Of a DNA stretch of 31,412 nt, positions 1 to 31,412 are shown piece by piece. Source of the DNA: a virus. The stretch spans positions 1 through 31,412 of IMG/VR virus record IMGVR_UViG_3300028025_005151, one strand, 5' to 3'. The position numbers and the translations under genes are program-made. The first letter of the stretch is position 1. Each line of letters starts with the position of its first letter. The notes beneath the pieces were generated by a model that searched no databases, was not told the DNA's origin, and saw nothing but the letters and a program-made list of their open reading frames with translations.

Positions 1-36
1 TAGAATACTACCTACTATTTTAATATTATCTGCCAT
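1..36 (-). CDS. Partial virion-associated protein (N-terminus only)
   Basis: Only the first 12 codons lie in the window (MADNIKIVGSIL) and the frame runs off the left edge. The start ATG sits 4 nt after the stop of the preceding gene, so it belongs to the same late transcript as the baseplate genes. The product is unknown; a tail or fibre protein is a guess from position only. Confidence 0.55.
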   Translation of the reverse strand, partial: MADNIKIVGSIL

Positions 37-40
37 TATC

Positions 41-388
41 TTATTGCTGTTGAGAACCCTGTCTTGCAGCGTTCACTGTGGTTTGTATTTCTACTAATTG
101 TTGTCTTAATGAAGTAATTTCATCTAACAATGCTTGAATATCTGTGTCATCTATTCTTACCTCTAAAGTACCTGCTATTCTTTCTAACAATTGTCTTAAA
201 ATATCTTCTGGTAGAAAGTCATATAAAGAATCAAATAGTGCTAAAAAATCTTCTATTGTAAAAGATGGTGTAGCTGCATCTTGTGCATCTACTTGAACAG
301 CAGGAGGTAATTGACTAAATTGTCTATTAATTACTTTATCGAAAGCATCTTTATCAAATACTGTTTTCTCTAATGATATACGAGACAT
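41..388 (-). CDS. Small structural-region protein of unknown function (115 aa)
   Basis: I do not recognise a family. The protein is acidic in its middle, with a predicted helical C-terminal third (residues ~80-110, heptad-like Leu/Ile spacing) that could form a coiled coil, ending in a Gln-rich tail. Its ATG overlaps the stop of the upstream CBM-like protein as TAATG, so the two are probably translationally coupled. Its place in the baseplate and tail cluster suggests a minor virion component or chaperone, but that is inferred from context only. Confidence 0.75.
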   Translation of the reverse strand: MSRISLEKTVFDKDAFDKVINRQFSQLPPAVQVDAQDAATPSFTIEDFLALFDSLYDFLPEDILRQLLERIAGTLEVRIDDTDIQALLDEITSLRQQLVEIQTTVNAARQGSQQQ

Positions 389-1491
389 TATCTTATAACT
401 TTAAAATAATAATTATTATCAGATATAACTGTTTCACCGTTAGCTAACACAGTTTTAAATAATAATTTATAATAACGTTCAGGTTCTAATCCATTCATAT
501 AAACATCAAAATAACTACCACTATCATCATAGCTAATTTTAGTATAGTTTGTGTCGTAATCTACGACAATTTCTTCGGTATCCAAGTCCTTTATTGACCA
601 ATATGAAGAAGTAGGTAAAGCTTTGTTATCTAAATAAAGAGAAGTTGTTTGAAATCTTCTTGTTGGAAATTGATCTCTAACATTTACTCTAAAACGTTGA
701 ACTGAATCTTGTTGGTATTCGTTTTTGTTGTTACCTAAAGTAACTGTAAATAAACTTGAACTAACTACAGCTATTGAACCTGTATATCTTGAATCATTCC
801 ATCTTATTTCTAAACATGGGGGATAAATTGTATGAGTATTTCCTGAGAAATATTTTGTTTCAAATTTAGATTGAGATGTAAATTCTATAGATGAATTATG
901 TTTTAAAATAAAACCATCATTAGGTATTGAACTACTATACCAAGCCCTTACAGTATTAGATACTTTTAATTCAATATCCTTAGAAGTTGAATTTGTAAAG
1001 GATTGGGTTGCTTGGTAATTTATATTTGAATTCCACGTACCACCACCAGACACTGCTGCACTTCCACTTCTATATGAACCGGTTACACCTGATGGGAATG
1101 AATTATTAATCCAGGCATTTCCACCATCTTGGTCTTTGTATTGCCAACTAACCCCATCTGTAGTAATTGGAGAATTACCTAATCTACCAGTACCCATATT
1201 CCAACTTCCTGATAGTGGATAACACAACAATGTATAGTCTAAGGGTATAGATGAAGCGTTAGCTAAATATAACTTTAAATATGCATCAAAATTATTATTA
1301 CCTACTTTATTAGCAAGTATATCGCTTATTTGAGCAGAAGGGAATTTAATAACAGCACGTGACACTTCATCAGTACCATTAATTGAATAAAAAGTGCTAA
1401 TCTCTAATATTTCATCTAACCCGGTATTAACTGTAGGGTAGAATGAATATAAAGTAGCACTCTTTTCAGGGAATATTTTATAGATTGCCAT
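388..1491 (-). CDS. Tail-associated protein with DNRLRE/CBM96-like jelly-roll domain (367 aa)
   Basis: The N-terminal half follows the pattern of DNRLRE/CBM96-type modules found in extracellular and phage fibre proteins: a 'Y..ptvNtG.deilei' opening, a central 'SRAVIKFP' strand, a 'LKLYLANA' strand and a 'W.....W' region with 'GVSWQYKD'. Residues ~200-367 look all-beta (Ig-like, 'ERYYKLLFKT'). There is no signal peptide, as expected for a virion protein. A TATTTATA promoter-like box lies about 17 nt upstream of the ATG, and the stop overlaps the next ATG. It probably binds a glycan on the host surface or scaffolds a fibre. The domain call is by pattern only and could be another beta-sandwich. 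Confidence 0.7.
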   Translation of the reverse strand: MAIYKIFPEKSATLYSFYPTVNTGLDEILEISTFYSINGTDEVSRAVIKFPSAQISDILANKVGNNNFDAYLKLYLANASSIPLDYTLLCYPLSGSWNMGTGRLGNSPITTDGVSWQYKDQDGGNAWINNSFPSGVTGSYRSGSAAVSGGGTWNSNINYQATQSFTNSTSKDIELKVSNTVRAWYSSSIPNDGFILKHNSSIEFTSQSKFETKYFSGNTHTIYPPCLEIRWNDSRYTGSIAVVSSSLFTVTLGNNKNEYQQDSVQRFRVNVRDQFPTRRFQTTSLYLDNKALPTSSYWSIKDLDTEEIVVDYDTNYTKISYDDSGSYFDVYMNGLEPERYYKLLFKTVLANGETVISDNNYYFKVIR

Positions 1492-1508
1492 AGTTAGTAA
1501 TTACTACA

Positions 1509-1516
1509 TATAAATA
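1509..1516 (-). promoter_or_regulatory. Late-type promoter box (TATTTATA)
   Basis: Coding-strand TATTTATA about 17 nt before the ATG of the tail-associated protein. No GGCA box is present upstream at the usual spacing. Confidence 0.5.
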
Positions 1517-1535
1517 TGTTAACTACCAAACTATC

Positions 1536-2135
1536 TTATGCTAATAGTGCGTGATATTCTTTGAAATGCTTAATACGATCAGCTAAACCAATTGTACCAC
1601 CGTTAACACGTTTAGTGATAGACGTAACAACTGCATCAGTAGCGCCACCATCTGCCATTTTATGTAAACCATTTTTGTTAAAAAACCAAGCAGCAGATAA
1701 TAATGCATATTTGTCAGCTACTGCTTGAGGGTTAACTGTCATATCTTCATTTATTGATTTACCAAATGCTGTGTAGTTGTCTTTGCCTGTTAGTTGAATA
1801 TAACCACGACCGCAGAACTTAGCACCTTCACCTGACGCTTCAGGCCCATTGCCCATTCTACCACCATAAACCTTATTTGCAATTTTTTCTGGTTTACGTT
1901 CGTATTGTTTAGCTAATGCTTCAGTTGGGAAATATTTTTTAAATATACCCATTAGGCCTTTAGCGCTGTAATTTAAGTTTTCTTTTGTAAGTCTAAATCC
2001 ACCACTCTCATGACCACATTGTGCTAAGAAGTGAGCTAAACGTAATGGAGTATTAATTTGGAATTTTTCCATCACAGCTGGAATCTGTTCAATAACTTTA
2101 TCAGGAACATGTCCTTTTAATTTTTGTAAATTCAT
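1536..2135 (-). CDS. GH19-family endolysin (chitinase-like muramidase, 199 aa)
   Basis: A glycoside hydrolase family 19 catalytic domain spans nearly the whole protein. The motif 'HFLAQCGHESGGF' carries the general-acid Glu43, 'KENLNYSAKGL' supplies a second acidic residue (Glu52), and 'GRGYIQLTGKDNY' is the family's substrate-binding signature. Phage GH19 enzymes cleave peptidoglycan glycan strands at lysis. There is no signal peptide or cell-wall-binding module, so release would need a holin; several small membrane proteins elsewhere are candidates. The start is supported by an A-rich leader (AAAATTAAAAAT). It sits between the gp6-like wedge gene and the tail-associated gene, so a virion-borne lysin is an alternative role. 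Confidence 0.93.
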   Translation of the reverse strand: MNLQKLKGHVPDKVIEQIPAVMEKFQINTPLRLAHFLAQCGHESGGFRLTKENLNYSAKGLMGIFKKYFPTEALAKQYERKPEKIANKVYGGRMGNGPEASGEGAKFCGRGYIQLTGKDNYTAFGKSINEDMTVNPQAVADKYALLSAAWFFNKNGLHKMADGGATDAVVTSITKRVNGGTIGLADRIKHFKEYHALLA

Positions 2136-2146
2136 ATTTTTAATTT

Positions 2147-3979
2147 TTAATAAGTAACAACTCTGCCTTGAATATCTGTATCAGGATATCTTACTTCAAA
2201 TATTGAAGGATCTGCTGAAGGGTATATATTGCCATTTCTAGTAGCACCCGAAATATCATATCCTAAAGTTGAATAAGTAATTCCTGTAATATCTTGTTTA
2301 TTTACTACTTCTAGCTTAACTACAGATTGTACTCCTTTTGTTTGTAAGAGAGTAATCATAATTTCTGATAGTATAATTGGTTGATTTATTTGCCAGTTAT
2401 CTGTATTAAAATAATTTTTTAGAGCATTAGAACAATCTTGTAATACAAGTTGATTATTGAACCCACCTACTATAGTAATATCAAAATTAACTCCTATATT
2501 GATATAAAAAGCATCTTTAATATTAATAGCATCAGTTACCATTCTATATTCGTTTAAATATATAGCTAGATTTTCTTTTAATGTTGTTGTTGCTTGAGTT
2601 AATTGTTTGTTTGAATTATAAGCTAAAACATACATATCTAATGCTAATGGATTAGAAACTGCTGTTGGTGCTGTTGTAGACTGAGGGTTAACGCTTAAAT
2701 CTTGACTAACATACACTTTAGATATACTACCATAATCTGATGGAAGTGATAATGCTCTTACAATATAATCATTTTTAGTTACAGCACGTAATTGAGATGA
2801 ATGAGCATATAAAGCATTATTTCTAATTTCTTCTGTTTCATCAGCACTTCTACCACCTGAAGATGGGTTTGGGTTTGTAGATACTACTTTATTTTTAACA
2901 AGATTATCATTAATACCTGATTTAAAATAAGCCAATGATATATCTATATTGGTTAAATCATTGACAGGTACATTTGATTGAATACCACCTCCTGTTAAAT
3001 ATCTTACTGTTAGAGTTGTATTTGATGGTGCTAAACCATATTCTTGAGTATAAAAAATAGATGTTTGATTATAATTGTCTAATAAATTAGATATACCTGG
3101 TACTAATCCTAATTGGATATTATCAGGAGTAGGAATAATATTATTATCAGATTTATTAGAAACACCAGCACCAAATTCTAATTGTAAGCTATTATCAGAT
3201 AATAATCTTGAAACAAATCTACGTGGAGCACGTTTTAATTTTAATAAATAAGGAACTTGATCAGAATTATATGTTGGGTTAGATAATTTATCGTAAATTG
3301 TAGATTGAGCTAAATAAGGAACTTCATACCACAAGTTACCATCACTATCAGTCACATCTAAAATTTGTAAAATATTAGTATCAGCAATATTAACAGTAGA
3401 AAATTTAGTTGGATTACCAAAACTAAAAGTAGTTGATTTAATTTCCGCTGATATAGCTGGTACTGATTTTTTAACTAAGAATGAATTTCCTAAATCTTCA
3501 TCAACATAAAACGATACAGTAGCATCACTTATATCAGTAAAATCTATTTGTTGTGTTGTTAAAAATTTAGTTCCAGTAGAAGTAGACGTGACTGGTGTGT
3601 TAGCTGGTACTATTAAGCCATAATTAGTATCAGGTACTGCATTGTTATTTATGACTGTAGATGGGATTACTTGGTAAATATCTAATACTGTTGATGAAGC
3701 ATATGATGCTTTAGGACGATACCCTAAAACATAAGCCATAGCATACAAATTTTCTTTTTCCTTAGCGTATAATAAGTAGTTTTCCTGAACTTGGCTATCA
3801 ATATAAAATGACATTACATCACCTACATAAGAAGCCATTTCAATAAACATTGCTCCAGGATTAGCATCTGAAAAGTCATTATATGCTGTTGGAAAATAAG
3901 TTTTAGCATAATTTATTAAATTATCTTTAAAATTACTAAAATCTTTATTTAAGTATGATATATTTTTATCTTGGGTCAT
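2147..3979 (-). CDS. Baseplate wedge protein, T4 gp6 / J-like (610 aa)
   Basis: Length is close to T4 gp6. The N-terminus has the characteristic 'DFSDANPGAMFIEMASYVGD' opening, which in gp6/J-type wedge proteins precedes a helical 'YAMAYVLGYRP' segment. The C-terminal third has the J-like fold pattern (about residues 380-560: 'ETEEIRNNALYAHSSQLRAVTKNDY', 'INIGVNFDITIVGG', 'LSEIMITLLQTKGVQSV'). In T4 the protein joins gp25 and gp53 to build the inner baseplate wedge. The gp25-like gene lies 2 nt upstream, the standard neighbour. This is the best evidence for a contractile-tailed phage. Confidence 0.92.
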   Translation of the reverse strand: MTQDKNISYLNKDFSNFKDNLINYAKTYFPTAYNDFSDANPGAMFIEMASYVGDVMSFYIDSQVQENYLLYAKEKENLYAMAYVLGYRPKASYASSTVLDIYQVIPSTVINNNAVPDTNYGLIVPANTPVTSTSTGTKFLTTQQIDFTDISDATVSFYVDEDLGNSFLVKKSVPAISAEIKSTTFSFGNPTKFSTVNIADTNILQILDVTDSDGNLWYEVPYLAQSTIYDKLSNPTYNSDQVPYLLKLKRAPRRFVSRLLSDNSLQLEFGAGVSNKSDNNIIPTPDNIQLGLVPGISNLLDNYNQTSIFYTQEYGLAPSNTTLTVRYLTGGGIQSNVPVNDLTNIDISLAYFKSGINDNLVKNKVVSTNPNPSSGGRSADETEEIRNNALYAHSSQLRAVTKNDYIVRALSLPSDYGSISKVYVSQDLSVNPQSTTAPTAVSNPLALDMYVLAYNSNKQLTQATTTLKENLAIYLNEYRMVTDAINIKDAFYINIGVNFDITIVGGFNNQLVLQDCSNALKNYFNTDNWQINQPIILSEIMITLLQTKGVQSVVKLEVVNKQDITGITYSTLGYDISGATRNGNIYPSADPSIFEVRYPDTDIQGRVVTY

Positions 3980-3981
3980 TA

Positions 3982-4392
3982 TTATTGGAATTGTACAGTT
4001 ACTTGATCGGGGGTATTTGAAATAAGTAGTCTATAACTTATGGTTACATTTAAAGTATTAAAATCAATATTAGGCTCTATATCAACATTTGTTAATTCAA
4101 CTTCAGGAATAAAAATATTAATAGCGTCTATTATTTTAAGTCTTAATAATTCATTGTTATCACTTGTTATATTATCAAATAATGATTTTCTTAAATCAGC
4201 ACCAAATTCAGGATTCATTATTCTTTCACCTTTATCCGTTAGTAATAAATTAATTAAATTAGATTTAATTTGTTCTTTAGTACTATATGTTTTATTAAAT
4301 ACGCCCTTAGCATTAAAAGGTAATGATACCCCAATTACAATATTTTTCTGTAAATCTAACGGATTTACTCGTATCGTTTGAGGTATTGGCAT
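3982..4392 (-). CDS. Baseplate wedge subunit, gp25/W-like (136 aa)
   Basis: GPW/gp25-family protein: 'GVFNKTYSTKEQIKSNLINLLLTDKGERIMNPEFGADLRKSLF' contains the family's core 'llt..GeRimnPeFG..l...lF' signature (residues ~35-72), followed by a helix and beta pair ('NVTISYRL'). It is normal length for the family. In contractile machines it anchors the sheath-initiating wedge together with gp6. It is flanked by the gp6-like gene with 2-nt spacing, which is conserved organisation. Confidence 0.93.
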   Translation of the reverse strand: MPIPQTIRVNPLDLQKNIVIGVSLPFNAKGVFNKTYSTKEQIKSNLINLLLTDKGERIMNPEFGADLRKSLFDNITSDNNELLRLKIIDAINIFIPEVELTNVDIEPNIDFNTLNVTISYRLLISNTPDQVTVQFQ

Positions 4393-4393
4393 A

Positions 4394-4759
4394 TTATCCT
4401 AAATTTCTTAATCCTGATCTATCTTGAGCAGTCATGTTATTAGCAGCGTCATTAATAAATGCTAAATATGGATTTACAGGTTCACCTGTACTTTCATCCA
4501 CTGCGTTAATTACTTCTAATTTAGGTGTAGATGGTTGGAAACCAAATGCTTCACCCATTTGAGCAGCTAATTGGCTACGTACACCCCCGGGTAATGGGTT
4601 TGTTGGTACATTAGCACTAGTGAAATTCATTACTTTACCTTCACGTAATGCTTTTTTGTCTTGTTTAGCCATATGCTCTTCAAGAATATATGGTAATTCT
4701 TCATGAATAGCATCAATTACTGCTTCTTTGATTAATTTTTTAAATGCTTTAATGTTCAT
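4394..4759 (-). CDS. Small structural-cluster protein (121 aa)
   Basis: I chose the ATG at 4759 (MNIKAFKK) over one 13 codons upstream because the longer form would overlap the next gene and this ATG directly follows a TATTTATA box. The N-terminal 45 residues are amphipathic and helical ('AIHEELPYILEEHM'). The C-terminus is Pro/Gly-rich and ends 'DRSGLRNLG'. No family was recognised. It is encoded directly before the gp25-like wedge gene and is probably a baseplate accessory protein, by position. Confidence 0.75.
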   Translation of the reverse strand: MNIKAFKKLIKEAVIDAIHEELPYILEEHMAKQDKKALREGKVMNFTSANVPTNPLPGGVRSQLAAQMGEAFGFQPSTPKLEVINAVDESTGEPVNPYLAFINDAANNMTAQDRSGLRNLG

Positions 4760-4762
4760 AAT

Positions 4763-4770
4763 TATAAATA
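4763..4770 (-). promoter_or_regulatory. Late-type promoter box (TATTTATA) abutting the ATG
   Basis: TATTTATA ends 3 nt before the ATG at 4759, a geometry that would give an almost leaderless mRNA. Confidence 0.5.
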
Positions 4771-4772
4771 TT

Positions 4773-6266
4773 TTATCCTTGTAAATTTTGATTATCAATT
4801 TGTAATTTCAATTGACTTATCAGTTGTTGTGGGTCTAATGTAAATGAATAATCACTTTTTAATTGTTCTAAACCTTTAGTATTAACGGCTACAGCATAAT
4901 GACGTTTATTTCCTTTAACTACAAATTTAGGATCATCTTCTTTTTTAAGAACAAATGTAAATCCTTTATAATTTCCAATTATACTATTGTTGTTAATAGG
5001 AAGAACCTTATTAACAAGACCATTTAATGTCGATAAAGAGGAATTATCAAGAGTATCTTGTAACGAAGTTGTGCTTACTCCTGGGTTTTGTTTTGCTAGT
5101 AGGTTTAATAGTGTTGTTGAGTTACGTAATCTATTAGCATATTCACTATCGGATTCATCCGATCTACGATTAATATCAGATATTGGATTTTCGCTAGATA
5201 ATGTAATTTGTGATATATAATCAAACAATGCATTATCATCTAATAAATCTAACGTTTTATCTTCAATTTTTTGATTAATTTCACGTAATTGTCTTTTTAA
5301 ATCTTCTAATATAGCAATAGCAGAAGTTAACATTGGTATTAGTATAGAAACTGTTATACCTATACCGTCACGAATTTCTTTAGCATTAGCCCATTTAATA
5401 GTTGCTGGTTTTGCTAATATACCAAGAGGAGATGGTACGGGGATTATATTTAAAATGGCAGTTAATACTCCAAATATTGTTAATATAACGTTTAATGTTT
5501 GTAATACTTTTAATATAGCTCTAATTCTATTTTCTTGTCTATTTATAGTACTAATAGCTCCATTTCTAGCTATTCTAGCTTGGTTTAATTGAGGTAATGT
5601 TACTGCATTATCAATAATTTCATTTGTTTTATCTACTAATTCTTGAAGTTCAGCACTATTAGCTATAACTTTAATTAATTCTCCTGTTAATAAAGATGCT
5701 GTTATTTGTACTAAACCCTTAAATACATTTTTTAATAGCTGTTGAACTTTTTCAGATTTATATAACTGTTTTAAAGTTTCTCTATTTAATTTTTTTCCAG
5801 CTACTTTTCCTTTAAATTGAACATAGTCTGTTTTTATTTTAATAAAAGGATCTAGTAAAATTTTTTGTAATCTATCTTGTAAACCTTTTAAATTTTTATC
5901 AATTATTACTTTTTCTTTTTCATAACTAAAATTTTCTAAAGCAACAGCAGCTTGATATTCTTCATCTGATAGAGTAGGTGGAATTTCAATTACACGTCCA
6001 AAATCATATGTTGTTGTACCTATGTTTTGTTTAGATAGTTCAAGTAATTTTTGAATATGTTTTTTTTCAAATTCAATTTTTCTTAAAATTGTTTTTTGAA
6101 TTTCATCTTTTAATTTTTGGACAATACCTAGTGCAGCATTTATAACCTGTTTTTTAGCATTATCTAATAACTGTTCTCCAAAAGACTGTGGATTTTGGAT
6201 TTGTGATAACGTGTTAGTTATATTACTAGGGACTAAAGATGATATGTTCGATTGTAAATCAGCCAT
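4773..6266 (-). CDS. Large helical structural protein (497 aa)
   Basis: The protein is Lys/Glu/Leu-rich and mostly helical. Long coiled-coil-like stretches lie at residues ~25-190 ('KKQVINAALGIVQKLKDEIQ', 'EFEKKHIQKLLELSKQN') and ~310-340. A strongly hydrophobic segment at ~255-285 ('LNVILTIFGVLTAILNIIPV') is long enough to cross a membrane. It starts at TAATG shared with the stop of the spike-like gene, so it is in the same operon. No family was recognised. A membrane-interacting tail-tip, tape-measure-like or baseplate hub component fits the position, but this is inference. Confidence 0.8.
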   Translation of the reverse strand: MADLQSNISSLVPSNITNTLSQIQNPQSFGEQLLDNAKKQVINAALGIVQKLKDEIQKTILRKIEFEKKHIQKLLELSKQNIGTTTYDFGRVIEIPPTLSDEEYQAAVALENFSYEKEKVIIDKNLKGLQDRLQKILLDPFIKIKTDYVQFKGKVAGKKLNRETLKQLYKSEKVQQLLKNVFKGLVQITASLLTGELIKVIANSAELQELVDKTNEIIDNAVTLPQLNQARIARNGAISTINRQENRIRAILKVLQTLNVILTIFGVLTAILNIIPVPSPLGILAKPATIKWANAKEIRDGIGITVSILIPMLTSAIAILEDLKRQLREINQKIEDKTLDLLDDNALFDYISQITLSSENPISDINRRSDESDSEYANRLRNSTTLLNLLAKQNPGVSTTSLQDTLDNSSLSTLNGLVNKVLPINNNSIIGNYKGFTFVLKKEDDPKFVVKGNKRHYAVAVNTKGLEQLKSDYSFTLDPQQLISQLKLQIDNQNLQG

Positions 6267-7486
6267 TATATTGTAAAGGTTGTATTTGATTTTAAAGTAT
6301 CAATTCTATCATAAAGAGGTTTTAATTGGGCTTGTAGAGCTTCAGCTGATCCTTGAACTTTAGCTAAAGGACTACCACTAGCATTTGTAGATGTTGCTGT
6401 AAGTGAAAGTGCAAATGCATCTAATGCCGATATTAAAGATAATAAAAAGTCACCAGTTTTTCCTCCTAATAATAAAGGTTCAGATGCTGGAGTGTTATCG
6501 AAACGGGTTCCTAAAATAATTTTGGGATTAGGGCCTTTAGAAACAGCATCTCCTTTAACATTGATATAAACTCTTCCACCATTTAAATTGATATAATTAT
6601 TTGTACTAATTTCAACATTAGTGGAAGCAAATATCATTACTTCATCAAATTTAGAATTTAATACAACTCTCCCAGCAGTTAATATAGCTTGAGAATTTGA
6701 ATAATCTCCTATACTTTCAGGAAGAGTAATTGGATTTAAAGGATCTTTAACTTCTACTTTTAAAGGTATAATCTGATTAGATGTTAAATAAAGTGAAGAA
6801 GCATCTTCATTAATTTGTTCGATATAAAAATCTTTATTCTTATCATATCTGTGACCATTAGAAATAATAGTAATAGGAAAACCTTCATCCCCAATATCAG
6901 ACCATTCATTTCTATTTGAAGCTATTCTTACAGTAGTTCCAAAACGAATTGAATTTCCTTTTCTACCTTGTATTATATGATCACCTTCATAGTTTAATAA
7001 ATTTCTAGTTACAGGATTTTCTATAAAAGTCTTACCTAAAGGAGTTTTACTATTAGAAGTTTGAGAATTGACTTGAGAATCATTCCATAAATTAATAGAG
7101 TTTATATAATATTTTTCTGTAGAATCTGGAGTGATTTGAGCTGCTGGGGATGGTAGTTCAACTATGTATATTAACTCTCCTAATAGAGGATAATAATTAA
7201 ATTGGGGGAATAGGGGTTTAGCAATATCACAAATATCGAATAATGAATCTTCAATTTTGGGATCTATATTTTTAGAATTATTATAATCAATAAAAAATAC
7301 AGTTCCGGTTCCTTCATATTTTCCTACTCTATCAAATTGTTTTGCTGTTGGGGTATTGTTAGTTGTAACTACTCCCATTACTTTACCAACTTTAAGAGAG
7401 GGGGTTGGTGTTATAGGAAAAGGATTTGAACCTTTACTTGTACCAAATGATTGGGGACCTAATCCTGTTCGTATTGATAAAGACAT
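6266..7486 (-). CDS. Baseplate hub/spike protein with OB-fold-like N-terminus (406 aa)
   Basis: The N-terminal ~130 residues contain 'KVGKVMGVVTTNN', then 'FPQFNYYPLLGELIYIVELP', a pattern like the OB-fold of gp5/V-type baseplate proteins ('yPlvGElV'). Further on, 'QGRKGNSIRFG' and repeated beta-strand segments ('VVLNSKFDEVMIFASTNVEI', then 'YINLNGGRVYINV') resemble the spike beta-helix platform of phage puncturing devices. The C-terminal ~60 residues are helical. It lies between the large helical protein and a small protein with TAATG overlaps on both sides. Hub/spike is a reasonable but not certain call. Confidence 0.65.
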   Translation of the reverse strand: MSLSIRTGLGPQSFGTSKGSNPFPITPTPSLKVGKVMGVVTTNNTPTAKQFDRVGKYEGTGTVFFIDYNNSKNIDPKIEDSLFDICDIAKPLFPQFNYYPLLGELIYIVELPSPAAQITPDSTEKYYINSINLWNDSQVNSQTSNSKTPLGKTFIENPVTRNLLNYEGDHIIQGRKGNSIRFGTTVRIASNRNEWSDIGDEGFPITIISNGHRYDKNKDFYIEQINEDASSLYLTSNQIIPLKVEVKDPLNPITLPESIGDYSNSQAILTAGRVVLNSKFDEVMIFASTNVEISTNNYINLNGGRVYINVKGDAVSKGPNPKIILGTRFDNTPASEPLLLGGKTGDFLLSLISALDAFALSLTATSTNASGSPLAKVQGSAEALQAQLKPLYDRIDTLKSNTTFTI

Positions 7487-7884
7487 TACTTAATAGTTTC
7501 GTATTGAAGTTGTTGAGTTTTAGGAGCCTGCTCTAATAATTTTTTACCTTCGTCTTGAATATCTTTCTGTTCAGCTAATAAAGCTTCAATTTCACTCATA
7601 TCAATTAACGAATCAGCTGATGAATTATTAGAAGATACAGCACGTTGTGCAATAGCTGCCATTTTAATTAATTGTTCATTATTTTTTACATTAACATCAA
7701 TTAAATCTTTAACGGTAGGCATTAACATTGTTGCGGAACCCGCGTTAGCTGTTGCCATTGGTTTCATAGTATCTATAAAATCTCCAATTTGTTTATCAAT
7801 ATCTTTATTATTCTTATGTATTTGCTTAAACAGATCCGACAAAGATGTGTTACCAAATATTGTTACATCGTCAAAATTAGCCAT
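7486..7884 (-). CDS. Small structural-cluster protein (132 aa)
   Basis: No family was recognised. The sequence is predominantly helical and Asn/Asp/Met-rich ('LFKQIHKNNKDIDKQIGDFI'), with a possible coiled coil at residues ~85-120. It is first in the baseplate operon after the sigma-factor gene, with its own TATTTATA promoter-like box 14 nt upstream, and its stop overlaps the ATG of the spike-like gene. It may be a baseplate chaperone or minor component. Confidence 0.75.
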   Translation of the reverse strand: MANFDDVTIFGNTSLSDLFKQIHKNNKDIDKQIGDFIDTMKPMATANAGSATMLMPTVKDLIDVNVKNNEQLIKMAAIAQRAVSSNNSSADSLIDMSEIEALLAEQKDIQDEGKKLLEQAPKTQQLQYETIK

Positions 7885-7898
7885 AAAATGCGTTTACG

Positions 7899-7906
7899 TA
7901 TAAATA
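7899..7906 (-). promoter_or_regulatory. Late-type promoter box (TATATTTATA)
   Basis: Coding-strand TATATTTATACG 14 nt before the ATG at 7884. It would drive the baseplate operon and has no GGCA box. Confidence 0.55.
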
Positions 7907-7913
7907 TAAGTAA

Positions 7914-8699
7914 TTAAATCTTTATATACCCGTGATCATAATACTCATTATATAGCCGAGTACGCAATGTGTCTAACTTTTTAATAATCTTAGTAATCTG
8001 GGGGGTGGATACATCTGTCATTTCGCGAATATAGATGTATAAAGCCTTTTTATTAAATATTTCTAGCGTTTCACGCTTACGAAACAATTCAATAATAGCG
8101 TCGGCTGTCTGAGCATCATGTTGTTTTGGAAATAATGTATGGATGTGTTTATCGATATACATTATATACTGGTTGATGAATAGATTTGGAGAGTGCATTT
8201 CATCGATCGCATCCATAGATTCATATAATTGAGTTTTATCCTCATCTATATCTTCTACATCAGCTTTTTCTTGTAACTTCTTGTAATTATTCTCATTATA
8301 AACAATAAGATAACGTTTAGCAATAGTTCCAAAATAACTAAATGCTTTACCCTTCTCAGCCTTATATAAGTGTAATTTTTCAAGCAAGAAAGTAATAACT
8401 TCATGCTTTAAATCTTCAATAGTATCCGTATCGGTATAATAAAACTTAAATGTATGGATAATATTTTCAGCTAATTTGTAAAAACCATATTTAATACGAT
8501 CATTATAAATGCGATTACGCTCAGCTGTATCAACAGTGATAAGATACTCTACAATAGCATCCTCAGTATCTTGAGTAAAATAAATTCTTGGTTCTTTTGG
8601 TTTACGCTTACGAGGTTTACCGCGTTTAGTTAACGCTATTGTTTCATCATCGTCTCCGAATATATCGTAGTCGTAATCTTCTTCATATGAATATGCCAT
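7914..8699 (-). CDS. Late-transcription sigma factor, T4 gp55-like (261 aa)
   Basis: A sigma-70 region-2-like core is visible at residues ~95-135: 'DLKHEVITFLLEKLHLYKAE' followed by 'KGKAFSYFGTIAKRYLI', which matches the 'k...D..q.v......kiv.fdpekG..fsYf...ark.li' form seen in phage late sigma factors. The N-terminus is very acidic (DYDYDIFGDDDE) and followed by a basic patch (RGKPRKRKPKEP). The C-terminus has a helix-turn-helix-like stretch ('MTDVSTPQITKIIKKLDTLR'). In T4, gp55 directs host RNA polymerase to late promoters. The TATTTATA boxes in front of the structural genes are the obvious candidate targets. Located directly upstream of the baseplate operon. Confidence 0.85.
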   Translation of the reverse strand: MAYSYEEDYDYDIFGDDDETIALTKRGKPRKRKPKEPRIYFTQDTEDAIVEYLITVDTAERNRIYNDRIKYGFYKLAENIIHTFKFYYTDTDTIEDLKHEVITFLLEKLHLYKAEKGKAFSYFGTIAKRYLIVYNENNYKKLQEKADVEDIDEDKTQLYESMDAIDEMHSPNLFINQYIMYIDKHIHTLFPKQHDAQTADAIIELFRKRETLEIFNKKALYIYIREMTDVSTPQITKIIKKLDTLRTRLYNEYYDHGYIKI

Positions 8700-8752
8700 G
8701 TTATTATCTTAGTTTTAATAACAGTATACGAAAGGAAAGTAACGCAACCAAA

Positions 8753-9031
8753 CTAGTTTTTACGTGTATTGAATTGACTTACTAAAGTTTGAATTTCTCT
8801 TAAGTTTTGGAAAAACGTCCCAACTTCATCGTCGGCTTGAAAAGCACCTTGTAAATCTAATTCTTTTAATCTACTTTCCCCATCAGCAGCAATAATACCA
8901 ATAGCATCAATATATTCTTGTTGTTGGGCAAATGCCTTTTCTAAAGCCTTATTACGTCTTATAAGTAAAATAGCTCCAATAATAGCCAATTCAATTAAGT
9001 GGATTATAACCACCCATAAAGCAATTATCAT
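8753..9031 (-). CDS. Small N-terminally membrane-anchored protein (92 aa)
   Basis: An uncleaved transmembrane helix spans residues ~2-23 ('IIALWVVIIHLIELAIIGAI'), followed by a basic stop-transfer patch (RRNK) and a helical, acidic soluble domain. That topology would leave the soluble part in the cytoplasm. It is in the late block between the sigma factor gene and a small coiled-coil gene. Possible roles include a lysis accessory or an assembly-site anchor; nothing in the sequence decides. Confidence 0.75.
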   Translation of the reverse strand: MIIALWVVIIHLIELAIIGAILLIRRNKALEKAFAQQQEYIDAIGIIAADGESRLKELDLQGAFQADDEVGTFFQNLREIQTLVSQFNTRKN

Positions 9032-9037
9032 AATAAA

Positions 9038-9241
9038 TTATTGTCTAGGTGCAAATTGTTGTTCAAACTCATCCGGTTCAATAGAAACCATTTCACGAAT
9101 AGATTCAATTTGTTCTTTTAATTGTTCAATAGATTCATTTACATCATTTTGTGTACCGCCTCTATTTATTTGGATGTCAACTCTACTTACAATTGTTCCC
9201 AAATGCGTTAATTTGTCTAATACGTTATTTTTGTATCTCAT
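9038..9241 (-). CDS. Small coiled-coil protein (67 aa)
   Basis: Heptad-like spacing runs from residue ~12 to 52 ('LTHLGTIVSRVDIQI', 'IEQLKEQIESIREMV'), ending in an acidic and then Gln/Pro-Arg tail. It is preceded by a TATTTATA box 14 nt from the ATG and followed after 6 nt by the membrane protein gene. Function unknown. Confidence 0.7.
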   Translation of the reverse strand: MRYKNNVLDKLTHLGTIVSRVDIQINRGGTQNDVNESIEQLKEQIESIREMVSIEPDEFEQQFAPRQ

Positions 9242-9255
9242 AGTATATGTTTATA

Positions 9256-9263
9256 TATAAATA
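9256..9263 (-). promoter_or_regulatory. Late-type promoter box (TATATTTATA)
   Basis: CATATATTTATATA on the coding strand, 14 nt before the ATG at 9241, in a 150-bp intergenic space downstream of a terminator hairpin. Confidence 0.55.
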
Positions 9264-9376
9264 TATGTGTTTTTCCGTTCCCGCTGTTCTTGCTACCCTT
9301 TACGCTTTTTCTATCCAACCCATTCAAACCAAACGTAGGTGGAAGTTACGTAAAATTTTTTACATCTCCAAAGAAG

Positions 9377-9399
9377 AAGAGTAACTTTTGGTTACTCTT
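9377..9399 (-). terminator. Intrinsic terminator-like hairpin (9-bp stem)
   Basis: Perfect 9-bp stem AAGAGTAAC/GTTACTCTT with a 5-nt loop, followed on the minus strand by the pyrimidine-rich CTTCTTT. The TAA stop of the 85-residue gene lies inside the hairpin. Confidence 0.7.
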
Positions 9400-9649
9400 T
9401 ATTTCTAAATGATTTTAATTCTTCTCGAATCATATTTTTTAAATACTCCTTGACTGAACTAATTTTTGGGGATTGGTTTAAAATAGTATTAATAGTCTTA
9501 ATTGTGGTTGGATCACTAACAGTAAATTCAAACGTATCATCTAGTTTATTGTCTTTAATATCAAAACTATCAACTTGAACCCCGACACGTTCTATTTTAT
9601 TAAGAAACGCTGCTTTATCTTCTAATTTTATTTTATAATGTTTTGCCAT
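9392..9649 (-). CDS. Hypothetical protein (85 aa)
   Basis: No family was recognised. The N-terminal half has alternating strand-like segments ('DSFDIKDNKLDDTFEFTVSD'), and the C-terminal ~25 residues form a basic amphipathic helix ('VKEYLKNMIREELKSF'). It is a single-gene unit: a TATTTATA box ends 3 nt before its ATG, and its stop codon lies in a 9-bp hairpin. Confidence 0.75.
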   Translation of the reverse strand: MAKHYKIKLEDKAAFLNKIERVGVQVDSFDIKDNKLDDTFEFTVSDPTTIKTINTILNQSPKISSVKEYLKNMIREELKSFRNKE

Positions 9650-9652
9650 ATC

Positions 9653-9660
9653 TATAAATA
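9653..9660 (-). promoter_or_regulatory. Late-type promoter box (TATTTATA) abutting the ATG
   Basis: AATATTTATA followed by GAT and the ATG at 9649, the same short spacing as at 4763. Confidence 0.5.
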
Positions 9661-9725
9661 TTAACTTTTAAATTTCCTGCTCAAGTTGCTTGTATCTCCA
9701 CTAATCCTACTCTTATACGTATATA

Positions 9726-9983
9726 CTAGATATCCAAGTTTTTTAGGTCCTCTAACCAATTGTTCTCGGTCCTATTATCCCATCTTACACCTACACCATC
9801 AACATATTTGCGAATATAAGTCGGTCCGGTTTGTGTAATATCACGATAATAAGAAACAACATCCCACTTAGGATCAAGTGGATCGGGAGTAAGAATAAAA
9901 GCATGAGCTTTCTGACAAACGAACGGATCATTTATATCCAGTAATTCATAATTAGATCGATCGTCACGTGTGATATTTTTCAT
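9726..9983 (-). CDS. Hypothetical protein (85 aa)
   Basis: Acidic and aromatic ('DVVSYYRDITQTGPTYIRKY', then 'VRWDNRTENNWLEDL'), with no membrane segment and no recognised family. It has its own promoter of the GGCA class (N11 spacing). It is the leftmost gene served by that class and lies at the boundary with the late block. Confidence 0.7.
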   Translation of the reverse strand: MKNITRDDRSNYELLDINDPFVCQKAHAFILTPDPLDPKWDVVSYYRDITQTGPTYIRKYVDGVGVRWDNRTENNWLEDLKNLDI

Positions 9984-10002
9984 AACTTGTTGTTTATACT
10001 GG

Positions 10003-10025
10003 GAAATATAGGTAAGAGTCGTGCC
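10003..10025 (-). promoter_or_regulatory. GGCA-class promoter (N11 spacing, TATATTTC)
   Basis: GGCA, 11 nt, then TATATTTC on the minus strand, upstream of the ATG at 9983. One nucleotide short of the usual 12. Confidence 0.5.
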
Positions 10026-10032
10026 TTAACCA

Positions 10033-10215
10033 CTATTTCATCGAACCCGATACGTGATCTTGTACAATACGTTGCACAACAGCCATATCTGCTACGGCTT
10101 TGTCCCATTCCTCAAGTGTTAATCCGTGTTCACGTGCACGTTCCTCACGTAATTGTCGTGCGTGTATTTCAAACGCTTCTTTAGTTAATAGTATTTCGCC
10201 TGTGTACTTTTTCAT
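10033..10215 (-). CDS. Hypothetical basic/acidic helical protein (60 aa)
   Basis: I chose the ATG at 10215 (MKKYTGEI) over an upstream ATG because it follows a TATTTATA box and a normal leader, whereas the longer form would translate through that box. The protein is helical ('FEIHARQLREERAREHGLTL' and 'EEWDKAVADMAVVQRIV'). 'HGLTLEEWDKAV' gives it the look of a small regulatory or DNA-binding helix pair, but no family is recognised. Confidence 0.7.
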   Translation of the reverse strand: MKKYTGEILLTKEAFEIHARQLREERAREHGLTLEEWDKAVADMAVVQRIVQDHVSGSMK

Positions 10216-10224
10216 AGTGGTGAA

Positions 10225-10232
10225 TATAAATA
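10225..10232 (-). promoter_or_regulatory. Late-type promoter box (TATATTTATA)
   Basis: TATATTTATATTCACC on the coding strand, 9 nt before the ATG at 10215, at the edge of the GC-rich non-coding block. Confidence 0.5.
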
Positions 10233-10251
10233 TATATTTTTGTCGACGCAA

Positions 10252-10640
10252 AAAATTGTATTAAAAGAGATTTTAGGATTTTACAAAGTGGGTGCAAAGG
10301 GGTTATTTTGGAATTTGGGATATGCGTATATACTGTCGGGGTGTAAAGATCGTATTTGCGTTGAGAATATACATAGCTTTGCCTTTTTTTGTGCGCGCCG
10401 TCGATGGACCGCAATTGGCGTGGGAGCGTTCCGCGCACATACCGCTATCGGGGCGCTATCATCCGCGATCGTCCCGATCCCCACAACTTTTTTGTACATG
10501 CGCGATATTTTTGTACGCGCGCGCTACTCGTGCATATTTTTGTCGTGCGCGTACTCTACGATGATAATCTTAACCACCGTATATATCCCAATGAAGACCA
10601 ATGTTAATAGTAATGTTTGCATATACTGGTTGTTATTTTA
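10252..10640. other. Non-coding block with GC-rich island and TTTTTGT-GCGCG repeats
   Basis: About 390 bp without a credible gene. The part at 10381-10560 is about 56% G+C by hand count (101 of 180), against an AT-rich background. It contains four copies of a T-run followed by GCGCG (near 10383, 10488, 10505 and 10534), a GATCG/CGATC inverted repeat at 10467-10479, and ATCGGG...CCCGAT arms. The 13-mer GTATATACTGTCG (10326-10338) recurs in the other non-coding block. Open frames here arise from the scarcity of stops in GC-rich DNA and lack A-rich leaders. An origin, packaging signal, ncRNA or foreign insert are all possible. Confidence 0.6.
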
Positions 10641-10790
10641 TTAATTATTATTATTATTATCGTCACCCATACCCATTTCATCTAATATCGCTTGCGCTTC
10701 AGACTTACTTACCCATCCATTACCGTCTACATCTACTAGGTTGCCTACGTAGTACATGTCGTTCATGTTCATTAAGTCGTTTACGTTCAT
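10641..10790 (-). CDS. Single EF-hand (dockerin-like) microprotein (49 aa)
   Basis: The protein starts MNVNDLMNMND and ends in a five-Asn tail. Residues 20-31 read DVDGNGWVSKSE, which fits the EF-hand calcium loop (D1, D3, N5, G6, V8, S9, E12), flanked by a short helix on each side ('SEAQAILDEMG' after the loop). One loop alone usually means homodimerisation or pairing with a partner EF-hand; dockerins use two. The ATG follows the stop of the 53-residue gene by 2 nt, so it is the last gene of a three-gene mini-operon (11132 to 10641). No signal peptide is present, so calcium sensing would be intracellular or virion-associated. Confidence 0.72.
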   Translation of the reverse strand: MNVNDLMNMNDMYYVGNLVDVDGNGWVSKSEAQAILDEMGMGDDNNNNN

Positions 10791-10792
10791 AT

Positions 10793-10954
10793 TTAATTGT
10801 TTAATTGTGTTATCAATATATTACCTGCGTCTTGACTATCCACGGGTATCATTCTATTATTTCCCAGTACATACCATCCATCGTAACGTTCTTCCAAACG
10901 TAATGGACCACTTAAATCGAATGACTCACCGTCTGTAAATGTTAATTTGCTCAT
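10793..10954 (-). CDS. Hypothetical protein (53 aa)
   Basis: MSKLTFTDGESFDLSG opens a small, probably all-beta protein ('RYDGWYVLGNNRMIPVD') with a short terminal helix. It is 4 nt downstream of the 57-residue gene and 2 nt upstream of the EF-hand gene in one mini-operon. The family was not recognised. Confidence 0.65.
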   Translation of the reverse strand: MSKLTFTDGESFDLSGPLRLEERYDGWYVLGNNRMIPVDSQDAGNILITQLNN

Positions 10955-10958
10955 ATTA

Positions 10959-11132
10959 TTAGTTTAATTCCATTTCTTTAATTACTATATCAAATGTTAT
11001 ATAATCCCCTTGTTCTAATTGTTGCTTATATGCTTCAGCATCAGCTTTATTAATGAATACTTTAGCGTCCTCTAAGCTAATACCATCATAACCCATATCA
11101 TCTACTACTAAATACACTGTTGTTGTTTTCAT
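10959..11132 (-). CDS. Hypothetical protein (57 aa)
   Basis: MKTTTVYLVVDDMGYDG begins with a beta-strand, followed by an acidic helix ('EDAKVFINKADAEAYKQQLE') and a closing strand ('YITFDIVIKEME'), a compact alpha/beta layout. It leads a three-gene mini-operon with its own GGCA-class promoter and a TAAAATTAAA leader. The family was not recognised. Confidence 0.68.
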   Translation of the reverse strand: MKTTTVYLVVDDMGYDGISLEDAKVFINKADAEAYKQQLEQGDYITFDIVIKEMELN

Positions 11133-11151
11133 ATCATTTAATTTTATACCG

Positions 11152-11175
11152 TGAATATATGATCATGGCTATGCC
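11152..11175 (-). promoter_or_regulatory. GGCA-N12-TATATTCA promoter
   Basis: GGCA, 12 nt, TATATTCA, then CGGTATAAAATTAA before the ATG at 11132. The GGCA lies inside the hairpin that ends the upstream gene. Confidence 0.72.
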
Positions 11176-11179
11176 ATGA
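11163..11179 (-). terminator. Stop-codon hairpin (7-bp stem, 3-nt loop)
   Basis: Perfect palindrome TCATGGC-TAT-GCCATGA spanning the TAG stop of the 96-residue gene. It has no U-tract and overlaps the next promoter, so terminator activity is uncertain. Confidence 0.45.
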
Positions 11180-11459
11180 CACGTTTATTAATGTATTGGT
11201 TGTTGTAATGTTCGATGATCGGTTTCATGTGTGCATCGATGTGGAAAGCGTCTTGCTTGATCTTATCACTCGCCCAGTTTAACACACATGTCTCATGGTA
11301 ACTGCGATGCCAAGTGATCGTATCATCTATGGTTGTGTAATCGACTGGAGCGAATAATACGGTACCATCACCCTCGTCATCGTGTATTTCGTATCCCATT
11401 GACTTAGCTAGCTCGTAAGCTGCTTTATTAATTGCGCTTCTAATTTCTTTTTTGTTCAT
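11169..11459 (-). CDS. Hypothetical protein (96 aa)
   Basis: The N-terminal helix 'KEIRSAINKAAYELAKSMGY' is followed by an acidic turn and a mixed region with His and Trp ('ITWHRSYHETCVLNWASDK'). No recognised family and no membrane segment. It is a self-contained cassette: a GGCA-class promoter, one gene and a hairpin that includes the stop codon. Confidence 0.72.
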   Translation of the reverse strand: MNKKEIRSAINKAAYELAKSMGYEIHDDEGDGTVLFAPVDYTTIDDTITWHRSYHETCVLNWASDKIKQDAFHIDAHMKPIIEHYNNQYINKRVMA

Positions 11460-11478
11460 ACTTATTAATTTTATACCG

Positions 11479-11502
11479 TGAATATATGAGTGGGGTTTTG
11501 CC
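11479..11502 (-). promoter_or_regulatory. GGCA-N12-TATATTCA promoter
   Basis: GGCA, 12 nt, TATATTCA, then CGGTATAAAATTAATAAGT before the ATG at 11459. The upstream box lies within the GTGGGG/CCCCAC hairpin. Confidence 0.72.
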
Positions 11503-11506
11503 CCAC
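11490..11506 (-). terminator. Hairpin after the 44-residue gene (6-bp GC stem)
   Basis: GTGGGG-TTTTG-CCCCAC, 5 nt past the stop codon. There is no U-tract, and it overlaps the upstream box of the next promoter. Confidence 0.5.
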
Positions 11507-11511
11507 CCCGT

Positions 11512-11646
11512 TTATCTGAATTGATCGCTTAGGCTATCTAGTAGGCTACCTAGATCCTGCATCTCGTTCTCACCTTCGTACTTGAGTTTGTATGCGTACT
11601 CGAGATTATCTAGTAACACTTTAATCACATCATCTACTGTATTCAT
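11512..11646 (-). CDS. Acidic helical microprotein (44 aa)
   Basis: MNTVDDVIKVLLDNLEYAY opens a short helical, strongly acidic protein ending LSDQFR. Its size and acidity recall phage anti-host or anti-repressor peptides, but that is only analogy. It has its own promoter and a downstream GC hairpin. The family was not recognised. Confidence 0.62.
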   Translation of the reverse strand: MNTVDDVIKVLLDNLEYAYKLKYEGENEMQDLGSLLDSLSDQFR

Positions 11647-11666
11647 ATTTTATTATTTTTATACCG

Positions 11667-11690
11667 TAAATATAAGATTATTATTGCGCC
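11667..11690 (-). promoter_or_regulatory. GGCG-N12-TATATTTA promoter (variant box)
   Basis: GGCG in place of GGCA, 12 nt, TATATTTA, then CGGTATAAAAATAATAAA before the ATG at 11646. Confidence 0.62.
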
Positions 11691-11737
11691 GTTCCAAGCA
11701 GCAATTGAGCCGGGTAGATACCCAGCTCGCTCGCCAT
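11681..11737 (-). CDS. Possible 18-residue leader peptide
   Basis: A short frame, MASELGIYPAQLLLGTAQ, ends in tandem TAATAA and is preceded by an AT-rich leader. Most of it overlaps a 9-bp hairpin and part of the next promoter. It may be a true leader peptide or a chance frame in regulatory DNA; coding is not established. Confidence 0.22.
   Translation of the reverse strand: MASELGIYPAQLLLGTAQ
11707..11728 (-). terminator. Strong 9-bp hairpin downstream of the MATRS-family gene
   Basis: GAGCTGGGT-ATCT-ACCCGGCTC on the minus strand, 9 bp with one G-T pair and a 4-nt loop, about 30 nt after the stop at 11758. No U-tract follows. Confidence 0.55.
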
Positions 11738-11757
11738 TAAAAATTAAAAGTATGAAC

Positions 11758-12153
11758 CTAATTTAGAGCAATATTGCTCAATATATCTAACGGTACTAGC
11801 TCCCCAGTGTATTTTAGTCTGGAGCATTCCCACTCATATTCGTTATTATAAATGTACACGTAATCCACACCGTAATCCTTCCCCACTGCGTCCAGCTCAC
11901 TGGTATTTACGTCTCTAGGTTCAACCATACCCCATGGTTCTTTTCGATCGCGATGGTACGCTGTGCAGCTGGTTGGTGTTTCAGCCAGTGAGCTTAGGTC
12001 CCCTAACTCCATCAATTCAAATACTGCGGACGGGGAAGTATAATTATCTACTAGCAGCTGACCGTTGTGCTCTGGGTAACCATCCCAATGGCAATAAATA
12101 ATCTTAGTGATCCCATTATCCAAATTCATCCCAATTAATGATCTTGTAGCCAT
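11758..12153 (-). CDS. Conserved phage protein, 'MATRS...CHWDGYP' family (131 aa)
   Basis: The N-terminus MATRSLIG, then 'IIYCHWDGYPEHNGQLLVDN' and 'ELMELGDLSSL', is a hallmark arrangement of a widespread phage/bacterial hypothetical family in which an invariant 'IYCHWDGYP' is followed by a helix and 'LGDlS.L'. Function is unknown. The conserved Cys-His-Trp-Asp cluster suggests a ligand or metal site. Acidic C-terminal half ('GVDYVYIYNNEYEWEC'). It stands alone with its own leader and is followed by a strong hairpin. Confidence 0.85.
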   Translation of the reverse strand: MATRSLIGMNLDNGITKIIYCHWDGYPEHNGQLLVDNYTSPSAVFELMELGDLSSLAETPTSCTAYHRDRKEPWGMVEPRDVNTSELDAVGKDYGVDYVYIYNNEYEWECSRLKYTGELVPLDILSNIALN

Positions 12154-12183
12154 AACTTTTAATTTAATTTTAATTTAATAACG

Positions 12184-12208
12184 TGAAGATAAGACCAATT
12201 ATTTAGCC
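12184..12208 (-). promoter_or_regulatory. Weak GGCA-class promoter (GGCT, N13, TATCTTCA)
   Basis: GGCT, 13 nt, TATCTTCA, then CGTTATTAAATTAAAATTAAA before the ATG at 12153. Both the box and the spacing are off-consensus. Confidence 0.45.
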
Positions 12209-12430
12209 TTCCAAATAAACATGTTGTTTTACTCCATGCAGACTACTCACTCTCAACTCACGCATCCAGACAAACTGGTCTGCTGGACGGTCACTAGGGA
12301 CGTATGTGTGCTTAGGCTGTTCAACACCGTACTCCAAGTTGATCGGTTCGCCCATTTGCGTACGCATACCAAATATAAACGTTAATAAAAAGCTGATTAT
12401 TGTTTCTTTAATGTAAAATACTTTACTCAT
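12203..12430 (-). CDS. Hypothetical protein with N-terminal hydrophobic helix (75 aa)
   Basis: Residues ~8-21 ('ETIISFLLTFIFGMRTQ') form a short hydrophobic helix, followed by a polar region with Pro and Trp ('DQFVWMRELRVSSLHGVKQH'). It may be membrane-associated. It follows a strong U-tailed terminator, and only a poor -10-like TATCATTA precedes it, so its promoter is unclear. The family was not recognised. Confidence 0.62.
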   Translation of the reverse strand: MSKVFYIKETIISFLLTFIFGMRTQMGEPINLEYGVEQPKHTYVPSDRPADQFVWMRELRVSSLHGVKQHVYLEG

Positions 12431-12454
12431 AACTTAATTTTAATGATAAAAAAT

Positions 12455-12487
12455 GGACCCCATTCCACACCAACAGGTCTGGGGTCC
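12455..12487 (-). terminator. Rho-independent terminator of the short AT-hook gene
   Basis: 8-bp stem GGACCCCA/TGGGGTCC with a 17-nt loop, followed on the minus strand by ATTTTTTA. It is the clearest U-tailed terminator in the window. Confidence 0.8.
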
Positions 12488-12504
12488 GGGTTACTCCTAA
12501 CCCA

Positions 12505-12744
12505 CTAAGCCATCGCTGGCTCAGATTTTTGTTTCTTCGGTGCGCCACGCTTAATCTCAATACCCGCAGCGATCTTAGCTGCCTTAGCCGCTAATTTAGC
12601 TTGGCGAGCACTTGTCTGGCTAGCTGGACGACCTCTTCCAATTGACAATCCTTGAGCTGCTCTTTGAGCACGCGCATCTAATCTTGCTTGACGAGCTGAT
12701 CCAGCTACTACTGGACGACCTCTTTTACCTGTTTCTTTTGACAT
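12505..12744 (-). CDS. Small AT-hook repeat protein (79 aa)
   Basis: Two clear AT-hook cores (KRGRP at residues 7-11, GRGRP at 36-40) and a degenerate third (KRGAP at 65-69) are spaced by ~28-residue repeats with a conserved 'SARQA.L.A.A' linker, rich in Ala/Lys/Arg. AT-hooks insert into the minor groove of A/T tracts, so the protein probably binds this AT-rich genome or the host chromosome. It could compact DNA, silence or antisilence genes, or alter transcription. It has its own GGCA-class promoter and a strong terminator. The repeat and linker are shared with the larger AT-hook protein at 13312-13965, suggesting duplication. Confidence 0.85.
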   Translation of the reverse strand: MSKETGKRGRPVVAGSARQARLDARAQRAAQGLSIGRGRPASQTSARQAKLAAKAAKIAAGIEIKRGAPKKQKSEPAMA

Positions 12745-12777
12745 AACTGTTTTTTTTTATTTTTAATTATTATATAC

Positions 12778-12801
12778 TAAATATTGGAACAAAACCTTGC
12801 C
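12778..12801 (-). promoter_or_regulatory. GGCA-N12-AATATTTA promoter
   Basis: GGCA, 12 nt (AGGTTTTGTTCC), AATATTTA, with the first T of the -10 box replaced by A. It serves the ATG at 12744 through a long T/A-rich leader. Confidence 0.6.
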
Positions 12802-12805
12802 TAAA

Positions 12806-13003
12806 CTAATTGGCATTTGCTTTAGCCAGACACTCTGGACAACCAATCACTTCCACTCCCTCAATACGAGCCCAGTTTGTAGCTAGAGCTGGTGTACCAC
12901 ACAAATTGCCTTTTCCAGACTCAAAAATATGAGCTGTGTTAGACCAAACATTACCTTTGTTGCCATAAATCATTTGATTAGGCTTTAATTCATTTACATT
13001 CAT
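12806..13003 (-). CDS. Small Cys-containing conserved-looking protein (65 aa)
   Basis: I chose the ATG at 13003 (MNVNELKPNQM) because it follows the GGCA-class promoter and AAAATTAAAAAGT leader; the longer frame would start inside the promoter. 'GNLCGTPALATNWAR' and 'GVEVIGCPECLAKA' give a Cys-x(n)-CxxC arrangement plus an upstream His ('TAHIFESGKG') that could bind zinc. I have an impression of similar small proteins in other phages and bacteria but cannot name a family. Confidence 0.75.
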   Translation of the reverse strand: MNVNELKPNQMIYGNKGNVWSNTAHIFESGKGNLCGTPALATNWARIEGVEVIGCPECLAKANAN

Positions 13004-13022
13004 ACTTTTTAATTTTATAATG

Positions 13023-13046
13023 TGAAGGTAGGAACAAAACGTTGCC
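13023..13046 (-). promoter_or_regulatory. GGCA-N12-TACCTTCA promoter
   Basis: GGCA, 12 nt (ACGTTTTGTTCC), TACCTTCA, then CATTATAAAATTAAAAAGT before the ATG at 13003. Confidence 0.68.
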
Positions 13047-13053
13047 AACCAAA

Positions 13054-13257
13054 TTATTTGGACAAAGCTTTAGCCATATTATCACTACCACATCTTACTC
13101 CAGCGTGGAACATGTACAAAACATCTAGCTGACTGGTTAACTCAAACTCAATCTTGTCTTGTTCTTCATTATACTCTGATACAGTAACTCTATCCGCACC
13201 AAATTCTCCAACGATAAAAGGAACTCTATCCTTAGTAATACACAATTCTATTTTCAT
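13054..13257 (-). CDS. Hypothetical protein (67 aa)
   Basis: A beta-rich acidic protein ('DRVPFIVGEFGADRVTVSEY', then 'DKIEFELTSQLDVLYMF') with a short C-terminal helix. No recognised family. It is a single-gene cassette with a GGCA-class promoter. Its stop codon lies within a short CCAAAT/ATTTGG palindrome that abuts the next promoter. Confidence 0.7.
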   Translation of the reverse strand: MKIELCITKDRVPFIVGEFGADRVTVSEYNEEQDKIEFELTSQLDVLYMFHAGVRCGSDNMAKALSK

Positions 13258-13277
13258 AACTTATTAATTTTATACCA

Positions 13278-13301
13278 TCAATGTACACAAAAAACCTTGC
13301 C
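13278..13301 (-). promoter_or_regulatory. GGCA-N12-TACATTGA promoter
   Basis: GGCA, 12 nt, TACATTGA (matching TAnnTTnG through GTACATTG), then TGGTATAAAATTAATAAGTT before the ATG at 13257. Confidence 0.72.
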
Positions 13302-13311
13302 ACAACAAAAA

Positions 13312-13965
13312 CTAACGTGTTGATTTAGGTCGACCCCTGCGTCCGCCTGATCTAGCTCTGGTAGCTGCTTTAGCTGCGGTCTTAGCTGCCACTTGAGCTG
13401 TGGACAAAGCTGGACGCCCGCGCTTACCTCCACTAGTGGCTTTTACCGTCTGGGGCTTGGAAGTGGAAGAAGCTGGACGACCCCTCCTTCCCCCTGAACG
13501 CTGGGCGCGTAAAACCTTCTCTGCCTCGCGGGCAGCTTTCACTGCGGGATCAATAGCTGGACGACCCCTGCGGGCACCCTCCACCTTTTCCTTCGGTGGC
13601 TTGCTACCTTTCTTAAGTTGACGGTCGCGTTTAGCTGCTTCCTTCTCGGCGCGGCGAGCCATCTTATCCATTGTCTTCTTATGCTTGATGAGATGTGGGT
13701 GTAAAATAACCTGATCGAGATCGTAGTTGCGTACACCAGCTCCCCCATCACGTACCTCAAAACCGCCGTTAGGGAAATATTTGTTTTCGCCTGGTTCCCA
13801 CTTGCGTATCAAATGGAACCACAAATTCTTTTCGTAAAAAAATGGGGCGGGAAGAACCCTGTCGCCTGGATTAATAGTGGCTAAAACATCTTCCACATCG
13901 GTGTAGGCCATGTATGTACCTAATTTACTACCACCTACAACAAAATCTTTTTCAATAACTTTCAT
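13312..13965 (-). CDS. Four-AT-hook DNA-binding protein (217 aa)
   Basis: Residues 1-95 form a folded domain of unknown family ('GGSKLGTYMAYTDVEDVLAT', 'NPGDRVLPAPFFYEKNLWFH'). Residues ~95-130 are a Lys/Arg helix. The rest carries four AT-hooks: RRGRP at 132-136 and 160-164, KRGRP at 181-185, RRGRP at 209-213, separated by Ala-rich linkers. The tail resembles H1-like or AlgP-like nucleoid proteins. This gene is distinctly GC-richer than its neighbours, partly because of the Arg/Ala/Gly codons. It is next to the repeat-rich non-coding block whose A-tracts would suit AT-hook binding, and it is driven by a GGCA-class promoter. A DNA-compacting or replication-region protein is a fair inference. 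Confidence 0.85.
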   Translation of the reverse strand: MKVIEKDFVVGGSKLGTYMAYTDVEDVLATINPGDRVLPAPFFYEKNLWFHLIRKWEPGENKYFPNGGFEVRDGGAGVRNYDLDQVILHPHLIKHKKTMDKMARRAEKEAAKRDRQLKKGSKPPKEKVEGARRGRPAIDPAVKAAREAEKVLRAQRSGGRRGRPASSTSKPQTVKATSGGKRGRPALSTAQVAAKTAAKAATRARSGGRRGRPKSTR

Positions 13966-13982
13966 AACTTTTTAATTATACA

Positions 13983-14006
13983 TAAATTTAAGAAAAAAAC
14001 ATTGCC
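13983..14006 (-). promoter_or_regulatory. GGCA-N12-TAAATTTA promoter
   Basis: TTTGGCA, 12 nt (ATGTTTTTTTCT), TAAATTTA, then TGTATAATTAAAAAGTT before the ATG at 13965. Confidence 0.7.
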
Positions 14007-14008
14007 AA

Positions 14009-14076
14009 ACAAAATTATATTCAATTACATATAAAAACATCACATCACAACAAATTATATGTAGTTACATACAAAA
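14009..14076. repeat. Two-copy imperfect direct repeat (27-28 bp)
   Basis: Copy 1 (14009-14036) and copy 2 (14050-14076) share the frame ACAAA(A)TTATAT..A.TTACATA.AAAA with a few substitutions, 13 nt apart. Confidence 0.6.
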
Positions 14077-14243
14077 AAAAAAAAACAAAATTGGTAGAAA
14101 GGTACGAACAAATTTTGACTAAACCAAATAAGATCTTTACTACACAACTTAGTAACCAGAAAAAAATACCTTTGTTCGCTCACGCTAACAGAAAAATTTC
14201 CTGTTTTGTAACAAAAAATCGCTACTAAATGCTGTAGTATTGA

Positions 14244-14374
14244 CTACAAAATGTAGGTATATACTGTCGATAAAAAAGTGTTTGGAGTGGCGCAGGAAAA
14301 AAATATGGGTCCACAACAACACCTACCCCATACACCAACGGTATGTCACATACTATACGCACTACAAAATGTAG
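14244..14374. repeat. Two exact CTACAAAATGTAG palindromes
   Basis: CTACA-AAA-TGTAG occurs at 14244-14256 and again at 14362-14374. A related CTACAAAAATACTAC follows at 14378. They look like dimeric binding sites. Confidence 0.65.
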
Positions 14375-14545
14375 TTACTACAAAAATACTACACGTCTAC
14401 TACACGTGTTAGTCGTTTGACACACAAAACTACGTTAGTGTGTGGACAAAAAAAGCGCGTTATCCGCGCAAAAAATGCGAGATAAACGCGCTACTTCGTT
14501 TGTATTATACTATGTGCTACACAAAAAGTTGGCCAATACACCGCC

Positions 14546-14710
14546 TTAATCCAACGACTCATATGCCATCTTCCACATCATACCAAACATACCCAGTGCC
14601 AACAAAACACCTACTACCGTTGGGAATTTAGTACTCAACCAAGTAACCATAACGATTACCCCAAAATACGCTATTACGATTAGCAACGATTTCATTAACT
14701 TGTTATTCAT
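14546..14710 (-). CDS. Small two-helix membrane protein (54 aa)
   Basis: The ATG at 14710 (MNNKLMKSLL) lies 1 nt beyond the stop of the 181-residue gene; the longer frame extends into that gene and is not credible. Two hydrophobic helices occupy residues ~8-24 ('LLIVIAYFGVIVMVTW') and ~31-46 ('VVGVLLALGMFGMMWK'), with a short loop between. Its size and hairpin topology would suit a class II-type holin, but nothing confirms that. It is the last gene before the non-coding block. Confidence 0.72.
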   Translation of the reverse strand: MNNKLMKSLLIVIAYFGVIVMVTWLSTKFPTVVGVLLALGMFGMMWKMAYESLD

Positions 14711-14711
14711 C

Positions 14712-15257
14712 TTATTTCTTATTTTTCGGTTTATAATATCTACGCTTCGGTTTAGGTGGTGGTGGAGGCGTATGTTTAAAATCGGGTAATTCGTTGTTAC
14801 GTTTCTTATCTCCGCCCGTATGTTTAGCTGGATTATTAGATTTATCCTTATCCACCACACGCATTCCATAGTCATTAAATTCATTCTCGTCTACATCCGT
14901 GTAATGAGTTCCTTCATTGCCGTTCTGTCCTATGATGTTCATTCGTTCCTCGTCCCAACTCGCCTCGTCATGCTTTGAGCATGGTCCGCCTTTTGGTTCG
15001 TCATACGCCTTAACAGATGGTAATCCGCTGTATTCGCAATGTAATGTGTCGTCATCATAATCATGAAGCGCCTTGATTAGTTCGTCTAATTTCTCGTGTA
15101 TTGCTTTTACTTTAACATCTATGTTAAGTAGTGCATCGTCAATTTTATCTAATGATTCGAATAATTGTTTATTCATTATTTCTTCGTTTAATTCGTTTAT
15201 AAGTGGACTACTATACTTGCGCATTGGTGTTCCGTCTCTATGTAGTAGTTGTTTCAT
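14712..15257 (-). CDS. Coiled-coil protein with Pro/Lys-rich tail (181 aa)
   Basis: Three regions are visible. Residues ~25-68 form a heptad-patterned helix ('LFESLDKIDDALLNIDVKVK', 'AIHEKLDELIKALHDY'). Residues ~70-160 are polar, with Cys and His ('LHCEYSGL', 'GGPCSKHDE'). The tail is proline-rich then basic (PPPPPKPKRRYYKPKNKK). The ORF overlaps the 45-residue gene by 20 nt and is followed directly by a membrane protein gene. No family was recognised; the tail suggests binding to nucleic acid or a protein partner. Confidence 0.72.
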   Translation of the reverse strand: MKQLLHRDGTPMRKYSSPLINELNEEIMNKQLFESLDKIDDALLNIDVKVKAIHEKLDELIKALHDYDDDTLHCEYSGLPSVKAYDEPKGGPCSKHDEASWDEERMNIIGQNGNEGTHYTDVDENEFNDYGMRVVDKDKSNNPAKHTGGDKKRNNELPDFKHTPPPPPKPKRRYYKPKNKK

Positions 15258-15375
15258 TTGCTTTGTTTATTTCATATACAAGGTACTTACCCCTATCTGA
15301 TTCTCCAACTCGTGTTGGCGTTGGTATTTTAAATTTTGGATCGCCCTTCGCTATTAATGCTATGGTTTCCATCAT
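15238..15375 (-). CDS. Hypothetical microprotein (45 aa)
   Basis: MMETIALIAKGDPKFK opens a basic protein with 'PTPTRVGESDRGKYLVYEI' and a Thr tail. It fills the gap between the 101- and 181-residue genes, starts 22 nt after one stop and overlaps the next ATG by 20 nt, as expected in this compact operon. No family was recognised. Confidence 0.6.
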   Translation of the reverse strand: MMETIALIAKGDPKFKIPTPTRVGESDRGKYLVYEINKANETTTT

Positions 15376-15397
15376 GTATATTATCATCTATTTCGTT

Positions 15398-15703
15398 TTA
15401 TTTGTTCATTCCATCATCAACTCCCTCATTATACCCCTCACCATATACACTATCAATCAATTCGGCTAATTGATCACGAGTGAACATATATAATTCTAAT
15501 CTATATTCCACTTCATAGTCATTACCCACCGCGCCTATCTTATCTATGCTGACTTTATTCATTATCTCATTACTCACCCCAATCACCATCCTCTGTTTAA
15601 TCATGTATTCTAACTCGTCCTTATGTATCTTATCATGATTACTCATTTCGAAGTTAGGCATTACTGCTTTAGCTGTTACTCTATTTTGTAATGGCAATTT
15701 CAT
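15398..15703 (-). CDS. Hypothetical protein (101 aa)
   Basis: A helix-strand mixture ('KDELEYMIKQRMVIGVS', 'YEVEYRLELYMFTRDQLAEL') with an acidic, Gly-rich end ('YGEGYNEGVDDGMNK'). Its ATG follows the previous stop by 1 nt. The sequence has the look of a small phage adaptor-type protein, but no family is named. Confidence 0.72.
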   Translation of the reverse strand: MKLPLQNRVTAKAVMPNFEMSNHDKIHKDELEYMIKQRMVIGVSNEIMNKVSIDKIGAVGNDYEVEYRLELYMFTRDQLAELIDSVYGEGYNEGVDDGMNK

Positions 15704-15704
15704 A

Positions 15705-15998
15705 CTAATTTACTTTACTGTATATTCCATATTCTGGAACGTTAATACTTTGTGGTTCATGTTCACTATCATAGTAATGTACACCGTAGTAATCACTACT
15801 TATTACATCGCCTATTACCGCTCTCGTGCTATCCGGTTTTAACCATACCACGTCGCCTTGCTTGTATTTAGATGGCTTTTGTGGTTTTGGCTCTCCACAA
15901 GCATACACTAATATTATCAATACTGTCATTGATATTAAACCGAACATTGATATTTGTCCTGTAAATTTCCAATCGAATTCTGTTCCTTTACCTTGCAT
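15705..15998 (-). CDS. Membrane-anchored or lipoprotein-like protein with SH3-like domain (97 aa)
   Basis: A hydrophobic helix at residues ~17-33 ends 'LVYACGEPKPQ', which looks like a lipobox with Cys34, though the 16-residue polar lead-in is unusual for a signal peptide. After a Lys/Pro linker comes 'YKQGDVVWLKPDSTRAVIGD', a small SH3-like barrel start ('GDvVwlk.d...avI'). It may be a plain N-terminal anchor instead. It is in the middle of the tiny-gene operon with 1-nt spacing on both sides. Confidence 0.7.
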   Translation of the reverse strand: MQGKGTEFDWKFTGQISMFGLISMTVLIILVYACGEPKPQKPSKYKQGDVVWLKPDSTRAVIGDVISSDYYGVHYYDSEHEPQSINVPEYGIYSKVN

Positions 15999-15999
15999 A

Positions 16000-16203
16000 T
16001 TATTTGTATTTACTAGTTATTCCTAATTCTCTATTGAATAGGTCATCCGCTTGTTGGTTCCATCGTTGCTGACTATTCATTTCCCACTTCGCCCATAGCA
16101 TAATGCTTTCTAACACTTTAACACGTTCATCTCCGTCTAATCGATCATAGTAATCATGATCCATTGTTATTAGTCCGTTTGTTATTTCGTTTATGTCTGT
16201 CAT
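16000..16203 (-). CDS. Hypothetical acidic helical protein (67 aa)
   Basis: An all-helical, Trp- and Asp-rich protein ('DHDYYDRLDGDERVKVLESI', 'LWAKWEMNSQQRWNQQADDL'). It lies 1 nt before the SH3-like membrane gene and 3 nt after the 58-residue gene. No family was recognised. Confidence 0.7.
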   Translation of the reverse strand: MTDINEITNGLITMDHDYYDRLDGDERVKVLESIMLWAKWEMNSQQRWNQQADDLFNRELGITSKYK

Positions 16204-16206
16204 CTA

Positions 16207-16383
16207 TTACGCTTTGTAAATTTTAACTATTGCTTTTAATATCTGAATAACGTCGCTGTATGCGCTACGTTCTCCATAATTACGTCCTGCATAGTATGTG
16301 TTTGGATCTGCTCCGTTATCTACTTTAGGTAACTTACTTTTTAATATTTTGATTATTGCTTCAATGTCGCTTACTGGTATCAT
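16207..16383 (-). CDS. Hypothetical protein (58 aa)
   Basis: MIPVSDIEAIIKILKSKLP leads a helical protein with a central turn 'VDNGADPNTYYAGRNYGE'. The start overlaps the upstream stop as ATGA, and a GGCA-class promoter lies 19-42 nt upstream inside the preceding gene, so it can be transcribed separately. No family was recognised. Confidence 0.7.
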   Translation of the reverse strand: MIPVSDIEAIIKILKSKLPKVDNGADPNTYYAGRNYGERSAYSDVIQILKAIVKIYKA

Positions 16384-16577
16384 TTCATTTTATTTATAAC
16401 GTCAATGTACGACGGCTGCTCTGCCTTAATTACTTCAACGCCGTTAATCGCTGTGATGAATTCCTCTATGGTTTGTCCTACACCGCTTGGTGTTTTGAAC
16501 CACACTACACCTTTATCATATTTGATAATTGGATATGTTCCTGTTCGTAGTGTTATTGTATCGCCTGCTTTTATCAT
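16380..16577 (-). CDS. Small beta-rich (SH3-like) protein (65 aa)
   Basis: 'MIKAGDTITLRTGTYPIIKYDKG' followed by 'VVWFKT' is a compact beta-barrel opening, then a helix ('GQTIEEFITAI') and a basic end. Its last 12 codons also carry the GGCA-N12-TACATTGA promoter of the next gene, an example of regulatory DNA inside coding DNA. Stop and start overlap by 4 nt. Confidence 0.72.
   Translation of the reverse strand: MIKAGDTITLRTGTYPIIKYDKGVVWFKTPSGVGQTIEEFITAINGVEVIKAEQPSYIDVINKMK
16402..16425 (-). promoter_or_regulatory. GGCA-N12-TACATTGA promoter (inside a gene end)
   Basis: GGCAGAG..., 12 nt, TACATTGA, then CGTTATAAATAAAATGAA before the ATG at 16383, embedded in the last codons of the 65-residue gene. 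Confidence 0.72.
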
Positions 16578-16578
16578 T

Positions 16579-16827
16579 TTATAATTTTAAATACCATTTA
16601 CTGAATTTCTGTAACAATACGAATATTCCTACTACCATTGCTATTGGTGCTAATACGAACCAAAATACTGAGAATCCGAAGTATGCCTCGTCATTGTTAT
16701 CCCAATCGTCATAATTGGCATATGATTTTTCTTCATTATCATAGTCAATTCCAAGTCGTTTACCGAAGTATTTTAGGAATGTTAGTGATATTAAGAATCC
16801 AAGTGGGTATATTAGCATTAGTATCAT
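16579..16827 (-). CDS. Two-helix membrane protein (82 aa)
   Basis: Hydrophobic helices at residues ~2-18 ('ILMLIYPLGFLISLTFL') and ~51-71 ('FSVFWFVLAPIAMVVGIFVL') flank an acidic loop (DNEEKSYANYDDWDNNDE). Its ATG is 2 nt past the DUF1737-like gene's stop. A membrane role is certain; a function is not. Confidence 0.75.
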   Translation of the reverse strand: MILMLIYPLGFLISLTFLKYFGKRLGIDYDNEEKSYANYDDWDNNDEAYFGFSVFWFVLAPIAMVVGIFVLLQKFSKWYLKL

Positions 16828-16829
16828 TA

Positions 16830-16985
16830 TTACGCTGTTTTAATCATTGCTTGATAATATATTGTACTTTCACCTGCCCAATACACACATACTCCACCTT
16901 GTGGTGTCCATCCATTTTTCATATATTCATTTACATTTACACTAAGGTTATATGATGAGTCTTGTCCTATAATTATATATTTCAT
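16830..16985 (-). CDS. DUF1737-like microprotein (51 aa)
   Basis: The sequence reads 'MKYIIIGQDSSYNLSVNVNE', then 'YMKNGWTPQGGVCVYWAGES' and 'YYQAMIK'. This follows the DUF1737 layout: a start strand, 'L...VN..i..GW.p.GGv.v', and a closing 'y.QAm.k'. Function of the family is unknown; members are about 50-65 residues and common in bacteria and phages. The frame fills the gap upstream of the 82-residue gene exactly, 2 nt away. Confidence 0.82.
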   Translation of the reverse strand: MKYIIIGQDSSYNLSVNVNEYMKNGWTPQGGVCVYWAGESTIYYQAMIKTA

Positions 16986-17055
16986 AATAAATCGTATATA
17001 CGGATATTGATAGGTGGTGTGCGAACCGGCCCTTTTAAAGCTGAATTTTAGGGTG

Positions 17056-17244
17056 CTATATTTTGGTTTTGAATAGTTCTATTGCTTTATTCTTATCATT
17101 TTGCATTGCTGTTGGACTTAACATTGTTTCAATTATATATTCGAATTCGGTATCGTCGAATTTATCAATTGTGTTGATGTATGTTTGTATATCTACTCCT
17201 AGTTGCTCTGCTATTGCTTGGTCGAATAATTCGAATAGACTCAT
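17056..17244 (-). CDS. Hypothetical helical protein (62 aa)
   Basis: Acidic and helical ('FELFDQAIAEQLGVDIQTYI', 'DDTEFEYIIETMLSPTAM') with a Lys-rich C-terminus. It is followed by about 70 nt of intergenic sequence containing a CGTATATACG palindrome before the DUF1737-like gene, the only sizeable gap in this operon. No family was recognised. Confidence 0.7.
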   Translation of the reverse strand: MSLFELFDQAIAEQLGVDIQTYINTIDKFDDTEFEYIIETMLSPTAMQNDKNKAIELFKTKI

Positions 17245-17245
17245 A

Positions 17246-17482
17246 CTATTTAATTTCTAATTTTGCTCTTGTGTATTTAAGTTTTGATGGTGATTTTAAC
17301 TCATATACTTCTAAACCATCTAACCACTCATCTGTATCCCAATCATTATCCATCTTATCTATCCATTCGTTTTCTAGTTCGATTTGTACCTCCTCCATTG
17401 TACCCATTGCTACAACTGGGTATCTAGTATCAGGGTTTATCACTATGTACTTTTTGGGTGGGGTTTTAGTTTGCTTAGCCAT
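17246..17482 (-). CDS. Hypothetical protein (78 aa)
   Basis: I chose the ATG at 17482 (MAKQTKTPPKK) because it follows the previous stop by 1 nt; the longer frame would overlap that gene by 50 nt. 'KYIVINPDTRYPVVAMGT' and then 'MEEVQIELENEWIDKMDNDW' give a beta-hairpin followed by a helix, then another strand. Acidic centre. No family was recognised. Confidence 0.72.
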   Translation of the reverse strand: MAKQTKTPPKKYIVINPDTRYPVVAMGTMEEVQIELENEWIDKMDNDWDTDEWLDGLEVYELKSPSKLKYTRAKLEIK

Positions 17483-17483
17483 A

Positions 17484-17720
17484 TTATTTAATATTTCTTT
17501 CTTGTTTCCACTTATTATTCTTATCGTTCTCATCTAATATATCTTCTATAAAGTTACGTAGGTTTTTAGACATATAATATAATCCAAGTATCGCTCCTAT
17601 TATTAATATAAGTCCAAGTGAGTGAACCGGAAATATAAGTGTGATTGTTATTATTGCCATTAATATTGACATTATAATCATTGTAATTTTATTTGCTCGT
17701 TGTCTATTGTTCATTTTCAT
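17484..17720 (-). CDS. Two-helix membrane protein (78 aa)
   Basis: A basic N-terminus (MKMNNRQRANK) is followed by two adjacent hydrophobic helices at residues ~13-31 ('MIIMSILMAIITITLIF') and ~34-50 ('SLGLILIIGAILGLYYM'), then a charged tail. The start overlaps the preceding gene by 17 nt. With its neighbours it adds to a notable number of small membrane proteins in this operon. Confidence 0.75.
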   Translation of the reverse strand: MKMNNRQRANKITMIIMSILMAIITITLIFPVHSLGLILIIGAILGLYYMSKNLRNFIEDILDENDKNNKWKQERNIK

Positions 17721-17949
17721 AACTTTTTAATATTCCATTTACTCGTTCTTCTAATGCTTGCCATTCTATTTCATTATAATCTGCGTTGTAGCATTCGAAT
17801 TCAATTTCATAGCCTTTACGTTTCATGTCTATTAATACTAGTACATGGTATTCGTCCCCTAGATTACGACCCGTTTTTTCTCTAACGTTATTAGCCATTT
17901 CATGTGATGCATTTGATGGTAATCGTATTATGAATATTGGTTTAGCCAT
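17704..17949 (-). CDS. Hypothetical alpha/beta protein (81 aa)
   Basis: 'KPIFIIRLPSNASHEMANNV' then 'YHVLVLIDMKRKGYEIEFEC' suggests a beta-alpha-beta fold like a half ferredoxin-like unit, ending with an acidic helix. The ATG overlaps the upstream stop as TAATG. No family was recognised. Confidence 0.72.
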   Translation of the reverse strand: MAKPIFIIRLPSNASHEMANNVREKTGRNLGDEYHVLVLIDMKRKGYEIEFECYNADYNEIEWQALEERVNGILKSYENEQ

Positions 17950-18209
17950 TATAAGTTCTGTATTTGCTCTAATACTTTAGTTACATCGTCTTCGCTTAAA
18001 TGACCTAATACATCATTCGTAATTGGTGTATCGTATGTTAAATCGCCGTTGCTATCTAGTACGGCTAATTCATATAAATCTGCATCACCACCATATGTGT
18101 ATTCGCCTTTAACTACGCTTGCTCCGTATCCGTTTTCAAATGTAATACGGCTCATAATACCATTCATGTTTGAATGTGGTTTGAATTCTAAATCGTTAAA
18201 TGTTTTCAT
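17949..18209 (-). CDS. Conserved-looking phage protein, 'FENGYGASVV' type (86 aa)
   Basis: I chose the ATG at 18209 (MKTFNDLEFKPH) because it lies 1 nt after the upstream stop. 'RITFENGYGASVVKGEYTYG' and then 'DADLYELAVLDSNGDLTYDT' match a pattern I associate with a small phage family ('f.NGyGasVv......e...ELAVl') of unknown function. The C-terminus is a helix ('EDDVTKVLEQIQNL'). Confidence 0.78.
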   Translation of the reverse strand: MKTFNDLEFKPHSNMNGIMSRITFENGYGASVVKGEYTYGGDADLYELAVLDSNGDLTYDTPITNDVLGHLSEDDVTKVLEQIQNL

Positions 18210-18210
18210 A

Positions 18211-18405
18211 TTAGTAATCTCCATGTTTATGATATGCTGTTTTGAATTGCATATCGTGATTTAATTTATCTTCTGCTAATATACGCTCTTTATTTTGCTC
18301 CCACCATTGCTCGTATTTTCTACGTGGCTCGTTGATTTGTAATTCGATTTGTTCTTGTTCCCATTGTATAACGTTTGGGTCCTTGTCGTTGTTATAAATT
18401 GCCAT
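18211..18405 (-). CDS. Hypothetical charged helical protein (64 aa)
   Basis: Gln/Glu/Trp-rich and helical ('DPNVIQWEQEQIELQINE', 'RKYEQWWEQNKERILAED'). It is 1 nt from both neighbours. No family was recognised. Confidence 0.7.
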   Translation of the reverse strand: MAIYNNDKDPNVIQWEQEQIELQINEPRRKYEQWWEQNKERILAEDKLNHDMQFKTAYHKHGDY

Positions 18406-18406
18406 A

Positions 18407-18556
18407 CTATTTAAGATTTAATTTATCAATTATTTGATCGTGTATTTTACTCATTAACTCATCGATCGCTTCGTTTTCAATCATTTTAGGTTCAACCGCA
18501 CGTACCTTATTTAGGCAGTAATACAGGTCATTTAATTCTTCTAATGTTAATTCCAT
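18407..18556 (-). CDS. Hypothetical acidic microprotein (49 aa)
   Basis: MELTLEELNDLYYCLNKV begins a two-helix protein ('IDELMSKIHDQIIDKLNLK'). It is the first gene of the tiny-gene operon, preceded by a near-consensus GGCA-class promoter and TAAAATTAAAAAT leader. The stop is 1 nt from the next ATG. Leading the operon behind a strong promoter suggests an early role. Confidence 0.7.
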   Translation of the reverse strand: MELTLEELNDLYYCLNKVRAVEPKMIENEAIDELMSKIHDQIIDKLNLK

Positions 18557-18574
18557 ATTTTTAATTTTATAACG

Positions 18575-18598
18575 TCAATGTACGATCATTACTCTGCC
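18575..18598 (-). promoter_or_regulatory. GGCA-N12-TACATTGA promoter of the tiny-gene operon
   Basis: TTGGCAGAG..., 12 nt, TACATTGA, then CGTTATAAAATTAAAAAT before the ATG at 18556. GGCAGAGTAA also encodes the last residues (A-E-stop) of the upstream gene. Confidence 0.78.
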
Positions 18599-19134
18599 AA
18601 GTACAATCGATTATGATTGTATAGTGCAACTGGATTATCTTCAGTTAGTAATCCGTAGTTTTCCTTAACGTGCTCGTATATTACACTTAATGGCTCATTA
18701 ATCACTTCACCTAGTAATTGAGCGAAGTAATCGTTTGATGTTGTTACTGTTTCTTGTGGTGTACCTGGTAATCCACAGTAGTGTGCTTCGCCCACTTCAC
18801 TAATGAACATACCGCTGTAGAATCCATTTAATTTGTATTTATTCATGAATTGATCTGCATTACACCATATTGAGATACATTCTTTACTTTCTAATAGTGG
18901 GACCATTGTAAAGTCAATTACGTAGCCATTTTTACCAAAGAATTGTCCTATACTAAATAGACCGAATGGTGAACCATGACCTAACATTATGATTCGATCA
19001 TGTTCGGTTATTGCTTGTGCTACTTGGCCTTTACCTATACCACTATTCATAATAGTGGCGTCTGTTACGTTCGCATATATCGGTTTTAGGAAATCTGTTG
19101 ATGCGTCTGTAGGGTGTATTACTAATGTTTTCAT
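18589..19134 (-). CDS. Caspase-like/CHAT-like fold candidate with His-Cys pair (181 aa)
   Basis: Beta strands lead to 'HDRIIMLGHGSPFGLF' (His53-Gly54) and then 'ECISIWCNADQFMNKYKLNG' (Cys91). This order, a strand ending in HG and a later strand ending in Cys, is the catalytic layout of clan CD (caspase, gingipain, CHAT) proteins. 'GFYSGMFISEVGEA' follows, and the opening 'MKTLVIHPTDASTDFLKPIY' is strand-then-helix. The protein is shorter than typical active caspase-like peptidases and may be a non-enzymatic homologue. It is a single-gene cassette with its -10 box 4 nt before the ATG. I have an impression of similar proteins in Bacteroidota. Confidence 0.6.
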   Translation of the reverse strand: MKTLVIHPTDASTDFLKPIYANVTDATIMNSGIGKGQVAQAITEHDRIIMLGHGSPFGLFSIGQFFGKNGYVIDFTMVPLLESKECISIWCNADQFMNKYKLNGFYSGMFISEVGEAHYCGLPGTPQETVTTSNDYFAQLLGEVINEPLSVIYEHVKENYGLLTEDNPVALYNHNRLYLAE

Positions 19135-19138
19135 ACGA

Positions 19139-19162
19139 TGAAGATAGACACATTACTGTGCC
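19139..19162 (-). promoter_or_regulatory. GGCA-N12-TATCTTCA promoter, near-leaderless
   Basis: GGCACAG..., 12 nt, TATCTTCA, then TCGT and the ATG at 19134. Confidence 0.72.
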
Positions 19163-19189
19163 TATCCAAATTTACTAACCTAATCTAAA

Positions 19190-19462
19190 TTAATTCTCGT
19201 CTAAATCTTCAAAACTTGACATTATTTCGTCTCGTTTATCATCAATGATATCACCTAAATCATTATAGGCACTAATAATATCACTACATGCATCACCTAC
19301 TTGCTTACCAATTGTAAATGCATTTTCATCACCATCAATGTTATCTAATCTATCTGAAGCGTTATCTAACATGCTGTAGATTTCAACTAATTTTGAGAAT
19401 TGCTCTCTAGTTAATGTGATTAATTTTTCTTCTTGTACTGGGGTTGTTTTTGCTTTAGCCAT
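19190..19462 (-). CDS. Hypothetical acidic helical protein (90 aa)
   Basis: Strongly acidic and helical ('REQFSKLVEIYSMLDNASDR', 'DIISAYNDLGDIIDDKRDEI'), ending FEDLDEN, with a basic start (MAKAKTTP). Such DNA-mimic-like acidity is common in small phage inhibitors, but that is only analogy. Its promoter lies inside the preceding membrane-protein gene. Confidence 0.72.
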   Translation of the reverse strand: MAKAKTTPVQEEKLITLTREQFSKLVEIYSMLDNASDRLDNIDGDENAFTIGKQVGDACSDIISAYNDLGDIIDDKRDEIMSSFEDLDEN

Positions 19463-19466
19463 AACT

Positions 19467-19646
19467 TTATTTTTTATTTTGTTTACGTGAATATAATTTG
19501 TCTTCAGTGCCTATCCAATGTTTTCTCCACCACCTAGTGAATCGTGGGTTGGTGTTGTTTAAGGCATACGTTTCACCCATTACTAATAGTATTAAGGATA
19601 TAAATCCAAGGATGAATAGTATTAGGAATATTTTAAGCGTTATCAT
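19467..19646 (-). CDS. Small single-pass membrane protein (59 aa)
   Basis: MITLKIFLILFILGFISLIL is a long hydrophobic helix (residues ~4-23), followed by 'GETYALNNTNPRFTRWW' and a basic tail. The start overlaps the upstream gene by 14 nt. The last ~15 codons contain the GGCA-N12-TATATTCA promoter of the next gene. It may be an N-terminally anchored protein or a short signal-anchor. Confidence 0.68.
   Translation of the reverse strand: MITLKIFLILFILGFISLILLVMGETYALNNTNPRFTRWWRKHWIGTEDKLYSRKQNKK
19488..19511 (-). promoter_or_regulatory. GGCA-N12-TATATTCA promoter (inside a gene end)
   Basis: GGATAGGCACTG..., 12 nt, TATATTCA, then an A-rich leader before the ATG at 19462, within the end of the 59-residue gene. 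Confidence 0.7.
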
Positions 19647-19881
19647 GGCTATCTTCTTTTAACATTGAATTAACTTGATCTATAGTTAATAACTCGCCTT
19701 TTTTAGCTTGATCCACTAACTCAACCATATTAGCCCATAACATATTCTTATCTTCGGCTAAGTAGTTATTTAATACAGTTTCAGCTAACGTTTCAGCGTC
19801 ATCTCTGAATACTATTACTAATTGATCGTAGATTGAACTGATTTGTTCGTCTGTTAGGAGTTCGTCGTTACTGCTTGACAT
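19633..19881 (-). CDS. Hypothetical acidic helical protein (82 aa)
   Basis: All-helical and acidic ('DEQISSIYDQLVIVFRDDAE', 'ANMVELVDQAKKGELLTIDQ'). It overlaps the preceding gene by 28 nt and the next by 14 nt, so it is co-transcribed. No family was recognised. Confidence 0.7.
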   Translation of the reverse strand: MSSSNDELLTDEQISSIYDQLVIVFRDDAETLAETVLNNYLAEDKNMLWANMVELVDQAKKGELLTIDQVNSMLKEDSHDNA

Positions 19882-20312
19882 ATCTTTAATTTTTGTTTAT
19901 TGGTAAGGTAATAATAGAATTCTGCCAATGTACCATCGAAGTTAAGCATTTCATCATCAACTTCATCACGTTTCATTCCAAGTTCGTTTTTAAATGCTTT
20001 ATACATTTCATCTAATATTTTAGCTTCGTCCGCTTCATAGTCCTTAGTTAAACGGCGTCTACGCTCTCCAAACATACATCTGATTTCGTGTTTCTTATCT
20101 ATGTTTGGTTCTTTATCTACTGCTTCTTGCTCTAATACATCTTCATATTTGAGTTGCCAATAGTAATCTGATACCTCGAAATCGCCATTTGGAATACGTT
20201 CATCTAAACGATTGTACTTGTGTAGCGTTTGGCGTGGTTGGAATCGTCTCCACCAATAGAATTTATTGTAAGTATTCTTTCTAAACGTTGCTATTCTATC
20301 TTTTAATTCCAT
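19854..20312 (-). CDS. Hypothetical charged protein (152 aa)
   Basis: The basic, aromatic N-terminus ('ATFRKNTYNKFYWWRRFQPR') is followed by a long charged helical centre ('HEIRCMFGERRRRLTKDYEA') and 'EEMLNFDGTLAEFYYYLTNK'-like ordering near the end. It overlaps both neighbours (28 nt downstream, 10 nt upstream). I cannot name a family; the ordering feels like a phage-conserved protein. Confidence 0.75.
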   Translation of the reverse strand: MELKDRIATFRKNTYNKFYWWRRFQPRQTLHKYNRLDERIPNGDFEVSDYYWQLKYEDVLEQEAVDKEPNIDKKHEIRCMFGERRRRLTKDYEADEAKILDEMYKAFKNELGMKRDEVDDEMLNFDGTLAEFYYYLTNKQKLKICQAVTTNS

Positions 20313-20662
20313 CCGTTATCCTTTTTAACTTGAGTAATGTGCTTACAAGTGTGGCTATTACCTGACCAACCATAAGCGGGGCAAGTACAAGACCAAACAT
20401 CATCTACACACTTAACTGTGTATGATTTACCTTTACTACCTGCAACTTCGGTTTCGTAATTATTTTTGAATGCTTCGTTTTTAGCACCCTTATACTCTTT
20501 TCTAAAGTGAGTAATGTGCTTATAACCTAAATGGTTTGGAATTTCAGTCCATTTACCGTCGGCAATAACGTAACGTGTGCCTGGTTCGACTATAGAGTCA
20601 AACACAACGGGTACCATGTAACTGTGGACAATTAACTTGTCGTTTGTAATAATAACTGACAT
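20303..20662 (-). CDS. SWIM zinc-finger protein (119 aa)
   Basis: The C-terminus carries the SWIM zinc-binding pattern CxCx(n)CxH: 'CTCPAYGWSGNSHTCKHI' (residues ~94-111), preceded by the typical strand 'SYTVKCVDDVWS'. SWIM domains mediate protein or nucleic-acid binding. The N-terminal ~70 residues are beta-rich ('VIADGKWTEIPNHLGYKHIT') without a named domain. The ORF has its own GGCA-class promoter and starts a four-gene group with overlapping ends. Confidence 0.85.
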   Translation of the reverse strand: MSVIITNDKLIVHSYMVPVVFDSIVEPGTRYVIADGKWTEIPNHLGYKHITHFRKEYKGAKNEAFKNNYETEVAGSKGKSYTVKCVDDVWSCTCPAYGWSGNSHTCKHITQVKKDNGWN

Positions 20663-20682
20663 AACCTTTTAATTTTATAACG

Positions 20683-20706
20683 TCAATGTACGAACGTTAC
20701 TGTGCC
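20683..20706 (-). promoter_or_regulatory. GGCA-N12-TACATTGA promoter
   Basis: GGCACAG..., 12 nt, TACATTGA, then CGTTATAAAATTAAAAGGTT before the ATG at 20662. GGCA directly follows the stop codon of the upstream gene. Confidence 0.76.
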
Positions 20707-20874
20707 TTACTTAATCCATTCTTCCATCCCAAACTGCATTGCTTGAGCTGGTGTTAGATTAGAATCTTCCTGCATATTTTTAAGTGCAGTATAGATTACT
20801 TCGGCTTCTAATCCATATTCAGCGGCTTCCTCTAGAAACGCGCCTATAGTCCTTAAATCGTCTTGTTTACCCAT
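20707..20874 (-). CDS. Hypothetical acidic helical protein (55 aa)
   Basis: MGKQDDLRTIGAFLEEAAEY then 'GLEAEVIYTALKNMQEDSNL' and 'TPAQAMQFGMEEWIK': three short helices. It overlaps the 65-residue gene by 8 nt. The TAA stop abuts the GGCA box of the next promoter. No family was recognised. Confidence 0.7.
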   Translation of the reverse strand: MGKQDDLRTIGAFLEEAAEYGLEAEVIYTALKNMQEDSNLTPAQAMQFGMEEWIK

Positions 20875-21064
20875 TATTTAGTCTGTCTTTTTTAATTTTA
20901 GCTAATCTCAACCACTCAAGTTGTTCTGCTAACGTAGCACCTCGTTGAGTTAATTCCATCCAAGCTTCTTCACCTAATGGCTTACGTTTTGCTTTCTTAT
21001 TCCAATTTCTATCTACTTTGTTTGACGCTTTGTCTTGAAACTGATCTCTGGTTTGAAATGCCAT
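20867..21064 (-). CDS. Hypothetical basic helical protein (65 aa)
   Basis: Lys/Arg/Trp-rich with predicted helices ('DKASNKVDRNWNKKAKRKP', 'ATLAEQLEWLRLAKIKKDRL'). A GATATTTATC-like box (TATTTATC) lies 17 nt upstream. The net positive charge would allow nucleic-acid binding. No family was recognised. Confidence 0.7.
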   Translation of the reverse strand: MAFQTRDQFQDKASNKVDRNWNKKAKRKPLGEEAWMELTQRGATLAEQLEWLRLAKIKKDRLNNG

Positions 21065-21081
21065 GTTTTAATTTTATTAAT

Positions 21082-21089
21082 GATAAATA
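21082..21089 (-). promoter_or_regulatory. Late-type promoter box variant (TATTTATC)
   Basis: TATATTTATC on the coding strand, 17 nt before the ATG at 21064, with an A-rich leader. Confidence 0.4.
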
Positions 21090-21092
21090 TAA

Positions 21093-21368
21093 CTACTTTT
21101 TTACTGACAACCCGTAACCCATATCGAACCAACTGAATTCAAGTGATGCTTGTTGGTGATCGAATTTATAAACGTCTTGTATAGCCTTTATACTGTACTC
21201 TTTCCACTCATTGTACTGTTTTTTAGTCAATTGGTTATTTTGAAACCAATTTGGATCATCTTTAACCTCATCCCAAGTCTTTCCCACATAAGCAAGTTGC
21301 TCATTAATTAAATGCATTGGTAGTGTTTGCTCATTGAGCTTTGGTCGACGTTGGAACAGGCGTTTCAT
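21093..21368 (-). CDS. Hypothetical protein (91 aa)
   Basis: A basic start (MKRLFQRRPK), then helices ('MHLINEQLAYVGKTWDEVKD', 'TKKQYNEWKEYSIKAIQDVY') and a strand-like end 'EFSWFDMGYGLSV'. No family was recognised. A TATATTTACG box lies in the 30-nt gap upstream. Confidence 0.7.
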   Translation of the reverse strand: MKRLFQRRPKLNEQTLPMHLINEQLAYVGKTWDEVKDDPNWFQNNQLTKKQYNEWKEYSIKAIQDVYKFDHQQASLEFSWFDMGYGLSVKK

Positions 21369-21398
21369 GTAACATGGTTTTAGATGGTCGTAAATATA

Positions 21399-21671
21399 TC
21401 AATTTGAAGTTTCCTTAGTGTGTTTTAATTTAATTGCTAAATCAAATTTTTCCATGTCATTTAATACTCCAAAGCATGCAGCACGATGTAGCATTCCACC
21501 TGTCTCTTTAAATTGAACCCATTGTCCTGATGCTGGAGTTATTCCTATAGCTCTAAAATCAGCGCATTCAGGATTATAAACAATATTAATGACTGTAAAT
21601 ACATCACCTTCCTTACATGTTAATTCACCTGTTACTCCATGATACACATTACATAACGCTTTAACTATCAT
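21399..21671 (-). CDS. Small beta-rich Cys-containing protein (90 aa)
   Basis: 'VKALCNVYHGVTGELTCKEG' followed by 'DVFTVINIVYNPECADFRAI' suggests a beta-barrel like small phage capsid-adjacent or SH3-type proteins, with five cysteines. 'SGQWVQFKETGGMLHRAACF' follows. It has a variant GTCA-class promoter overlapping a GC hairpin. No family was recognised. Confidence 0.72.
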   Translation of the reverse strand: MIVKALCNVYHGVTGELTCKEGDVFTVINIVYNPECADFRAIGITPASGQWVQFKETGGMLHRAACFGVLNDMEKFDLAIKLKHTKETSN

Positions 21672-21686
21672 AACTTATTTGTTTAA

Positions 21687-21710
21687 TAAAGATAAGATGG
21701 GGGCTTTGAC
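21687..21710 (-). promoter_or_regulatory. GTCA-N12-TATCTTTA promoter
   Basis: GTCA (variant of GGCA), 12 nt, TATCTTTA, then TTAAACAAATAAGTT before the ATG at 21671. The upstream box lies in a GGGGG/CCCCC hairpin loop. Confidence 0.62.
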
Positions 21711-21717
21711 ACCCCCA
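21698..21717 (-). terminator. GC hairpin after the DUF932-like gene (6-bp stem)
   Basis: TGGGGG-(8 nt)-CCCCCA, about 12 nt past the stop at 21729. It has no U-tract and overlaps the next promoter. Confidence 0.5.
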
Positions 21718-21728
21718 CTCACTTAAAA

Positions 21729-22475
21729 TTAAAGGTATGACTCAGCTAATTCGAACAATTGTTCATTGATCTTAATATCCTGTTGGAAGTTCTTAATCAC
21801 TCTCGCCTTACGAGTACCTGTTTTAAACATTCCATTTACTACTTTCTCTTGTACTCTGTTAAATACAGCCCATAAATCGTTACCTTCATCCTCTGGACGA
21901 GTAGCATTTAATACATCCATAATATTAACTGTTTGCTTTGATCTTAAAGCACACGCCTTAGTAGCAAATTCAACCATTTGGGGTTCTGTTAACGTTTTAG
22001 CTTTAAACGTATTAATTTTATCTACTAATCCAGGCAACTTAGTAATCATTTCGTTTACCTTACCTTGTAATGATTCGAAAGTGTAGTTAACGTGTCTGAT
22101 AGACATTACTCCGAAATCAGCATCACTAATTACTAATCCATTTTCACAAACGAATCTGAAGATACCAACTCTAAAATTGAATGCAGCCTTACCATCATGT
22201 GAATTGGTAAGTAATATTTGTGGTTGAGCATCATCGCCGTTTTGACCTTTAATCATGATGTTTGGATTAGCAAACATGATTAGATGCTTTTGGAAGCCTG
22301 CATACTTACGAGATTTAACCTCTTGTACTTTAGTAACTTCCCAACCTAAATTCATCAAATCCTCTACAACTCGAATTGTAGGTGTTTGGATATATTTATC
22401 TGTTAAATGTGAAGCTTTTGCTTCTGTAAATACTGAAGGCGCTATTGCCTTGATTTGTTCAATGTTGTAACTCAT
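21729..22475 (-). CDS. DUF932-like phage/plasmid protein (248 aa)
   Basis: The central motif 'ILLTNSHDGKAAFNFRVGIF' and 'RFVCENGLVISDADFGVMSI' followed by 'RHVN' matches DUF932 (YfjQ/YubP-like) proteins: '.NShdG..a......giFRlVC.NGLv......'. These are frequent on phages and plasmids, sometimes beside antirestriction genes, with no assigned reaction. Length is at the short end of the family. It is a single-gene cassette bracketed by GC hairpins, with a near-consensus GGCA-class promoter. Confidence 0.82.
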   Translation of the reverse strand: MSYNIEQIKAIAPSVFTEAKASHLTDKYIQTPTIRVVEDLMNLGWEVTKVQEVKSRKYAGFQKHLIMFANPNIMIKGQNGDDAQPQILLTNSHDGKAAFNFRVGIFRFVCENGLVISDADFGVMSIRHVNYTFESLQGKVNEMITKLPGLVDKINTFKAKTLTEPQMVEFATKACALRSKQTVNIMDVLNATRPEDEGNDLWAVFNRVQEKVVNGMFKTGTRKARVIKNFQQDIKINEQLFELAESYL

Positions 22476-22503
22476 AACCTTTATTTTAATTTTATTTATA
22501 CCG

Positions 22504-22527
22504 TAAATATAGTGAGGGGGCAGTGCC
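22504..22527 (-). promoter_or_regulatory. GGCA-N12-TATATTTA promoter
   Basis: GGCA, 12 nt, TATATTTA, then CGGTATAAATAAAATTAAAATAAAGGTT before the ATG at 22475. The GGCA is inside the hairpin stem at 22515-22531. Confidence 0.74.
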
Positions 22528-22531
22528 CCCT
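22515..22531 (-). terminator. GC hairpin between the 61-residue and DUF932-like genes
   Basis: Perfect 7-bp stem AGGGGGC/GCCCCCT with a 3-nt loop, 4 nt past the stop codon region. No U-tract. Confidence 0.5.
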
Positions 22532-22535
22532 CTAA

Positions 22536-22721
22536 TTAATTTAATACTCCTAAACGTGCATATAATATAGCCTCGCTATACGCCTCCATTTCATCTAATG
22601 TTTCAGGCTCGTACATTTCATCTATTCGATATACGATCTCTTCTCTATCTAATCCTCTTAACGTTAATGAACGGGTCCAATTTTCAACTTCGAAACATTT
22701 AGTTATCAATTCTGCTGTCAT
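22536..22721 (-). CDS. Hypothetical acidic helical protein (61 aa)
   Basis: 'LITKCFEVENWTRSLTLRGL' and 'DREEIVYRIDEMYEPETLDE' give a helix-rich acidic protein. It has its own GGCA-class promoter and a downstream GC hairpin. No family was recognised. Confidence 0.7.
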   Translation of the reverse strand: MTAELITKCFEVENWTRSLTLRGLDREEIVYRIDEMYEPETLDEMEAYSEAILYARLGVLN

Positions 22722-22737
22722 ACTTAATTATTTGACA

Positions 22738-22761
22738 TGAATGTACGACTATTGCTCTGCC
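22738..22761 (-). promoter_or_regulatory. GGCA-N12-TACATTCA promoter
   Basis: GGCAGAG..., 12 nt, TACATTCA, then TGTCAAATAATTAAGT before the ATG at 22721. GGCAGAGCAATAG encodes the A-E-Q-stop end of the SpeD-like gene. Confidence 0.72.
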
Positions 22762-23150
22762 ACCCACTTACCGCTATCAATCAACTTAAATTCCATATCA
22801 TTTCTATCTATGAATTGATACGTTGCTGATTGTAGATTAAAATGCTCGTTAATGTGATTTAATACTTGCTCAGGTGTGAAATCAGAGCAACTGTATAAGT
22901 CAAATTGGAACATTGAAGGATGAATTGCATCCCAAACATGTATTGAAGCGTGAGATGTAGCTAGTGTTACTGTACCTGTTATTCCCTCGTTTCCAAGTTC
23001 ATTAACATATACTGAGGTAGGTCCTGCTACAACTACCATTCCGACTTTATTTACTAATTCTCTAAACCATTGGTTTAGTACTTCTTCTGATTTGGGTGGG
23101 TTAGTAATATAACCCTTTACTAATAGGTGGAGGTGATTTGGTACGAACAT
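22749..23150 (-). CDS. speD: SpeD-like pyruvoyl-dependent (S-adenosylmethionine) decarboxylase proenzyme (133 aa)
   Basis: The core 'GITGTVTLATSHASIHVW' and 'FQFDLYSCSDFTPEQVLNHI' aligns with bacterial SpeD. Ser66 is the expected self-cleaving residue that becomes pyruvoyl, His71 matches the processing His, and Cys88 the catalytic Cys of the 'D.fsC' motif. The Glu that normally precedes the Ser is Thr here. The N-terminus 'NHLHLLVKGY' and length (133, against about 120-135) also fit. SpeD supplies decarboxylated SAM for spermidine synthesis; relatives have shifted substrate to ornithine or arginine. A phage copy could support polyamine-based DNA packaging. It is coupled by TAATG to the nuclease gene. 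Confidence 0.8.
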   Translation of the reverse strand: MFVPNHLHLLVKGYITNPPKSEEVLNQWFRELVNKVGMVVVAGPTSVYVNELGNEGITGTVTLATSHASIHVWDAIHPSMFQFDLYSCSDFTPEQVLNHINEHFNLQSATYQFIDRNDMEFKLIDSGKWVAEQ

Positions 23151-23779
23151 TACTTAAACTTAAATCCTGTTAATTTTTCAACATCAGCAAGATCGACTTG
23201 ATTGTTGTGAATACCGTCTGCTTTAGTTGTATTGTTATCAAATATAAATGCCATGTATTCATTTGTCTTCTTAACATAAACTACTTTCCAACATTGAGTT
23301 GGCACTGACGTTGTACCTATTTTCTTAGCTACGCCTACTGAACCGCACCATACTTTAATTGAATCGTCTTTAAGTGCTAATTCACGAGATAACATTTCTA
23401 ATGATTTCCAATCGCCTCTGTTTAATGCAGGGTATTGAGCAGTCATATTGCTGAAGAAGAATGATTCTTCGTTTGCTACTTGATCACATACCACATCAGC
23501 TGCAGGCATATTATGCCCGCGATCGAATCCAGTACCTGTATAATCTGCTTGAAGATTTGTTTCATTTGGTAATTTTGGATCGGCGATAAATTTATCACCA
23601 CGTTTTACTTTAACAGGACATGTTAAGCCTGCCTTAGTAATCCACCATTCAACTTTAACTGGGTAGTGTTTTGATTTACTATAATGCGTTGTAAACGCTT
23701 TGTGTGTTAGTGTAACTACATCTTGAGCTGTAACTGTAAAACTAACTAATAATAACAGTGCTAATAGGCATTTTTTCAT
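23150..23779 (-). CDS. Secreted DNA/RNA non-specific endonuclease (NUC1/DRGH family, 209 aa)
   Basis: A signal peptide at residues 1-18 (MKKCLLALLLLVSFTVTA, cleavage next to Gln19) precedes an Endonuclease_NS domain. The catalytic 'DRGHNMPAADV' (Asp86-Arg87-Gly88-His89) is intact, as is the downstream 'FFFSNMTAQYPALNRGDWKS', whose Asn120 and Trp124 match the Mg-binding Asn and the conserved Trp. I chose the ATG at 23779 because it gives a proper signal peptide and follows a TATTTATC box; the longer frame adds 14 residues before it. The enzyme would cut nucleic acid in the periplasm or outside the cell. Its stop overlaps the SpeD-like ATG. Confidence 0.92.
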   Translation of the reverse strand: MKKCLLALLLLVSFTVTAQDVVTLTHKAFTTHYSKSKHYPVKVEWWITKAGLTCPVKVKRGDKFIADPKLPNETNLQADYTGTGFDRGHNMPAADVVCDQVANEESFFFSNMTAQYPALNRGDWKSLEMLSRELALKDDSIKVWCGSVGVAKKIGTTSVPTQCWKVVYVKKTNEYMAFIFDNNTTKADGIHNNQVDLADVEKLTGFKFK

Positions 23780-23782
23780 GCC

Positions 23783-23790
23783 GATAAATA
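23783..23790 (-). promoter_or_regulatory. Late-type promoter box variant (TATTTATC) near the nuclease ATG
   Basis: GATATTTATC followed by GGC and the ATG at 23779, the same close spacing as the boxes at 4763 and 9653. Confidence 0.4.
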
Positions 23791-24060
23791 TCAGGCACCT
23801 AACATAACCTTGGATAACCATATACCAAATACACTACCTACTACGCCACCTAAAGCATAGCCTAACCATTGATGTAATGTATTGTCGCTATTAGCTATAC
23901 GTTTGATTACGAAGTAACCTAACGTTGCAATTGCGAAGTCAGATAGTGCTGACCATATATAATGTGCTTGTGCTACTGCTCTGTAGTTAATAACTAATAA
24001 GCCATAACTTAATGTTTGAATACCTAACATGATTAGGAACTCTTTTATTTTGACAACCAT
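23791..24060 (-). CDS. Three-helix membrane protein of a phage-conserved type (89 aa)
   Basis: Hydrophobic segments at residues ~7-25 ('FLIMLGIQTLSYGLLVI'), ~35-53 ('IWSALSDFAIATLGYFVIK') and ~65-85 ('WLGYALGGVVGSVFGIWLS'). The motif 'INYRAVAQAHY' and 'LGYALGGVVGS.FGIW' resembles a recurrent phage membrane protein often placed near lysis genes; a holin is possible. It overlaps the 37-residue gene by 16 nt and lies 11 nt upstream of the nuclease start. Confidence 0.75.
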   Translation of the reverse strand: MVVKIKEFLIMLGIQTLSYGLLVINYRAVAQAHYIWSALSDFAIATLGYFVIKRIANSDNTLHQWLGYALGGVVGSVFGIWLSKVMLGA

Positions 24061-24158
24061 GTTATTAATTCATTTACAGATAGTGATATAATTGTTATGA
24101 TTAAACATATCAAAGCGAAGGCTTCAAGTGATTTATCTTTATTTTGATTCTTGTTCAT
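24045..24158 (-). CDS. Single-pass membrane microprotein (37 aa)
   Basis: MNKNQNKDKSLEAF leads into 'ALICLIITIISLSV', one transmembrane helix with a short polar end. It overlaps both neighbours (20 nt upstream, 16 nt downstream), consistent with translational coupling. It is small enough that coding is not certain, though it fills the gap exactly. A holin or antiholin partner for the three-helix protein is conceivable. Confidence 0.5.
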   Translation of the reverse strand: MNKNQNKDKSLEAFALICLIITIISLSVNELITWLSK

Positions 24159-24345
24159 CTAACTGTGTTTTAATTGTTTCGTAATATTCTTCACGTAAAC
24201 GTCTAACTGCAGCTTCAGCGCTTGCTACACCTGCTTTAAACATTTGCTCATTACTTTGGTAACCACGTTCGTTAATTACTTTAAATACTTCTTCGAACAT
24301 TTCAAATCCGAATAAATTGTTGCCTAATGATTGATATTTGTCCAT
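24139..24345 (-). CDS. Hypothetical charged helical protein (68 aa)
   Basis: 'FGFEMFEEVFKVINERGYQS' followed by 'AGVASAEAAVRRLREEYYET' suggests two helices, the second basic and amphipathic. It ends EQESK. No family was recognised. It is 5 nt downstream of the 103-residue gene. Confidence 0.68.
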   Translation of the reverse strand: MDKYQSLGNNLFGFEMFEEVFKVINERGYQSNEQMFKAGVASAEAAVRRLREEYYETIKTQLDEQESK

Positions 24346-24350
24346 ATTAT

Positions 24351-24662
24351 TTATTTTAATGTTTCTTTAGGTATATGCATTCTATCAATTAGTTGTTTTA
24401 CAACGAGTGAATCATGATTACAACCTGATGGGTCAATTGTCATAGCAAACGCTTCCATAAATTGTTTAGCTGATAGACTAAATTCTAACCACCTATCATC
24501 AGGCATTTCTTCCCAATTTTCATCAGCTTGTACTAATTCTATTGGTAAGACAAATGTATGAATTTTATCATTTACTTTATAATTAACTATTACCCCCTCT
24601 TGTAAGAGATTATAGTATCTTGTTTGTGCTAACCACCCTGTTTGTTTATGCTTCCATTTCAT
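24351..24662 (-). CDS. Hypothetical protein (103 aa)
   Basis: The N-terminus 'MKWKHKQTGWLAQTRYYNLL' is beta-like and basic, continuing 'VIVNYKVNDKIHTFVLPIEL', then an acidic helix and a Cys/His pair 'DPSGCNHDSLV'. It reads like a small modular beta protein with a helical tail. No family was recognised. It sits 1 nt after the 67-residue gene's stop. Confidence 0.7.
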   Translation of the reverse strand: MKWKHKQTGWLAQTRYYNLLQEGVIVNYKVNDKIHTFVLPIELVQADENWEEMPDDRWLEFSLSAKQFMEAFAMTIDPSGCNHDSLVVKQLIDRMHIPKETLK

Positions 24663-24663
24663 A

Positions 24664-24867
24664 TTAATGAAAATTAAAGAATTTAGTTGGTTTAATTTGT
24701 TTATACTCTGTTTTTGATCTTAATACCTGCTCTGCTATTGCTCTTGGCTTTGCTTTACGGCCTCTAGCCTTGCAGATACGCTCCTCGGTGACGCCCCAAT
24801 TTGTTTCCTTGACCTGTTTGTAAAAGTTCTGCTTAATTTTTTCCCAGTATTCTTTATCTTGTTCCAT
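24664..24867 (-). CDS. Basic protein nested in the end of the KWC gene (67 aa)
   Basis: Lys/Glu/Arg-rich, with 'KARGRKAKPRAIAEQVLRSK' containing an AT-hook-like RGRK core. The first 133 nt are shared, in another frame, with the C-terminus of the 572-residue gene. A GGCA-class promoter with -10 box 5 nt from the ATG lies further inside that gene, so the small gene can be expressed on its own. Overlapping coding this long is unusual here and supports a real, constrained arrangement, but the evidence is promoter and frame only. Confidence 0.6.
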   Translation of the reverse strand: MEQDKEYWEKIKQNFYKQVKETNWGVTEERICKARGRKAKPRAIAEQVLRSKTEYKQIKPTKFFNFH

Positions 24868-26453
24868 AGACTTAAATGTACGACTTCTGGTTGTGCCTCC
24901 TCTGATCTTAATCGCTTAATGTGATCATCCATCTCCTGTATTCGTTGTTGATTAGTTTTAATACCAGCTAACATTTGCATTTTAATTTTCATATCATTAT
25001 CCAATGTTCCTAATTCAATATTATCTAGTAATGATAAATGCTTTTCAGCTACACGTTCATTAGCTTCAGCCATACGAGATGCCATCATTTGTTCTAATCT
25101 CCATCTAGCATCTTCTGCTGGTTCTTCTCTATCAAATCTAACTTCATTAAGTTCATTGTATAGTTGTTGTCTATCATCATTAAATAATCTTCTTTCTATT
25201 TGTTCATTTATTGATTCTTGTCTACTCCCACCATTCATTTCTCTAGTTAGTTCCTGTATTAGTCTTGTAGTATCCTCATCTGTTCTTTCAAAATGATTAT
25301 ATTCTTGAGGTTGCTCAGGTAATCTTAGTCCCTCAGATGTGTATCTTGCTCTTTCAACTCCATCTGTTCTGAATACTAAATCACCATTATTAATTGCTAC
25401 ATCACCTGTAACTGATATTTGTGCTGTTGGGTTTGAAGTACCTAATCCTATTCCTACATTGGTTGTAGTTGAATTAACTGTAAATGTACTTGGATTATAA
25501 GTGTAAATAGTACCAGTACCTGTTGATGGCCAATTTGTCATTGTTGTACCACTACTTTCAATATGATCTACTATACCACCTGATCTATAAGCTCTATCTA
25601 AACTAGGTCCCTCTTCATAATTTCCTGGTCTGTAGTTACCATCCTTATACATTTGTAGTTTAGCCTGTTCTTCTTCTGACATAAGGATTTCATTAGGAAT
25701 ACCTCCCCTGTCTTTAATTTCGTTTCTAATTGCCTCTAATACTGCTGCTGGTGCTTCTGAATCTAATGCCTCAATTCTTCTATCAGTAACATCCCACCAT
25801 GAAAACTCATTATCATAGGCTTGATCTAAGTTTTTAAAGCAAGCTACTTTATAACCCGTTTTCTTATTAATATTATAAATCAATATACCACGAGATGAAT
25901 AGCGAGCATAGTATTGACCTGATTCTGTTGTAGTACACCACTTAGTATTAGCACCATATTTCATTGATGCCTCTAGTGATAGTGGTCTTAATGATATCCA
26001 AGTATCATCTTCATACACCTTTTTAATTTGCTTTTCTAGTGCCTTATCTATTAATTTTACTTCAGCTAATGAAACTGCTTGTTCGATTTCATCCCATGAT
26101 GAATAAGATGTAACATCAGTATTTTCAATTAATTTACGATCAATGAATGAAGCGAATTTAGTGAATGACATTATCTTATACTCACTCATTAAATTATTTA
26201 AACTATTAAACACAAATATTAACATTTCTAAATCAAACGTTTCAAGGTAATTATAATCTAACCCCCAACGTACCATACGGGCTATTATTTCAGAACGATG
26301 TTCATCTCTATACTTAGGTGACTCATTTTTATCTAATTTAATAAGCATTTCAACGTACTTATTAGTTTGATTTGGTGATATCATTTTATAGATATCAATA
26401 GCGCTTAAAGCGTAGATTGGGTGTTGTTTCTTTAATTCGTCTATTCTTGACAT
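24735..26453 (-). CDS. KWC-motif phage protein with tail-fibre-like insert (572 aa)
   Basis: Three parts are visible. Residues ~1-250 are cytoplasmic-looking and end in 'SMKYGANTKWCTTTESGQYY' (KWC at 171-173) and 'YNINKKTGYKVACF', a motif pair typical of phage proteins of unknown function. Residues ~300-380 are Thr/Ser/Gly-rich and contain 'TNVGIGLGTSNPTAQISVTG' and 'DVAINNGDLVFRTDGVE', the 'vGIGt..P.a.l.V.G...i' signature of Bacteroidota and phage fibre proteins. Residues ~395-572 are a charged coiled coil ending in a basic tail. The combination is odd. The stop lies within the 67-residue gene. Confidence 0.75.
   Translation of the reverse strand: MSRIDELKKQHPIYALSAIDIYKMISPNQTNKYVEMLIKLDKNESPKYRDEHRSEIIARMVRWGLDYNYLETFDLEMLIFVFNSLNNLMSEYKIMSFTKFASFIDRKLIENTDVTSYSSWDEIEQAVSLAEVKLIDKALEKQIKKVYEDDTWISLRPLSLEASMKYGANTKWCTTTESGQYYARYSSRGILIYNINKKTGYKVACFKNLDQAYDNEFSWWDVTDRRIEALDSEAPAAVLEAIRNEIKDRGGIPNEILMSEEEQAKLQMYKDGNYRPGNYEEGPSLDRAYRSGGIVDHIESSGTTMTNWPSTGTGTIYTYNPSTFTVNSTTTNVGIGLGTSNPTAQISVTGDVAINNGDLVFRTDGVERARYTSEGLRLPEQPQEYNHFERTDEDTTRLIQELTREMNGGSRQESINEQIERRLFNDDRQQLYNELNEVRFDREEPAEDARWRLEQMMASRMAEANERVAEKHLSLLDNIELGTLDNDMKIKMQMLAGIKTNQQRIQEMDDHIKRLRSEEAQPEVVHLSLWNKIKNTGKKLSRTFTNRSRKQIGASPRSVSARLEAVKQSQEQ
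24873..24897 (-). promoter_or_regulatory. GGCA-class promoter (N13), near-leaderless
   Basis: GGCACAA..., 13 nt, TACATTTA, then AGTCT and the ATG at 24867, inside the C-terminal coding DNA of the 572-residue gene. Confidence 0.58.
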
Positions 26454-26457
26454 AACC

Positions 26458-26658
26458 TTAATTTATATATTCAATTAATAATTCTTTAGCTAATACAATG
26501 TTTTGTAATGCGTTTAACTTACACTTATCACTAAATGGTTTTCCTTCATTTATATTCATTGACCATTGAGGTTCTCCACCATTAGCTAATCCAGTAAAGA
26601 ATCCATCTTCACTGAATATAACGAAACTGTGTACTTTAGGTTCTTTTGGTTTTTTCAT
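26458..26658 (-). CDS. Hypothetical protein (66 aa)
   Basis: A basic start (MKKPKEPKVHS), a strand 'FVIFSEDGFFTGLANGG' and a C-terminal helix 'KLNALQNIVLAKELLIEYI'. It is transcribed from a GTCA-class promoter with near-leaderless geometry and lies 4 nt before the 572-residue gene. No family was recognised. Confidence 0.72.
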   Translation of the reverse strand: MKKPKEPKVHSFVIFSEDGFFTGLANGGEPQWSMNINEGKPFSDKCKLNALQNIVLAKELLIEYIN

Positions 26659-26662
26659 AATG

Positions 26663-26686
26663 TAAATATAAGAAGGAGACTCTGAC
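26663..26686 (-). promoter_or_regulatory. GTCA-N12-TATATTTA promoter, near-leaderless
   Basis: GTCA, 12 nt, TATATTTA, then CATT and the ATG at 26658. The upstream box is in the loop region of the AGGAG/CTCCT hairpin. Confidence 0.68.
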
Positions 26687-26695
26687 GAGCCTCCT
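26674..26695 (-). terminator. Hairpin downstream of the SPFH gene
   Basis: AGGAG-a-CTC-TGAC-GAG-c-CTCCT: 5 bp, one mismatch, 3 bp and a 4-nt loop, with the next promoter overlapping it. Confidence 0.5.
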
Positions 26696-26718
26696 AACTT
26701 ATTATATAGGTAGTTACT

Positions 26719-27675
26719 CTATTGAATGTTCTTAAACATAGTTGGTACTTGACCATATACAGGTAATTTACCATCCCACTTATTGATAAACTGTTGTTGA
26801 ATCAACATTGGTGTTAATGTAGACTGTCTTAATTTATTCGCCATAGCTTCACCCGCAGCTGAGATTACCGCTTTAGCACTATCACCCTTAGCACGTGCAA
26901 TTTTCTCTTGTGCTTCAGCATTTGCTACTAAAGTACGTTGTACTGCTGCTTGTGCTTCTTGAACCGCTTTAGTCTTTTCTTCAATTGAAGCTGTAATAGC
27001 TGGAGGTGGAGCGATATTGGTTCTCAATTGAGATACTGTAAACCACTTACCTACACGCTTATTTGCTTCAGTAATAATAGCAGTTTCAAATTCAGCTCTA
27101 TGGTTGAAAATACTATCCACAGTGAATAAGTTAGCTACATCATTTACAGAGCTAATAATAGCATTCTTTAACCAACCCTGTTCTACAGTTTTAATATCGA
27201 CACGTAAGTTTTGGAACATGTTATCTACTGTAGTTGGATTTAAAGCGTAGTTAAAGCTAGGTTTGATTGTAGCTTGGAAACCACCCTTAGTAATTACAAC
27301 GTTTTCTTCATAATCAATGTGTTGTTGGAACACTGGAAATTCATAGTAGCGTTGAGTGAAGTTGTTATAGATTACCCAACCACGTTTATACTCTACTTTA
27401 GACATACCTTTATTATCACCAATATTGTCTACTAAGATTGCTACGTGACCTGAATCTACTCTCTCTACATCATATGGGTTTAAGAATGAGATAATAATAG
27501 ATGCAATTATAATACCTACTAACTTAACATACCCAATAGCATTGCTTTGTGTTTCAGTATACTTTTCACCTCTATACTCTTTCTCTACTTTCTTTACATA
27601 AGTATCAAGTGAGAATAATTTGAATGTTACGCTTAATATAATCAAGGTAACGATAAATGTTAAAATTCCAATCAT
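26719..27675 (-). CDS. SPFH/band-7 (prohibitin-like) membrane protein (318 aa)
   Basis: Two N-terminal hydrophobic helices (residues ~3-22 and ~48-66 'YVKLVGIIIASIIISFLNPY') precede an SPFH domain: 'VERVDSGHVAILVDNIGD', 'RGWVIYNNFTQRYYEFPVFQ' and 'TKGGFQATIKPSFNYALN'. A long Ala/Glu/Gln coiled coil (~230-290, 'EEKTKAVQEAQAAVQRTLVA', 'AEAQEKIARAKGDSAKAVIS') completes the prohibitin/HflK-like layout. Such proteins form membrane cages or microdomains and regulate proteases such as FtsH. A phage copy may steer membrane proteolysis. Its GTCA-class promoter is inside the phosphatase gene end. Confidence 0.92.
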   Translation of the reverse strand: MIGILTFIVTLIILSVTFKLFSLDTYVKKVEKEYRGEKYTETQSNAIGYVKLVGIIIASIIISFLNPYDVERVDSGHVAILVDNIGDNKGMSKVEYKRGWVIYNNFTQRYYEFPVFQQHIDYEENVVITKGGFQATIKPSFNYALNPTTVDNMFQNLRVDIKTVEQGWLKNAIISSVNDVANLFTVDSIFNHRAEFETAIITEANKRVGKWFTVSQLRTNIAPPPAITASIEEKTKAVQEAQAAVQRTLVANAEAQEKIARAKGDSAKAVISAAGEAMANKLRQSTLTPMLIQQQFINKWDGKLPVYGQVPTMFKNIQ

Positions 27676-27688
27676 AACTGTTTTATTT

Positions 27689-28435
27689 TTATTTATTATT
27701 TAATATTCCTAAATGTACGTCTCCATCAGTGACAACCAAATATTCTCTTGGCATTGTATCAATGAAATAGTAACGACCACCTGTAGCTTTACCCTCAATA
27801 TCGATTTGTTTTCTGGTTGTATGACCTACTACTTGCCTGATTTGAGTACGTAATGTATCGTGGTTAGCTTTCATTAATGCTTTAGGACGGATCCAAAGTG
27901 GACCTTGGAATGTTTCATCTCCAAACCCATATGAACCATACACTTGGTCTCCAACTTGTCTATATGAACGATAACCAACTTTAACTGGTTGGAATCTAAA
28001 TAAATCATTTATAGTAGCATCTAAACTATCTACATCCCAATCCACAACTATATCATCTAACCATACACTACTTACACCAGCGTGTGTTACTAATATATCA
28101 TCAAATTGATAAGCCATTTGTAAATAATCTCTATTAGTAGTGATAAGGTGTTGAATGGTTGGTGCCATTCTAGATTGATAACCTGAAGTATTACTATCTC
28201 CAATTTCAGGGAAATAATGATAATCGTGATTACCAACCAATAACACTACTACTTTATAAGATGTTTTTTTAAACTCAATAATATCTTGAAAATTTTGGCA
28301 CTGGATTAACCCAGGTACTGTAAATGAATCGAAGTAATCACCTACAAATATAAATCTATCTGCGTCTTGTTCTTGTGCTATGACTTGTTTCCACGAATCG
28401 TGACCATGAATATCTCCAATAATAACTGTTTTCAT
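27689..28435 (-). CDS. Calcineurin-like metallophosphoesterase (248 aa)
   Basis: All the binuclear-metal motifs are present: 'IIGDIHGH' (Asp8, His10), 'FVGDYFDSF' (Asp33), 'LLVGNHDYHYF' (Asn69-His70-Asp71), 'DDILVTHAGVSS' (His), and 'QVVGHTTRKQ' (His). The pattern is closest to Ser/Thr-phosphatase or diadenosine-tetraphosphatase types, though substrate cannot be read from sequence. It is expressed from its own GGCA-class promoter, near-leaderless. Its C-terminal codons hold the promoter of the SPFH gene. Confidence 0.92.
   Translation of the reverse strand: MKTVIIGDIHGHDSWKQVIAQEQDADRFIFVGDYFDSFTVPGLIQCQNFQDIIEFKKTSYKVVVLLVGNHDYHYFPEIGDSNTSGYQSRMAPTIQHLITTNRDYLQMAYQFDDILVTHAGVSSVWLDDIVVDWDVDSLDATINDLFRFQPVKVGYRSYRQVGDQVYGSYGFGDETFQGPLWIRPKALMKANHDTLRTQIRQVVGHTTRKQIDIEGKATGGRYYFIDTMPREYLVVTDGDVHLGILNNK
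27710..27733 (-). promoter_or_regulatory. GTCA-N12-TACATTTA promoter of the SPFH gene (inside a gene end)
   Basis: GTCA, 12 nt, TACATTTA within the last 15 codons of the phosphatase gene, about 34 nt before the ATG at 27675. Confidence 0.58.
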
Positions 28436-28439
28436 AACC

Positions 28440-28463
28440 TAAATTTATAACCTTAATTGTGCC
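28440..28463 (-). promoter_or_regulatory. GGCA-N12-TAAATTTA promoter, near-leaderless
   Basis: GGCACAA..., 12 nt, TAAATTTA, then GGTT and the ATG at 28435. The box overlaps the stop codon region of the upstream gene. Confidence 0.72.
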
Positions 28464-28687
28464 TACCAAAACTTATACCATGCTTTCTCAACTACGGGTT
28501 TTGGTGTTGAACGTTTTATTGTACGATTAAGCAATAATGATGCTGTTTGGTACATCTTAAACTTATCTTCTTCACTAATGTCTTTTAAACTAATCTGTAT
28601 TATAACGGGTGCTGTCGAATCACCAGCTTGCATTTCAGTATTAATTACTATATATTCCTTTCCGTTATGTTTAGTTAGTTTTATCAT
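28463..28687 (-). CDS. Hypothetical basic protein (74 aa)
   Basis: Strand-rich start ('KEYIVINTEMQAGDSTAPVI'), a helix 'EEDKFKMYQTASLLLNRTI' and a basic C-terminus 'KRSTPKPVVEKAWYKFW'. It has a TATATTTATA box 6 nt before the ATG. No family was recognised. Confidence 0.7.
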   Translation of the reverse strand: MIKLTKHNGKEYIVINTEMQAGDSTAPVIIQISLKDISEEDKFKMYQTASLLLNRTIKRSTPKPVVEKAWYKFW

Positions 28688-28693
28688 AGCGGA

Positions 28694-28701
28694 TATAAAT
28701 A
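28694..28701 (-). promoter_or_regulatory. Late-type promoter box (TATTTATA)
   Basis: CATATATTTATA 6 nt before the ATG at 28687. No GGCA box at the expected distance. Confidence 0.45.
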
Positions 28702-28705
28702 TATG

Positions 28706-28975
28706 CTACTCGGTTTCGCTTAGTTTGTCTTCAAACTTTTTAGCAGCTATACTATCCTCTTCACTTAATAAACCTAAAGCAGTCTCATATCTACCAACAT
28801 TAGATTGATTAATAAATAATTCAGTCTGCAAACTATCAATGTTTGTATTTTGATAAGATTTAATTTCGCTTCTTAATTTAGCTAAATCTTGTCTTTGGTA
28901 ATAACAAATAACCATAAGTGCTAATGCACCTACCATTGTTACATCTTTACCATATTTTTTAAAAAATTCTATCAT
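28706..28975 (-). CDS. N-anchored coiled-coil protein; spanin-like candidate (89 aa)
   Basis: An N-terminal transmembrane helix (residues ~10-26, 'VTMVGALALMVICYYQ') follows a short basic lead and precedes a heptad-rich region ('QDLAKLRSEIKSYQNTNIDS', 'LQTELFINQSNVGRYETALG') that would reach into the periplasm. This is the layout of an inner-membrane spanin (Rz/i-spanin). The small lipoproteins at 29404-29577 and 31021-31284 are possible outer-membrane partners, but they are not adjacent or overlapping in the usual Rz/Rz1 way. It is a candidate only. Confidence 0.55.
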   Translation of the reverse strand: MIEFFKKYGKDVTMVGALALMVICYYQRQDLAKLRSEIKSYQNTNIDSLQTELFINQSNVGRYETALGLLSEEDSIAAKKFEDKLSETE

Positions 28976-28985
28976 AATTATAATT

Positions 28986-29351
28986 TTAATCCCACCATTT
29001 TTCTATGTTGTTACTTAAATGTCTAAATAATTCTCGTTTTGCTTTATCATGATCTTTTGTAGCCTTATTCATTCCTTCAATAGTCCACTCTGTAGCCTCT
29101 GATAGATATTTGTCTAGATGATATTCAGTTTGTACTTTCTCTATCATATCAATTGCTTTTAAAATGCTATCAGCATCTTCATTGTTGAAGATATGAACAC
29201 CGTCTTTGCGAATATAAGCTTCAGTATCAATTAATTTTTGTTTTAATATTTCATAAACGAAATAATAATCCCAATCACGATCTCTCCATATAATAGGAAT
29301 CCAACGTATTAATTTACGTAGTTGTTTTATTTTTTGTTTAATTCTATACAT
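28986..29351 (-). CDS. Phage-conserved-looking helical protein (121 aa)
   Basis: 'RKLIRWIPIIWRDRDWDYYF' followed by 'VYEILKQKLIDTEAYIRKDG' is a pattern seen in many phage ORFs of unknown function ('...pviW.drdWDy.yiyeil..KL......'), with a C-terminal helical, basic region. It has an anomalous -10 (TAAATTAA) with a GGCC box at N12. The following gene lies 10 nt downstream. Confidence 0.8.
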   Translation of the reverse strand: MYRIKQKIKQLRKLIRWIPIIWRDRDWDYYFVYEILKQKLIDTEAYIRKDGVHIFNNEDADSILKAIDMIEKVQTEYHLDKYLSEATEWTIEGMNKATKDHDKAKRELFRHLSNNIEKWWD

Positions 29352-29355
29352 AACA

Positions 29356-29379
29356 TTAATTTAGAGTAGAAAGTTGGCC
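29356..29379 (-). promoter_or_regulatory. GGCC-N12-TAAATTAA promoter (variant)
   Basis: GGCC, 12 nt, TAAATTAA, then TGTT and the ATG at 29351 (near-leaderless). The GGCC is the end of the UUCG hairpin stem. Confidence 0.5.
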
Positions 29380-29395
29380 TATCCGAAGATAGGCC
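29376..29395 (-). terminator. 8-bp UUCG hairpin after the small lipoprotein gene
   Basis: GGCCTATC-TTCG-GATAGGCC on the minus strand, 9 nt past the stop at 29404: a perfect 8-bp stem with the unusually stable UUCG tetraloop. No strong U-tract follows. Confidence 0.68.
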
Positions 29396-29403
29396 TTAAC
29401 TTA

Positions 29404-29577
29404 TTACTTTACAGTTTTAACTTCTACTGTTGGAGTTGCTGTACCTGCTACAGTTGAGTCAGTTACTACTACTGTTGAGTCTACTGCTACTGCAGTTGAA
29501 TCCGTTGTTGCTGTAGTAGAAGCACCACCACAAGCTGTCAATGTAGCCACTGCTACGATTGCGATTACTTTTTTCAT
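29404..29577 (-). CDS. Small Thr/Val-rich lipoprotein (57 aa)
   Basis: MKKVIAIVAVATLTACGG is a type II signal peptide with lipobox LTAC (lipidated Cys16). The mature part is a repetitive, low-complexity Thr/Ser/Val/Asp stretch ('DSTAVAVDSTVVVTDSTV') ending in VKTVK. It resembles small envelope lipoproteins of Bacteroidota rather than typical phage proteins, so host origin is plausible. Its own promoter and an 8-bp UUCG hairpin make it an isolated cassette, suggesting high-level expression. Tandem TAATAA stops. It may act in superinfection exclusion or lysis. Confidence 0.85.
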   Translation of the reverse strand: MKKVIAIVAVATLTACGGASTTATTDSTAVAVDSTVVVTDSTVAGTATPTVEVKTVK

Positions 29578-29602
29578 AATGTAATTTTTGTTTTATTATA
29601 AT

Positions 29603-29625
29603 TAAATATACAACCTAATTTTGCC
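29603..29625 (-). promoter_or_regulatory. GGCA-class promoter (N11) of the small lipoprotein
   Basis: GGCA, 11 nt, TATATTTA, then AATTATAATAAAACAAAAATTACATT before the ATG at 29577. Confidence 0.55.
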
Positions 29626-29635
29626 CCCTCCAATC

Positions 29636-31021
29636 TTAGAACATTGTTCTTGCTCCAATCATAAAGAAGTTCAATATTGGTGAATTGGGTACCGTTGATG
29701 CGTTTATCTTCCAATCAATAGCAAACGCGAATCGCTTTGACAATTGATAAGAATAACCAACACCAACCAACCCAGCTATATTATAGTTCCAGGAGCCTCC
29801 GGTTTCCGTATTGTATGAATACGGGGAACCCATAATGAAGACCCCTGGGGATACCGTTGATTTCTTATTCAACGGATAAGGTTTGGTCCAGAAGCCTGTA
29901 GTCGACGATGCGAACTGATATGAATAGCTATCTGCACCTTTAAGTTTAATATTAATAATTGATAAGTTATAGCCTAATACACCATACTTAGGATGTGGTC
30001 TAACATAAGTGTAACCACCAAATGTCATTGGAATACCATTCATCCAAGCGAATGTATATGAATATGCTTTAATTGCTTTTAAACCACCTTTCTTATCAAA
30101 CACCATGTTACTAGTGTTACCTGATAATGCAAATGATTTTAAATCAGCATAGATCATACTCGATAAACCCCAACTCGCGTCGCCTGCAGCTGAAGATGAA
30201 GACATACCTAATGAAATAATAGGTGTAAATCCGCCTGTTGGGTTTTGAGCTGTAGTTAGATCTGAATTAACTAAGATTGGGTTTAATCGTAGTTGTTTCT
30301 TTTCATCTTTCTTCTTATCCTCTTTTTTTTCTTCCTTTTTATCTTCTTTTTTTTCCTCTTTAGATTCAGATTTAGATTCTTCTTTCGATTCCGATTTGCT
30401 TTCTGACTTGCTCTCTGAACTGCTCTCGCTTTTTGTTTCGCTGCTTGATCCTGAACTCTCCGTGCTTGAGCTTGATGAAGAGGATTCCCCAGAAGACGAT
30501 GAAGATTGGGAAGATGAGGAAGAGGACGATGAAGTTGATTGGGTAGATGAAGAAGCGGTTCCACTCGAAGCGGTTGATGCGCTCGATGAAGCAGCGCTTG
30601 AAGCACTTGATGATGCTGATGACGATGCTGAGGAAGCTGCTGTACTTGCAGCTGAAGACGCTGCGGATGAAGCTGCGCTTGCTGCTGACGATGCTGCTGC
30701 TGATGCTGCTGTTGAGGCGGCTTGTGATACAGTTGCAGTTATTGTTTGTTGTACCGCTGTGTTTGTAGGACATGGCGTTGCGAATATTTCACTGATCCAT
30801 TTAGTTACTGTACCTGAAGCAAAATCAGCATATGTAAATGTTCTAGATTTGTTTCTGATAAGTACAACTACACCAGGTTGGTTTGATGCTATAGGAACTA
30901 ATACTGTGTATGTTTTGGAATCACAGGGATCAATGTAGGTTTGAGTAATAAATTGACCATTCGCTTTATTAGCGAAGGCAAACGAAACTAATATTAATAG
31001 ACTTAATATCCATTTTTTCAT
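29636..31021 (-). CDS. Exported outer-membrane-barrel-like protein with Ser/Ala/Glu/Lys spacer (461 aa)
   Basis: Signal peptide 1-22 (cleavage before Gln23). Residues ~23-95 form a small domain with Cys33 and Cys84 that could pair. Residues ~100-242 are extreme low complexity: Ala/Ser to ~160, Ser to ~195, then Ser/Glu/Lys and Glu/Lys. Residues ~243-461 alternate polar and aromatic strands ('NYNIAGLVGVGYSYQLSKRF', 'AFAIDWKINAS') and end in Phe ('ARTMF'), typical of outer-membrane beta-barrels. A phage gene for such a protein is unusual; a surface-blocking (superinfection exclusion) or receptor-modulating role is plausible. It is coupled to the lipoprotein gene by TAATG. Confidence 0.75.
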   Translation of the reverse strand: MKKWILSLLILVSFAFANKANGQFITQTYIDPCDSKTYTVLVPIASNQPGVVVLIRNKSRTFTYADFASGTVTKWISEIFATPCPTNTAVQQTITATVSQAASTAASAAASSAASAASSAASSAASTAASSASSSASSSASSAASSSASTASSGTASSSTQSTSSSSSSSSQSSSSSGESSSSSSSTESSGSSSETKSESSSESKSESKSESKEESKSESKEEKKEDKKEEKKEDKKKDEKKQLRLNPILVNSDLTTAQNPTGGFTPIISLGMSSSSAAGDASWGLSSMIYADLKSFALSGNTSNMVFDKKGGLKAIKAYSYTFAWMNGIPMTFGGYTYVRPHPKYGVLGYNLSIINIKLKGADSYSYQFASSTTGFWTKPYPLNKKSTVSPGVFIMGSPYSYNTETGGSWNYNIAGLVGVGYSYQLSKRFAFAIDWKINASTVPNSPILNFFMIGARTMF

Positions 31022-31284
31022 TATCTTTTTCTAGATGGACGAGGAGGTAATTGTCTTTGTGGAACGAAACGATGAGTTGGCCTTTGAGGTATCCAACGTT
31101 GTGGTTGGTATCTAGGTACACCCCATCTTTGAATTATAATTGGATTATAAAATAAAGGTGTATACTGGTAATCGTATATTATTCTTTGTTTTTTAACTAC
31201 TGAATCTTTAGGATCTACATACACGTATTGTAATGGAGTACATCCTGCTAGAGCAAGAAACAGTATTAATAATAAGAATCTCAT
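31021..31284 (-). CDS. Arg/Pro-rich lipoprotein (87 aa)
   Basis: MRFLLLILFLALAGCTP is a type II signal peptide with lipobox LAGC (Cys15). The mature protein has an aromatic/basic core ('YDYQYTPLFYNPIIIQRWGV') and a Pro/Gln/Arg repeat tail ('PQRWIPQRPTHRFVPQRQ') ending RKR. The stop overlaps the ATG of the barrel-like protein (TAATG), so the two are probably made together and may work as a pair at the outer membrane. A spanin-type outer-membrane role is an alternative. Confidence 0.85.
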   Translation of the reverse strand: MRFLLLILFLALAGCTPLQYVYVDPKDSVVKKQRIIYDYQYTPLFYNPIIIQRWGVPRYQPQRWIPQRPTHRFVPQRQLPPRPSRKR

Positions 31285-31285
31285 G

Positions 31286-31393
31286 TTATTTTAATTTACT
31301 TAATATAACTTGATTAGCCTTAACTAATTCAAATTTTTTAACTCCAGAGCGTCTGCTACGCATTGAACGTGGCTTTGATTTTTTATTTGCCAT
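31286..31393 (-). CDS. Basic microprotein (35 aa)
   Basis: MANKKSKPRSMRSRRSGVKK opens a strongly Lys/Arg-rich peptide with a short hydrophobic, helical end ('FELVKANQVILSKLK'). The stop lies 2 nt before the lipoprotein ATG. It may be nucleic-acid-binding; with so few residues, coding is only likely. Confidence 0.55.
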   Translation of the reverse strand: MANKKSKPRSMRSRRSGVKKFELVKANQVILSKLK

Positions 31394-31412
31394 TACTTAT
31401 CGAATATTTTTT

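Follow-up and report, generated by a model that had tools for sequence, protein, structure and literature searches.

The window, meaning the whole 31.4-kb stretch of DNA analysed here, is a virus fragment from a contractile-tailed phage with baseplate wedge genes, whose best match is phage immuto of Flavobacterium sp. LMO8 (46.5% identity). Close to one end lies gene B (29636-31021, minus strand), whose reading frame, junction, orthologues and AF2 model point to an exported outer-membrane barrel protein of 461 amino acids. The start of B overlaps the stop of an 87-amino-acid, Arg/Pro-rich lipoprotein gene (31021-31284, minus strand; lipobox LAGC) in the sequence TAATG, a junction that the earlier sequence-only reading had described correctly, judging from the open reading frames. 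Upstream of the lipoprotein are a basic 35-amino-acid ORF (MANKKSKPRSMRSRRSGVKKFELVKANQVILSKLK; 31286-31393, minus strand) and, cut by the window end, the final codons and stop of gene G (31393-31412, minus strand), predicted to encode an exported CsgG-fold protein. The ATG of the basic ORF overlaps the stop of G. This stretch of G is identical in a near-identical contig (L003), where a complete G is followed by the basic ORF, the lipoprotein and B.

Protein B consists of five parts behind a signal peptide, all encoded on the minus strand. The signal peptide (residues 1-22, MKKWILSLLILVSFAFANKANG; 30956-31021) is probably cleaved before Gln23, which is invariant in the alignment; the export signal of the orthologues, called by eye, is a pattern of N-terminal Lys, hydrophobic and small residues, followed by Gln at +1 in nearly every one. 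The N-domain (residues 23-85; 30767-30955) contains the invariant Cys 33 and Cys 84, is swappable and occurs in at least five types. The spacer comprises an Ala/Ser-rich segment (residues 86-140; 30602-30766; helix 88-129 predicted at low confidence), a Ser-rich segment predicted to be disordered (residues 141-195; 30437-30601) and a Glu/Lys-rich segment with 17 positive and 17 negative charges (residues 196-243; 30293-30436). The predicted 12-strand barrel domain (residues 244-461; 29639-30292) ends in Phe.

Orthologues of B were found in dozens of viral contigs and share this plan: a signal peptide, a two-Cys N-domain of ~63 amino acids, Ala/Ser, Ser and usually Glu/Lys segments, and a C-domain of ~218 amino acids. 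The spacer varies in length from 73 to 243 amino acids among 45 diverse representatives, yet nearly all keep the order of an Ala/Ser third, a Ser third and a mostly Glu/Lys third, and all 45 end in Phe or Leu. The signal peptide, graded spacer and terminal Phe reported by the sequence-only reading are confirmed, and the gradation is real rather than a chance run. A distant branch, immuto gp18, has the same plan and keeps G as its neighbour, with a spacer rich in Gly, Ser, Thr and Asn, so spacer chemistry is conserved only inside the main branch. One B gene (L006, 9241-10200) is split by a frameshift in the purine-rich stretch that codes for Glu/Lys, either an assembly error or a real inactivation.

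The same reading had suggested that the charges of the spacer (acidic/basic) and of the Arg-rich lipoprotein tail could let B and the adjoining lipoprotein interact. This charge pairing is rejected, as the Glu/Lys segment is net neutral (17 Lys vs 17 Asp/Glu) and the lipoprotein family, an accessory rather than a constant component, occurs in the neighbourhood of just 9 of the 58 non-redundant loci, in some cases upstream of G and not adjacent to B. The pairing in the window is incidental. The evidence points instead to partners past the window edge: the CsgG-fold protein and a secreted cohesin protein matched to the N-domain.

Several other window genes were recorded. A GH19-type endolysin (1539-2135; PHROG 181, E 9e-71) is encoded amid baseplate genes, and the gene at 22752-23150 resembles S-adenosylmethionine decarboxylase (PHROG 3125). 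A 572-amino-acid protein (24735-26453; PHROG 17056, E 4e-7) carries a tail-fibre-like stretch (GIGLGTSNPTAQISVTGDVAINNGDLVFRTDGVERAR) in an otherwise unrelated sequence. An SPFH/Band 7 membrane protein (26719-27675; PF01145, E 4e-18) has a similar counterpart in the L003 neighbourhood. Just downstream of B (29404-29577) is a 57-amino-acid lipoprotein with repeated DSTxAVDST-like units, and a related ORF occurs near B in 49 of 131 loci.

A predicted outer-membrane barrel and its constant neighbours

An AF2 run on 24 sequences modelled the C-domain of B as 12 strands of 10-17 residues at positions 249-459 with middling confidence (pLDDT about 65-80), the N-domain as small and mixed, and the spacer as disordered (pLDDT about 30 for helix and spacer). 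Foldseek ranked FapF first and EspP third. VIA-align gave Z scores of 15.8 for CymA (212 residues, 3.4 A), 15.6 for OmpG, 13.9 for EspP and 12.4 for NalP; these matches to closed barrels (Z 12-15.8) concern the overall fold. Loops following odd strands are more variable than turns following even strands (entropy 1.45 vs 0.89, p=0.014), as would follow from periplasmic termini. The alternation of hydrophobicity along the strands of the window protein is marginal (1.65 vs a shuffled mean of 1.22, reached by 306 of 5000 shuffles), and an invariant SKR motif lies between strands 10 and 11. The models thus support the suggestion, made from sequence, that the C-domain is an outer-membrane barrel.

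Sequence searches did not place B in a family. There is none for it in Pfam, PHROGs or NCBIfam, and PHROGs gave no lysis-family match; matches to ClfA and similar proteins are low-complexity composition artefacts. Autotransporter Pfam models match neither B nor 19 aligned barrel domains. Searching PDB sequences with the barrel-domain profile returned nothing up to E 5, although FapF is in the PDB, and the N-domain likewise returned nothing. No cellular homologues of the barrel were found. A tblastn search of annotated phages with the whole protein detected no homologues, and the isolate relative was reached solely via the neighbouring G. Barrel-domain paralogues of 250-297 amino acids that lack the N-domain are encoded in L065 (6776-7537), L002 (8477-9283), L016 (611-1417) and L081 (5524-6414); those of L002 and L016 lie upstream in the same operon and have a poly-proline linker (PPPPPPPGP).

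The neighbourhood of B comprises G (exported, about 240 amino acids), M (a single transmembrane segment), a further transmembrane protein, holin-like proteins, lipoproteins and large secreted proteins, those with cohesin domains lying further upstream than G. M is encoded in all 58 non-redundant G loci and B in at least 57. A scan of ATG-started frames placed B downstream of G in 54 of the 58; three of the four flagged loci encode B with a non-ATG start, which explains its apparent loss, and in the fourth (L216) a barrel end is still recognisable in the part of the frame that was read. In one branch, B is directly followed by a 205-amino-acid protein with an N-terminal membrane anchor and a EVEVEVPYEVEVEK repeat (L031, 11325-11939), a candidate spanin-like protein. 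In another locus (L240, 10667-11083), a small outer-membrane-like protein of 139 amino acids follows G in the place of B.

The monomer model of G (AF2 pLDDT 75.6, pTM 0.70) contains three long strands (133-152, 155-172 and 178-194) and no clear transmembrane hairpins like those of CsgG. Its best eight VIA matches are all CsgG (Z 10.8-11.6, 157-173 residues, 3.6-4.3 A), followed by Cj1090c and PelC. G therefore has, by prediction, the fold of the curli secretion channel CsgG. The CsgG model PF03783 matches none of 11 G members or four phage genomes, a PDB sequence search did not recognise G as CsgG, and direct profile comparison gave a weak collinear match (P=0.02) that is insufficient alone, so the assignment is one of fold and not of family membership. 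A small exported protein that heads the cassette (L031, 5351-5842, and its relatives, p164) cross-matches the G profile in several loci, raising the possibility of two CsgG-like proteins per operon. A search for cellular homologues of G gave only two contigs, both phage-like, that had been binned into MAGs of Flavobacterium or Bacteroidetes. G itself is present in more than 500 viral contigs, which indicates that the module is widespread in aquatic phages and essentially unannotated; its isolate members are labelled hypothetical.

N-domain exchange and the secreted cassette

The N-domain of B has been exchanged repeatedly and independently of the barrel. In L016 and L021, the barrels are 87% identical and the N-domains 34%, and nucleotide identity drops over the N-domain and recovers in the spacer and barrel. 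The same dip is seen between L119 and L123, where the sequence on the G side is conserved. When N-domains are scored as DPC or not DPC, at least eight changes fall on the barrel tree.

Cohesin domains occur in the secreted proteins encoded nearby, some of which have a C-type lectin or PA14 domain. The cohesin signal is weak in the alpha and beta lineages, where several members fall just under the Pfam cut-off. Type-A sorting domains of the host type IX secretion system (T9SS) exceed the curated cut-off in immuto, L146, L193, L204 and L241 and are weaker in L110. The proteins with this C-terminal domain are immuto gp15 (L056, 12691-13419) and those at L204 2696-4594, L193 2689-4605, L146 1626-3512 and L241 7316-9241, and this phage cargo is apparently addressed to the host cell surface. 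Most of the T9SS-tailed phage proteins have a cohesin domain and some have a weak dockerin match.

N-domain type matches the type of this secreted cassette. Alpha N-domains are paired with a cohesin protein ending in GYNNF in 9 of 9 non-redundant loci (0 of 31 others), beta and gamma N-domains with proteins ending in DAVNK or similar, usually as a tandem pair, and delta N-domains with T9SS-tailed proteins. Because beta and gamma N-domains have the same type of partner, the correspondence is not exactly one to one. Given the barrel, the partial correlation between the N-domain and the nearest secreted protein is 0.81 (31 loci), and 0.42-0.46 in a stricter set of 40 loci. In that set, the N-domain correlates at 0.49 with the cassette lipoprotein, at 0.04 with G and at -0.10 with TM200; G and TM200, positioned between B and the secreted gene, track the barrel instead. 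Each of the six independent alpha switches of the N-domain on the barrel tree coincides with a switch of the secreted-protein type (sign test p=0.031, the floor for just six switches), and on the G and M trees, too, alpha has separate origins, through six changes. At the level of sequence, this pattern is what a recognition module co-inherited with its cargo would produce. The small lipoprotein that is swapped along with the N-domain, with its partial correlation of 0.49, is an alternative candidate for the binding partner in place of the cohesin protein.

That the type of the tip matches a secreted protein encoded a few genes away suggests a phage-built device for export or surface display. 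We propose, with a probability of roughly one half, a phage envelope module for the export or display of phage proteins, with B as its outer-membrane component, the N-domain recognising the cognate cassette and G forming the ring.

Instead, B might serve in superinfection exclusion or receptor masking, its displayed N-domain blocking or mimicking a receptor and changing under pressure from competing phages. Receptor blocking was one role suggested by the sequence-only reading; it and the envelope reinforcement also suggested there are conceivable. Phage-encoded porins and Lom-like barrels are known, the predicted outer-membrane location of B is suitable, and the repeated N-domain exchange resembles diversifying selection. 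We consider this role unlikely, since competition alone predicts no match to a specific secreted cassette, such as is seen in all six switches, and since B is always accompanied by G and M.

The match could also reflect linked recombination or population history without physical interaction. All of the genes fit into about 5 kb of a frequently recombining region, and the independent switches number only six. The intervening genes (TM200, G and holin-like genes) do not track the N-domain, however, and alpha appears at least four to six times on the trees of these genes, which makes linkage a rather improbable source of the pattern.

The lysis device that the sequence-only reading had offered among its roles for B is at best faintly indicated. 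Under this explanation, B and G would together permeabilise membranes in a spanin-like or pore role. GH19 endolysins (19 of 58 loci) and holin-like genes (about 28 of 58) are found within 6 kb of the module, and a lysis role has been proposed for the CsgG of phage Melnitz (PMC9004378). The endolysin of the window phage is nevertheless 27 kb away among the baseplate genes, and lysis leaves the secreted cohesin, lectin and T9SS proteins and the N-domain matching unexplained; we regard it as quite doubtful. That B is a virion protein, such as a fibre-like or decoration protein, is very improbable: its modular build, in which a long spacer carries an exchanged tip, recalls that of a fibre, and virion proteomics for relatives including immuto were not found in the literature, but a signal peptide occurs in all branches, the fold matches are to outer-membrane barrels, and the operon encodes exported proteins and lipoproteins.

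Related export systems and a possible role in infected cells

One of the closest parallels to B is FapF, the secretion channel for functional amyloid in Pseudomonas (PMC5557850), which likewise has a C-terminal 12-strand barrel, an N-terminal helical segment (of low confidence in B) and a long disordered linker. The periplasmic coiled coil of FapF was suggested by its authors to recruit substrate (PMC5557850). We found no sequence similarity between the two proteins. B differs from FapF in the folded two-Cys N-domain that precedes its helix, in a graded spacer of much greater length and in the lack of a plug in the monomer model, and its locus adjoins genes for cohesin proteins rather than amyloid.

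The csgFG operons of a pelagimyophage (PMC7029224) and Melnitz (PMC9004378) also belong to myoviruses and encode a CsgG-fold protein beside further exported proteins. Phage parts for outer-membrane export are therefore already known. The CsgG proteins of these phages are 37-40% identical to that of E. coli, whereas sequence methods do not detect G as CsgG. The annotation of these two genomes shows no B-like barrel next to csgFG, and no CsgF was recognised in the loci of B. The isolated Flavobacterium phage immuto has diverged orthologues of G and B at syntenic positions, gp17 and gp18 (MW353175.1, QQO91696.1/QQO91697.1), which are annotated only as hypothetical, and the spacer composition of gp18 differs from that of B.

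Type Va autotransporters such as EspP and NalP share with B the signal peptide, the N-terminal position of the passenger, the C-terminal 12-strand barrel and the fold match. B differs from them in having no Pfam match, no predicted pore helix, and a low-complexity stalk in place of a beta-helix passenger. The PelB/PelC exopolysaccharide exporter combines, as B and G may, a barrel with a periplasmic ring of CsgG-like fold, and PelC appears below CsgG in the fold matches of G. The barrel component there, PelB, is larger and includes TPRs, and no polysaccharide genes were recognised in the neighbourhood of B. The searched libraries yielded no tethered barrel whose exchangeable tip is matched to its cargo.

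In the proposed export or display module, the barrel of B would sit in the host outer membrane, and the long disordered Ala/Ser-Ser-Glu/Lys spacer would tether the small, probably disulphide-stabilised N-domain. The N-domain would recognise the cognate cohesin-domain protein of the same operon, or the lipoprotein encoded with it, and the CsgG-fold G would form a periplasmic or outer-membrane ring, so that the infected Bacteroidota cell would export or display phage proteins via the module. The N-domain might lie on either side of the membrane, capturing cargo in the periplasm as proposed for FapF or being displayed on the surface as in autotransporters. The FapF precedent, with its periplasmic N-terminus (PMC5557850), favours periplasmic capture, and the T9SS tails on the cargo of some lineages favour surface display. 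The phage could benefit by clumping neighbouring hosts, the 'sibling capture' proposed for the curli genes of pelagimyophages (PMC7029224), by receptor masking or by adhesin release.

If the match between N-domain and cassette reflects binding, these loci offer a ready set of cognate and non-cognate pairs with which the role of phage curli-type pores becomes directly testable, and the phage would build an envelope-spanning apparatus for export or adhesion in its host. More tentatively, phages of Bacteroidota may carry their own modular display or secretion machine, a CsgG-fold ring and a tethered barrel with an interchangeable N-domain as the specificity element for a cohesin/lectin cassette, leaving infected cells decorated with, or releasing, adhesins of the phage's choosing.
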